In this document: positions 1 to 41,278 of the stretch, piece by piece | Position numbering within the stretch: the stretch's first letter is position 1 | Layout: each line of letters begins with the position of its first letter | DNA from: Erysipelotrichaceae bacterium | Lineage (GTDB): Bacteria; Bacillota_I; Bacilli_A; Erysipelotrichales; Erysipelotrichaceae | DNA: 41,278 nucleotides | Assembly: GCA_030523555.1 (NCBI GenBank) | Contig: JAUNIH010000008.1 | Location: 1 to 41,278 of the forward strand | Direction: 5' to 3' | Made by a program: the position numbers and the translations under genes | The notes under the pieces: generated by a model | Seen by the model: the letters and a program-made list of their open reading frames with translations, nothing else | Database searches by the model: none | Told to the model about the DNA's origin: nothing

Positions 1-57
1 AAGTGACATTGCCTTAATGTAAAAAATCAATTTGAATGTACTAATTTGGATATCTGT

Positions 58-549
58 TTATTTTTTCTCAAACATAGTTTCAATACTGTCCGGACTATCC
101 GCAAAATCGTTATCAATCATCGCTCGAATAAACCCATAAATCATATATGCAGTGCCGTAAAGGAAATAACGCATAGGTCCTTCCGCATCCAGAGGGATGA
201 TAACGCGCTTGAAAAGAGATTCTACCAGGTAGAGCTGATGATGCTTCTTTAATGCCCGTATGAAGTCACGGTGTTCATAAAAGAAACGAATCAGATGAGC
301 GTTGATCTTGTCCTGTGGGCCGTTCTCTACATCATGTTCCCGGGAATATTCCGCCCATCTGAGAACCATATAATAGATCAGCACATCGTCCATGGTTTCG
401 AAGTTTCGATAGAAGGCATTGCGTGACACACCGGCTGTGGCGCACACACCGGTGACGGAGAGTGCATTTGGGGATTTCATCAGTTCAGCGGCCGCGACGG
501 CAATGCTTTCCTTGGAAATAAGACTGATTTCGGCGTTGTTTGGATTCAT
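58..549 (-). CDS. TetR/AcrR-family transcriptional repressor
   Basis: A 163-residue protein with an N-terminal TetR-type helix-turn-helix at about residues 10-55 (motif VCATAGVSRNAFYRNFETMD) and a short helical ligand-binding domain. The start at 549 is supported by GGAGGTCT just upstream on the minus strand. It is divergent from the alpha/beta hydrolase at 676, and the shared intergenic region carries repeated AGACGTAACA sites, so it probably represses itself and the hydrolase. The ligand cannot be read from sequence. At 163 residues it is a little short for the family, but it ends on a proper stop inside the window. Confidence 0.88.
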   Translation of the reverse strand: MNPNNAEISLISKESIAVAAAELMKSPNALSVTGVCATAGVSRNAFYRNFETMDDVLIYYMVLRWAEYSREHDVENGPQDKINAHLIRFFYEHRDFIRALKKHHQLYLVESLFKRVIIPLDAEGPMRYFLYGTAYMIYGFIRAMIDNDFADSPDSIETMFEKK

Positions 550-558
550 AAGACCTCC

Positions 559-638
559 AGACGTAACAATTTGACGATGATTGTGACTTTATCAAACGTC
601 GCTTTACGGGTATATTATAAGACGTAACATCTGTCACG
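559..638. promoter_or_regulatory. Divergent promoter with probable TetR operators
   Basis: AGACGTAACA occurs twice, at 559-568 and 620-629. The second copy forms an inverted repeat, CGTAACA (623-629) with TGTCACG (632-638, one mismatch). The first faces TTGTGAC at 581-587. A TATATT box lies at 611-616, directly before the second site, so a repressor bound there would block transcription towards the hydrolase. Assignment to the neighbouring TetR protein is inference. Confidence 0.55.
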
Positions 639-675
639 GCAAGGGAAATCTAGACGTGGCAGGAAAGGAAAAAAT

Positions 676-1653
676 ATGAAAATTGGTAAGCTTATCAAAA
701 AGGTGCTGCTCGTTATCTGTGTGCTGGTTCTCCTGGTCATGGTACTCATTGGCGGCCTATTCCTGTTCGCTGCTTATAAGAACGATCATTATTACAACTT
801 CTCTTCGGCAGCCGGAAAGATTGAAAAAGAATACGCAACCTTGGGATCTGCGGATACAATGCTTTTGGAATACGATGCAGAGGATGAGATTATTGGTAAG
901 TATCGGATATGGTACCCGAAGGAACTGATTAATACAGATATGTCATATCCTCTTGTCATAATAGTAAACGGAACGGGGACACCCTCTTCTATGATTGATG
1001 GTGTGATGAAACATTTAGCATCCTGGGGATTCATTGTGGCAGGAAATGAGGATGAAAATTCCAGAACGGGTGCCTCTTCAGAATCAACCCTGGTATTTCT
1101 TATGTCTTTGAACGAGGACCCGGAATCGGTTTTTTACCATAGGATCGATACAGAGCATGTCGGTATCACCGGTCATTCGCAGGGTGGAGTGGGGGCCTTT
1201 AACGCTGTTACTGCTCAGGAGCACGGCTCCGTGTATTCGGCAATCTGGTCCATTAGTCCGACCTCACCTTATTGGGGGCAGGAAAATGTTTTCGGTAAAG
1301 AGTGGGCGTATGACCTCAGTGAGCTGACGATTCCCTGCGCCATGGTGGCGGGTACCGGTGCTTTTGACAGCGGAGAGGCAGAAGATATTACTCCAACTTC
1401 CGGTCAGGGAATATGTCCGCTTTGGGCTTTGGATATGAATTATAATGCGATTTCCGACAGTGTACCAAAACTGATCGGCCGACTCACAGACAAGGATCAC
1501 GGGGATACCCTTCGTGATTCCGACGGATACATGACGGCCTGGTTTTGCTACTGGCTGAAGGGAGATGAAGAGGCAGGCAAGGCATTCTTTGGAGAAAGCC
1601 CGGAAATGGCGGACAACTCTTCCTGGCAAGATGTCAGAATTTGCATTAAATAG
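676..1653 (+). CDS. Membrane-anchored alpha/beta hydrolase (chlorophyllase/dienelactone hydrolase-like)
   Basis: A 325-residue protein with one N-terminal membrane helix (about residues 8-33) and an extracytoplasmic alpha/beta hydrolase domain. Visible elements are an oxyanion-side motif VNGTGTPSS (98-106), the nucleophile elbow GHSQGG with Ser168, and a late His in DKDHGD, consistent with a Ser-Asp-His triad. AGGAAAGGAAAAA precedes the ATG. The substrate is unknown; relatives cleave esters or act as lipase/chlorophyllase-type enzymes. It is paired with the divergent TetR gene. Codons such as GGC, CTG and ACC are more frequent than in downstream genes, which suggests recent transfer. Fold assignment is firm, specific activity is not. 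Confidence 0.85.
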   Translation: MKIGKLIKKVLLVICVLVLLVMVLIGGLFLFAAYKNDHYYNFSSAAGKIEKEYATLGSADTMLLEYDAEDEIIGKYRIWYPKELINTDMSYPLVIIVNGTGTPSSMIDGVMKHLASWGFIVAGNEDENSRTGASSESTLVFLMSLNEDPESVFYHRIDTEHVGITGHSQGGVGAFNAVTAQEHGSVYSAIWSISPTSPYWGQENVFGKEWAYDLSELTIPCAMVAGTGAFDSGEAEDITPTSGQGICPLWALDMNYNAISDSVPKLIGRLTDKDHGDTLRDSDGYMTAWFCYWLKGDEEAGKAFFGESPEMADNSSWQDVRICIK

Positions 1654-1661
1654 TAAAATCA

Positions 1662-2105
1662 TTGAAACGGGCTATGGATTGGATGTGGAGGAGGAAAGGA
1701 AGTGCTTATAGAACGAAAACAAGTAAAATATCACTACTCTTTGTGCTGTTATTTTTTGCCTTATTGATAATGACCGGTTGCAGCAAAGAAGAATCGAACA
1801 GCACAAATACTATAGCTAATCAAATAACGGAAACTACTCAGGGAACTAAGACAAATGAAGATAAAGAGGACAATGTGAAACTGGAAACCACTACTTACAA
1901 AATTAATGATGTTGAATTTAAGATGATATATGTTCAAGCAGGCACCTTCACCATGGGGTCAAATGATAAGGATGTACGGTTTTCAGAATCACCTGCACAT
2001 CAGGTAACATTAACCAAAGATTACTTGATGAATATCCACCGCACACCCGTGACTTCAGTCATGAGTCAGGTGGATTTATGTAATATTCAGGTAATATCTC
2101 TTTAA
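1662..2105 (+). pseudogene. Truncated SUMF1/formylglycine-enzyme-like lipoprotein
   Basis: The frame has an N-terminal signal with a lipobox (LLIMTGC), a Ser/Thr/Glu-rich linker and the first strand of a FGE-sulfatase (SUMF1) domain, FKMIYVQAGTFTMGS, followed by ESPAHQVTLTKDY. Homology ends at about 2024-2029, where the left end of an IS200/IS605-type element begins. The last 25-27 residues are IS-encoded and meaningless. Intact family members have a domain of over 200 residues, so the C-terminal catalytic part is missing and is not found beyond the IS. The start is uncertain: TTG 1662, ATG 1674 and ATG 1683 are all in frame, and none has a good ribosome site. It is non-functional as a SUMF1 protein. 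Confidence 0.72.
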
Positions 2106-2309
2106 TTAAAGAAAGAAGTTAATCCGATATATAAAACGAAGAATCATTATGGTTCTATATTTAAAGAAACAGAAATGCTTCTTTTTAAATAGGAAATGAG
2201 ACAAAAGACTGAGTACTAGAAAATAATTAATAATATATTGAATTGAATGATTATATTTCAAGTATTGTGCTATAATTATATCAGATACAGAAAGGAGGTC
2301 TGTTGTGTT

Positions 2310-3698
2310 ATGAAGATTTATTCAACCTACAGTGTAAAAATAAAACACTACAATCATATCTTTAAAGATACTGTCACTGTATACCGTAATGCCGTAGATT
2401 TCCTTATAGATGTCTGTATAAATGAATGGGATGATATTGTAAAGATTCAGGGTTCCAATTCAAGACAGAGATATATTGAGACTCTGATACATAAGTCAAA
2501 GAAATATCCAGAACCAAAGTATGACTTTGATATCCATTTCTATAAGATGCCTTCATACCTTCGTAGAGCCGCCATCTCTGAAGCCATAGGCAAGGTATCT
2601 TCCTATAAGAGTAATTATCTCTACTGGGAAGAAAACAGAAACGGCAGAGCACCTGGTATCCCAAAGGCAGGATATATCTATCCTTCTTTATATAAAGACA
2701 ACATGTATGAAGAAACAGGTACATATACGGCAAAGATTAAGGTATATATCCGCAATACATGGGACTGGATATCAGTAGACTTGCGCAAGTCAGATATCGA
2801 TTACATCAATCGTCACTGCAGTACAAGAAAGAAGTGTGTACCGGTTCTTCGAAAAAGAGGGAAGGAATGGTTTCTGGACTTTCCTTTTGAAGAGGATACG
2901 AAACTGTATACCGTACCTGTTAATGAAAAGACTCTCATAGCAGTAGATCTTGGTATCAACTGTGCAGCTACAATAAGCGTTATGAAATCAGACGGCACTA
3001 TCCTGGGAAGACATTTCTGTCATCTTGATAAGGAATTAGACCATCTGAGTCACAGTACTAACAGAATAAAGAAGGCACAGCAGCACGGAAACAGAAAGAC
3101 TCCTAGACTATGGGCTAAGGCAAAGGGTATTAACCATGACATTTCTTGTAAGACAGCCAATTTTATTATGGATGTTGCCGTTTTGTACAACGCAGATGTC
3201 ATAGTCTTTGAACATCTTGAGAAAAAAGGAAAAGTCAGGGGATCAAAGAAACAGAAACTAAAACTCTGGAGAAGTCAGGAAGTACAGGCTATGGTTGTAG
3301 ACAAGGCACACCGACTTGGCAAACACGTTTGTCATATCAATGCCTGGGGTACTTCAAGACTGGCCTATGACGGCAGCGGTTATGTTACCCGTGGTATAGA
3401 CAGTAACTATAGTATCTGTCAGTTTACAAACGGTAAAGTATACAACTGTGATCTTAGTGCATCATACAATATCGGAGCACGGTATTTTATCCGTGAGATA
3501 CTTAAATCCCTGGATGAGAGTTCAGGGTTGCAGGTTCAGGCAGAAGTTCCTGAACTTAGTAAGAGAAGCACCTGCACATTCTCTACGCTGATTAGTTTAA
3601 ATGCGGCACTGTCTTTCAAAAAGAAGATGGCTCAGCTGAGTTTAAACCGTATCGTAGAAATGCAATCCGCCCGTCTAAAACAGGCAGGTGTCGCATGA
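2310..3698 (+). CDS. tnpB: TnpB RNA-guided endonuclease (IS200/IS605 family)
   Basis: A 462-residue TnpB, a transposon-encoded RNA-guided DNA nuclease related to the ancestor of Cas12. The RuvC-like catalytic residues are in place: Asp213 in AVDLGIN, Glu301 in IVFEHLEKKG and Asp381 in NCDLSASYNIGAR. The zinc-ribbon region between RuvC-II and RuvC-III lacks CxxC pairs (it reads TSRLAYDGSGYVTRG), a form seen in a subgroup of clostridial TnpBs. The start at 2310 follows AAAGGAGG; the frame is open further upstream but has no ribosome site there. The C-terminus runs past RuvC-III into the element's right end and overlaps the next reading frame by 11 bp. It looks intact and potentially active. Confidence 0.9.
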   Translation: MKIYSTYSVKIKHYNHIFKDTVTVYRNAVDFLIDVCINEWDDIVKIQGSNSRQRYIETLIHKSKKYPEPKYDFDIHFYKMPSYLRRAAISEAIGKVSSYKSNYLYWEENRNGRAPGIPKAGYIYPSLYKDNMYEETGTYTAKIKVYIRNTWDWISVDLRKSDIDYINRHCSTRKKCVPVLRKRGKEWFLDFPFEEDTKLYTVPVNEKTLIAVDLGINCAATISVMKSDGTILGRHFCHLDKELDHLSHSTNRIKKAQQHGNRKTPRLWAKAKGINHDISCKTANFIMDVAVLYNADVIVFEHLEKKGKVRGSKKQKLKLWRSQEVQAMVVDKAHRLGKHVCHINAWGTSRLAYDGSGYVTRGIDSNYSICQFTNGKVYNCDLSASYNIGARYFIREILKSLDESSGLQVQAEVPELSKRSTCTFSTLISLNAALSFKKKMAQLSLNRIVEMQSARLKQAGVA

Positions 3699-3741
3699 CA
3701 CCTTACAGGATGCACGTCATTTTAGTGATGTGAGGCTTCAC
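3600..3741 (+). ncRNA. Possible omega RNA (reRNA) scaffold at IS right end
   Basis: In characterised TnpB elements a guide RNA scaffold overlaps the 3' end of tnpB and ends at the element's right terminus, with the guide read from flanking DNA. Here the right end has two stable hairpins (3686-3703, 3713-3732). The guide would start at about 3742, inside the methyltransferase frame. The extent of the RNA is inferred from the family; its 5' end is not visible in sequence. Confidence 0.35.
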
Positions 3742-4398
3742 GAAATTATTGAAGGAAGAAAAAGTATTCCACAGTTAGAGACAGAAAATAAATTCATTAA
3801 TGATATTGTCGATAAAACAGCTGTACTTAAAAGCGGATATCTGATTGATATCGCTACAGGAAGAGGGATGCTGTTAAAAAGGCTGATTGAAAGAGTGGAT
3901 GAAAATGTTCATATTATTTCTGCTGACCTGAGTTTTGCGGTACTTGAATATGACAGACTGAAATTCAAAGAATCGTGCAGATGCAAAGTAAGCTATATTG
4001 CCTGTGATGCAACTGAACTTCCATTAAAAGATGATTGTATAGATATGATATGTACATTTACCGGATATCTTAATATGGGTGAACTGTATGAAGAAGGATT
4101 ATGTGAATCCAGGAGGGTACTTAAAAAGGGAGGATCATTAATAGATTCTCTGATATATATGGATGAAAAGACAAAGGGATATGCTGAAGTAAAAAGAATA
4201 ATGGAAGAAAACGGTATGGGAAAAACGGCTGAATATATCGTACGTGATAAGGTACTTGATCTTCATCAGAGATATTTCAATAAGGTAAAAGATGAAATCA
4301 GTTATGAAGGTATCGGTGAAGAAACAAAGGGAGATCTTCTTCCTTATCCTGGTGAATGGTACGAAAATGCGATAATTGAGGTTATTAAAGATGAGTAA
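3688..4398 (+). CDS. Class I SAM-dependent methyltransferase, N-terminus fused to IS end
   Basis: The frame encodes a Rossmann-type methyltransferase (Methyltransf_11-like). Motif I is YLIDIATGRGMLLKRL, the acidic strand-2 end is IISADLS, and motif IV-like CDATELPLKDDCIDMI is followed by YLNMGELYEEGLCESRRVLKKGG. The substrate is unknown. The only start that keeps motif I is GTG 3688, overlapping tnpB. The first 18 codons lie within the IS right end, so the native N-terminus was probably replaced or lost. From about residue 19 (EIIEGRKSIPQLE) the sequence looks native. Whether the protein is made and folds is uncertain. The stop overlaps the start of the next small membrane protein by 8 bp, showing an original operon. 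Confidence 0.75.
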   Translation: MSHDTLQDARHFSDVRLHEIIEGRKSIPQLETENKFINDIVDKTAVLKSGYLIDIATGRGMLLKRLIERVDENVHIISADLSFAVLEYDRLKFKESCRCKVSYIACDATELPLKDDCIDMICTFTGYLNMGELYEEGLCESRRVLKKGGSLIDSLIYMDEKTKGYAEVKRIMEENGMGKTAEYIVRDKVLDLHQRYFNKVKDEISYEGIGEETKGDLLPYPGEWYENAIIEVIKDE

Positions 4399-4621
4399 AG
4401 AAAAGACAAGAACGATACTTATATTCTCGTGTGTTGTGATGATAATTGTGTTTATAGGTTTATATAATATGCACAGCGAATATCTTTCATGGGATTACAG
4501 TAATCACAGTACGGCAATTCTGGGGACAGCACTTCATATCTTTGAATTTTTGTTTATCAGGATTGCGCCGGTCTGTTTTATTGTGCTGATTATAAGGATA
4601 TTATTCACATTTAAAAAATGA
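4391..4621 (+). CDS. Small membrane protein, unknown function
   Basis: A 76-residue protein with two predicted membrane helices (about residues 7-24 and 45-72) joined by a polar, aromatic loop (HSEYLSWDYSNHS). No family is recognised. ATG 4391 overlaps the methyltransferase stop by 8 bp and is therefore probably translationally coupled; an in-frame TTG at 4376 is less likely. The co-directional overlap suggests it accompanies the methyltransferase, but nothing in the sequence fixes its role. Confidence 0.6.
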   Translation: MSKEKTRTILIFSCVVMIIVFIGLYNMHSEYLSWDYSNHSTAILGTALHIFEFLFIRIAPVCFIVLIIRILFTFKK

Positions 4622-4640
4622 GTAATGTGTGATTACTCAT
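4618..4640. terminator. Bidirectional terminator between convergent genes
   Basis: A perfect 9-bp inverted repeat, ATGAGTAAT (4618-4626) and ATTACTCAT (4632-4640), with a 5-base loop. It overlaps the stop codon of the small membrane protein and lies 8 bp from the end of the convergent TetR gene. An A-run at 4613-4617 gives a U-tract for the minus-strand transcript. Confidence 0.6.
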
Positions 4641-4648
4641 CTATCTTC

Positions 4649-5176
4649 TTATTTTTCAAGAAGTACTGCACATTTATCGGCGAGTTCTTCTGCCGACATA
4701 TTCAGTCTTCCCTCCAGCCAGCGAAGGATGATTAAGGATATGCCTCCGGCAAAGAAGACGGCAGCTACTTTGGAATCAGCTTCAGACTGTTCAGCGAATT
4801 TTTCTTCAATCTTATTTAAGAATATGGAACTGATGATATCGATAATTTCTTTTTCAGGATAATCGAGAAAAAGATGATACATCAGTTCTTTTCTTTCTTT
4901 AAAGTAATTAAGGACAATCAGTATGGCATCTCTTAAAGGCGTTTCTTCGGTGATATGTTTTCTGGAATTGAGGGCTTCCTTTTCTATGCAGAATTTAAGA
5001 AGCTGATATTTGTCTTCAAAGTGTTTATAGAAACCGGAACGGGATATTAAAGCTTCTTCACAGATATCATTGACACTTATCTTCTGAAAGCTTTCTTTCA
5101 TCAGCATCTTTTCAAGGACATCGCAAAGGTGGTTTCTGGTCTGTATTGATTTAGGGGTATTGGCAGTTTTTTCCAT
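4649..5176 (-). CDS. TetR/AcrR-family transcriptional regulator
   Basis: A 175-residue TetR-type regulator. The N-terminal helix-turn-helix spans about residues 14-60 (ISVNDICEEALISRSGFYKH); the C-terminal domain resembles the group in which DhaS-like/TetR_C_7 regulators fall (FLDYPEKEIIDIISSIFL). It is divergent from the coiled-coil/FtsH operon at 5295. The intergenic region contains three GTGCAC/GTGTAC boxes that look like its operator. It probably controls itself and the ftsH operon in response to an unknown ligand. Confidence 0.88.
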   Translation of the reverse strand: MEKTANTPKSIQTRNHLCDVLEKMLMKESFQKISVNDICEEALISRSGFYKHFEDKYQLLKFCIEKEALNSRKHITEETPLRDAILIVLNYFKERKELMYHLFLDYPEKEIIDIISSIFLNKIEEKFAEQSEADSKVAAVFFAGGISLIILRWLEGRLNMSAEELADKCAVLLEK

Positions 5177-5188
5177 AATTTAATTTTA

Positions 5189-5226
5189 GTGCACAAATTG
5201 CTGAAAATGTGCACAAGTGTACACTT
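5189..5226. promoter_or_regulatory. Palindromic GTGCAC operator cluster
   Basis: GTGCAC at 5189-5194, TGTGCACA at 5208-5215 (8-bp palindrome) and AAGTGTACACTT at 5215-5226 (12-bp perfect palindrome) lie just upstream of the TetR start and face the ftsH operon. Spacing between the first and second boxes is 20 bp, about two helical turns. This is a natural binding region for the adjacent TetR protein; the link is inference. Confidence 0.6.
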
Positions 5227-5259
5227 TTGATTTTCTGATTACTCTTTTTAATCTGTTTT

Positions 5260-5276
5260 ACTGAAATAATTTCAGT
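5260..5276 (+). promoter_or_regulatory. Inverted repeat in leader of ftsH operon
   Basis: ACTGAAA (5260-5266) and TTTCAGT (5270-5276) form a perfect 7-bp inverted repeat with a TAA loop, ending 18 bp before the ATG of the first gene and next to its ribosome site (AAAGAAAGGGG). It could be an RNA hairpin affecting translation or a DNA-binding site. The sequence does not decide which. Confidence 0.4.
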
Positions 5277-5294
5277 GGAAAGAAAGGGGTTTAT

Positions 5295-5501
5295 ATGGAT
5301 TCAGATATTAATGAACTTAATGAAGAATTAAGTGAGCTTGAAGAAAAGCTTAATGAGAAATATCAGACACTTGGTAAGGAAGTGCTTGATCTTGTGATGC
5401 GTGAAGATCGGGAGATTGAGATGCTGGTAGACAGGATTATTGATATCAAAAGAAATATAGCTTTAAGAAAGAATATTAAAGGAGGAAAAGAAGATGAATG
5501 A
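5295..5501 (+). CDS. Small acidic coiled-coil protein
   Basis: A 68-residue, highly charged protein that should be almost entirely helical. Residues 1-25 have heptad-like Leu/Glu spacing ([18 protein letters not shown]), typical of a short coiled coil. No family is recognised. A good ribosome site (AAAGGGG) precedes the ATG, and the end overlaps the ftsH start by 8 bp, so the two are translationally coupled. Its position directly before ftsH suggests an adaptor, inhibitor or marker of the same membrane-stress response. This is inference only. Confidence 0.7.
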
Positions 5502-7301
5502 AAAACCAAAGAAGACATTACTGAATTATTATCTTTCAGTGCTGTTTATGATTCTGCTGTTTAATGCTGTAATGCTGCCATGGTTTAATGCCAGCAGGAT
5601 AGTGGAAACCGATTATGGTACTTTCATGAATATGATTGAAGAAAAAGAAATAGGACAGGTAGAGATACAGAGTAATCAGATACTGTTTACCAATGCGGAT
5701 AACAGTGTGACCTATAAGACAGGACTGATTGATGATCCGACATTGACGGAAAGATTATATGATGCGGGTGCGAAGTTTTCCGGTGAGATTGTGGAATCTT
5801 CTTCACCTCTTACAAGTATTTTTCTTTACTGGATATTACCTATGCTGATCTTTTCGGGAATCGGAAACATGATGTCAAGGAAGACGAAGAATGGACCTGC
5901 TGGCAATGTCATGCAGTTTGGCATGGGCAAAAGTAATGCCAAGGTCTATGTACAGTCAGCTGAAGGAATTCATTTTGCGGATGTGGCTGGTGAAGAAGAG
6001 GCTAAAGAAAATCTGAAGGAGATTGTAGAATATCTGCACAATCCTGATAAATATAAGGAAATAGGTGCTTCAATGCCTAAAGGTGTACTGCTTGTTGGTC
6101 CTCCAGGAACCGGTAAGACGATGCTGGCGAAAGCCGTGGCAGGCGAAGCCAACGTACCGTTCTTCTCAATTTCGGGTTCAGAATTTGTCGAGATGTTTGT
6201 GGGTATGGGTGCTTCTAAAGTCAGAGATCTTTTTAAACAGGCCAAAGAGAAAGCCCCTTGTATTGTCTTTATTGATGAGATTGATGCGATCGGTAAAAAC
6301 GTGATTCAAGAATCGGCGGTAATGATGAAAGAGAACAGACCCTTAATCAGTTACTGACAGAGATGGATGGTTTTGAAGGTAATAACGGTGTCATTATTTT
6401 AGCCGCTACCAATAGACCGGAATCATTGGATCCAGCCCTGACAAGACCTGGACGCTTTGACCGTCGTGTACCGGTAGAACTTCCTGATTTAAAGGGTAGA
6501 GAAGATATTCTCAAAGTTCATGCCAAGAAGGTTAAACACGATGACAATATCGATTTTACGCATATTGCCCGTATGGCATCTGGTGCATCCGGGGCAGAAC
6601 TCGCCAATATCGTAAATGAGGCGGCTTTAAGGGCAATCCGTAATAACCGTAACAGTGTTACTCAGGAAGATCTTGAAGAAAGTATTGAAGTTGTCATTGC
6701 CGGCTATCAGAAAAAGAACGCCATCATGTCTGATGAAGAAAAGAAAATTGTGGCCTACCACGAGACTGGACATGCGCTTGTTGCGGCATTACAGACACAC
6801 TCCGCACCGGTATCTAAGATCACTATTATCCCACGTACTTCTGGAGCCTTGGGTTATACGATGCAGGTCGAAGAAGGAAATCATTATCTTATGAGTAAGA
6901 CTGAGATGGAAAACAAGATTTCGACTTTGACCGGAGGAAGAGCTGCTGAAGAACTCGTCTTTGGTTCAGTTACGACCGGTGCTTCAAATGATATAGAACA
7001 GGCAACAAGATATGCCAGAGCAATGGTCACAAGATACGGCATGTCTGATGACTTTGATATGGTAGCGATGGAAACTGTCAATTCCCAGTATCTTGGGGAT
7101 GATGCGTCCTTATCGTGTTCACCAGAAACCCAGACCCTGATTGATAAAAAGGTCGTTGAACTTGTAAAGAAGCAGCACGAAAAAGCCTTTAATCTTTTAA
7201 AGGATAATAAGAAGAAACTTGATGAAATTGCGGAATATCTTTATGAAAAAGAAACTATTACAGGTGAAGAGTTTATGAAGATGTTAAATGAAGGAGAATA
7301 A
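5494..7301 (+). pseudogene. ftsH: FtsH ATP-dependent zinc metalloprotease, frameshifted
   Basis: Two adjacent frames together make a full FtsH of about 602 residues. The first (5494-6357) has two membrane helices (about 10-30 and 106-124), Walker A GPPGTGKT (202-209) and Walker B IVFIDEID (257-264). The second resumes by 6363 with the SRH region [20 protein letters not shown], then zinc-site HETGH and the conserved protease C-terminus. The break lies in a run of five A (6295-6299): restoring a sixth A gives [20 protein letters not shown], the family consensus. This is therefore a one-base deletion, a sequencing slip, or a site needing -1 frameshifting. FtsH degrades membrane and unstable cytosolic proteins; this copy sits in an accessory operon, so the cell may carry another. 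Confidence 0.85.
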
Positions 7302-7302
7302 G

Positions 7303-7839
7303 ATGAACAGAAAAGAATCATTCAACTGGATGGAATTTATGGCAGGGGTAATATGTGTTATTGTCGGTATCTATACCCTGTCTCATCCCAAGGCTGCCTT
7401 AAGCAGTTTTGCGGTAGTATATGGAATTATGGCGGTAATTAATGGAATTTCCGATATGGCGTTTTATATGCAGCTAGAAAGAAGTACTGGTTTTGGTCCG
7501 ATGCTGTCGATGATATCCGGTATTGTCAATATCATGCTGGGAATTGTACTGATCATGTTTAATAATATAACTGTAAGAATGATGTCCATTATCTTCCCGG
7601 TATGGTTTATTATCCATTGTCTTGGAAGAATGCTGAATCTTAATTTCATTAAACTTACGGAAGGCAATAAACAGTTCTATATCAGTATGGCAGTATGTAT
7701 TGCGGGTATTGTTATAGGTGTAGCGATGCTGTTTCATCCTTTCGGTACAGAAAAACTTATCGGCGCTCTTGCAGGAATATATCTCTTGCTTGTTGGTATC
7801 GGTAAACTGCTGATGGTCTTTGGACAAAAAGAAGGATAA
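7303..7839 (+). CDS. HdeD/DUF308-family membrane protein
   Basis: A 178-residue protein with about six membrane helices arranged as three hairpins, with the repeated features of the HdeD/DUF308 family (AGVICVIVGIYTLSHPKAALSS; later CIAGIVIGVAMLFHPFGTEK). In enterobacteria HdeD is linked to acid and membrane stress; the biochemical role is unknown. Start ATG 7303 follows AAGGAG at 7291-7296, inside the end of ftsH; an in-frame ATG at 7288 lacks a site. It lies 1 bp after the ftsH stop, so it is in the same operon. Confidence 0.82.
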   Translation: MNRKESFNWMEFMAGVICVIVGIYTLSHPKAALSSFAVVYGIMAVINGISDMAFYMQLERSTGFGPMLSMISGIVNIMLGIVLIMFNNITVRMMSIIFPVWFIIHCLGRMLNLNFIKLTEGNKQFYISMAVCIAGIVIGVAMLFHPFGTEKLIGALAGIYLLLVGIGKLLMVFGQKEG

Positions 7840-7872
7840 AGATGAGAGCGTTATTTATTCAGGGAGATTAAG

Positions 7873-8544
7873 ATGGATACTGAAAAAAAGACAGCGCCTT
7901 CCATACAGAGTTCTTTAAGGGGGCATATTCTGAGACTTCCAGAAGAAGTATATGACGCCAGCGGAATCGTCATTAACGGAAGAAGACTTAAATCTTTCGT
8001 ATTTACGACAGATCTGGCAATTATCAGAAACTGTGATGCAGATGCGGTCTTTGCGGTTTACCCGTTTACACCGCAGCCTGTCATCAGTGAGCATATTTTA
8101 GAGGCTTCGTATATTCCGGTATTCTGCGGAATCGGCGGTGGAACTACGAAGGGTCTAAGAACCGTGGGACTTGCCAAAGATGCCGAAGCACGGGGTGCGA
8201 TGGGTGTTGTATTAAATGCCCCTATCAGTAATCTTAACCTGATTGGCGTAGCCAAAGCTGTTGATATTCCTGTGGTCATAACGATTGCCAGTGAAGATAC
8301 TGATATTTCAGAACGTATTGCCGCAGGCGCATCGATTCTGAATGTCGCCTGTGCTGCAGATACTCCAAAGGTAATTTCGAAAATCCGTGCTGCTTATCCG
8401 GATATTCCCATCATCGCAAGCGGTGGTAAAACCGGGGAAAGCATCAAACGCACAATTGATGCCGGTGCCAACGCAATCGTATATACCCCACCTTCAACTG
8501 CAGAACTGTTTAAAACGCTTATGGCTAAATACCGTGAGGACTAA
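7873..8544 (+). CDS. TIM-barrel enzyme, family often annotated as hydrolase
   Basis: A 223-residue protein with a TIM-barrel pattern: alternating strands ending in GIGGGTTKGLR, MGVVLNAPISN, IPVVITIAS, ILNVACAADT, IPIIASGGKTGESIKRTIDAGANAIVYTPP. The late GGKTG and GANAI/YTPP segments resemble the phosphate-binding ends of barrels such as aldolases and thiazole synthase-like enzymes. It belongs to a conserved Bacillota family of unknown reaction. GGGAG precedes ATG 7873. It is the last gene of the ftsH-hdeD operon, 33 bp downstream of hdeD. The fold is fairly sure, the activity unknown. Confidence 0.7.
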   Translation: MDTEKKTAPSIQSSLRGHILRLPEEVYDASGIVINGRRLKSFVFTTDLAIIRNCDADAVFAVYPFTPQPVISEHILEASYIPVFCGIGGGTTKGLRTVGLAKDAEARGAMGVVLNAPISNLNLIGVAKAVDIPVVITIASEDTDISERIAAGASILNVACAADTPKVISKIRAAYPDIPIIASGGKTGESIKRTIDAGANAIVYTPPSTAELFKTLMAKYRED

Positions 8545-8665
8545 CTGAACGAAATACTCAATAAGATAAAAAAGTATAAATCAACACATTTGGCTTTTGG
8601 TGTTGTTCAATCAATATCTCTTACTTAATAGAATGAGATTGTAAGTTAAGTGGAGGGTAAAAGAA

Positions 8666-9022
8666 ATGAACACAGATAAAATTTACGCAGAATCTTTAGC
8701 TAATGAATATGCACCAAAGGATACTTCCAAGGTTGTAACTCTTAAAAAACTGGACAATAAGGCAAAGATGCCTGCGACAGTTTCAGCCTACAGTTTAGGT
8801 ATCATCTCAGCGCTGGTACTTGGAGCTGGTATGTGCTTCTCTATGAAGATCATCGGTGATGGGTCACAGACCATGTTTATTGTAGGTGTAGTACTTGGTG
8901 TCCTGGGTATTGCGGGAGTATGTGTAAACTATCCAATCTACAAGAAGCTTCTTGAAAACGGCAAAAAGAAATATGCCTATGAAATCATGGAGCTCGCCAA
9001 AGAAATCAGCGAGGCTGAATAA
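8666..9022 (+). CDS. Small membrane protein, unknown function
   Basis: A 118-residue protein with a polar N-terminal segment, two membrane helices (about residues 41-62 and 70-90, rich in Gly, Ala and Val) and a charged amphipathic C-terminus (YKKLLENGKKKYAYEIMELAKEISEAE). It resembles a Bacillota family sometimes mislabelled dihydropteridine reductase; no catalytic motif is visible. GGAGGG precedes the ATG. The stop and the next start share a base (TAATG), so it is coupled to the 75-residue repeat protein. Confidence 0.65.
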   Translation: MNTDKIYAESLANEYAPKDTSKVVTLKKLDNKAKMPATVSAYSLGIISALVLGAGMCFSMKIIGDGSQTMFIVGVVLGVLGIAGVCVNYPIYKKLLENGKKKYAYEIMELAKEISEAE

Positions 9023-9249
9023 TGGTGGTAATAGAAGATCTCATTAAGGCAGAAGAAAAGCTTAAGGAAGATATTACAGAAACCTATAAAAAGATTGAAG
9101 AAGGTGTAACAGGTACCTATAAGAATATTGAAAGTAGCGTAGTAGAAGGTTATACAAAAATCGAAGATGGGTTTGTCGACAGATTCCTTAAGAAAGATAA
9201 TGAATCTTTAGAAGATGCCAAGAAAAGATTAAAGGAAGAAAACAGATAA
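9022..9249 (+). CDS. Small helical protein with three 11-residue repeats
   Basis: A 75-residue soluble, charged protein. Residues 18-50 form three tandem 11-mers: ITETYKKIEEG, VTGTYKNIESS and VVEGYTKIEDG, with a fixed Tyr at position 5 and Ile at 8. Eleven-residue periodicity is typical of amphipathic helices that lie on membranes or form right-handed coiled coils (LEA- and apolipoprotein-like). The start is coupled to the upstream membrane protein by TAATG. A strong terminator follows, so the two genes form a closed two-gene unit. Function unknown. Confidence 0.65.
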   Translation: MVVIEDLIKAEEKLKEDITETYKKIEEGVTGTYKNIESSVVEGYTKIEDGFVDRFLKKDNESLEDAKKRLKEENR

Positions 9250-9270
9250 TGTATATCACATTATCTTTTT
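9245..9270 (+). terminator. Rho-independent terminator
   Basis: GATAATGT (9245-9252) pairs with ACATTATC (9258-9265) around a five-base loop and is followed by TTTTT. It overlaps the stop of the repeat protein and is followed at once by a TATAAT box of the next gene. Confidence 0.8.
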
Positions 9271-9286
9271 CTATAATGTAGATAAG

Positions 9287-9901
9287 ATGAAAAGATCAGA
9301 GAGTAAATATTTCAATACGGCAGTACTGATGGATCAGGCTTTACTGGATTTACTGGAAAAGAAAGAACTGCAGTATATATCAATCAAAGAAATATGTGAT
9401 AAGGCTGGGGTAAACAGATCCACTTTTTATCTGCATTATGAAACGATAAACGATCTTCTGAATGAAACTGTTGCGTATTCCTTCAAAGAACTTTTTACTT
9501 TCTATGAAGAGACACCTGAAGGATTTTTAGGGAAGATGGATAATGAAAATCTTGATGAACTGATGCTGATTAATAATGAATATCTTTTACCGTATCTGAG
9601 ATTTATCAGAGAAAAGAAATTCATATTCAAAGCAGTGTTTTCTTCTCCTGCTGCCATGTCGGCCGATGATTCCTATGCCGGATTAAAGAAACATATTCTT
9701 AAACCAATTATGGTACGTTTTGGTGTACCTGAAGATGATCAGGAATATAAGATTGATTTCTATATTCAGGGAATGATGGCTGTAATACGTAAATGGATAA
9801 AGAATGACTGTAAAGAAGATATGGATATGATAGCCCGCATTATTATCGAGTGTGTACACGCTGATGGTAATGGGTCTAAAATATATAAATATGAAACGTG
9901 A
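9287..9901 (+). CDS. TetR/AcrR-family transcriptional regulator
   Basis: A 204-residue TetR-type protein: helix-turn-helix at about residues 12-57 (ISIKEICDKAGVNRSTFYLHYETINDLL) and an all-helical C-terminal domain. There is no Shine-Dalgarno sequence before ATG 9287. A TATAAT box at 9272-9277 would place the transcript start within a few bases of the ATG, suggesting a leaderless or nearly leaderless mRNA. The next gene begins 11 bp before its stop, so the two are probably co-expressed, a common layout for a regulator and its membrane target. Confidence 0.85.
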   Translation: MKRSESKYFNTAVLMDQALLDLLEKKELQYISIKEICDKAGVNRSTFYLHYETINDLLNETVAYSFKELFTFYEETPEGFLGKMDNENLDELMLINNEYLLPYLRFIREKKFIFKAVFSSPAAMSADDSYAGLKKHILKPIMVRFGVPEDDQEYKIDFYIQGMMAVIRKWIKNDCKEDMDMIARIIIECVHADGNGSKIYKYET

Positions 9902-10787
9902 TGATTTGAAAAGTTTATTAACGAGAATCATGTATCCGTCAGGCTGGATAGTCTTATCCGGCTTTTTAGTTATTGCAGTTACGATGGTATATTCGTTTGT
10001 CTTTCATCATGAAAGTGATGTGCTGACTTATATCGGATATGTACTGTCTTTCTATTCACTGACTGTTATTGTCTTATGGGTAATCAGACATGTGAAGATA
10101 TTGAAGGACAGGATACTGGGGATTGTTGATGATAATTATTATGGCCATCTTTATCTTACGGATAAACATTTCAAGGCTCTGGTATCACTGGTGATATCTT
10201 TACTGATAAATATCTTCTTTGCCCTTATGAAACTGATAATGGGTATACTGAATCATTCTTTATGGCTTATAAGTTTCGGTCTGTATTATCTGATACTTAC
10301 CATTACAAGATTCTTTCTGTTAAAGGGTATTGATATCAGGAATTCTGGTAATAATCTTAAAAAAGAATATCACCGTTACAGAGCTTCAGCTCTTACTTTA
10401 CTGGTTCTTAATATATCTTTGAATGTGATGATGGTTCTGGCTATTGTTGATCACAATACCTTTACCTATCCCGGGTATTTTATCTTTATCGTAGCGCTCT
10501 TTGCCTTCTTTAACCTGATAAATGCGATTATCAATGTCTTCAGATACCGCAGGGTCGGATCACCTGTATTATCAGCTTCCAAGATTATCTCATTTGCACA
10601 GGCTCTGATATCGATGCTGACACTGGAAATGGGAATGCTGTCGATGTATGAAAATGATGTAAATTTCAGTAAAACGATGCTGGGCATAAGCGGGGCATGT
10701 GTGGCCATTATCTTCCTATGTGTATCGGTATATATGTTTATTCACGCTACGACAGAATTGCAGAAACTGAAAAGTGAGAATTCATAA
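9891..10787 (+). CDS. Polytopic membrane protein, unknown function
   Basis: A 298-residue integral membrane protein with about eight helices: 25-45, 52-70, an amphipathic stretch, 100-125, 130-148, 175-195, 202-222, 238-260 and 267-290. It carries no recognisable transporter motif, ATPase or enzyme signature. The ATG at 9891 is chosen because it overlaps the TetR gene by 11 bp and because residues encoded upstream look non-native; the ribosome site is poor, fitting translational coupling. It is likely the target or partner of the TetR regulator. Confidence 0.65.
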   Translation: MKRDDLKSLLTRIMYPSGWIVLSGFLVIAVTMVYSFVFHHESDVLTYIGYVLSFYSLTVIVLWVIRHVKILKDRILGIVDDNYYGHLYLTDKHFKALVSLVISLLINIFFALMKLIMGILNHSLWLISFGLYYLILTITRFFLLKGIDIRNSGNNLKKEYHRYRASALTLLVLNISLNVMMVLAIVDHNTFTYPGYFIFIVALFAFFNLINAIINVFRYRRVGSPVLSASKIISFAQALISMLTLEMGMLSMYENDVNFSKTMLGISGACVAIIFLCVSVYMFIHATTELQKLKSENS

Positions 10788-10817
10788 TAGAATTAATATA
10801 TATAGGAGAAAAGAATT

Positions 10818-11372
10818 ATGTTGGTAGATATAACTTTACTGATTACACCGAAGATGGTAAGTGATGCCAATGGCAATGAAAAGAAAAGTCTAGTTGGACA
10901 TTTAGGTACCCACTTTGATGTCATGAATAAAGTCTTTCCTCTACAATACACAAGAAGAAAAGGTATTGTCTTTGATATAAGTAATATCAAAGAAAGAGAT
11001 ATAGAAATAAACGATATTGATCTGAGTAAAGTAAATGAAGATATGTTTGTGGCTTTCTATAGTGGTTTTATAGAGGAAGTAGGATATGGAAATCAGACAT
11101 ATTTCAAGGAACACCCGCAGTTAAGTAATGAACTGATAGATGCCCTGCTGGATAAGAAAGTATCGATTATCGGTGTTGATTTTGCGGGTGTAAGAAGAGG
11201 TAAGGAACATACACCTAAAGATCAGTACTGTGCTGATAGAGGTGTCTTTATTGTAGAAAATCTCTGCAACCTTAAGGAACTGATAAACAAAGACAATATC
11301 ATTATTAATACCTATCCAATGAATTATGCGGAAATGTCAGGTTTACCATGCAGAGTGGTGGCAGAAGTATAG
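10818..11372 (+). CDS. Cyclase/kynurenine-formamidase-like metal hydrolase
   Basis: A 184-residue protein of the cyclase (KynB-like) family. The signature metal-binding motif HLGTHFD (family form HxGTHxD) is at about residues 28-34, with a second-site segment GVDFAGVRRGKEHTPKDQY and a terminal ADRGVFIVENLCNL stretch as in formamidases. At 184 residues it is slightly shorter than typical members (about 200-220). AGGAG precedes the ATG. It is a single gene between the membrane protein and a strong bidirectional terminator. The substrate may be a formamide or cyclic amide, but this is not provable here. Confidence 0.8.
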   Translation: MLVDITLLITPKMVSDANGNEKKSLVGHLGTHFDVMNKVFPLQYTRRKGIVFDISNIKERDIEINDIDLSKVNEDMFVAFYSGFIEEVGYGNQTYFKEHPQLSNELIDALLDKKVSIIGVDFAGVRRGKEHTPKDQYCADRGVFIVENLCNLKELINKDNIIINTYPMNYAEMSGLPCRVVAEV

Positions 11373-11393
11373 TCATATAAAAAACGCTAATAA

Positions 11394-11420
11394 AAACAGC
11401 CGGTAGTATCGGCTGTTTCT
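11394..11420. terminator. Bidirectional terminator
   Basis: AAACAGCCG (11394-11402) and CGGCTGTTT (11410-11418) form a 9-bp stem with a 7-base loop, with A-runs on the left and T-rich sequence on the right. It serves the cyclase gene and the convergent AbiE pair. Confidence 0.85.
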
Positions 11421-11425
11421 TGAAA

Positions 11426-12238
11426 TTAAATTAGAGTATGCAGAAAGTCTGTTATTTTTTCTAAAGCAGCATCAGTTCCTATGCCAAGCCAGTCGGATTT
11501 ATTCTGAGAACTGTTGAGAGAAGAAAGATATCTTCTGTCTATAAATGTTCTGTTTATTCTGATAATGATATCGTCAATGCTGTTTTCTTTCATGTCTTCA
11601 TCTTCATAAATATATGTTCTAATGCACATCAGAAGCTTTTCTTTATCTGTGTTTTCAGAAAGATATGCTAAATCAAAAATATCTTTATATCTGGTAGAAA
11701 AGGGACCGAATTTTAATAATGAACGGAGCTTTTCCGCAAATATCTGTTCACACGTATTCATCAATAGACATGCGCCTTCTTCATCCATACAGATATCGAA
11801 ACAGAATTCTTCCTGTTCGATTTTTATGTTTTTGTGAACTCCTAAATCAATTTTGCTGCTGAAGTGATAACCTGTATCATCAGAAATTTTTATATAAACG
11901 CGTTTACCGTTATATTCCTGCTGGGAAAGTTCTTCTATACCACTGTTAATTTCAATTTTAATACCCTCAAGACAGTTGATTTCTTTAACAAATGATCTGA
12001 TAGCTTCATCAGTCAGGGGATAACGGATAAAGTCAAGATCAAGATCCTGTGTAGCCCTTCGAATATTTCCGGTTATTCCGCGCATTACGACACCACCCTT
12101 GATTGTGATGTTTCCTGAAAGACTGCTTTGGGAAATTGCCTTTAATATAATATCCTGGCAAACACGTGCGTTTGCGTTCTGTCTGGAATATCCCAGACCG
12201 ATGTAATGCTTTGTCATTGAAAGTAAATTGTTAATCAT
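11426..12238 (-). CDS. abiEii: AbiEii-type nucleotidyltransferase toxin
   Basis: A 270-residue member of the AbiEii/AbiGii (DUF1814) nucleotidyltransferase family, toxins of type IV-like abortive-infection systems. Visible family motifs are KGGVVMRG (47-54), RATQDLDLDF (61-70, acidic catalytic Asp65/Asp67), the EKLRSLL helix and RYKDIFDLAYL. Known relatives block phage by inhibiting translation through nucleotide transfer to RNA. The start overlaps the upstream antitoxin gene by 4 bp (ATGA), typical for AbiE operons. All key residues appear present, so it is probably active. Confidence 0.85.
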   Translation of the reverse strand: MINNLLSMTKHYIGLGYSRQNANARVCQDIILKAISQSSLSGNITIKGGVVMRGITGNIRRATQDLDLDFIRYPLTDEAIRSFVKEINCLEGIKIEINSGIEELSQQEYNGKRVYIKISDDTGYHFSSKIDLGVHKNIKIEQEEFCFDICMDEEGACLLMNTCEQIFAEKLRSLLKFGPFSTRYKDIFDLAYLSENTDKEKLLMCIRTYIYEDEDMKENSIDDIIIRINRTFIDRRYLSSLNSSQNKSDWLGIGTDAALEKITDFLHTLI

Positions 12239-12774
12239 AAAATCTCCGTTTGCAGACGCTCCGAGACTTTGTTGCTGTTAGGAGCATTCATTGCATAATC
12301 CTGTATCTTCTGGATGTTCATGGATGGAAGTTTTTTTCTGAAGCTATGAAGAACTTCCTTGTAGTAGTCGTATGGAAGTTTACTTTTAAAACGAAGAAGT
12401 TCTATCAGCATACGTTCCATAGAATAAATACGAATAGGGTATCCGTTTAAATCAATCTCTTCTGCACCATCATTCAGAAAATCTTCAGGAATAAAATGCT
12501 GATGAATTTTACCATCACTGATTTTGGGGGCGTTCCTGTCTGTTGCGACATCATAATCATCAGGAATCACATCAGTAAGCCCATAAAAATAGAAAGCACT
12601 GTTCATGGTGATAACTGACTTTGGATACCTGAAAGAAATCACCGCAAGATCCGGTACATTTTCTTTTTGTGAGTATATTCCTTTATCTATCTGATATAAG
12701 GATTTGTTCTGCAGCTGTTTCTTGAGCTGGTAATCTGATCCGTAAATATTAATTGCTTCTTTTCTTGTTAACAT
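12235..12774 (-). CDS. abiEi: AbiEi-type antitoxin/autorepressor
   Basis: A 179-residue AbiEi-like antitoxin. An N-terminal winged-helix region (LTRKEAINIYGSDYQLKKQL, then KGIYSQKE) is followed by the conserved ITMNSAFYFYGLTDVIPD and the C-terminal antitoxin domain (IRIYSMERMLIELLRFKSKL). In known AbiE systems this protein neutralises AbiEii and represses its own promoter by binding inverted repeats. Such repeats lie upstream here at 12797-12825. It is first in the minus-strand operon. Confidence 0.82.
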   Translation of the reverse strand: MLTRKEAINIYGSDYQLKKQLQNKSLYQIDKGIYSQKENVPDLAVISFRYPKSVITMNSAFYFYGLTDVIPDDYDVATDRNAPKISDGKIHQHFIPEDFLNDGAEEIDLNGYPIRIYSMERMLIELLRFKSKLPYDYYKEVLHSFRKKLPSMNIQKIQDYAMNAPNSNKVSERLQTEIL

Positions 12775-12796
12775 GTAAATACTCCATTTTAGTAAA

Positions 12797-12902
12797 TATC
12801 CGCAAAGTATATAATATTGCGGATAATTACTTTAATTTTATTTTACAACAAAATTTAATAAAAGAATCAGATATAAGATTGATTATTTACTGTTGTCCGC
12901 AA
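12797..12902. promoter_or_regulatory. Operator of the AbiE pair
   Basis: TATCCGCAA (12797-12805) and TTGCGGATA (12817-12825) form a perfect 9-bp inverted repeat around an AT-rich centre that reads TATTATA on the minus strand, a possible -10 box. A third TCCGCAA half site lies at 12896-12902. Characterised AbiEi proteins bind two inverted repeats at their own promoter, so this is the likely autoregulatory site. The rest of 12775-13039 is very AT-rich, without genes. Confidence 0.7.
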
Positions 12903-13039
12903 ATAAATTATAACATAATTACTTGAACTATAATCATATAAAATAATTAAAATGTAAAATAATTCTAGTAAGTATTGATAAGATAATTATTATAAGGTAT
13001 ATAATTAAAGTCAGATAGAAATATCAGGGGGTAAAAATT

Positions 13040-13468
13040 ATGAACTGTAAATATTGTGGTGCAGAGATGCCTGAAGGATCTAAGTACTGTCCGGAATGCG
13101 GATCAAACCAGGAAAGTGAACCGGTTTATACTAATGAAAAACTGACAGACTATGCAGATTATGCCAAGGAACCTGTTACGACAAGTAAAGCATATAAGGA
13201 CAATGGTGGTATTATGTTCTCTAATATCGGCAGCAAAATGTGCGGACTGGCAAAGGTCTTCTTCTGGATTATTTTTGCGTGTGGAGCTTTTTCAGCGTTC
13301 AGCGTAATTGTCTATGCTTCTAATGCTGTTGCGGGCGTTATTGCGGGAATCATGATTCTGGCTTTCTTTACTCTTATAGGCTGGCTTAGTTCAATTTCGC
13401 TCTATGCAGCTGGTGATCTCAATAAATGTGTTCACCGTATTGAAGAATATCTGCGCGATAAGGAATAA
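13040..13468 (+). CDS. Zinc-ribbon membrane protein
   Basis: A 142-residue protein. Residues 1-22 are a zinc ribbon (MNCKYCGAEMPEGSKYCPECG, two CxxC pairs), followed by a polar linker and two membrane helices at about 73-95 and 97-125, then a short charged tail. This zinc-ribbon/TM design is common in Bacillota, with no assigned role. It has a good ribosome site (AGGGGG), and a terminator follows at once, so it is a single-gene unit. Confidence 0.75.
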   Translation: MNCKYCGAEMPEGSKYCPECGSNQESEPVYTNEKLTDYADYAKEPVTTSKAYKDNGGIMFSNIGSKMCGLAKVFFWIIFACGAFSAFSVIVYASNAVAGVIAGIMILAFFTLIGWLSSISLYAAGDLNKCVHRIEEYLRDKE

Positions 13469-13498
13469 AATACTTTACTGATTCGTGTAAAAACAGAT

Positions 13499-13520
13499 AA
13501 CCGCCTTAGGCGGTTTTTGT
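13499..13520 (+). terminator. Rho-independent terminator
   Basis: AACCGCC (13499-13505), loop TTA, GGCGGTT (13509-13515), then TTTGTTT. A compact, strong hairpin 31 bp after the zinc-ribbon gene. Confidence 0.9.
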
Positions 13521-13594
13521 TTACCTATCCGTTTAACTTATAATTAAATTAAATTATCTATATTAACTGTAAGTTTATAAGGGAGGAAAGAATA

Positions 13595-14101
13595 ATGGAT
13601 AGAATGAATATGCAGATGGCAAGGAATCTCAGGAAAGTAAGAAGTGCTCGAGGTATTACGCTGTCTGAGCTTTCTGACAGACTGCTGAAACTGGATTTTT
13701 CCATGTCACCCCAGACTCTTTCACAGATTGAGAACGGTAAAAGACGTTTATATGCTGATCAGGTGTTTTATATCTGTAATGCCCTGGAATGTTCCCCTGC
13801 AAATATATATCCTCAGGTCTCAAAGAAGATAAGTGAACATGTAGAAGCGGCAGTATCTTCAACAAATGAAGATAATATGAAGATACTCTCTTACGCTTTA
13901 ACGGGGTGGCATGGAAATACCAATGCCCTATGGAAATTCATGGGTCTTTATATCAGTCTGCCAATCAAATTAAGAGCGGCCGTAGCGGGTATGGGTGTAT
14001 CCGCCTATGAATACGCCAAGCTCACAAGGCAGATTGATAAGAAGGCTCCTGAAGTTGACATTGAATATATCGCAAAAGAATATCGAAGATTACTAGAGTA
14101 A
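13595..14101 (+). CDS. XRE-family (Cro/CI-type) transcriptional regulator
   Basis: A 168-residue protein with an N-terminal Cro/CI helix-turn-helix (about residues 9-70: LRKVRSARGITLSELSDRL, then SPQTLSQIENGKRRLYADQV). The C-terminal half (STNEDNMKILSYALTGWHGN) is not a domain that I recognise. GGGAGG precedes the ATG. It ends 12 bp before a membrane diguanylate cyclase, so both are probably in one operon, and it may set the level of that cyclase. Confidence 0.85.
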   Translation: MDRMNMQMARNLRKVRSARGITLSELSDRLLKLDFSMSPQTLSQIENGKRRLYADQVFYICNALECSPANIYPQVSKKISEHVEAAVSSTNEDNMKILSYALTGWHGNTNALWKFMGLYISLPIKLRAAVAGMGVSAYEYAKLTRQIDKKAPEVDIEYIAKEYRRLLE

Positions 14102-14113
14102 GGAGAAAAAGAC

Positions 14114-15175
14114 ATGTCTCTCATATCAGAAAAGATATCATTTATTAATGATGGCAGTTTAAACAGTTACCGTATGGTTGAAGATAAGATCAGTGAACAT
14201 AACTATAAAAGTCTATTGAGTTTCTGTGTATTCCTGAAAGTGGTACTGGGGATTATGTCAATACTGTCGTTTGTGATTGTATCTTTGCAAAGATACCGTA
14301 TGGTATATATCGGTATCTTTTTACTGAGCGGGATTATACTTATACTTCTGTCTGGCATAAAGGACAATAAAAGACAGGTAAGGATAGTGATGTATATGTT
14401 TATCATGATGGTGATGTCTATGGGGATAATACTGGGCACTATAATAGACAGAAATATTGTGGCAACATCATATATTGCTCTGATTCTTGTGACACCACAG
14501 CTTTTTATAGACAGACCTGAAAGGATGTGTGCAGCAATATTTCTTTCAAGTCTCTTGTTTATTGTGATGGTAGTTAACTTCAAGGCAACTCATACCTTTG
14601 GCGTGGATATCTTAAATGCGGTTGTCTTTTCTTTAATATCCATATTTCTTTATATCTATAATTCGAATAACAGGATAAATCAGTACCATCTTGAAAAGAC
14701 GATAAGGGATATGGCGGAATATGATGAACTTACAGGATTAAAAAACCGTAATGCGTATGAAAAAACATTAAAGGATAATAACATTAACAATAAAAAAGAT
14801 CTCTTCTGTCTGTATGTAGATGTCAATGGTTTACATGAACTCAATAATTCTATGGGTCATGAGGCTGGGGATAAGATGCTGAAATATATAGCGAAAGAGG
14901 TACAGATATTATTTGGTAAAAAGGATACATACAGAATAGGTGGAGATGAATATCTTGTGCTGAGTAATTTGAACGAAAATATATTAAATGAAAAAGTAAA
15001 GATTCTAAAGGAAACAGTAGAAAAAGAAAACTATCATATAGCAGTTGGAAGTGCGTATCTTAATGATGAATATCCTGAAGTAGATGTGATGATTAAGGAA
15101 GCTGAAAAAAGAATGTATGAAGATAAAAAGAAATATTATGAGAATAATAATATGGATAGAAGAAGGAAGAGATAA
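14114..15175 (+). CDS. Membrane diguanylate cyclase (GGDEF)
   Basis: A 353-residue protein with six membrane helices (about 35-57, 63-80, 90-110, 117-132, 138-154, 165-183) and a C-terminal GGDEF domain. Its motifs are DELTGLKNR (204-212), VDVNGLHELNN (235-245, metal and base binding) and the active-site GGDEY (276-280). It should make cyclic di-GMP from GTP. The product-inhibition RxxD site expected shortly before the active motif is absent. The N-terminal membrane region is probably the sensor. It lies in an operon with the XRE regulator. The tail MDRRRKR resembles that of the GGDEF protein at 31477. Confidence 0.88.
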   Translation: MSLISEKISFINDGSLNSYRMVEDKISEHNYKSLLSFCVFLKVVLGIMSILSFVIVSLQRYRMVYIGIFLLSGIILILLSGIKDNKRQVRIVMYMFIMMVMSMGIILGTIIDRNIVATSYIALILVTPQLFIDRPERMCAAIFLSSLLFIVMVVNFKATHTFGVDILNAVVFSLISIFLYIYNSNNRINQYHLEKTIRDMAEYDELTGLKNRNAYEKTLKDNNINNKKDLFCLYVDVNGLHELNNSMGHEAGDKMLKYIAKEVQILFGKKDTYRIGGDEYLVLSNLNENILNEKVKILKETVEKENYHIAVGSAYLNDEYPEVDVMIKEAEKRMYEDKKKYYENNNMDRRRKR

Positions 15176-15195
15176 TCATTAATATATAAAAAGCA

Positions 15196-15272
15196 ATCAT
15201 TCATTAAGAATGATCTTTTTGTTTTAGGGAAAAGAGTTTCTCTTACGAATAATGATATGAAAGGAGAAACTG
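15196..15272 (+). repeat. Direct repeat copy 1 (terminator plus leader)
   Basis: A 77-bp unit nearly identical to 15975-16049. It starts with a terminator-like hairpin (ATCATTC 15196-15202 with GAATGAT 15208-15214, then CTTTTT) and ends with AACTG just after an AAAGGAG ribosome site. Only a five-codon frame (MFYVF) follows at 15273. It separates the diguanylate cyclase from the RelE-like pair. Confidence 0.85.
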
Positions 15273-15308
15273 ATGTTTTATGTTTTTTGAAGATTTAGAT
15301 ATAATAAA

Positions 15309-15332
15309 AGTGGGAAAATCCCACTATCCCAC
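15309..15332. promoter_or_regulatory. Operator of RelE-like toxin-antitoxin pair
   Basis: AGTGGGA (15309-15315) and TCCCACT (15319-15325) form a perfect 7-bp inverted repeat, followed by another TCCCAC at 15327-15332, just before the antitoxin's GGAGG ribosome site. This arrangement is typical of an autoregulated toxin-antitoxin promoter. Confidence 0.65.
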
Positions 15333-15345
15333 AATGGAGGTAATT

Positions 15346-15594
15346 ATGCAGAACGTAATAAAAAGTTATGTTGCTAAGGTTGATTCAAAGAAAAGAGTGA
15401 CATTGAAGTCAACGCTTTTTGATTATTATCAGGTAGAAGAGTTTGCAGACGGGAAGCTCCTTTTATCACCTAGACAACTGACTGAACCGTTTACAGTTTC
15501 TGAAAATACATTGTCGATGATGGATAGCGCAATGGAAAATTATAAAGAAGGAAAAGTTTCTGAAAAAATAGATCTGTCCATGTTTGAGGACTGA
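15346..15594 (+). CDS. Type II antitoxin (RelB-like partner of a RelE-type toxin)
   Basis: An 82-residue small protein. The N-terminal part (SYVAKVDSKKRVTLKST) resembles a short beta DNA-binding segment, and the acidic C-terminal half (MENYKEGKVSEKIDLSMFED) is typical of toxin-wrapping antitoxin tails. ATG 15346 follows TGGAGG; a longer in-frame start at 15280 would read through the operator palindrome and is unlikely. It ends 2 bp before the toxin ATG, a classical antitoxin-first operon. Confidence 0.75.
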   Translation: MQNVIKSYVAKVDSKKRVTLKSTLFDYYQVEEFADGKLLLSPRQLTEPFTVSENTLSMMDSAMENYKEGKVSEKIDLSMFED

Positions 15595-15596
15595 TT

Positions 15597-15962
15597 ATGT
15601 TTAATATTGTTTTGGGTGTTCCAGAATTTGAAAAACTGTGGAATGATCTGCTCAGTAAATATAGCAGCAATACATTAAGCAAAAAAGAAGAACTGCTGTT
15701 CAGGAAACTGGGTAAGGCAATGAAGAAACTGTCAAACAATCCAAAATATCCGGGGCTTCATACTCACGAAATCAAAGAACTTACAGACAGATACAAAGAA
15801 AAAGTATTTCAGTCTTATCTTGAAAACAATACTCCAGGAGCCGGCAGACTCTATTGGGTGTATGGTCCTGGTAAAAATGAGATAACAGTTATTGGAGTTG
15901 AACCTCATCCAAATGATAAAGGTAATTCCTATAAGAAGATAGCTTTATCAAGAAAACCATAA
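15597..15962 (+). CDS. RelE-like type II toxin
   Basis: A 121-residue protein with the RelE/ParE fold pattern: an N-terminal strand, two helices (FEKLWNDLLSKYSSN; EELLFRKLGKAMKKLSNNP) and a C-terminal sheet with KVFQSYLENNTPGAGRLYWVYGPG and EITVIGVEPHP. RelE-type toxins cleave ribosome-bound mRNA or, in ParE, poison gyrase; the conserved basic/aromatic C-terminus favours the former. It is encoded directly after its antitoxin and followed by repeat copy 2. Confidence 0.78.
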   Translation: MFNIVLGVPEFEKLWNDLLSKYSSNTLSKKEELLFRKLGKAMKKLSNNPKYPGLHTHEIKELTDRYKEKVFQSYLENNTPGAGRLYWVYGPGKNEITVIGVEPHPNDKGNSYKKIALSRKP

Positions 15963-15974
15963 TAAGCGAAACGG

Positions 15975-16049
15975 ATCATTCATAAAGAATGATCTTTTAT
16001 TTAGGGAAATACGTTTTTCTTACGAATAATGATATGAAAGGAGAAACTG
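15975..16049 (+). repeat. Direct repeat copy 2 (terminator plus leader)
   Basis: A 75-bp unit matching 15196-15272 at roughly 90 percent, with a two-base gap and scattered changes. The last 30 bp, from CTTACGAATAATGATATGAA to the AAAGGAG ribosome site and AACTG, are identical. Its hairpin (ATCATTC 15975-15981 with GAATGAT 15987-15993) terminates the toxin operon. What follows is the AbiE2 promoter, not a gene start. Confidence 0.85.
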
Positions 16050-16073
16050 TATTATAGATAAAATATGTTGAAA

Positions 16074-16110
16074 CTAACGTAATATAACTGATATAGTTAA
16101 AATACGTTAG
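16074..16110. promoter_or_regulatory. Operator of the second AbiE-like pair
   Basis: CTAACGTA (16074-16081) and TACGTTAG (16103-16110) are a perfect 8-bp inverted repeat 21 bp apart. They enclose a smaller TAACT/AGTTA repeat, directly before the AGAGGAAAG ribosome site. It resembles the paired inverted repeats bound by AbiEi autorepressors and differs in sequence from the AbiE1 operator. Confidence 0.65.
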
Positions 16111-16119
16111 AGGAAAGAT

Positions 16120-16737
16120 ATGCTGCTGGAATACATCAGAGAAAACTACAAAGAAAATGAACCGATCTTTACTTCAGATATAAATCTGCCTGTAAGTGAA
16201 ACAAATAAAAGGCAGATGTTCAAGGTTCTTTATGATAACGGGAAAATAGAACGTTTTGATAATGGAATTTATTATCTTAAAGGTAAATCCGGATTAAAGA
16301 ATGCTGATACAGTATCTGTCAGTGATGTGACAAGATACAAATATATTTACAGAAATAAAGAAGTATTCGGTTATTATTCAGGATATACTTTTGCGAATCA
16401 GCTTGGTTTAAGTACTCAGGTACCAAGCAGTATAGAAATTGTCAGTAATCTTGCGAGTGCGAACTACAGAGAATTAAATATCAGGAAGCAGAAGATCATA
16501 CTACGTAAACCACGTGTAATGATTACGGAAGAAAACGCCGTTATACTGCAGCTTCTTGATCTGCTTAAAGATTATGAACAGTACGCAGATATTACCGAAG
16601 AAGGAGTAATAAAAATAAAAGAGTACATTAAATCCATAAAAATAAGAAGAGATGATATGGATAAATATCTGATATATTATCCTGACAGAATCTATAAGAC
16701 AGTTTATGAACTGAAACTGTATGAGTTATTTGCATGA
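16120..16737 (+). CDS. AbiEi/DUF6088-like antitoxin regulator
   Basis: A 205-residue protein with an N-terminal winged helix (about residues 1-55: SETNKRQMFKVLYDNGKIERFDNGIYYLKGK) and the family core FGYYSGYTFANQLGLSTQVP, followed by an antitoxin C-terminal domain. It is the expected partner and autorepressor of the nucleotidyltransferase encoded next, which starts 17 bp before its stop. It has little visible similarity to the AbiEi at 12235, so the two systems were acquired separately. Confidence 0.8.
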   Translation: MLLEYIRENYKENEPIFTSDINLPVSETNKRQMFKVLYDNGKIERFDNGIYYLKGKSGLKNADTVSVSDVTRYKYIYRNKEVFGYYSGYTFANQLGLSTQVPSSIEIVSNLASANYRELNIRKQKIILRKPRVMITEENAVILQLLDLLKDYEQYADITEEGVIKIKEYIKSIKIRRDDMDKYLIYYPDRIYKTVYELKLYELFA

Positions 16738-17635
16738 AAATCAGAAATTATTCAAAGAAGTACTGGCTTCTGCATCCAATGATCTGGGATTAAATCAGGA
16801 TATCATTGAAAAAGACTATTATGTAACATTAATCCTGAAAGAACTGGCTATAAGATGTCCTGACTGTGTGTTTAAGGGTGGAACTTCGCTTTCCAAGTGT
16901 CATCGTGTGATAGAACGTTTCTCGGAAGATATCGATATAGCTTTTATCAACGAATTATCTCAGGGAAAAAGAAAACAGCTGAAAAACGAAATTATTCTGG
17001 GAATAAGTGAGTATCTAAGGTTGCCTATTGCAGACTGGGAAAATGCCCGCAGCAGAAGGGACTACAACTGTTATACATTTTCCTATAAACCTGTTAATGA
17101 ATATCTTTCTGATAAAAGACTGATACAGGGCGTCAGAATGGAAACCGTTCTTTCTTCAATAGCTTTTCCGGTATCAGAGATGCCTGTAGACAGTTATATA
17201 TACCGGTATCTTATAAAAGACAACAAAGAAATTATCGAGGAATATGATCTGTATCCTTTTGAAATGAATGTTCAGGGAATAGACAGGACTTTTATCGATA
17301 AAGTGTTTGCGGTATGTGATTATTATCTTCTGGGTAAGACAAAGCGCTATTCAAGACATCTTTATGACATTCATATGATTTATCCGCTGATTGAAATAAA
17401 CGATGAATTTAAAGAACTTATAAAAGAAGTAAGAAGTATAAGGGCAAACATGAGTTCATGTCCTTCTGCCGATTCGGGAATAAGTATTTCCAGACTCCTG
17501 AAGGATATTACAGAAAAGGAATATTTCAGAAAAGATTACGAAGATATAACATCCTGTTTTCTTAACAGACCCTTAAGTTATGAAACAGTAATGGGGACAA
17601 TAAAAGAAATAGCTGAAAGAAAAATACTTGGCTGA
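16721..17635 (+). CDS. AbiEii/AbiGii-family nucleotidyltransferase toxin
   Basis: A 304-residue toxin of the AbiEii superfamily (JHP933-like branch). Its motifs are EKDYYVTLILKEL (30-42), FKGGTSLSKC (51-60), ERFSEDIDIAF (65-75, catalytic Asp70/Asp72) and YSRHLYDIHMIYPL towards the C-terminus. It probably adds nucleotides to RNA when released from its antitoxin. The ATG overlaps the antitoxin frame by 17 bp, ensuring coupled translation. Catalytic residues are intact. Confidence 0.83.
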   Translation: MSYLHENQKLFKEVLASASNDLGLNQDIIEKDYYVTLILKELAIRCPDCVFKGGTSLSKCHRVIERFSEDIDIAFINELSQGKRKQLKNEIILGISEYLRLPIADWENARSRRDYNCYTFSYKPVNEYLSDKRLIQGVRMETVLSSIAFPVSEMPVDSYIYRYLIKDNKEIIEEYDLYPFEMNVQGIDRTFIDKVFAVCDYYLLGKTKRYSRHLYDIHMIYPLIEINDEFKELIKEVRSIRANMSSCPSADSGISISRLLKDITEKEYFRKDYEDITSCFLNRPLSYETVMGTIKEIAERKILG

Positions 17636-17691
17636 TTGAAAACATTTTCACATTAATTTCTGAAAAATATACATTTTTTAATGATTTCTTA

Positions 17692-17720
17692 TTTACAAAT
17701 GTATAATTCTGGAATATTAT
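17692..17720 (+). promoter_or_regulatory. Sigma-A-type promoter of lysine operon
   Basis: TTTACA (17692-17697) and TATTAT (17715-17720) with an exact 17-base spacer, ending about 17 bp before the riboswitch. Sequence between 17636 and 17692 is AT-rich without a visible feature. Confidence 0.65.
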
Positions 17721-17737
17721 AACTTCATAAAATAAAA

Positions 17738-17951
17738 GACACAGAGGTAGCGGTGTAAATGAGTATCTGTTGAAGGAGGCATCCGTTGAAAACAGAGAAA
17801 GGTAATCATCGCCGAACGGCTTATGGGGGCACCTGTATGACCGTGAGATTATGGAGAATATCCATAATATTCCTGCCGATGAGGCAGAGGCGCTTGGTTT
17901 TATTTATAAGAGATTATAAATGGGCGTCTTGTGTAAGACGTCTTTTATTTT
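17738..17951 (+). promoter_or_regulatory. Lysine riboswitch with transcription terminator
   Basis: The 346-bp gap before the amino-acid transporter contains conserved lysine-riboswitch (L-box) segments in order: AGAGGTAGCGG (17743), ATGAGTA (17759), GAAAACAGAGAAAGG, ATCGCCGAA (17808-17816), a long hairpin ATTATGGA/TCCATAAT, then CTGCC/GGCAG and GAGGCGCTT (17887). A terminator follows: GGCGTCTT (17923-17930), loop GTGT, AAGACGTC (17935-17942), then TTTTATTTT. Lysine binding should favour the terminator and shut down uptake genes. Class assignment rests on motif matching by eye. Confidence 0.82.
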
Positions 17952-17981
17952 AAAGAGATATCTTTAAAGGAGAGAAAGTTT

Positions 17982-18830
17982 ATGAAGAAATTATTCAGAA
18001 GAATTGTGATTGTGATGTGTGCACTGTTTGTGCTGGTAGGATGTTCATCATCTTCTTCAGGTACTGCAGATGTTCCTGCTGAAGATACAGGAAGAACTGT
18101 ATATCGTATCGGTATGGAATGTGACTATGCCCCTAACAACTGGCAGGAAGATACAGCTACTGATACCAATGTGGAAATATCTAACCTTTCCGGATTCTAC
18201 GCTGAAGGTTATGATGTACAGATGGCTTTACTGATCGGTGAATATCTTGATGCGGATATTGAAATCGTAAAACTCGCATGGGGTGGATTAATTGAATCAC
18301 TTAACAATGGACAGATTGATATGATTATTGCCGGTATGGGTGATACACCTGAAAGAAAGCAGTCAATCAATTTCTCAAATACCTATTCAACTCATAAGAC
18401 TGAATATGTTGTAGTTGTAAGATCTGACAGTGAATACGCAAACGCGACTTGCCTTGCGGACTTCTCTGGCGCAACTATTCAGGGACAGGTTAATACCTAC
18501 TATGATGGCGCTATCGATCAGATTCCTGGAGTTAACCATGCCCAGGCTGCAACTGATGTACCAGAAATGTACTACAACGTCGTAAATGGACTGGTAGATG
18601 GTATTGTCGTTGATGATGAATCAGCACTTGCCAATGCCCAGGATGGTATGACAACTGTAACATTCGCCAATGAAGCTGATGGTTTCGTAGTAGAAATGAC
18701 AGGTGCCTGCGTTGGTTTACGTTTATCTGATACCGAACTTCTTGATCAGGTAAATGCGGCTCTGGCTACTATTGATACTGATACCCGTTATGCGATGATG
18801 GCTCATGCCATGGAAATCATGCCTCAATAA
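17982..18830 (+). CDS. Amino-acid ABC transporter substrate-binding lipoprotein (probably lysine)
   Basis: A 282-residue lipoprotein with a signal peptide ending in the lipobox LVGC (Cys21). The mature part is a family 3 solute-binding protein: RIGMECDYAPNNW near the N-terminus, then GYDVQMALLIGEYLDADIEIV, GQIDMIIAGMGDTPERKQSINFS and a late GVGLRLSDTELLDQVNAAL-like helix (here CVGLRLSDTELL). It captures a polar amino acid outside the cell. The riboswitch directly upstream points to lysine. First gene of a three-gene operon; AAAGGAG precedes the ATG. Confidence 0.88.
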   Translation: MKKLFRRIVIVMCALFVLVGCSSSSSGTADVPAEDTGRTVYRIGMECDYAPNNWQEDTATDTNVEISNLSGFYAEGYDVQMALLIGEYLDADIEIVKLAWGGLIESLNNGQIDMIIAGMGDTPERKQSINFSNTYSTHKTEYVVVVRSDSEYANATCLADFSGATIQGQVNTYYDGAIDQIPGVNHAQAATDVPEMYYNVVNGLVDGIVVDDESALANAQDGMTTVTFANEADGFVVEMTGACVGLRLSDTELLDQVNAALATIDTDTRYAMMAHAMEIMPQ

Positions 18831-18839
18831 GGAGTAATA

Positions 18840-19970
18840 ATGGCTTCTTCTAAAAAGAAAATCGGATGGAGCTCTAATATCTGGGCAGTTGCGAGTGCAG
18901 CTGCCCTGATTTCGTGTCTTTTTATAAGTCACTATCAGGGTGTCGGTCCGCATTTATACAGTCTTATGTCATTACTGCCGGATATCATTTGGCAGATTCT
19001 GTTTTATGTATGTCTTGTAGTGGCGGTTTTACTGATATTAAAACACGCCAATATTAAAGCTTTAAATACTGACTTATTTGATAATCTTGAAAAGATCCTG
19101 AAGATTTTTGCGTTTGTGATGTTTGCGATAACATTCACTGATCGTATCCTTCTTGATATTGTCAGCAGTGCTGCAGAAGCTGTGAGCGCTTCTACGCATA
19201 GAGACCTCGATTTTCTTGCGAAGATGGTGTATCTTGTCATACGCAGCAGTAAATCATATATAAGAGGCATTGCTCATACGATTGAACTGGCGATTATCGG
19301 TACGGTTGTAGGTTTTATTTTAGCCTTATTGATGGTCTTCTTACGTATACAGAATCCAACCGAAAGAGACAGTGAAATTGTTCAGGTTCTAAAGATGATT
19401 GGTAGTGGCTTTACGCGAATCTATGTCACAATCATCCGTGGTACTCCTATGATGGTTCAGGGTCTTATTATCTATCAGGCAGGTTTCTCTATCGCCAAGG
19501 CTTTATTCCCTACCTATACAATTACCCAGATTAACGGTATCTATTCCGTATTTCTGGCCAGTGCCATTACGGTATCTTTAAATACCTGTGCGTATATTCT
19601 TGAAATATTACGTGGTGCGGTAGAAGCGATTGATAAGGGGCAGAGTGAAGCGGCAAGAAGCTTAGGTTTAAGTGCCTGGCAGACGATGATGAATGTTGTC
19701 TTCCCACAGGCTGTAAAAAACTCTATTCCAGCAATATGTAACGAATTTATCATCAATATCAAGGATACTTCGGTATTGAATGTTATAGGTATGTTTGAGC
19801 TGATGTTTGCGACGACAACTATTGCCGGTACATATTATGTATATCTTGAGACCTATATGAATACCGCTATCATCTATCTGGTACTGACTATCGGTTTACA
19901 GGCTCTGATGAACGTTATAGCCAAAAAGCTTGATATGCCTGTTCAGCATGGCGTACCTAGCAGTAATTAA
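18840..19970 (+). CDS. Amino-acid ABC transporter permease with N-terminal extension
   Basis: A 376-residue permease. The C-terminal 220 residues are a HisM/GlnP-type domain with about five helices and the EAA-loop LSAWQTMMNVVFPQAVKNSIPA, which contacts the ATPase. The N-terminal 130 residues add about three membrane helices, making it longer than the usual 215-240 residues. GGAGTAAT precedes ATG 18840, 9 bp after the binding-protein gene. It forms the channel of the lysine-type transporter, probably as a homodimer since no second permease is present. Confidence 0.88.
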   Translation: MASSKKKIGWSSNIWAVASAAALISCLFISHYQGVGPHLYSLMSLLPDIIWQILFYVCLVVAVLLILKHANIKALNTDLFDNLEKILKIFAFVMFAITFTDRILLDIVSSAAEAVSASTHRDLDFLAKMVYLVIRSSKSYIRGIAHTIELAIIGTVVGFILALLMVFLRIQNPTERDSEIVQVLKMIGSGFTRIYVTIIRGTPMMVQGLIIYQAGFSIAKALFPTYTITQINGIYSVFLASAITVSLNTCAYILEILRGAVEAIDKGQSEAARSLGLSAWQTMMNVVFPQAVKNSIPAICNEFIINIKDTSVLNVIGMFELMFATTTIAGTYYVYLETYMNTAIIYLVLTIGLQALMNVIAKKLDMPVQHGVPSSN

Positions 19971-19979
19971 GGAGGATTT

Positions 19980-20711
19980 ATGGAAGAAATACTTAAACTT
20001 GAAAATCTGCAGAAATCCTTTGGTTCTTTAAAAGTATTAACTGATATAAATCTTTCGGTATCTCAGGGTGAAGTGGTTACCGTAATCGGGGCATCCGGTT
20101 CGGGTAAAAGTACAATGTTAAGATGTATAAATCTATTGGAAGAACCTGACAGCGGTCATATCTGGTTTGAAGGATCAGATCTCACAAGTCTGGACACTGA
20201 TATCAACAAGTTAAGAGAAGATATCGGTATGGTTTTCCAGTCATTCAATCTTTTCAACAACAAATCTGTCATCGATAACTGTACGCTGGCTTTAATCAAG
20301 GTCAAAAAGATGAAGAAAGATGAAGCGGAAAAAATCGCTATACAAAGACTTACAGAAGTCGGTCTAGAAGATTTTATCTACGCTGATTCAAGAGTCCTGT
20401 CCGGTGGTCAGAAACAGCGTGTGGCGATTGCGAGAGCTTTATGCATGAATCCGAAGATTATGCTGTTTGATGAACCGACATCAGCGCTTGATCCGGAAAT
20501 AGTTGCGGAAGTTCTCGATGTCATGAAGAAACTTGCGGAAGAAGGTATGACCATGGTGGTTGTAACCCATGAAATGGTCTTTGCCAAAGAAGTAAGTGAC
20601 AGAGTTGTCTTTATGGATAAGGGAATTATTCTTGAAGAAGGAACACCTGTTGAAATCTTCGGCAATCCTAAAGAAGCACGTACAAGAGAATTTCTTGCGA
20701 GATATCTTTAA
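19980..20711 (+). CDS. Amino-acid ABC transporter ATP-binding protein
   Basis: A 243-residue ATPase of the GlnQ/HisP type. It has Walker [10 protein letters not shown] (37-45), the Q-loop in VFQSFNLF, signature LSGGQKQR (140-147), Walker [13 protein letters not shown] and the H-loop VVTHEM. It powers the permease encoded 9 bp upstream. GGAGG precedes the ATG. The stop lies inside the terminator stem that closes the operon. Confidence 0.93.
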
Positions 20712-20730
20712 TAAAAGATATCTTTTTATT
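20700..20730 (+). terminator. Rho-independent terminator overlapping stop codon
   Basis: AGATATCTTT (20700-20709) and AAAGATATCT (20714-20723) with a 4-base loop, followed by TTTTATTTT. It overlaps the last codons of the ABC ATPase gene. Confidence 0.82.
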
Positions 20731-20793
20731 TTACTAAATAAAATATTTAAATTAGCGTTGTATAATGAAGGTAATTACGGAGTCTTTGATTAT

Positions 20794-23007
20794 ATGAATG
20801 AGGCTGTAAATAATACTGAGAATGTGAAGAATTCAAAGGGTAGAAACAGGACCCTTATTCTAGCCGCTATTATTATTATTATTATTATGGTAGGGGCCTT
20901 TTTTGGTGTCTATCGGGTTGTAAACAATATCATTATTCAGGCAAATATCGATAATATGGCAGAGCTTGCGCAACATGACCGTAATGCCATATCTTTATCA
21001 ATTGAGAACAAACAGAAACTTTTATATGACTGGACCAATACGATAAGAGCTGAACATCCATCAAGTCTTACAGAACTTGCCAAGAGCCTTTCTATCAGTA
21101 AAGATATCTTAGGTGCTGATAAGGTTTATTTTATTGATGATGAATTCTTATATATAGCTGATTCCGGAGTTATCGCAAAGGATCAGCCGTATGATGAAGA
21201 TCTTAAGAATATGAATGGTGACTATGATATCCTGCGTTATGATACGACGGGTTTTGGCGGTACAGCTGAAACCAAGAAGGAATATATTGTCGTTATGGTC
21301 AAAACCAGAGAATTTACGGTTGAAGGTCATAAGATAACATACGCCCTGGCGGAACTTAATCTTCGTACTTTCCAGAATGAACTGACCATTGAAAGTTATG
21401 ATGGTATGGGTACATCAAACGTTATCGATATGGATGGTTTATATATCGTTGCGAATAATCTTACTTCCTTACAGAAAAGACAGAATCTTTTTGATAATAT
21501 GAAGGAATCTGGAGCTACTGTAGAAGGTTATGCGTCCATAGATGAATATCAGAATGCCGTATTGAACAACGGAAGTCTGTCTGTTCAGGTAAATATGGAT
21601 GGTACAGATTATATCTTTGTATCATCATTGGTTAATGGGGTTGATTGGATCTTCCTAACGATATGTCCGAGATCGGTCTTTGACTCTATGACCAACCGTA
21701 TTACGGCATTATTCCTGGCTTTAGCGGCGGTAGTTATTTTATCAGTAAGTGTTGTCTTGTTCCTGATGATGAGATCACGTGCCCAGCAGCAGAGAATCAT
21801 TGCTGAACAGGCTCATCATATAGAATTGACTAATGCCCTCGTACTGGCTGAACAGTCAAGCCGTTCCAAGACGACATTCTTAAACAATATGTCGCATGAT
21901 ATCAGAACGCCGATGAATGCGATTACCGGTTTTACCAACCTCGCTATTCAGCATCTTCATGAACCTGATTTACTGAAAGACTATCTTTCCAAGATATCCG
22001 TTTCTTCAGCTCATCTTTTATCACTGATCAACGATATCCTTGATATGAGCCGTATTGAATCAGGCAAGGTTGAGATCAATGAAAAGGTAGAATCCTTAAG
22101 CAATATGTTAGAAGCTGTGGAAGATATCTTCCAGGTAGATTCATCCAAGAAGAATCAGACACTTGAATTCATTAAAGATATCAGACATGATGTGGTGGTA
22201 TGTGACCGATTAAGAGTTTCGCAGGTGCTGATAAATCTTGTATCAAATGCGGTCAAATATACACCTGAAAACGGTCATATCAGTGTAACAATGACCGAAA
22301 AAGAAGACGTCGATCCTGATAAGGCTACATATGAATTTACAGTAAAGGATGATGGTGTAGGCATGTCTGAAGAATTTGCCAAGACTATCTTTGAACCGTT
22401 CACGAGAGAACAGACCTCAACCATCAGTGGTATTCAGGGTACAGGTTTAGGTATGGCTATCACCAAGAATGTCATCGATATGATGAAGGGTGATATCTCC
22501 TTAAAGACAAAACAGGGAGAAGGTTCTGAATTTACCGTTACCTTAAGCTTCAAGACTGCCGATGAAAGTGAACTGGCAACAGATACCATCGATTCGGAAA
22601 AGGAAAAGATGGATTTCTCAGGTAAGAGAATACTGCTGGTAGATGATAATGAAATGAACAGGGAAATCGCCTGTGAAATACTGATGGAAGTAGACTTTGA
22701 AGTTGAAATGGCAGTAGATGGTAAGGATGCGTGTGATAAGCTTGCTGCTTCTGAACCTGGATACTATGATCTGATTCTGATGGATATTCAGATGCCGGTT
22801 ATGGATGGATATGAAGCTGCCAAGTATATCAGAGCCATGGATAATAAGGAACTGGCGAATATTCCGATTGTCGCTTTATCAGCCAATGCCTTTGAAGAAG
22901 ACAAAGCTTTGTCTTTGGCTGCGGGAATGAATGATCATATCGCCAAACCTATTGATATTGCGGCTTTATTTAACGCTTTGCATAAGATTTTTTCTAAAGG
23001 TAATTAA
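20794..23007 (+). CDS. Hybrid sensor histidine kinase (extracellular sensor, HK, one receiver)
   Basis: A 737-residue membrane hybrid kinase. Helix 1 is about 20-42, an extracellular sensor of Cache-like size spans about 43-300, and helix 2 is about 303-326. HisKA has LNNMSHDIRTPMNA (His368); the HATPase domain has DDGVGMS and GTGLGMA; the C-terminal receiver has LLVDDNEMNRE and phospho-acceptor Asp664 in LMDIQMP. The ATG at 20794 is chosen because the open frame upstream lies inside the ABC ATPase gene; the site ACGGAG is rather distant. It lacks an HPt or output domain, so the phosphate must pass to another protein. It is followed by an orphan binding protein. Confidence 0.87.
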   Translation: MNEAVNNTENVKNSKGRNRTLILAAIIIIIIMVGAFFGVYRVVNNIIIQANIDNMAELAQHDRNAISLSIENKQKLLYDWTNTIRAEHPSSLTELAKSLSISKDILGADKVYFIDDEFLYIADSGVIAKDQPYDEDLKNMNGDYDILRYDTTGFGGTAETKKEYIVVMVKTREFTVEGHKITYALAELNLRTFQNELTIESYDGMGTSNVIDMDGLYIVANNLTSLQKRQNLFDNMKESGATVEGYASIDEYQNAVLNNGSLSVQVNMDGTDYIFVSSLVNGVDWIFLTICPRSVFDSMTNRITALFLALAAVVILSVSVVLFLMMRSRAQQQRIIAEQAHHIELTNALVLAEQSSRSKTTFLNNMSHDIRTPMNAITGFTNLAIQHLHEPDLLKDYLSKISVSSAHLLSLINDILDMSRIESGKVEINEKVESLSNMLEAVEDIFQVDSSKKNQTLEFIKDIRHDVVVCDRLRVSQVLINLVSNAVKYTPENGHISVTMTEKEDVDPDKATYEFTVKDDGVGMSEEFAKTIFEPFTREQTSTISGIQGTGLGMAITKNVIDMMKGDISLKTKQGEGSEFTVTLSFKTADESELATDTIDSEKEKMDFSGKRILLVDDNEMNREIACEILMEVDFEVEMAVDGKDACDKLAASEPGYYDLILMDIQMPVMDGYEAAKYIRAMDNKELANIPIVALSANAFEEDKALSLAAGMNDHIAKPIDIAALFNALHKIFSKGN

Positions 23008-23059
23008 GGCTTAAGCCTTTAATAAACATAATAATAATTAGATGAAAGGGGATTATTTT

Positions 23060-24400
23060 ATGAGTAAGAGAATCAGAAAAGTTTTGGCAGTAATGCTGAG
23101 TGTGATGATGTTGTGCGGATTACTTGCAGGGTGTTCCGGAGGTTCTTCGACACCTTCCAAAAAAAGCGTAAATATTATTGTCAAGGTACCTGCCCTGACG
23201 ATGAATACCTACGCTGATGAAAGTATCAGAACAGCGGCAGAATTCCTGAACAAGGCAGCTGCTGACTTTATTGCCCAGTATGAAGATTATGACGTCACAA
23301 TTGAAGTTGTACAGTTTGCCCAGGAGGATGAAACAGCCGCAATTCCAGAGGCTTTAGGTACTGTTGAAGCACCTGATGTTGTATATGCAGGATACTTCAA
23401 TATTTCAACCTATATCCATACCGGTTATGTAACACCTGTGGATGATATCATTACATCAGATATCCGAAATGATATTCCTGATTCATGGTGGGAATCTTCA
23501 ATGTTAAACGGTAAGACATATATGATGCCTTATCTTGGTCTAGAAAATGTCTTATGTTTCAATAAACAGATGTTCTTAGATGCAGGTCTAGATCAGTACG
23601 TGCTTGATGAAGATGTTGTACAGAACTGGAGTATTGATGAATGGAATACTATCCTTGCCGCATTAAGAGAATCATTACCAGAAGGTTCTTATCCTTTGAT
23701 GCTGTATGCTGGAAACAACCAGGGTGATACCCATGTCATGACTTTCTTAAGAATGTTTGGTTCTACTTTCTTTGATGAAACAGGACACGTAGACCTTACT
23801 ACTACAGAAGGCATTGAAGCTTTACAGTGGATCAGAGATGGTGTAAATGCCGGATACTTCCCAGCAAACGCTGAAAATATGGTATCTAATGATGCGTATA
23901 ACCTCTTTATCAATAATCAGCTGGCAATTGTCTTCAATAACAGTGCGCTTGATATCACGATGAGAGAAGACAAGGAAATCGGTTATGTGAACTTCCCTTC
24001 TGTAAACGGTAAGGGTCTCAATACCACATTCATCACTGGTTTCCAGGTTTATGATAATGGTGATGCCGATAAGGTCAATGTAGCCAAGGCTTTTGTCAAA
24101 TATATCTATGAAAGTGATTATATTGATTACTGCGCCGGTGCCTTACCTGCAAGTATCAAGGTATCAGAGAAATACGCAGCTGAACTTGAACCTATTCAGA
24201 AGTATATCGGTGTAGCTGACTGTGGTGTAAACTTCACTGGTAACCAGCCTAACTGGCGTGGTGTAAGAGCGGTGTTCTATGTGCATATGCAGGATCTCAT
24301 TTACGGTGAAAAGTCTGTAGAAGATGTAGCCAAGGATCTGTCTGATGCATGTAATGCCGCAATTGATGAAGGATACGCTGAAAGTACACTTCACGAATAG
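23060..24400 (+). CDS. Extracellular solute-binding lipoprotein (family 1), orphan
   Basis: A 446-residue lipoprotein: signal peptide with lipobox LLAGC (Cys25), then a family 1 (sugar-type) binding protein with VEAPDVVYAGYFN, a long hinge region and LFINNQLAIVFNNSALD. Start ATG 23060 follows AAAGGGG; an in-frame ATG at 23042 lacks a site. No permease or ATPase for a carbohydrate importer is nearby. It lies 52 bp after the hybrid kinase and is closed by a terminator. It may therefore present a ligand to that kinase rather than feed a transporter; this is inference from context. Confidence 0.83.
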   Translation: MSKRIRKVLAVMLSVMMLCGLLAGCSGGSSTPSKKSVNIIVKVPALTMNTYADESIRTAAEFLNKAAADFIAQYEDYDVTIEVVQFAQEDETAAIPEALGTVEAPDVVYAGYFNISTYIHTGYVTPVDDIITSDIRNDIPDSWWESSMLNGKTYMMPYLGLENVLCFNKQMFLDAGLDQYVLDEDVVQNWSIDEWNTILAALRESLPEGSYPLMLYAGNNQGDTHVMTFLRMFGSTFFDETGHVDLTTTEGIEALQWIRDGVNAGYFPANAENMVSNDAYNLFINNQLAIVFNNSALDITMREDKEIGYVNFPSVNGKGLNTTFITGFQVYDNGDADKVNVAKAFVKYIYESDYIDYCAGALPASIKVSEKYAAELEPIQKYIGVADCGVNFTGNQPNWRGVRAVFYVHMQDLIYGEKSVEDVAKDLSDACNAAIDEGYAESTLHE

Positions 24401-24426
24401 TATTTAAATAAAAAGTTTTTCATGAA

Positions 24427-24457
24427 ATGAACAGGATATGCTCCTGTTCATTTTTTA
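24427..24457 (+). terminator. Rho-independent terminator
   Basis: ATGAACAGGA (24427-24436) and TCCTGTTCAT (24442-24451) form a perfect 10-bp stem followed by TTTTTT; it closes the kinase/binding-protein unit. Confidence 0.9.
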
Positions 24458-24548
24458 TTACAGTATATTTACATTAATTGGATAATTGTTTTTACCTTTG
24501 GTTTCTACAATGAAGTTTACTAAAAATTGAAGAAGGAGGTATAAACTG

Positions 24549-24788
24549 ATGAATGCGTTTTTGTGGGAAAAAATAAAAAAGATGAATTATGACAGAAATA
24601 TAAGACAGAGACTGTTTATTTTCTGTTCGATTATAGCTTATGCAGTACTTGGCGCTTTGTGCTGGCTACTGCTATTCAGGATGATACTTCCGGAACTTAG
24701 CTGGCTGATATGTTTTATGGCATATCCTGCTGTCTTTGCGGGATTCATGGGTGGAACCCTGTATCTATGGCACCATGATCTGGATTAG
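24549..24788 (+). CDS. Small membrane protein, unknown function
   Basis: A 79-residue protein with two membrane helices (about residues 22-44 and 49-72) after a basic N-terminus (EKIKKMNYDRNIRQR), giving a likely N-in, C-in topology. No family is recognised. A very good ribosome site, GAAGGAGG, precedes the ATG, and a terminator follows 20 bp later. It is a free-standing gene. Confidence 0.6.
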   Translation: MNAFLWEKIKKMNYDRNIRQRLFIFCSIIAYAVLGALCWLLLFRMILPELSWLICFMAYPAVFAGFMGGTLYLWHHDLD

Positions 24789-24808
24789 TAAAGAGAGATA
24801 AAATCAAT

Positions 24809-24838
24809 AGAATCATTCATTAAAGAATGATTCTTTTT
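24809..24838 (+). terminator. Rho-independent terminator
   Basis: AGAATCATTC (24809-24818), 6-base loop, GAATGATTCT (24825-24834), then a T-run. The core ATCATTC...GAATGAT is the same as in the hairpins of the two direct repeats at 15196 and 15975. Confidence 0.88.
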
Positions 24839-24856
24839 TAAAAAATGATTGAGGAA

Positions 24857-24908
24857 GGGGAATTTTCCAACCAAAAAACATACTATTTTAGGGAAATTTC
24901 CAACCAAA
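24857..24908 (+). repeat. Short direct repeat with internal palindrome
   Basis: GGGGAATTTTCCAACCAAA (24857-24875) and GGGAAATTTCCAACCAAA (24891-24908) repeat 34 bp apart. The second contains the palindrome GGAAATTTCC. They lie in the 318-bp gap before pstS, outside the Pho boxes; no gene is seen in this gap. Confidence 0.6.
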
Positions 24909-25005
24909 TGGAGATTTACTTAAATATTTAATCAATATCAATAAGAAAAACAGACTCCTGATCAGCGGGATGAATTGTGATAGAAAGATGAAAATTCATA
25001 TATGA

Positions 25006-25047
25006 TTTTACATTTCTTTTACATATCTTTGATTATAGACTTTACAT
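25006..25047 (+). promoter_or_regulatory. Pho-box-like repeats upstream of pstS
   Basis: TTTTACAT at 25006-25013 and 25017-25024 (11-bp period), a degenerate TTTGATT at the next position and TTTACAT at 25041-25047. TTTACA-type direct repeats with 11-bp spacing are the known binding pattern of PhoP/PhoB regulators in Bacillota. The site lies 60-100 bp upstream of pstS and matches one before phoB. Confidence 0.75.
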
Positions 25048-25106
25048 AACCCAAATAACATTTTAATTGTAACCTTAACGGTTAATTAAAAGAGAGGATT
25101 TAAAGA

Positions 25107-25958
25107 ATGAAAAAGTTATTTGTCTTACTTGCAGCTGTTCTGTTAGTATTTGGCTTAACAGCCTGCAGCAATTCATCTGCTGACACTACTCCAGCTGACA
25201 CTACTCCAGCTGATGCCGGTTTAAGCGGATCTATTCAGTTAAACGGTTCTACTTCTATGAAGAAGTTATGTGACGCTATGGCTGAAAGCTTTATGGCTGC
25301 TAACCCAGATGTAACTGTATCAGTTGAATACACTGGTTCAGGTGCAGGTTTAGAAGCTCTTGCTGCTGGTACTACTGATATCGGTGACTCTTCACGTCAT
25401 CTTAAGGATTCAGAAGTTGCTGCAGGTGCAGTTGAAAACGTTGTAGCTATCGATGGTATCGCAGTTATCGTTGACCCAGCTAACACAGTTACTGGTTTAA
25501 CTAAGCAGCAGTTAACAGACATCTACACTGGTACAGTTTCTAACTGGAAAGAAGTAGGTGGCGATGATGCAGCTATCGTTGTAATCGGTCGTGAATCTGG
25601 TTCAGGTACAAGATCTGCTTTCGAAGAAATTCTTGGTGTAGCTGATGCTTGTGCATATGCTCAGGAACTTTCTTCTACTGGTGAAGTTCTTAAGGGTGTA
25701 GCTACTACTCCATACGCTATCGGTTACGTTTCATTAGACGTAGTTGACAGCTCAGTTATCGCTGTAGAATTAGACGGTGTTGCGGCTACTGAAGCTAACA
25801 TCGTTGCAGGTAACTACTTCTTATCAAGACCATTCGTAATGGCTACTAACGGTGCTATTGCTGAACAGAACGAACTCGTTCAGGCTTGGTTCGAATATGT
25901 TTACTCTGCAGAAGGTGCAGCTATCGTTAAATCTGTAGGTTTAATCGTAGCTCAGTAA
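25107..25958 (+). CDS. pstS: Phosphate ABC transporter substrate-binding protein PstS
   Basis: A 283-residue lipoprotein with lipobox LTAC (Cys20). The family signature is intact: GSTSMKKLCDAMAESF near the start, EYTGSGAGLEALAAGTTDIGDSSR, and GRESGSGTRSAFEEI for phosphate binding. It binds orthophosphate outside the cell for PstCAB. A 15-bp tandem duplication (25179-25208) encodes ADTTPADTTP in the linker after the lipid anchor. Codon use is strongly biased (GCT, GGT, GTT), suggesting very high expression. It is preceded by Pho boxes and AGAGAGG. Confidence 0.95.
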   Translation: MKKLFVLLAAVLLVFGLTACSNSSADTTPADTTPADAGLSGSIQLNGSTSMKKLCDAMAESFMAANPDVTVSVEYTGSGAGLEALAAGTTDIGDSSRHLKDSEVAAGAVENVVAIDGIAVIVDPANTVTGLTKQQLTDIYTGTVSNWKEVGGDDAAIVVIGRESGSGTRSAFEEILGVADACAYAQELSSTGEVLKGVATTPYAIGYVSLDVVDSSVIAVELDGVAATEANIVAGNYFLSRPFVMATNGAIAEQNELVQAWFEYVYSAEGAAIVKSVGLIVAQ

Positions 25959-25973
25959 TTTATGGAGATACTA

Positions 25974-26870
25974 ATGAAAACTAAACAGCTTGTAGAAAAG
26001 ATTGCTCAGTACGTCTTTACGTTCTGTGGAATCGTTGCTATCTTCGCTGTTTGTTCCATTACGTTCTACATGATCTTAAAAGGAACCCCGGCACTTAGTG
26101 AAGTCGGGGTTTTCGACCTATTGTTTAAGACGGAATGGAAACCGACAGCGGCAGAACCTTCCTACGGAATTCTGTACATTATTCTTACTTCGATTGTCGC
26201 TACAGGATGTGCAATCCTGATTGGTGTACCGGTTGGAATTCTGACGGCAGTATTCCTTACTGAATTATCTGATAAGCGTATCGGTAACATTGTCGGATCT
26301 GCAGTTGAACTGCTTGCAGCTATCCCTTCAGTTATCTACGGTCTTCTCGGTATGATGCTTTTAAATCCTTTTCTGTATAAAATAGAAAGAATTATCTTTG
26401 CTGGCTCTACTACTCATAAGATGACAGGTGGATCTAACCTTCTGGCAGCCGTAATCGTACTGGCTATCATGATCCTTCCAACTGTTATCAGTGTAAGTAC
26501 CAGGTCCATCAAAGCTGTTCATGACAGTTTAAGAAGTGCTTCGTTAGCCTTGGGTGCTACCAAACTGCAGACAATCTTCAAGGTTGTTATTCCTGCAGCC
26601 AAATCCGGTATCCTGACTGGTGCCGTACTTGGTATCGGTCGTGCGCTTGGTGAAGCGATGGCTATCAACATGGTTGCCGGTGGTGCCGTAAACCTGCCGC
26701 TTCCATTTAACTCTGTAAGAACGCTGACTACTCAGGTTGTATCAGAAATGGGTTATTCCGCAGGACTTCACCGTGAAATTCTGTTTACGGTCGGTCTGAT
26801 TCTTTACATCTTCATCATGATCGTTAACCTCGTTCTTATGAAGATCAGAAAGGATGGTGAAAAAGACTGA
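25974..26870 (+). CDS. pstC: Phosphate ABC transporter permease PstC
   Basis: A 298-residue permease with six membrane helices and the binding-protein-dependent transport signature around SASLALGATKLQTIFKVVIPAAKSG and ALGEAMAINMVAGG. Start ATG 25974 follows TGGAGA; an in-frame ATG at 25962 lacks a site. It forms the phosphate channel with PstA. It starts 15 bp after pstS and overlaps the pstA start by one base (TGATG). Confidence 0.94.
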   Translation: MKTKQLVEKIAQYVFTFCGIVAIFAVCSITFYMILKGTPALSEVGVFDLLFKTEWKPTAAEPSYGILYIILTSIVATGCAILIGVPVGILTAVFLTELSDKRIGNIVGSAVELLAAIPSVIYGLLGMMLLNPFLYKIERIIFAGSTTHKMTGGSNLLAAVIVLAIMILPTVISVSTRSIKAVHDSLRSASLALGATKLQTIFKVVIPAAKSGILTGAVLGIGRALGEAMAINMVAGGAVNLPLPFNSVRTLTTQVVSEMGYSAGLHREILFTVGLILYIFIMIVNLVLMKIRKDGEKD

Positions 26871-27730
26871 TGAAAAACAGAAGAACTGGTGAAATCTTCC
26901 TTTATGGTCTTATTTATTTCTGTGCAGCAATTTCCGTTGTATTACTGGTTGGTATTATTGCCTATGTCTTATATCAGGGCTTAGGTACAGCTTTAAACTG
27001 GGAATTTCTGACAACAGTCACATCCGCTTTAAAAGGAACAAAGGGTATTGCGGGTAATATCGTCAATACATTATATATTGTTGTTATAACAATGCTGATT
27101 GCTACTCCAATCGGAGTTGGTGCAGCTATCTATCTGAACGAATATGCCAAACCCGGCAGACTCGTATCGCTGATTGAATTCGCGACAGAAACCCTGTCCG
27201 GTATTCCTTCTATCATATTTGGTCTGTTTGGTATGATGTTCTTCGGTCAGACACTTGGTCTGAAATATTCACTGTTAACAGGTTCATTTACCCTGACATT
27301 ACTGGTACTTCCATTAATTACCAGAAATACACAGGAAGCTTTGAAAACTGTTCCTGATTCATACCGTCATGGTGCGATTGGTCTTGGTGCCGGTAAATGG
27401 TACACCATCAGAACAATCCTTCTTCCTTCTTCAATGCTGGGTATTATTACCGGTGTCATCCTGGCAATAGGTAGAATAGTCGGTGAATCAGCAGCCCTGA
27501 TCTTTACCGCTGGTAGTGGTAAGGCAATGCTGAAGGGATTAAGTCACTTCTTCCCTAAGATGCTGGAATCAGGTGGTACTTTAACAGTTCAGTTATATCT
27601 GGCTGCAACAGCCGAAGCTGACTTTGATACAGCGTTTGGTACAGCGGTTGTACTGCTGGTAATTGTATTTATCATAAACATTCTGACTAAGTTATTAGCC
27701 AGGAAAATGGATGTCAATAGAGAAAGGTAA
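26870..27730 (+). CDS. pstA: Phosphate ABC transporter permease PstA
   Basis: A 286-residue permease with six membrane helices. Family motifs include [37 protein letters not shown] (EAA loop) and [17 protein letters not shown]. Partner of PstC in the phosphate importer. Its ATG overlaps the pstC stop, so translation is coupled; pstB begins 5 bp after its stop. Confidence 0.94.
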
Positions 27731-27735
27731 GAGAT

Positions 27736-28497
27736 ATGAGCGATTATATTAAAATGAAGGTCGAGAATCTGAACCTGTATTATGGTGAAAATCACGCCCT
27801 TAAAGATGTAAGTATGGATATTCGTGAAAAAGCTATTACGGCTTTGATTGGTCCTTCAGGCTGCGGTAAGTCTACATTCCTTAAGACTTTAAACAGAATG
27901 AACGATCTGATTGAAAATGTGCGCATTGAAGGTAAGGTTACGTTGGATGGTGAAGATATCTTTGGTGCTGATATGGATACTACTGTTTTAAGAAAAAGAG
28001 TAGGTATGGTATTCCAGCAGCCAAACCCATTCCCAATGAGTATTTATGACAATATTGCCTATGGGCCAAGGGTTCATGGTATCAAAAACAAAAAAGTCCT
28101 CGATGAAATCGTCGAAAAGAGTTTAAGAGGTGCTGCAATCTTTGATGAAGTTAAAGACAGACTCAACAAATCAGCTTTAGGTTTGTCAGGTGGTCAGCAG
28201 CAGCGTATCTGTATCGCGAGAGCTTTAGCGGTTGAACCAGAAGTACTGCTGATGGATGAACCTACTTCCGCTCTTGACCCTATCTCTACGGCCAAGATTG
28301 AGGAACTGATGGAAGATCTCAAGAAACAGTATACTGTTGTCATCGTTACCCACAACATGCAGCAGGCTGTCCGTGTATCTGATTACACTGCCTTCTTCTT
28401 AGTTGGTGATATGGTAGAATTCAACGATACCAAGACTCTCTTCTCTTATCCTCAGGATAAGCGTACAGAGGATTATATCACTGGTAGATTCGGTTAA
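27736..28497 (+). CDS. pstB: Phosphate ABC transporter ATP-binding protein PstB
   Basis: A 253-residue ATPase typical of Pst[21 protein letters not shown], Walker [10 protein letters not shown] (with the PstB-type Cys), [19 protein letters not shown], signature LSGGQQQR, Walker [14 protein letters not shown] and H-loop VTHNMQQA. It energises PstCA. The near-invariant [10 protein letters not shown] segment separates it from other ABC ATPases. Confidence 0.96.
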
Positions 28498-28551
28498 TCG
28501 GATACCATATAATTTAAATTAGATAATGTATTTAATGGAGGAATAATATAT

Positions 28552-29193
28552 ATGCGTACAAGATTTAACGAACAGCTTGTTGAACTTAACAACGAAATGA
28601 TCAACATGAGCACAATGATTGAAACAGCTATTGCCCGTGCCGTTGAAGTTCTTTCAAATAAAGATCAGAATCTGGCAAAGGAAGTAATAGAAGGCGATGT
28701 TCAGATCGACAGAGCTGAAAAAAAGATTCAGGATATCTGTTTCAATCTGCTGATTCAGCAGCAGCCTGTAGCACGTGATTTACGTAATATCACCGCAGCC
28801 ATGAATATGGTTACTGATATGGAAAGAATCGGTGATCAGGCAGCTGATATCTGTGAAATGACTGTCTATATGGCTGATTCTAAATATGAAGCCAACCTTT
28901 CTCATATCAACAAGATGGCAGTGGAAATTGTCATGATGCTCAACTGGAGTGTTGAAGCATATGTAGAAAAAGATGCTGAAAAGGCAGAAAAGGTTATCGC
29001 TCATGATGATGTAGTAGATAAACTGTTTGATGAAGCCAAGAAGGATATCATCAATCTGATTGCCTCTGATCCTAAAGACGGTGAAGAAGCTGTAGACCTT
29101 CTGATGGTGGCGAAGTACTTTGAAAGAATCGGTGACCATGCGACCAATATCGCTGAATGGGTTATCTATTCTTTAAAGACAAGCGCTGAATAA
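28552..29193 (+). CDS. phoU: Phosphate transport regulator PhoU
   Basis: A 213-residue all-helical PhoU with the repeated metal-cluster motifs ERIGDQAADICEM (near 90) and ERIGDHATNIAEW (near 196), plus RDLRNITAAMNMVTDMERIGD. PhoU links the Pst transporter to the PhoR-type kinase and represses the regulon when phosphate is plentiful. GGAGG precedes the ATG, and a strong terminator follows the gene, closing the operon. Confidence 0.95.
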   Translation: MRTRFNEQLVELNNEMINMSTMIETAIARAVEVLSNKDQNLAKEVIEGDVQIDRAEKKIQDICFNLLIQQQPVARDLRNITAAMNMVTDMERIGDQAADICEMTVYMADSKYEANLSHINKMAVEIVMMLNWSVEAYVEKDAEKAEKVIAHDDVVDKLFDEAKKDIINLIASDPKDGEEAVDLLMVAKYFERIGDHATNIAEWVIYSLKTSAE

Positions 29194-29204
29194 TCAGATG
29201 ATTT

Positions 29205-29229
29205 AGCCCCTTATGGGGCTTTTTCTTTT
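29205..29229 (+). terminator. Rho-independent terminator after phoU
   Basis: AGCCCC (29205-29210), loop TTAT, GGGGCT (29215-29220), then TTTTCTTTT. It closes the pst-phoU operon. Confidence 0.92.
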
Positions 29230-29273
29230 GGATAAATCAGTAATTAAACACTTATAATATATATGTAAAACAA

Positions 29274-29312
29274 TTTACATGGATTTTACATAGATAGATT
29301 ATCAATTTTACA
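29274..29312 (+). promoter_or_regulatory. Pho-box-like repeats upstream of phoB
   Basis: TTTACAT at 29274-29280 and 29285-29291 (11-bp period), a degenerate unit, then TTTACA at 29307-29312. The pattern equals that before pstS, implying that the response regulator controls its own operon. A TATAAT box lies at 29359-29364. Confidence 0.7.
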
Positions 29313-29427
29313 ATTTACTGATAAATTATTGACATGAAAGTAAAGAAATTATGACTTTTATAATTTGCTGATATATGCCTGTAAAGACAGGTAAAGATAT
29401 CGATAATGAAAGGATCAATTAAGAATT

Positions 29428-30096
29428 ATGGCTTTGATTTATATCGTAGAAGATGATGACAGTATCCGTGAAATAGAAGAATTTGCCCTGAAGAATGCGG
29501 GACACAATGTATTGGGTTTTCCTGATGCGAAGTCTTTCTTTAATAAGATGGATGATATTATTCCTGATCTGGTATTACTGGATGTGATGCTGCCGGATTT
29601 AAACGGTAATGAAATCACCAAGAAGTTAAGAAGAAATTCCGATACCAAGAAACTTCCTGTCATTATGGTTACTGCCAAAACCGGGGATATTGATCTGGTG
29701 AAGGGTTTAGAAGATGGGGCTGATGACTATATCAGAAAGCCATTCTCCGTTATGGAACTTATTTCAAGAGTTAAAGCTTTATTAAGGAGAAGTGAGCCTG
29801 AAGAGATAAAAATTATTGAAATGGATGAATTAATCCTTAATAATGAGAAGCATAAGGTAAGTATCGGGGATGAAGATCTTGACCTTACATATAAAGAGTA
29901 TGAACTCTTACAGTATCTCTTGATTAATAAGGGTATTGTTCTTGAAAGAGAACAGATTATGGAAAATGTCTGGGGTACACTATATGTAGGTGAATCTAGA
30001 ACTCTGGATATGCATATCAAGACACTGCGTCAGAAACTGAAGGACTACGGTTCAAGAATCAGAACAGTACGTAATGTCGGCTACGTAATTGAGTAA
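29428..30096 (+). CDS. phoB: PhoB/PhoP-type response regulator
   Basis: A 222-residue OmpR-family regulator. Receiver domain 1-115 has acidic pocket EDDD, phospho-acceptor Asp52 in LLDVMLP, Thr in MVTAK and Lys in RKPFS. The winged-helix effector at 125-222 includes YKEYELLQYLLINKG and SRTLDMHIKTLRQKL. Neighbouring pst genes, Pho boxes and the kinase directly downstream support phosphate control. The stop TAA abuts the GTG start of the kinase. Confidence 0.93.
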   Translation: MALIYIVEDDDSIREIEEFALKNAGHNVLGFPDAKSFFNKMDDIIPDLVLLDVMLPDLNGNEITKKLRRNSDTKKLPVIMVTAKTGDIDLVKGLEDGADDYIRKPFSVMELISRVKALLRRSEPEEIKIIEMDELILNNEKHKVSIGDEDLDLTYKEYELLQYLLINKGIVLEREQIMENVWGTLYVGESRTLDMHIKTLRQKLKDYGSRIRTVRNVGYVIE

Positions 30097-31413
30097 GTGA
30101 AAAACAAGATAAATTCCAGAATGGTACTGATTGCGATAATTGCGATAGTAGTTTCAGTAATCAGTGTCACGGCAGTCTACTATGGACTGTTTGAAAATCA
30201 GGTAAGAAATGACCTGGCAGTTAATGCCAGGCTTTTAAAAGATGCGGATCTGTTTGAAGATCTGAATACTGATCTGAAGGAACTGGAAATACTGCCTGAA
30301 GATCTAAGGGTTACCTGGATTAAAGAAGATGGCGAAGTACTTTATGACAATACCGCAAACGCTGAAGACATGGATAACCACAGTGAGCGTCCGGAAGTAA
30401 TTGAGGCGTTTAATAATGGTGAAGGTGAAGCTGTAAGAAGATCAACGACACTTAATCAGAATACATTCTACTATGCGATACTGCTGGATAATGGAACAGT
30501 CTTAAGAGTATCGACTGATGCCAGAAACATCTGGTCTATCTTTTTTCAGGCAGCTCCGGTTATTCTCATTGTTTCTTTACTGATTATCATCTTTTCCATT
30601 GTCTTATCGAGAATGCTGACAAGGGATATTGTTGAACCGATAGAAAAGATGGTTGAAAATATCGATGATACAAGAATTGAACCACCATATAAGGAACTTG
30701 TACCATTTACCAACAAAATACGTTCTCAACATACCGAAATATTATCTGCCGCTAAAATGCGTCAGGATTTTACGGCTAATGTATCCCATGAGTTAAAGAC
30801 TCCATTAACCGCTATTACCGGTTATACAGAACTCTTAGAGAGTGATATGGTGGACAAGGAAGGAAGAAAGCATTTCTATCAGGAAATAAAAAAGAATGCG
30901 AACCGTTTACTGTTACTGATAAATGATATCATCAAGCTTTCTGAGCTTGATCATTCAAACAGGGATGAATCATTTGAAAAGATGAATCTTTATACGACTG
31001 TGTCTGAGTGTCTGGAAGAATTAACCGTTAATGCACAGAACAGAAATATTGAACTGGGATTTACAGGTGAAGATGCCTATATTACAGGTAACAGGTCACT
31101 TATTGTGGAACTGGTAGAAAACCTCGTGCAGAATGCCATCCGCTACAATAATGAAGGCGGTAAGGTCTGGGTTGAGGTTCATGAAGGCGATAAGCCAAAA
31201 CTCATTGTAAGAGATAACGGTATAGGCATACCTGAAGCTGATCAGAAAAGAGTCTTTGAAAGATTCTATCGTGTTGATAAGAGCCGTTCAAGAGAAAGCG
31301 GTGGTACAGGTTTAGGACTTGCGATTGTCAAACATATCGTTGAGATACATGATGGAACAATAGAACTTAAGAGTGAACTGGGTAAGGGTACGGAAATTAC
31401 TGTAACGTTCTAA
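30097..31413 (+). CDS. phoR: PhoR-type sensor histidine kinase
   Basis: A 438-residue membrane kinase: helix 1 about 8-28, an extracellular loop, helix 2 about 146-170, then a HAMP-like linker. HisKA has FTANVSHELKTPLTA (His231); HATPase has VQNAIRYNNEGG, DNGIGIPE and GGTGLGLAI. The start is GTG, directly after the phoB stop, so both are coupled. It should phosphorylate the PhoB-type regulator at low phosphate and be held in check through PhoU/Pst. Confidence 0.93.
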   Translation: MKNKINSRMVLIAIIAIVVSVISVTAVYYGLFENQVRNDLAVNARLLKDADLFEDLNTDLKELEILPEDLRVTWIKEDGEVLYDNTANAEDMDNHSERPEVIEAFNNGEGEAVRRSTTLNQNTFYYAILLDNGTVLRVSTDARNIWSIFFQAAPVILIVSLLIIIFSIVLSRMLTRDIVEPIEKMVENIDDTRIEPPYKELVPFTNKIRSQHTEILSAAKMRQDFTANVSHELKTPLTAITGYTELLESDMVDKEGRKHFYQEIKKNANRLLLLINDIIKLSELDHSNRDESFEKMNLYTTVSECLEELTVNAQNRNIELGFTGEDAYITGNRSLIVELVENLVQNAIRYNNEGGKVWVEVHEGDKPKLIVRDNGIGIPEADQKRVFERFYRVDKSRSRESGGTGLGLAIVKHIVEIHDGTIELKSELGKGTEITVTF

Positions 31414-31419
31414 AAATCT

Positions 31420-31448
31420 TGCAGGCTTTTTACAGGGCCTGCATTTTT
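31420..31448 (+). terminator. Rho-independent terminator after phoR
   Basis: TGCAGGC (31420-31426) and GCCTGCA (31437-31443) form a 7-bp stem with a 10-base loop, followed by TTTTT. Confidence 0.85.
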
Positions 31449-31476
31449 GTGTGATATATTTAAATTAATAATATTT

Positions 31477-33093
31477 ATGAGTAAAAAATATTCATTTTTC
31501 AAGAATATACTGGTTACGCTGGCGATTCTTATTACGGCTGGTGTTTTAATATTTACATTTATCAATAAAGATAATTTTTCTCTGAAATATGAGAATGTTC
31601 TTTCGTGTGAAGATATCTTTGAATCACATAAGAGTAATGGAGAAGAAATACTCAGTACGACACTTCCTGCCATAAGAGACAATGAATATATTACTTTATG
31701 GAGGCAGCAGAATTTTACTTATGCCGATATTGATGGTATAGAAATATACCGTACAGAGGACACGCATTTCTTTAGTCAGAATTCTTCTTTAGGTGAGGCA
31801 GTAATGTTTATTCCTCTGGCTGAAAGCTATTCGGGGATGAGACTTAATCTTCATTTTGAAGGGGAAGCGGAATTTAACTCCATATATCTCAGCAGTTTTG
31901 CAGAGTTTGTGAATATGCTGTTCTTTACGGATAAGCTGAGACTTTTATTATGTGCGATTATTGTTATTGTAGCTTTTGTGGTTATAGGTTTCTATATTGT
32001 TATGAAGCGTAGTGTTGAAAGAAATATCTCGTTCTCAGCTGACGCTTTACTGTGTCTTGGAGTCTTCTTTTTCAATCTTGCACTATGGGTACTGACGGAT
32101 GCAGGTCTTACTTTCTTCCTGGCACCTTTTGATACAGGAATGTTGAGTTATTATTCATTTATGCTGCTGCCGCTTACTTTTATGGCTTTAGTCAATCATG
32201 TACTGAGTGAAAAAAGTAAGAGAGTCAGTGGAACGATAATGCTGGCTGCTTTGAATATCATTGTTCAGACTGTATTATTTGTGAGTGGCATAATGGATTT
32301 ACCGGATATGCTGGTGGCAACACATGTTGTATATATTGTGACTATCATTATTGTCTTTAATGATATCTTTGCTGATTACCGTGATTCCAAAGACAGAACC
32401 GCAACGTTCCTGGTTATGGGGCTGATGTTCTGTGCTTTGATGGGTGTAACGGCTGTCTTAAGCTACTGGATCCTGCCGGATTTTGATTATATCTTCTTCG
32501 TCAATCTGGCGGTTATTGTGATGGTCATATTCATCATTATGGCGGTTGTAGAATATATAAAGAAACTGACGATTGAAGAAGTAAGAAATGAAGAGATACA
32601 GTATTTTGCCTATACTGATCTCTTAACGGGTTTAAAGAACCGTAACTCTTATGAAAGAAGAATGGAAGAGATTGAAAATAAGGGATATGATCCTGATCTG
32701 TATGTGATGCAGATGGATGTCAATTTCTTAAAACAGACTAACGACGCTATGGGACATAAGGCCGGTGATGAACTGCTGATAGGGGCGGCTGAATGTATGA
32801 TGAAGGCTTTTGACAATACGGAAGATATCTACCGTATAGGTGGAGATGAATATGTTATTATCGATTATGGAAAAAGAGAAGATATGGAGTCAAGGCTCAA
32901 TAATCTTAAAAAGATAATTGATGAATGGGTTGGTGAAAACGGCAATAAACTGTATGTAGCTGCAGGTTACAGCAGATGGGACAGACATAGTGATTTATCA
33001 TTTGGAGAACTTCTGGAACTTGCGGATAAGGCCATGTACGAAGATAAATCAGAGTTCTATCGAAACAGTGGTATAGATAGAAGAAGAAGATAA
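31477..33093 (+). CDS. Membrane diguanylate cyclase with extracellular sensor (GGDEF)
   Basis: A 538-residue protein. One N-terminal helix (10-29), an extracytoplasmic beta-rich region of about 120 residues, then seven helices between 153 and 357, a 7TM sensor layout like 7TMR-DISM proteins. The C-terminal GGDEF domain has DLLTGLKNRN (381-390), MDVNFLKQTND (413-423) and active GGDEY (455-459). It should make cyclic di-GMP. ATG 31477 lacks a clear Shine-Dalgarno site; an in-frame TTG at 31447 lies inside the terminator. It is single, between phoR and the large hybrid kinase. Confidence 0.85.
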   Translation: MSKKYSFFKNILVTLAILITAGVLIFTFINKDNFSLKYENVLSCEDIFESHKSNGEEILSTTLPAIRDNEYITLWRQQNFTYADIDGIEIYRTEDTHFFSQNSSLGEAVMFIPLAESYSGMRLNLHFEGEAEFNSIYLSSFAEFVNMLFFTDKLRLLLCAIIVIVAFVVIGFYIVMKRSVERNISFSADALLCLGVFFFNLALWVLTDAGLTFFLAPFDTGMLSYYSFMLLPLTFMALVNHVLSEKSKRVSGTIMLAALNIIVQTVLFVSGIMDLPDMLVATHVVYIVTIIIVFNDIFADYRDSKDRTATFLVMGLMFCALMGVTAVLSYWILPDFDYIFFVNLAVIVMVIFIIMAVVEYIKKLTIEEVRNEEIQYFAYTDLLTGLKNRNSYERRMEEIENKGYDPDLYVMQMDVNFLKQTNDAMGHKAGDELLIGAAECMMKAFDNTEDIYRIGGDEYVIIDYGKREDMESRLNNLKKIIDEWVGENGNKLYVAAGYSRWDRHSDLSFGELLELADKAMYEDKSEFYRNSGIDRRRR

Positions 33094-33094
33094 G

Positions 33095-33118
33095 ACGTCT
33101 AAAAGACGTTTTATTTTT
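33095..33118 (+). terminator. Rho-independent terminator
   Basis: ACGTCT (33095-33100), loop AAA, AGACGT (33104-33109), then TTTATTTTT. A TATAAT box for the next gene follows at 33175-33180. Confidence 0.75.
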
Positions 33119-33192
33119 ATGTATGTAAAAAGTAGGTTAATTAAAGATATAATTAGAATGTATTAATATGCGCATATAATTGGAATAAGAGT

Positions 33193-36100
33193 ATGTCAGA
33201 GAATAACAGTGAACTGAATTATCCTAAAGTTAAAAGTACTGCCATCTTTAAGGCGATGACGGATATTTATTATGCGATAGTACTTCTTGATCTGCAAGAA
33301 AATACTTTTGAGGTGCTTAAGGGTAATGTGGCAATGGATGCCCTGCTTGGTAAAAAAGGTATGGCAACTGATGCGCTTAATGGAATGGTTCAGAAACTTG
33401 TTATAGATGAAGACCGTAATAATTTATCTGCGTTCAATGAATATGAAAGTCTGGCTGATAGATTAGCTGATAAGGATATCATTTCCTGTGATTTTACTGG
33501 TGTAGCTTCAGGTCCTTCAAGAGCTTCTATCTATCCGGTAGAAAGAAATGAAGAAGGTAAGGTAACCAAAGTAATATACTGTGCAGGAACAGTTAATGAA
33601 GATACAGGAAAGAAAAACAGTATTGAACATGATGTACAGATACAGCAGGGTGTTATCAGGGCACTGGCAAATGAATATGAACTGCTGGTACTGATAGATG
33701 TTTCGACAAGAAGATTCATATTATACCGTGCTGCCAATAATGAACTGCACCGCAAGGCTATATCATTATTTGGAGAAAATCAGGATAAATATATTGATGA
33801 GGTAATGAGCACCTATATTGATCAGGTGGTATATCCGGATGATAGAGAAAGAGTGCGTTTTACTTCAAAGGTAGATGAAGTCTTAAGAAGAGTACCGGAA
33901 ATAGGTATCTATGTTGTGCCTTACCGTGGTATGCCTAATGGAGATAAGGACAGAGGAAACTTCCGATACTATCAGGCAAACTTTGCCCGCTTTAAAGACG
34001 ACAATGATAAAGAATATCTCGTTCTTGGTTTCAGAGATGTCAATGATACGATGCTGGAAGAAATTGAGATAAGAGAAGGTCAGACAGTTCTTGATACAGT
34101 AAGAAGTCAGTATATTACCATGTACTATGCGGATATGATTACTGATGAGATGAAGACCTATAAGACAGTCGGTGATTTTGAAGAAAAATACGGTAATACG
34201 TCAAGTTATTCAGAATCAATGGGTGGATATGTAAGATATGATGTATCTCCTGTAGACAGGGAAAGATGTCTTGAACTTATAGATCCGCAATACGTTATAA
34301 ACAGACTGCAGAATGAGGATTCTTTCTCATTTACTTTTGAAGATACTTCACTAGACAGAAAGTTCTATGGTGAACTTACCTATATCAAGGCCAATGAAGC
34401 CGGTACAAAAGTTGTAATATGCGGTAAGGATATTACGGAAGATACACTGAAGGAAAAAGAGATAGAGGAAGAACTTGATGCCCGATACAATATGATACAG
34501 GCTTTGAGTGATATCTATTTCTGTTCATATTATGCAGAACTTGATTCTTATATGTATCGAGAGATAAAAGGTTTTGACAAGGTACAGGAATATACGGGAC
34601 CGGAAGATTATTTCTCATGCGCAAAGATGAGAACGGCTTTGGAACACTGCATACATCCGGATTATATTGATGATGTATTGAAGTTTATCGATTTTGATAC
34701 GATGAGGCAGCGTCTTGAGGGAAAGACGTCAATAACTATTGAATACATTGGTTTAAATAAAGGCTGGGTAAGAGCGGCTGTCTATCCTGCCAATTATGAT
34801 GATAACGGAAGACTGACACATATCTTTTTGACTTTTATTCAGATTGATGATGAAAAGAAAGAAGAACTGAGACAGCAGGAGCTGCTGGTAGGGGCTTTAT
34901 CTCAGACTGAAAAGGCATCGCTTGAATATGAGAGAGCTGCTGAAACCATGAACAGTGCCTTCTATCTGATTCATGAAACGATGAAATCAGGTATGTGGGG
35001 TATGAGCTTTAATGAAAAGGGTGAAATGGTCGGTGTCTACTGGAGTGATGAATTCAGGAAGATGCTGGGATTTAAGGATAAGAACGATTTCCCTGATGAA
35101 CTGGAATCATGGTCTGATCGACTTCATCCGGAAGACAAGGAAAGTGTATTAAAAGAATTCTACGATACCATCAATGACTATACAGGTAATAAGACCTACG
35201 ATGTAAAATACCGTTTAATGAATAACTATGGACGTTATCACTGGTACCATGCGGCAGGCAGATTATCAAGAAGAAGCGATGGTACACCTAGATACTATGT
35301 AGGCTTATTTGTTGATATAACTGATGATGTCAATAAGAATAAGTTACTGGAAGACGCACTGGCGGCTGCGGAAGCGGCAAATCATGTCAAGTCAGATTTC
35401 TTAGCCAATATGTCTCATGATATAAGAACGCCAATGAACGGTATTATCGGTATGACCGCTATTGCGGCAACGCATATCGATGACAAGGAAAGAGTCATGG
35501 AAAGCCTTCATAAGATTACCGGTGCTTCAAGACACTTGTTATCTTTAATCAATGAAGTTCTTGATATGTCAAAGATTGAATCAGGAAAGATAGATCTTAA
35601 TGAAGAAGAATTCAATCTGTCAGAACTTGTGGATAATATGGTGACGATGATTCAGCCTCAGGTTGAAGCTCATAAACATGATTTCCGTATATCCATTCAG
35701 AATGTGACACATGAAAAAGTAATCGGTGATTCTTTAAGAATGCAGCAGGTATTTATGAACCTCATGTCCAATGCGGTCAAATATACACCTGATGGTGGAA
35801 TTATAAAACTTACTATTGAAGAAAAGCCAAGTAATAAGACCAATCTGGGATGTTTCGTCTTTACTTTTGAAGATAATGGTATAGGTATGTCTCAAGAATA
35901 TCTTGAACATATCTTTGAACCGTTCACAAGAGCCGAGGATGGAAGAATCAGTGGTATTCAGGGTACAGGTTTAGGTATGCCTATTGCCCGCAACATTGTC
36001 AGAATGACAGGTGGAGATATTGAAGTAAAGAGTAAACTTGATGAAGGATCAACATTTACAGTAACTCTGTATCTTAAACTTCAGGATGATACACCTATTG

Positions 36101-36930
36101 ATTATTCAGAATTCAAAGACCTCAATGTACTGGTTGCGGATGATGATAAGATAGCGTGTGAATCTGCGTGTATCATGTTGAATGATATAGGCATGAAGGC
36201 TGAGGGTGTCTTATCTGGAAAAGAAGCGGTTGATAAAGTTGTTGTACATCATAATAATCTTAATGATTTCTTTGCGTGTATCTTAGACTGGAAGATGCCT
36301 GATATGGATGGTGTACATACTGCAAAAGCGATAAGACAGGCTGTAGGTCCAGATGTACCGATTATCATCATATCGGCTTATGACTGGTCTGAAATTGAAC
36401 AGGAAGCCAGAGCTGCCGGTGTTGATGCGTTTATCTCCAAGCCTTTATTCAAGTCTAGACTTGTAAGAGTATTTGATAATCTCATCAATAAGGAAGAAGA
36501 AAAAGAAGAGGCAAGTCCACTCGAAGATATTGAAAATATGGATTTCTCAGGTCATAAGATACTGCTTGTGGAAGATAATGAACTCAATAGAGAAATAGCC
36601 GTGGAAATACTTGAGATGGCAAATCTTGAAGTAGAATGTGCCAACGATGGTGTAGAAGCAGTTAATATGATGACAGCATGTCCTGATGATTATTATGACC
36701 TCATCTTCATGGATATCAGAATGCCAAGGATGAACGGCTATGAAGCTACAAGAGCTATCCGTTCGATGGACAGAGCCTACGCCAAACGTATTCCGATCAT
36801 CGCTATGAGCGCCAACGCCTTTGCCCAGGATGTTGAAGAATCTAGAAACTCAGGTATGAATGAACATATCGCCAAACCATTGGATATGGGCATACTGGCA
36901 AAAACACTTAATAAGTGGATACGCAAATAA
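33193..36930 (+). CDS. Large cytosolic hybrid histidine kinase: multiple PAS, HK, two receivers
   Basis: A 1245-residue protein without membrane helices. The N-terminal 720 residues hold several PAS-like modules (about 15-125, 150-290, 310-420, 430-560, 590-715; the last, with GMWGMSFNEKGEMVGVYWSD and YHWYHAAGRLSRRSDG, is the clearest). HisKA has LANMSHDIRTPMNG (His742); HATPase has EDNGIGMS and GTGLGMP. Receiver 1 has Asp1032 in CILDWKMP, receiver 2 Asp1174 in IFMDIRMP. The HK core and last receiver closely resemble the kinase at 20794, so the two are paralogues. No HPt or output domain is present. Ligands and partner are unknown. Confidence 0.87.
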   Translation: MSENNSELNYPKVKSTAIFKAMTDIYYAIVLLDLQENTFEVLKGNVAMDALLGKKGMATDALNGMVQKLVIDEDRNNLSAFNEYESLADRLADKDIISCDFTGVASGPSRASIYPVERNEEGKVTKVIYCAGTVNEDTGKKNSIEHDVQIQQGVIRALANEYELLVLIDVSTRRFILYRAANNELHRKAISLFGENQDKYIDEVMSTYIDQVVYPDDRERVRFTSKVDEVLRRVPEIGIYVVPYRGMPNGDKDRGNFRYYQANFARFKDDNDKEYLVLGFRDVNDTMLEEIEIREGQTVLDTVRSQYITMYYADMITDEMKTYKTVGDFEEKYGNTSSYSESMGGYVRYDVSPVDRERCLELIDPQYVINRLQNEDSFSFTFEDTSLDRKFYGELTYIKANEAGTKVVICGKDITEDTLKEKEIEEELDARYNMIQALSDIYFCSYYAELDSYMYREIKGFDKVQEYTGPEDYFSCAKMRTALEHCIHPDYIDDVLKFIDFDTMRQRLEGKTSITIEYIGLNKGWVRAAVYPANYDDNGRLTHIFLTFIQIDDEKKEELRQQELLVGALSQTEKASLEYERAAETMNSAFYLIHETMKSGMWGMSFNEKGEMVGVYWSDEFRKMLGFKDKNDFPDELESWSDRLHPEDKESVLKEFYDTINDYTGNKTYDVKYRLMNNYGRYHWYHAAGRLSRRSDGTPRYYVGLFVDITDDVNKNKLLEDALAAAEAANHVKSDFLANMSHDIRTPMNGIIGMTAIAATHIDDKERVMESLHKITGASRHLLSLINEVLDMSKIESGKIDLNEEEFNLSELVDNMVTMIQPQVEAHKHDFRISIQNVTHEKVIGDSLRMQQVFMNLMSNAVKYTPDGGIIKLTIEEKPSNKTNLGCFVFTFEDNGIGMSQEYLEHIFEPFTRAEDGRISGIQGTGLGMPIARNIVRMTGGDIEVKSKLDEGSTFTVTLYLKLQDDTPIDYSEFKDLNVLVADDDKIACESACIMLNDIGMKAEGVLSGKEAVDKVVVHHNNLNDFFACILDWKMPDMDGVHTAKAIRQAVGPDVPIIIISAYDWSEIEQEARAAGVDAFISKPLFKSRLVRVFDNLINKEEEKEEASPLEDIENMDFSGHKILLVEDNELNREIAVEILEMANLEVECANDGVEAVNMMTACPDDYYDLIFMDIRMPRMNGYEATRAIRSMDRAYAKRIPIIAMSANAFAQDVEESRNSGMNEHIAKPLDMGILAKTLNKWIRK

Positions 36931-36935
36931 TTATG

Positions 36936-36964
36936 ATACCCGGGAATTTCCCGGGTATTTTTAT
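36936..36964 (+). terminator. Rho-independent terminator
   Basis: ATACCCGGGA (36936-36945) and TCCCGGGTAT (36949-36958) form a 10-bp stem followed by TTTTT, directly after the hybrid kinase. Confidence 0.93.
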
Positions 36965-36969
36965 GTTTG

Positions 36970-36984
36970 TGCTATGATGATATT
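36970..36984 (+). promoter_or_regulatory. Extended -10 promoter of prepilin-like gene
   Basis: TGCTATGAT at 36970-36978 is an extended -10 element. The normal start point, 6-7 bases further on, falls on or beside the GTG at 36985. No ribosome site is present, so the mRNA would be leaderless. Confidence 0.45.
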
Positions 36985-37899
36985 GTGAAGACATATCGGA
37001 ATAATTCAGGTTTTACATTAGCGGAACTTTTAATCGTTATTGCGATTATCGCTGTACTTGTCGGAATACTGTTTCCGGTTTTTTCAGGTTCTATTGAAAA
37101 AGCAGCGGAAGCCAAAGATATATCAACCGCAAGATCCATCTATGCAGAACTAAGAAGTGAAGCGATGATGGATGATAAAACCAAAGACTATAACGGTCAG
37201 GACTGGCAAAGAAGTTTTTCGTTATCTCAGACAGTAGATGGCTGGCAGACCAGTAATGTCGTGATTGGTGAAATTACTCCATCAGATAAGGCAAACTGGA
37301 AAGGTATACCTCAAAAAGGCGGAACATGTACCATTATCGTTGAAAAGGATACATACAATACCATTATCAACTGGAGCGGTTACGTGGTAATTGATTCTTC
37401 AAATATAAGTAGTGATATCACTAAAACCATAGCCGATGGTATCTATACAACTATGAAGAGTGATCCAGACTACAAGACGGTAAATACTTCCACCAATCAG
37501 ACACTTGGCGGGGCCGTACCTACTTCCTGGAGTACAGGCAAGTATTCAGATCTTGTAGATACTATTCTGGCAGATGCCAATCTGGCCTTTGGCGGCAATA
37601 TTCTGGGATATCAGGGCTGGGTAAGTGCCTACAATACCAATGATTATTCAATGTTTTATTTTGATGACACCATTGAAAATAAAGTAGCTGCTGTAGAAAA
37701 CGGTGGAACGATATATGCCATCATGAATTCGAATGGAAATTTCACGGTTATGAGTTCAAGAAATGGAGTATACAGCGGTTCAGACGGTTCAAAATGGATT
37801 GCCGCATGGAGCAGTGTGGGCACTGCTCAATCAAGTTTTGATGGTGCCGTAAATATCCTCAAAGGTATAAGCGGACAGGAAAACGCGTTTGGAAGTTAG
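36985..37899 (+). CDS. Type IV prepilin/pseudopilin-like protein
   Basis: A 304-residue protein with a canonical class III signal: short basic leader, cleavage site SG/FTLAELLIVI (Gly9-Phe10) with Glu at position +5, and a hydrophobic helix to about residue 33. The mature domain, rich in Ser, Thr, Asn and Trp (SGYVVIDSSNISS; YSGSDGSKWIAAWSS), has no family I recognise and is longer than a typical major pilin. GTG 36985 is preferred over TTG 36967. No peptidase, ATPase or other pilin gene is nearby, so it depends on machinery elsewhere. The TAG stop is followed 10 bp later by the GNAT start. Confidence 0.78.
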   Translation: MKTYRNNSGFTLAELLIVIAIIAVLVGILFPVFSGSIEKAAEAKDISTARSIYAELRSEAMMDDKTKDYNGQDWQRSFSLSQTVDGWQTSNVVIGEITPSDKANWKGIPQKGGTCTIIVEKDTYNTIINWSGYVVIDSSNISSDITKTIADGIYTTMKSDPDYKTVNTSTNQTLGGAVPTSWSTGKYSDLVDTILADANLAFGGNILGYQGWVSAYNTNDYSMFYFDDTIENKVAAVENGGTIYAIMNSNGNFTVMSSRNGVYSGSDGSKWIAAWSSVGTAQSSFDGAVNILKGISGQENAFGS

Positions 37900-37909
37900 T
37901 GGGGAAAGT

Positions 37910-38419
37910 ATGATTGAAATTAAAAATGTTGAGATTAGTGATGCCAGAGAACTGCTGGATATCTATGCGCCATATGTAGAAAAGACGGCTATCAGTTTTG
38001 AATATGATGTACCATCTTTGGAAGACTTTGAAAACAGAATCAGGGATATAACTTTAAAGTATCCTTATATTAAAGCTGTAGAAGACGGAAAGATTCTGGG
38101 TTATGCCTATGCCAGTACATTCAAGTCAAGAAGAGCCTATGATATATCAGTAGAGACAAGTATCTATATTGATGAAGATTATAGAGGTAAGGGTATAGGT
38201 AAACTTTTATATAAGGAACTTGAAAGAAGATTAAAGGATACAGGTGTCAGCAATATCTATGCCTGTATTGCGTATATTGAAAATGAAGATGAATATCTCA
38301 GCAATGACAGTATGAGATTTCATGAACATCTCGGTTTCAGATTATGCGGGACTTTTCATAAGTGTGCCATCAAGTTTGACCGTTACTACGATATGATCTG
38401 GATGGAAAAAATCATTTAA
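37910..38419 (+). CDS. GNAT acetyltransferase (phosphinothricin acetyltransferase-like)
   Basis: A 169-residue GNAT enzyme. Acetyl-CoA motif A is IYIDEDYRGKGIGKLLYKEL; the substrate region SMRFHEHLGFRLCGTFHKCAIKFDRYYDMIWMEK matches the phosphinothricin/methionine-sulfone acetyltransferase branch (family ending G-KF-RWYD-VWME). It probably N-acetylates a small amine or amino-acid analogue. ATG 37910 follows GGGGAAAG; a longer in-frame TTG start at 37889 overlaps the pilin-like gene and is unlikely. Confidence 0.85.
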   Translation: MIEIKNVEISDARELLDIYAPYVEKTAISFEYDVPSLEDFENRIRDITLKYPYIKAVEDGKILGYAYASTFKSRRAYDISVETSIYIDEDYRGKGIGKLLYKELERRLKDTGVSNIYACIAYIENEDEYLSNDSMRFHEHLGFRLCGTFHKCAIKFDRYYDMIWMEKII

Positions 38420-38508
38420 AATCCTGAAGGATTGGTAGTTTTTACAGAAAAAAATCTTGAAGGATTGGTATTTTTTAAAGAAATAAATCTTGAAGAATCT
38501 TACCAATA
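38418..38508 (+). repeat. Three 33-bp tandem repeats upstream of ATPase gene
   Basis: Units start at 38418, 38451 and 38484, each beginning AAATCyTGAAGrAT. The first two continue GGATTGGTA plus a T-rich tract; the third diverges into CTTACCAAT, the inverse of ATTGGTA. The array lies between the GNAT stop and the DUF4143 ATPase start at 38540. It could be an operator cluster; there is no CRISPR-type spacer variation. Confidence 0.8.
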
Positions 38509-38539
38509 ATATTAAAATAGGCTTAACAAAGGGGTAAAA

Positions 38540-39868
38540 ATGTACTTTAAGAGAAAAGCCTATAATAAACTTCTGGAATGGAAGGAAAACTACGCTGATT
38601 CCTATGCGGTACTGCTTGAAGGGGCTAGACGTGTAGGAAAATCAACAATAGTAAAACATTTTGCGGAAAATGAGTATCGTTCATATATAATGATAGATTT
38701 TTCCAATGTCAGAGATAATATAATTTCCTGTTTTGATGATATTGCGGACCTGCCGATGTTTTTTCTGCGTCTTCAGGCAGAAACAGGGGTAACACTTTAT
38801 GAACATGAGTCAGTTATTATTTTTGATGAAATTCAGCTGTTTCCTAAAGCCAGACAGGCAATCAAGCATCTTGTGGCAGACGGAAGATATCATTATATAG
38901 AAACGGGATCGCTTATTTCCATTAAGAAAAATACCCGGGGTATTCTTATTCCTTCAGAGGAAATGAAGATTCAGGTATATCCAATGGATTATGAAGAATT
39001 CTGTGAGGCAACAGGAGTTAATTATGGGCTGATCAGACAGATTTATGAGTCAGGTAAACCGATAGGCCAGGAAACAAACCGTAAACTGATGAGGGACTTA
39101 AGAATCTATATGGCGGTAGGAGGTATGCCGCAGGCTGTAGAAGCTTATAAAAAAGGCTATAACTTTTCCAGAATTGATCAGATAAAAAGGCAGATTATTG
39201 ATCTGTATGAACAGGATTTTAAAAAAATCGATGCGAGCGGAAGAATATCTGCGCTGTACCATTCAATTCCGGCACAGCTTTCAAAAGGTAAAAGGAAGTT
39301 CAGAATATCTTCGGTATTTTCAGGAAAGAAAAGTGATAAGACGGATGAGCTGCTGTATGACCTGATAGATTCAAAGACTGTATTGGCGTGCTATAACTGT
39401 ACAAAACCGGAGGCAAGTCTTTCAGAATCCAAAGATCTGGACAGTTATAAACTGTATCTGGCGGATACCGGGTTATTTGTGACGCTGATGTTTATAGACA
39501 GACCATCTGTAGAAAATGAGATTTACGCGAAACTCTTATCTGATAAACTGCCGGTAAATCTGGGATATCTTTATGAAAATCTTGTAGCCCAGATAATAGC
39601 TGCATCAGGAAGAGAACTTTATTATCATACATGGGAAAAACCGGGAAGTACTCACTATTATGAAGTTGATTTTTTGACTTCAGAAAAAAGTAAAATAAAT
39701 GTTTTTGAAGTTAAATCTTCAGGAACAGGAAAACATGAATCTCTCAATGAATTCAGCAGGAAATATTCAGGTGTTACAGGCCATACATATCTGATATCAC
39801 AGAAGGATGTATCTCATGAAGCAGCGCTGCTGAAAAAACCTGTATATATGATGCCGTTTCTTGTTTAA
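38540..39868 (+). CDS. AAA ATPase with DUF4143 domain
   Basis: A 442-residue protein: Walker A GARRVGKST (28-36), Walker B VIIFDEIQLFPKARQA (near 95-110), sensor-like YIETGSLISIKKN, then the DUF4143 region with GMPQAVEAYK and a C-terminal nuclease-like segment YYEVDFLTS...INVFEVKSSG, which resembles a PD-(D/E)xK site. The family is very common and often multicopy in Bacillota and Bacteroidota, with no settled function. AAAGGGG precedes the ATG. It is a single gene with a terminator. Confidence 0.88.
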   Translation: MYFKRKAYNKLLEWKENYADSYAVLLEGARRVGKSTIVKHFAENEYRSYIMIDFSNVRDNIISCFDDIADLPMFFLRLQAETGVTLYEHESVIIFDEIQLFPKARQAIKHLVADGRYHYIETGSLISIKKNTRGILIPSEEMKIQVYPMDYEEFCEATGVNYGLIRQIYESGKPIGQETNRKLMRDLRIYMAVGGMPQAVEAYKKGYNFSRIDQIKRQIIDLYEQDFKKIDASGRISALYHSIPAQLSKGKRKFRISSVFSGKKSDKTDELLYDLIDSKTVLACYNCTKPEASLSESKDLDSYKLYLADTGLFVTLMFIDRPSVENEIYAKLLSDKLPVNLGYLYENLVAQIIAASGRELYYHTWEKPGSTHYYEVDFLTSEKSKINVFEVKSSGTGKHESLNEFSRKYSGVTGHTYLISQKDVSHEAALLKKPVYMMPFLV

Positions 39869-39882
39869 TAATATAAAATCCA

Positions 39883-39914
39883 GCCTTTCTTAAAATGAAA
39901 GGCCTTTCTTTTTT
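39883..39914 (+). terminator. Rho-independent terminator
   Basis: GCCTTTC (39883-39889), 7-base loop, GAAAGGC (39897-39903), then CTTTCTTTTTT. Closes the ATPase gene. Confidence 0.85.
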
Positions 39915-39973
39915 ATTGAATGAAACATTGAGAAATATAAGGAATATAATAGGTACTTGTGGAGGGTTTTATT

Positions 39974-41272
39974 ATGTCTGAACATGTGCTTTTACTCCAG
40001 GTTTCTATAGCTCTTCTGCTGGGACTGTTAATGACAAGAGCTTTCAAATATACAGGTCTTAATCTTCCGGATGTTACGGCTTATCTTATTGCCGGGGTAA
40101 TTATTGGGCCATATCTTCTGGGCGCTTTAAATATTGAGGGTATTGGTCTTAATACGATGGCGGAAGTTGAACATCTGAAGATTATATCTGATGTTGCGTT
40201 AGGGTTTATCGCTTTTGCGATTGGTAACGAGTTCCGTCTATCAGAACTTAAGAATATCGGTAAAAAGGCTACCATTATCGGTATATTTCAGGCTTTAGTG
40301 GCTACACTGCTGGTAGATGCTGTACTGGTTATTGTTTCTCTTACAACAGGTATCCTGAGTATTTCCAATGCGCTTATTTTAGGGGCAATCGCATCTGCGA
40401 CAGCTCCGGCAGCTACTTTAATGGTTGTAAGGCAATATAAGGCCAAAGGTAATCTGACTGATCTTTTGTTACCTATTGTAGCTTTGGATGATGCGGTTGG
40501 TCTTATTATATTTGCGATAAGTTTTGGTATAGCGGAAGCTGTTGAAACTTCACAGTTAAGTTATATTTCATTAATTGTAGATCCACTCTTTGAAATATGC
40601 GGATCACTGATTCTGGGGGTACTGTTGGGATATGTACTGACAATATTAGAGAAGATGTTTTTCTCCAATAAGAACCGTGTAGCCCTGTCTATCGGTTTTG
40701 TCTTTCTTTCTATTACCTTATCTTCTACACAGTTTATGTTAGGCGATATTCATGTCAGATTTTCTTCCTTACTGGTAAATATGATGATGGGTACAGCCTT
40801 ATGCAATATGTGTGAAAGAAGTGCTGATATCATGGAAAGATGTGACAAATGGACGACACCTTTATGTGCACTGTTCTTTATTCTTTCAGGAGCTGAACTT
40901 GAACTGAGTATCTTCAGCAATTATCAGATGATTTTACTTGGTTTAGTCTATATTGTAGTAAGAGCTGCAGGTAAATATCTTGGTACCTATGTTTCCGCCA
41001 AGGCTACGGGTTGTGATGAGATGGTCTGCCGATATCTTGGGATTACTTTATTCCCTCAGGCTGGTGTAGCACTTGGAATGGTGGCACAGGTTAGTGCCAA
41101 CTCAACGGGCGATACTTCAATTGTGAGAAATGTAGTACTGTTTGCGGTAATGGTCTATGAACTTGTCGGACCAAGCCTTACAAGAATGGCATTACACTTA
41201 GCGGGTGAAATAAAAGAAAAAGAAGAAAGTACTAAAACTCACGAAAGATTCAATAAACCTAAAGTTGCATAA
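39974..41272 (+). CDS. CPA2-family cation/proton antiporter (Kef/NapA-like)
   Basis: A 432-residue membrane protein with about 12-13 helices. It shows the Na+/H+ exchanger family pattern: AYLIAGVIIGPYLLGALNI, then LGFIAFAIGNEFRL, LILGAIASATAPAATLMVV and LLPIVALDDAVGLIIFAI, whose Asp pair DD marks the ion-binding site. It exchanges Na+ or K+ for protons. No C-terminal TrkA/RCK domain is present; the tail is a short charged stretch. ATG 39974 follows GGAGGG; an in-frame TTG at 39959 precedes the ribosome site. The stop lies 6 bp from the window end. Confidence 0.9.
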   Translation: MSEHVLLLQVSIALLLGLLMTRAFKYTGLNLPDVTAYLIAGVIIGPYLLGALNIEGIGLNTMAEVEHLKIISDVALGFIAFAIGNEFRLSELKNIGKKATIIGIFQALVATLLVDAVLVIVSLTTGILSISNALILGAIASATAPAATLMVVRQYKAKGNLTDLLLPIVALDDAVGLIIFAISFGIAEAVETSQLSYISLIVDPLFEICGSLILGVLLGYVLTILEKMFFSNKNRVALSIGFVFLSITLSSTQFMLGDIHVRFSSLLVNMMMGTALCNMCERSADIMERCDKWTTPLCALFFILSGAELELSIFSNYQMILLGLVYIVVRAAGKYLGTYVSAKATGCDEMVCRYLGITLFPQAGVALGMVAQVSANSTGDTSIVRNVVLFAVMVYELVGPSLTRMALHLAGEIKEKEESTKTHERFNKPKVA

Positions 41273-41278
41273 TAAAAG

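What the first reader, a model, noticed from the sequence alone, without database searches (positions are those of the whole stretch)
2025..3760. tnpB element joins halves of two unrelated genes, creating chimeric reading frames
The left flank is an interrupted SUMF1-type lipoprotein gene and the right flank a methyltransferase frame, not the rest of the SUMF1 gene. The right end of the IS supplies the GTG start and first 18 codons of the methyltransferase frame, overlapping tnpB. A simple insertion cannot explain this; a deletion or recombination next to the IS is needed. The result may be a gene expressed from transposon signals.
Basis: partly seen in the sequence, partly recalled or inferred. 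Interest (0 to 1): 0.55.

Follow-up and report, generated by a model that had tools for sequence, protein, structure and literature searches.

The report
One jumping element, two broken genes
A small mobile DNA element in a bacterium has the front of one gene on its left and the back of an unrelated gene on its right, most likely because two inserted copies recombined into one, although a wrong join in the assembly cannot be excluded; the apparent new gene start is the ordinary end of the element.

Summary
A TnpB-only IS200/IS605-type element occupies 2030-3741, with target TTGAT at 2025-2029 and right end ..GGCTTCAC at 3741. The left flank is the 5' part of a SUMF1-type lipoprotein gene; the right flank is a methyltransferase frame lacking its first ~76-81 codons. 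Joining the flanks restores neither gene, so a simple insertion is not enough.

The two best intact methyltransferase relatives carry Leu-Asp or Phe-Asp where TTGAT is expected, one of them coded with the letters TTGAT; 3 of 288 aligned positions fit this in both. So two canonical insertion sites share one element body. The simplest in-vivo route is recombination between two IS copies with loss of the DNA between. The main rival is an assembly mis-join: a 95-contig draft with a left flank of only 2 kb.

The "GTG start and 18 codons" are the end of the element's RNA scaffold and terminal hairpin. A GTG starting 12 nt before the right end occurs in 49 of 53 relatives checked, so it is a family feature. 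Nothing shows expression. An ordinary kind of event, of modest interest.

The parts
58..549 (-). TetR-type regulator, left flank
   Evidence: ORF; PF00440 E 6.1e-5, 23.2 bits, cut-off 24
676..1653 (+). esterase-like (PETase/chlorophyllase-type) gene, left flank
   Evidence: PF12740 E 1.6e-8; 51% relative in another family of the same order, full or nearly full matches of 36-43% in the same genus
1662..2029 (+). 5' part of a SUMF1/FGE-sulfatase lipoprotein gene, cut at the IS
   Evidence: homologous to the intact C69 paralogue up to VTLTKDY
2025..2029 (+). TTGAT target / transposon-associated motif at the left end
   Evidence: TTGAN within the 16-nt stretch expected in 39 of 47 relatives in which a left end was found
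2030..3741 (+). IS200/IS605-type TnpB-only element
   Evidence: limits from own-genome partial copies and 56 relatives with located right ends
2036..2073 (+). left-end subterminal hairpin region
   Evidence: CGTGACTTYAGTCRYG-type core also found in relatives; limits by eye
2113..2419 (+). 307-bp segment identical to the C45 copy, between diverged ends
2310..3698 (+). tnpB; reads into the scaffold past the stop position of relative L045
   Evidence: the L045 TnpB is 441 aa and stops earlier
3602..3741 (+). right-end RNA scaffold (reRNA/omegaRNA-like) with terminal hairpin
   Evidence: 27 aligned sequences: 21 of 30 predicted pairs have at least one sequence with both sides changed and the pair kept
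3688..3741 (+). GTG and 18 codons supplied by the IS
   Evidence: a second GTG in the same frame at 3730 is the one conserved in 49 of 53 relatives
3742..3757 (+). inferred 16-nt guide, now methyltransferase sequence
   Evidence: inference from ISDra2 (PMC8612924, passages read)
3742..4398 (+). methyltransferase gene lacking its first ~76-81 codons
   Evidence: 52% identity over 212 aa to intact L145, from the third residue after the junction

Best explanation
The locus is a hybrid of two ordinary insertions of one IS200/IS605-type TnpB element, one after TTGAT in a SUMF1-type lipoprotein gene and one after TTGAT in a methyltransferase gene. The two copies, in the same orientation, recombined inside the element. 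One body remained, and the stretch between them, with the 3' part of SUMF1 and the 5' part of the methyltransferase gene, was lost. Shown: both genes are truncated exactly at the element's ends, and the right junction coincides with a TTGAT-compatible site in two intact relatives. Inferred: two earlier copies, direct orientation, loss of the intervening DNA, and that it happened in the cell and not in the assembler. The GTG and 18 codons are the element's structured right end, not a newly evolved start. The catalytic methyltransferase domain is complete and could at most be translated weakly, perhaps by coupling to tnpB. By analogy with ISDra2 the element's guide now matches methyltransferase sequence.
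For: Right ends: located in 56 of 68 relatives, all ending in TTCAC (48 GGCTTCAC, 5 GACTTCAC, 3 GGTTTCAC; the search pattern allowed one mismatch, so this is partly by construction), fixing the window's end at 3741. Left ends: TTGAN in 39 of 47. Intact IS-free methyltransferase relatives: G599 52% (homology from the third residue after the junction) and L042 32% (from about residue 16 by search; aligned to the junction by MAFFT). The residues before the junction are LD in G599 and FD in L042, the latter coded TTTGAT. 3 of 288 aligned columns, this one included, have [FLIV]D in both. The same LD-at-TTGAT pattern occurs in L077, where the joined flanks give one 366-codon frame. No SUMF1 3' part elsewhere in the genome, the intact C69 copy being an internal positive. 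No methyltransferase 5' part found (best E 0.06 at 26%, in a protein that I read as unrelated). Besides the window, one search matched three places on two contigs, none at a contig end. Copies share sequence patchily: a 307-bp identical core with C45 lies between a left end with 7 mismatches and 4 gap positions in 83 nt and a right end with 18% difference.
Against: No strain of the species with either parental insertion or an empty site was found. In G599 the LD is coded TTGGAT, which is not TTGAT. Only one full-length copy exists in the assembly, so the second parental copy is inferred. The identical 307-bp core is also the sort of shared path at which assemblers mis-join. The left flank is only 2 kb and ends at the contig end. 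The search for the methyltransferase 5' part used the N-terminus of a 52% relative, so its power is unproven. Short IS remnants at contig ends could have escaped.
Confidence: 0.52

Rival explanations
1. The contig is a mis-join. Two copies of the IS, in one genome or in co-binned strains, were merged in the assembly, so SUMF1 left of one copy appears beside the methyltransferase right of another. It predicts the same pair of canonical junctions.
For: Draft of 95 contigs; the left flank is 2,029 nt long at a contig end; a 307-bp exact repeat is shared with C45; left-flank GC is at rank 0.96 and right-flank GC at rank 0.10 among 293 own-genome windows.
Against: The other two ends (SUMF1 3', methyltransferase 5') and contig ends inside the IS were not found in a genome estimated 95.5% complete. 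Exchanging partners with C45 restores neither gene, by my reading of its flanks. A TetR relative lies head-to-head with an esterase relative in two same-genus genomes, G006 and G033, as in the left flank; in G022 the pair is tail-to-tail. Tetranucleotide ranks of both flanks are 0.87 and 0.83 of own windows, but flanks of foreign loci often rank alike (25th percentile 0.87), so this does not decide. No N in the window.
Confidence: 0.36
2. One insertion into SUMF1 was followed by a deletion that started at the right end of the IS and happened to stop inside the methyltransferase gene.
For: Explains the loss of both gene parts with a single IS copy; only one full-length copy is present.
Against: The end point would have to fall by chance on a TTGAT-compatible position shared by both intact relatives: 3 of 288 columns. 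The right end is complete to its last base.
Confidence: 0.05
3. The insertion is simple, and the SUMF1-like left reading and the methyltransferase right reading already lay side by side, the fragment having been truncated before the insertion.
For: The flanks joined at TTGAT leave the methyltransferase frame open for 20 codons on the left.
Against: Those 20 codons are out-of-frame SUMF1 and do not resemble the missing methyltransferase N-terminus (NINQRLLD, read, against KEMNYEDLD); the adjacency would also need an earlier, unrelated deletion.
Confidence: 0.05

Closest known systems
ISDra2 (IS200/IS605, Deinococcus radiodurans; PMC8612924, passages read)
   Same: TTGAT at the left end as target and TAM; TnpB; right-end-derived RNA whose guide is the right flank (for the window the guide is inferred)
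   Different: The window copy has no tnpA and its two flanks come from two genes; its TnpB was matched only at family-model level, not compared with ISDra2 directly
   Same: 68% identical TnpB, hairpins of the same kind at both ends
   Different: Carries a Y1 transposase gene (PF01797 E 1.2e-36) and sits in another place
IS-IS recombination with deletion (general knowledge); deletion-born gene fusions, PMC12803068 (abstract and passages read)
   Same: A deletion joins parts of distant genes; [quoted passage not shown]
   Different: Here a whole IS lies between the two parts, so no SUMF1-methyltransferase fusion protein forms

Membership tests
IS200/IS605-type TnpB element | TnpB protein of the RNA-guided nuclease family | tested here: met
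   NF040570 E 9.4e-22 (77.8 bits, under its cut-off of 100); TIGR01766 33.6 bits, cut-off 32; PF01385 E 3.4e-4, under cut-off. D213, E301, D381 are shared with L045; their assignment as RuvC residues is recalled
IS200/IS605-type TnpB element | Insertion 3' of a TTGAT-like target, with subterminal hairpins at both ends | tested here: met
IS200/IS605-type TnpB element | Right-end structured RNA scaffold followed by flank as guide | tested here: met
   Two-sided changes at 21 of 30 pairs; the window's own sequence folds only slightly better than shuffles (z -1.1). The guide itself is inferred
IS200/IS605-type TnpB element | Y1 transposase TnpA in the element | tested here: not met
   No second long ORF besides tnpB on the + strand of 2030-3741, and the minus-strand ORFs of 109 and 61 aa were not taken as genes; TnpA present in relative L045. 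TnpB-only members are a recognised subtype (recalled). TnpA elsewhere in the genome was not searched
IS-IS recombination product | Both junctions are canonical IS ends in two different genes | tested here: met
   Left: TTGAT in SUMF1. Right: complete IS end at a TTGAT-compatible site by comparison with two relatives
IS-IS recombination product | Parental single insertions or reciprocal product in related strains | not testable with these tools
   No same-species genome found; own-genome searches empty
Chimeric gene expressed from transposon signals | Transcript and translated product starting in the IS | not testable with these tools
   Needs RNA-seq or proteomics. The promoter-like count is no higher than in shuffles (10 against mean 12.1)

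The most novel reading that the evidence does not exclude
The rearrangement was driven by TnpB itself. A guided cut at an empty methyltransferase allele was repaired from the SUMF1-resident copy with a template switch inside the element. The resulting hybrid keeps a guide against the intact methyltransferase allele and expresses a zinc-ribbon-less methyltransferase by coupling to a TnpB lengthened into its own scaffold.
Probability: 0.04. Interest if true: 0.55.

Novelty: new member of a known kind. Interest (0 to 1): 0.22.

Why it matters
If real, it is a clean natural example of two TnpB-element insertions fusing into one. It shows how the guide (right flank) and the adjacent motif (left flank) of such an element can come from different genes while the rejoined donor site would still be a target. 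It also warns that outward 'GTG starts' at right ends of this family are built-in and should not be annotated as gene starts.

Tried and rejected
Searches that led nowhere: methyltransferase protein against genome contigs and viral contigs (no relatives); plasmids (four records with partial, generic matches); left-flank DNA against plasmids and window 1-8000 against phages (no match); exact junction patterns in viral contigs (none); left-flank DNA in 315 genomes of the order (short stretches of at most about 100 nt besides the window itself); Rfam on 1900-4000 (one match far under its gathering score, taken as chance). FtsH as a synteny anchor: no match at E 1e-60 in the other 35 same-genus genomes. 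The gyrA-serS spot where G599 keeps its methyltransferase gene has no such gene in the window's genome, so the ancestral place is unknown.

Rejected ideas: exchange of partners with the C45 copy. Its flanks are, by my reading of the translations (names recalled, no family search), the end of an amylase-like gene and an antirepressor-like gene; neither completes SUMF1 or the methyltransferase. Composition as proof of a foreign left flank: not discriminating (one of the fetched stretches, C40, reads as N or withheld letters and was left in the windows). Spanning-frame test over relatives: 3 of 31 against 96 of 930 mismatched controls, so no enrichment; I take only L077 as a convincing interrupted gene. 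Frame bias of outward ORFs: 9, 3 and 2 of 53 flanks at 80 codons or more in the three frames, one-sided P 0.017 against 1/3 each; it should weaken if the frame that puts TGA in the target is left out (not computed). My first right-end list (used again) mislocated five right ends (L067, L094, L102, L103, L108) and missed L100 and L109; replace those counts. The left-end count (39 of 47) is still; its 8 misses are L058, L072, L073, L076, L079, L101, L107, L110. Dropped rows: 12 of 68 loci without the TnpB 3' motif, then 2 short flanks and 1 duplicate of 56, 25 of 56 loci, listed there. Alignment A4 holds the window and 26 of 56 relatives, chosen by me for spread.

Full report
What is there. The window is the whole of contig C71 of a 1.79-Mb draft genome in 95 contigs. 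Positions 2310-3698 encode a TnpB. The element has no tnpA of its own, while a 68% relative in G043 has a Y1 transposase next to its tnpB.

Limits of the element. Two partial copies in the same genome, C45 (internally deleted) and C18 (left end only), and 68 related loci (66 from named genomes, 2 from viral contigs) fix the ends. The right end was located in 56 of 68 loci and ends in TTCAC in all 56, with a pattern that allowed one mismatch; so the window's right end is 3741. A left end was found in 47 loci, with TTGAT (23), TTGAA (13) or TTGAC (3) in place in 39. The window has TTGAT at 2025-2029, so the element is 2030-3741.

Left gene. The frame 1662-2029 encodes what looks like a lipoprotein signal (by eye) and the start of a SUMF1/FGE-sulfatase domain. 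It matches an intact paralogue on contig C69 up to VTLTKDY (E 8e-22). The rest of the domain is not to the right of the element. A family search of the whole genome finds only C69 and this fragment. A divergent TetR-esterase pair like the one further left occurs in two same-genus genomes.

Right gene. In 3742-4398 the methyltransferase domain is present. In 392 genomes of the phylum one other genome matched at E 1e-8 or better (L042, 32%); in 315 genomes of the order two did at 1e-7 (G599, 52% over 212 aa, and a weak one, 25%). G599 and L042 have no IS in the gene and 76-81 further N-terminal residues (G599 81 from its TTG or 76 from the ATG, L042 77), with a CPxC zinc-ribbon-like start. For G599, homology begins at the third residue after the IS junction. 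The residues just before the junction are LD in G599, coded TTGGAT, and FD in L042, coded TTTGAT. Because the frame requires xTT GAT before the junction, [FLIV]D is what an insertion after TTGAT predicts; 3 of 288 aligned columns carry such a pair in both relatives. So the right end too most likely sits at a canonical site.

How it arose. One element body with two canonical sites in two genes is what recombination between two copies leaves. Deletion between direct copies also accounts for the missing 3' and 5' gene parts. Copies in this genome do share sequence patchily: window 2113-2419 is identical to C45 over 307 bp while both ends differ. The same pattern can mislead an assembler, and the left flank is short, so a mis-join stays the main rival. 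Base composition does not decide.

The chimeric frame. This stretch is part of a covarying RNA structure in 27 aligned right ends; the window's own copy folds only slightly better than shuffles (z -1.1). A GTG starting 12 nt before the right end, in one fixed frame to the flank, is found in 49 of 53 relatives; in the window this is the GTG at 3730. In L077, where the joined flanks give one 366-codon frame and the insertion looks simple, the outward frame runs 296 codons. The chimeric reading frame is therefore an expected by-product of insertion, not a creation at this locus. tnpB in the window lacks the stop that ends the 441-aa TnpB of L045 and reads on into the scaffold, which makes the overlap with the methyltransferase frame.

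Function. In ISDra2, TnpB uses a right-end RNA with about 16 nt of flank as guide and cuts next to TTGAT (PMC8612924, passages read). By analogy the guide here would be methyltransferase sequence, and either the rejoined donor or an intact methyltransferase allele with TTGAT would be a target. This is inference.

Standing. Related prior work: deletion-born fusions (PMC12803068, abstract and passages) and TnpB as retention or drive device (PMC11870625, passages). I searched papers and saw no report of this locus in the listings, but those searches were not aimed at the locus itself. Overall an ordinary kind of event, well delimited, with assembly error not excluded.

Noticed in passing
window 5494-7301: An FtsH-type protease gene (FtsH_fam E 1.9e-85 for the first frame) is split in two frames: after ..DEIDAIGKN the continuation [25 protein letters not shown] lies in another frame. 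Pseudogene or assembly error; no match at E 1e-60 in the other 35 same-genus genomes.
   Followed up: partly
L048:1492-2427 (own genome, around C69:7452-8117, near the end of an 8,468-bp contig): The intact SUMF1-type lipoprotein frame begins with a kinase-like P-loop start (MILRIHIIGCSGSGKTYLASELSEKYN, label by eye) ahead of the lipoprotein signal, perhaps another junction of two genes.
   Followed up: no
own genome C45:5869-6335 (L002): Internally deleted copy of the element that keeps both ends, a possible non-autonomous (MITE-like) derivative; its right-end hairpin differs from the window's by changes that look partly compensatory by eye.
   Followed up: partly
relatives L050-L117, right ends: Long outward ORFs (80 codons or more) fall more often in the frame of the conserved GTG (9) than in the other two frames (3 and 2) among 53 flanks; may only reflect which frames allow TTGAT in a gene.
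   Followed up: partly
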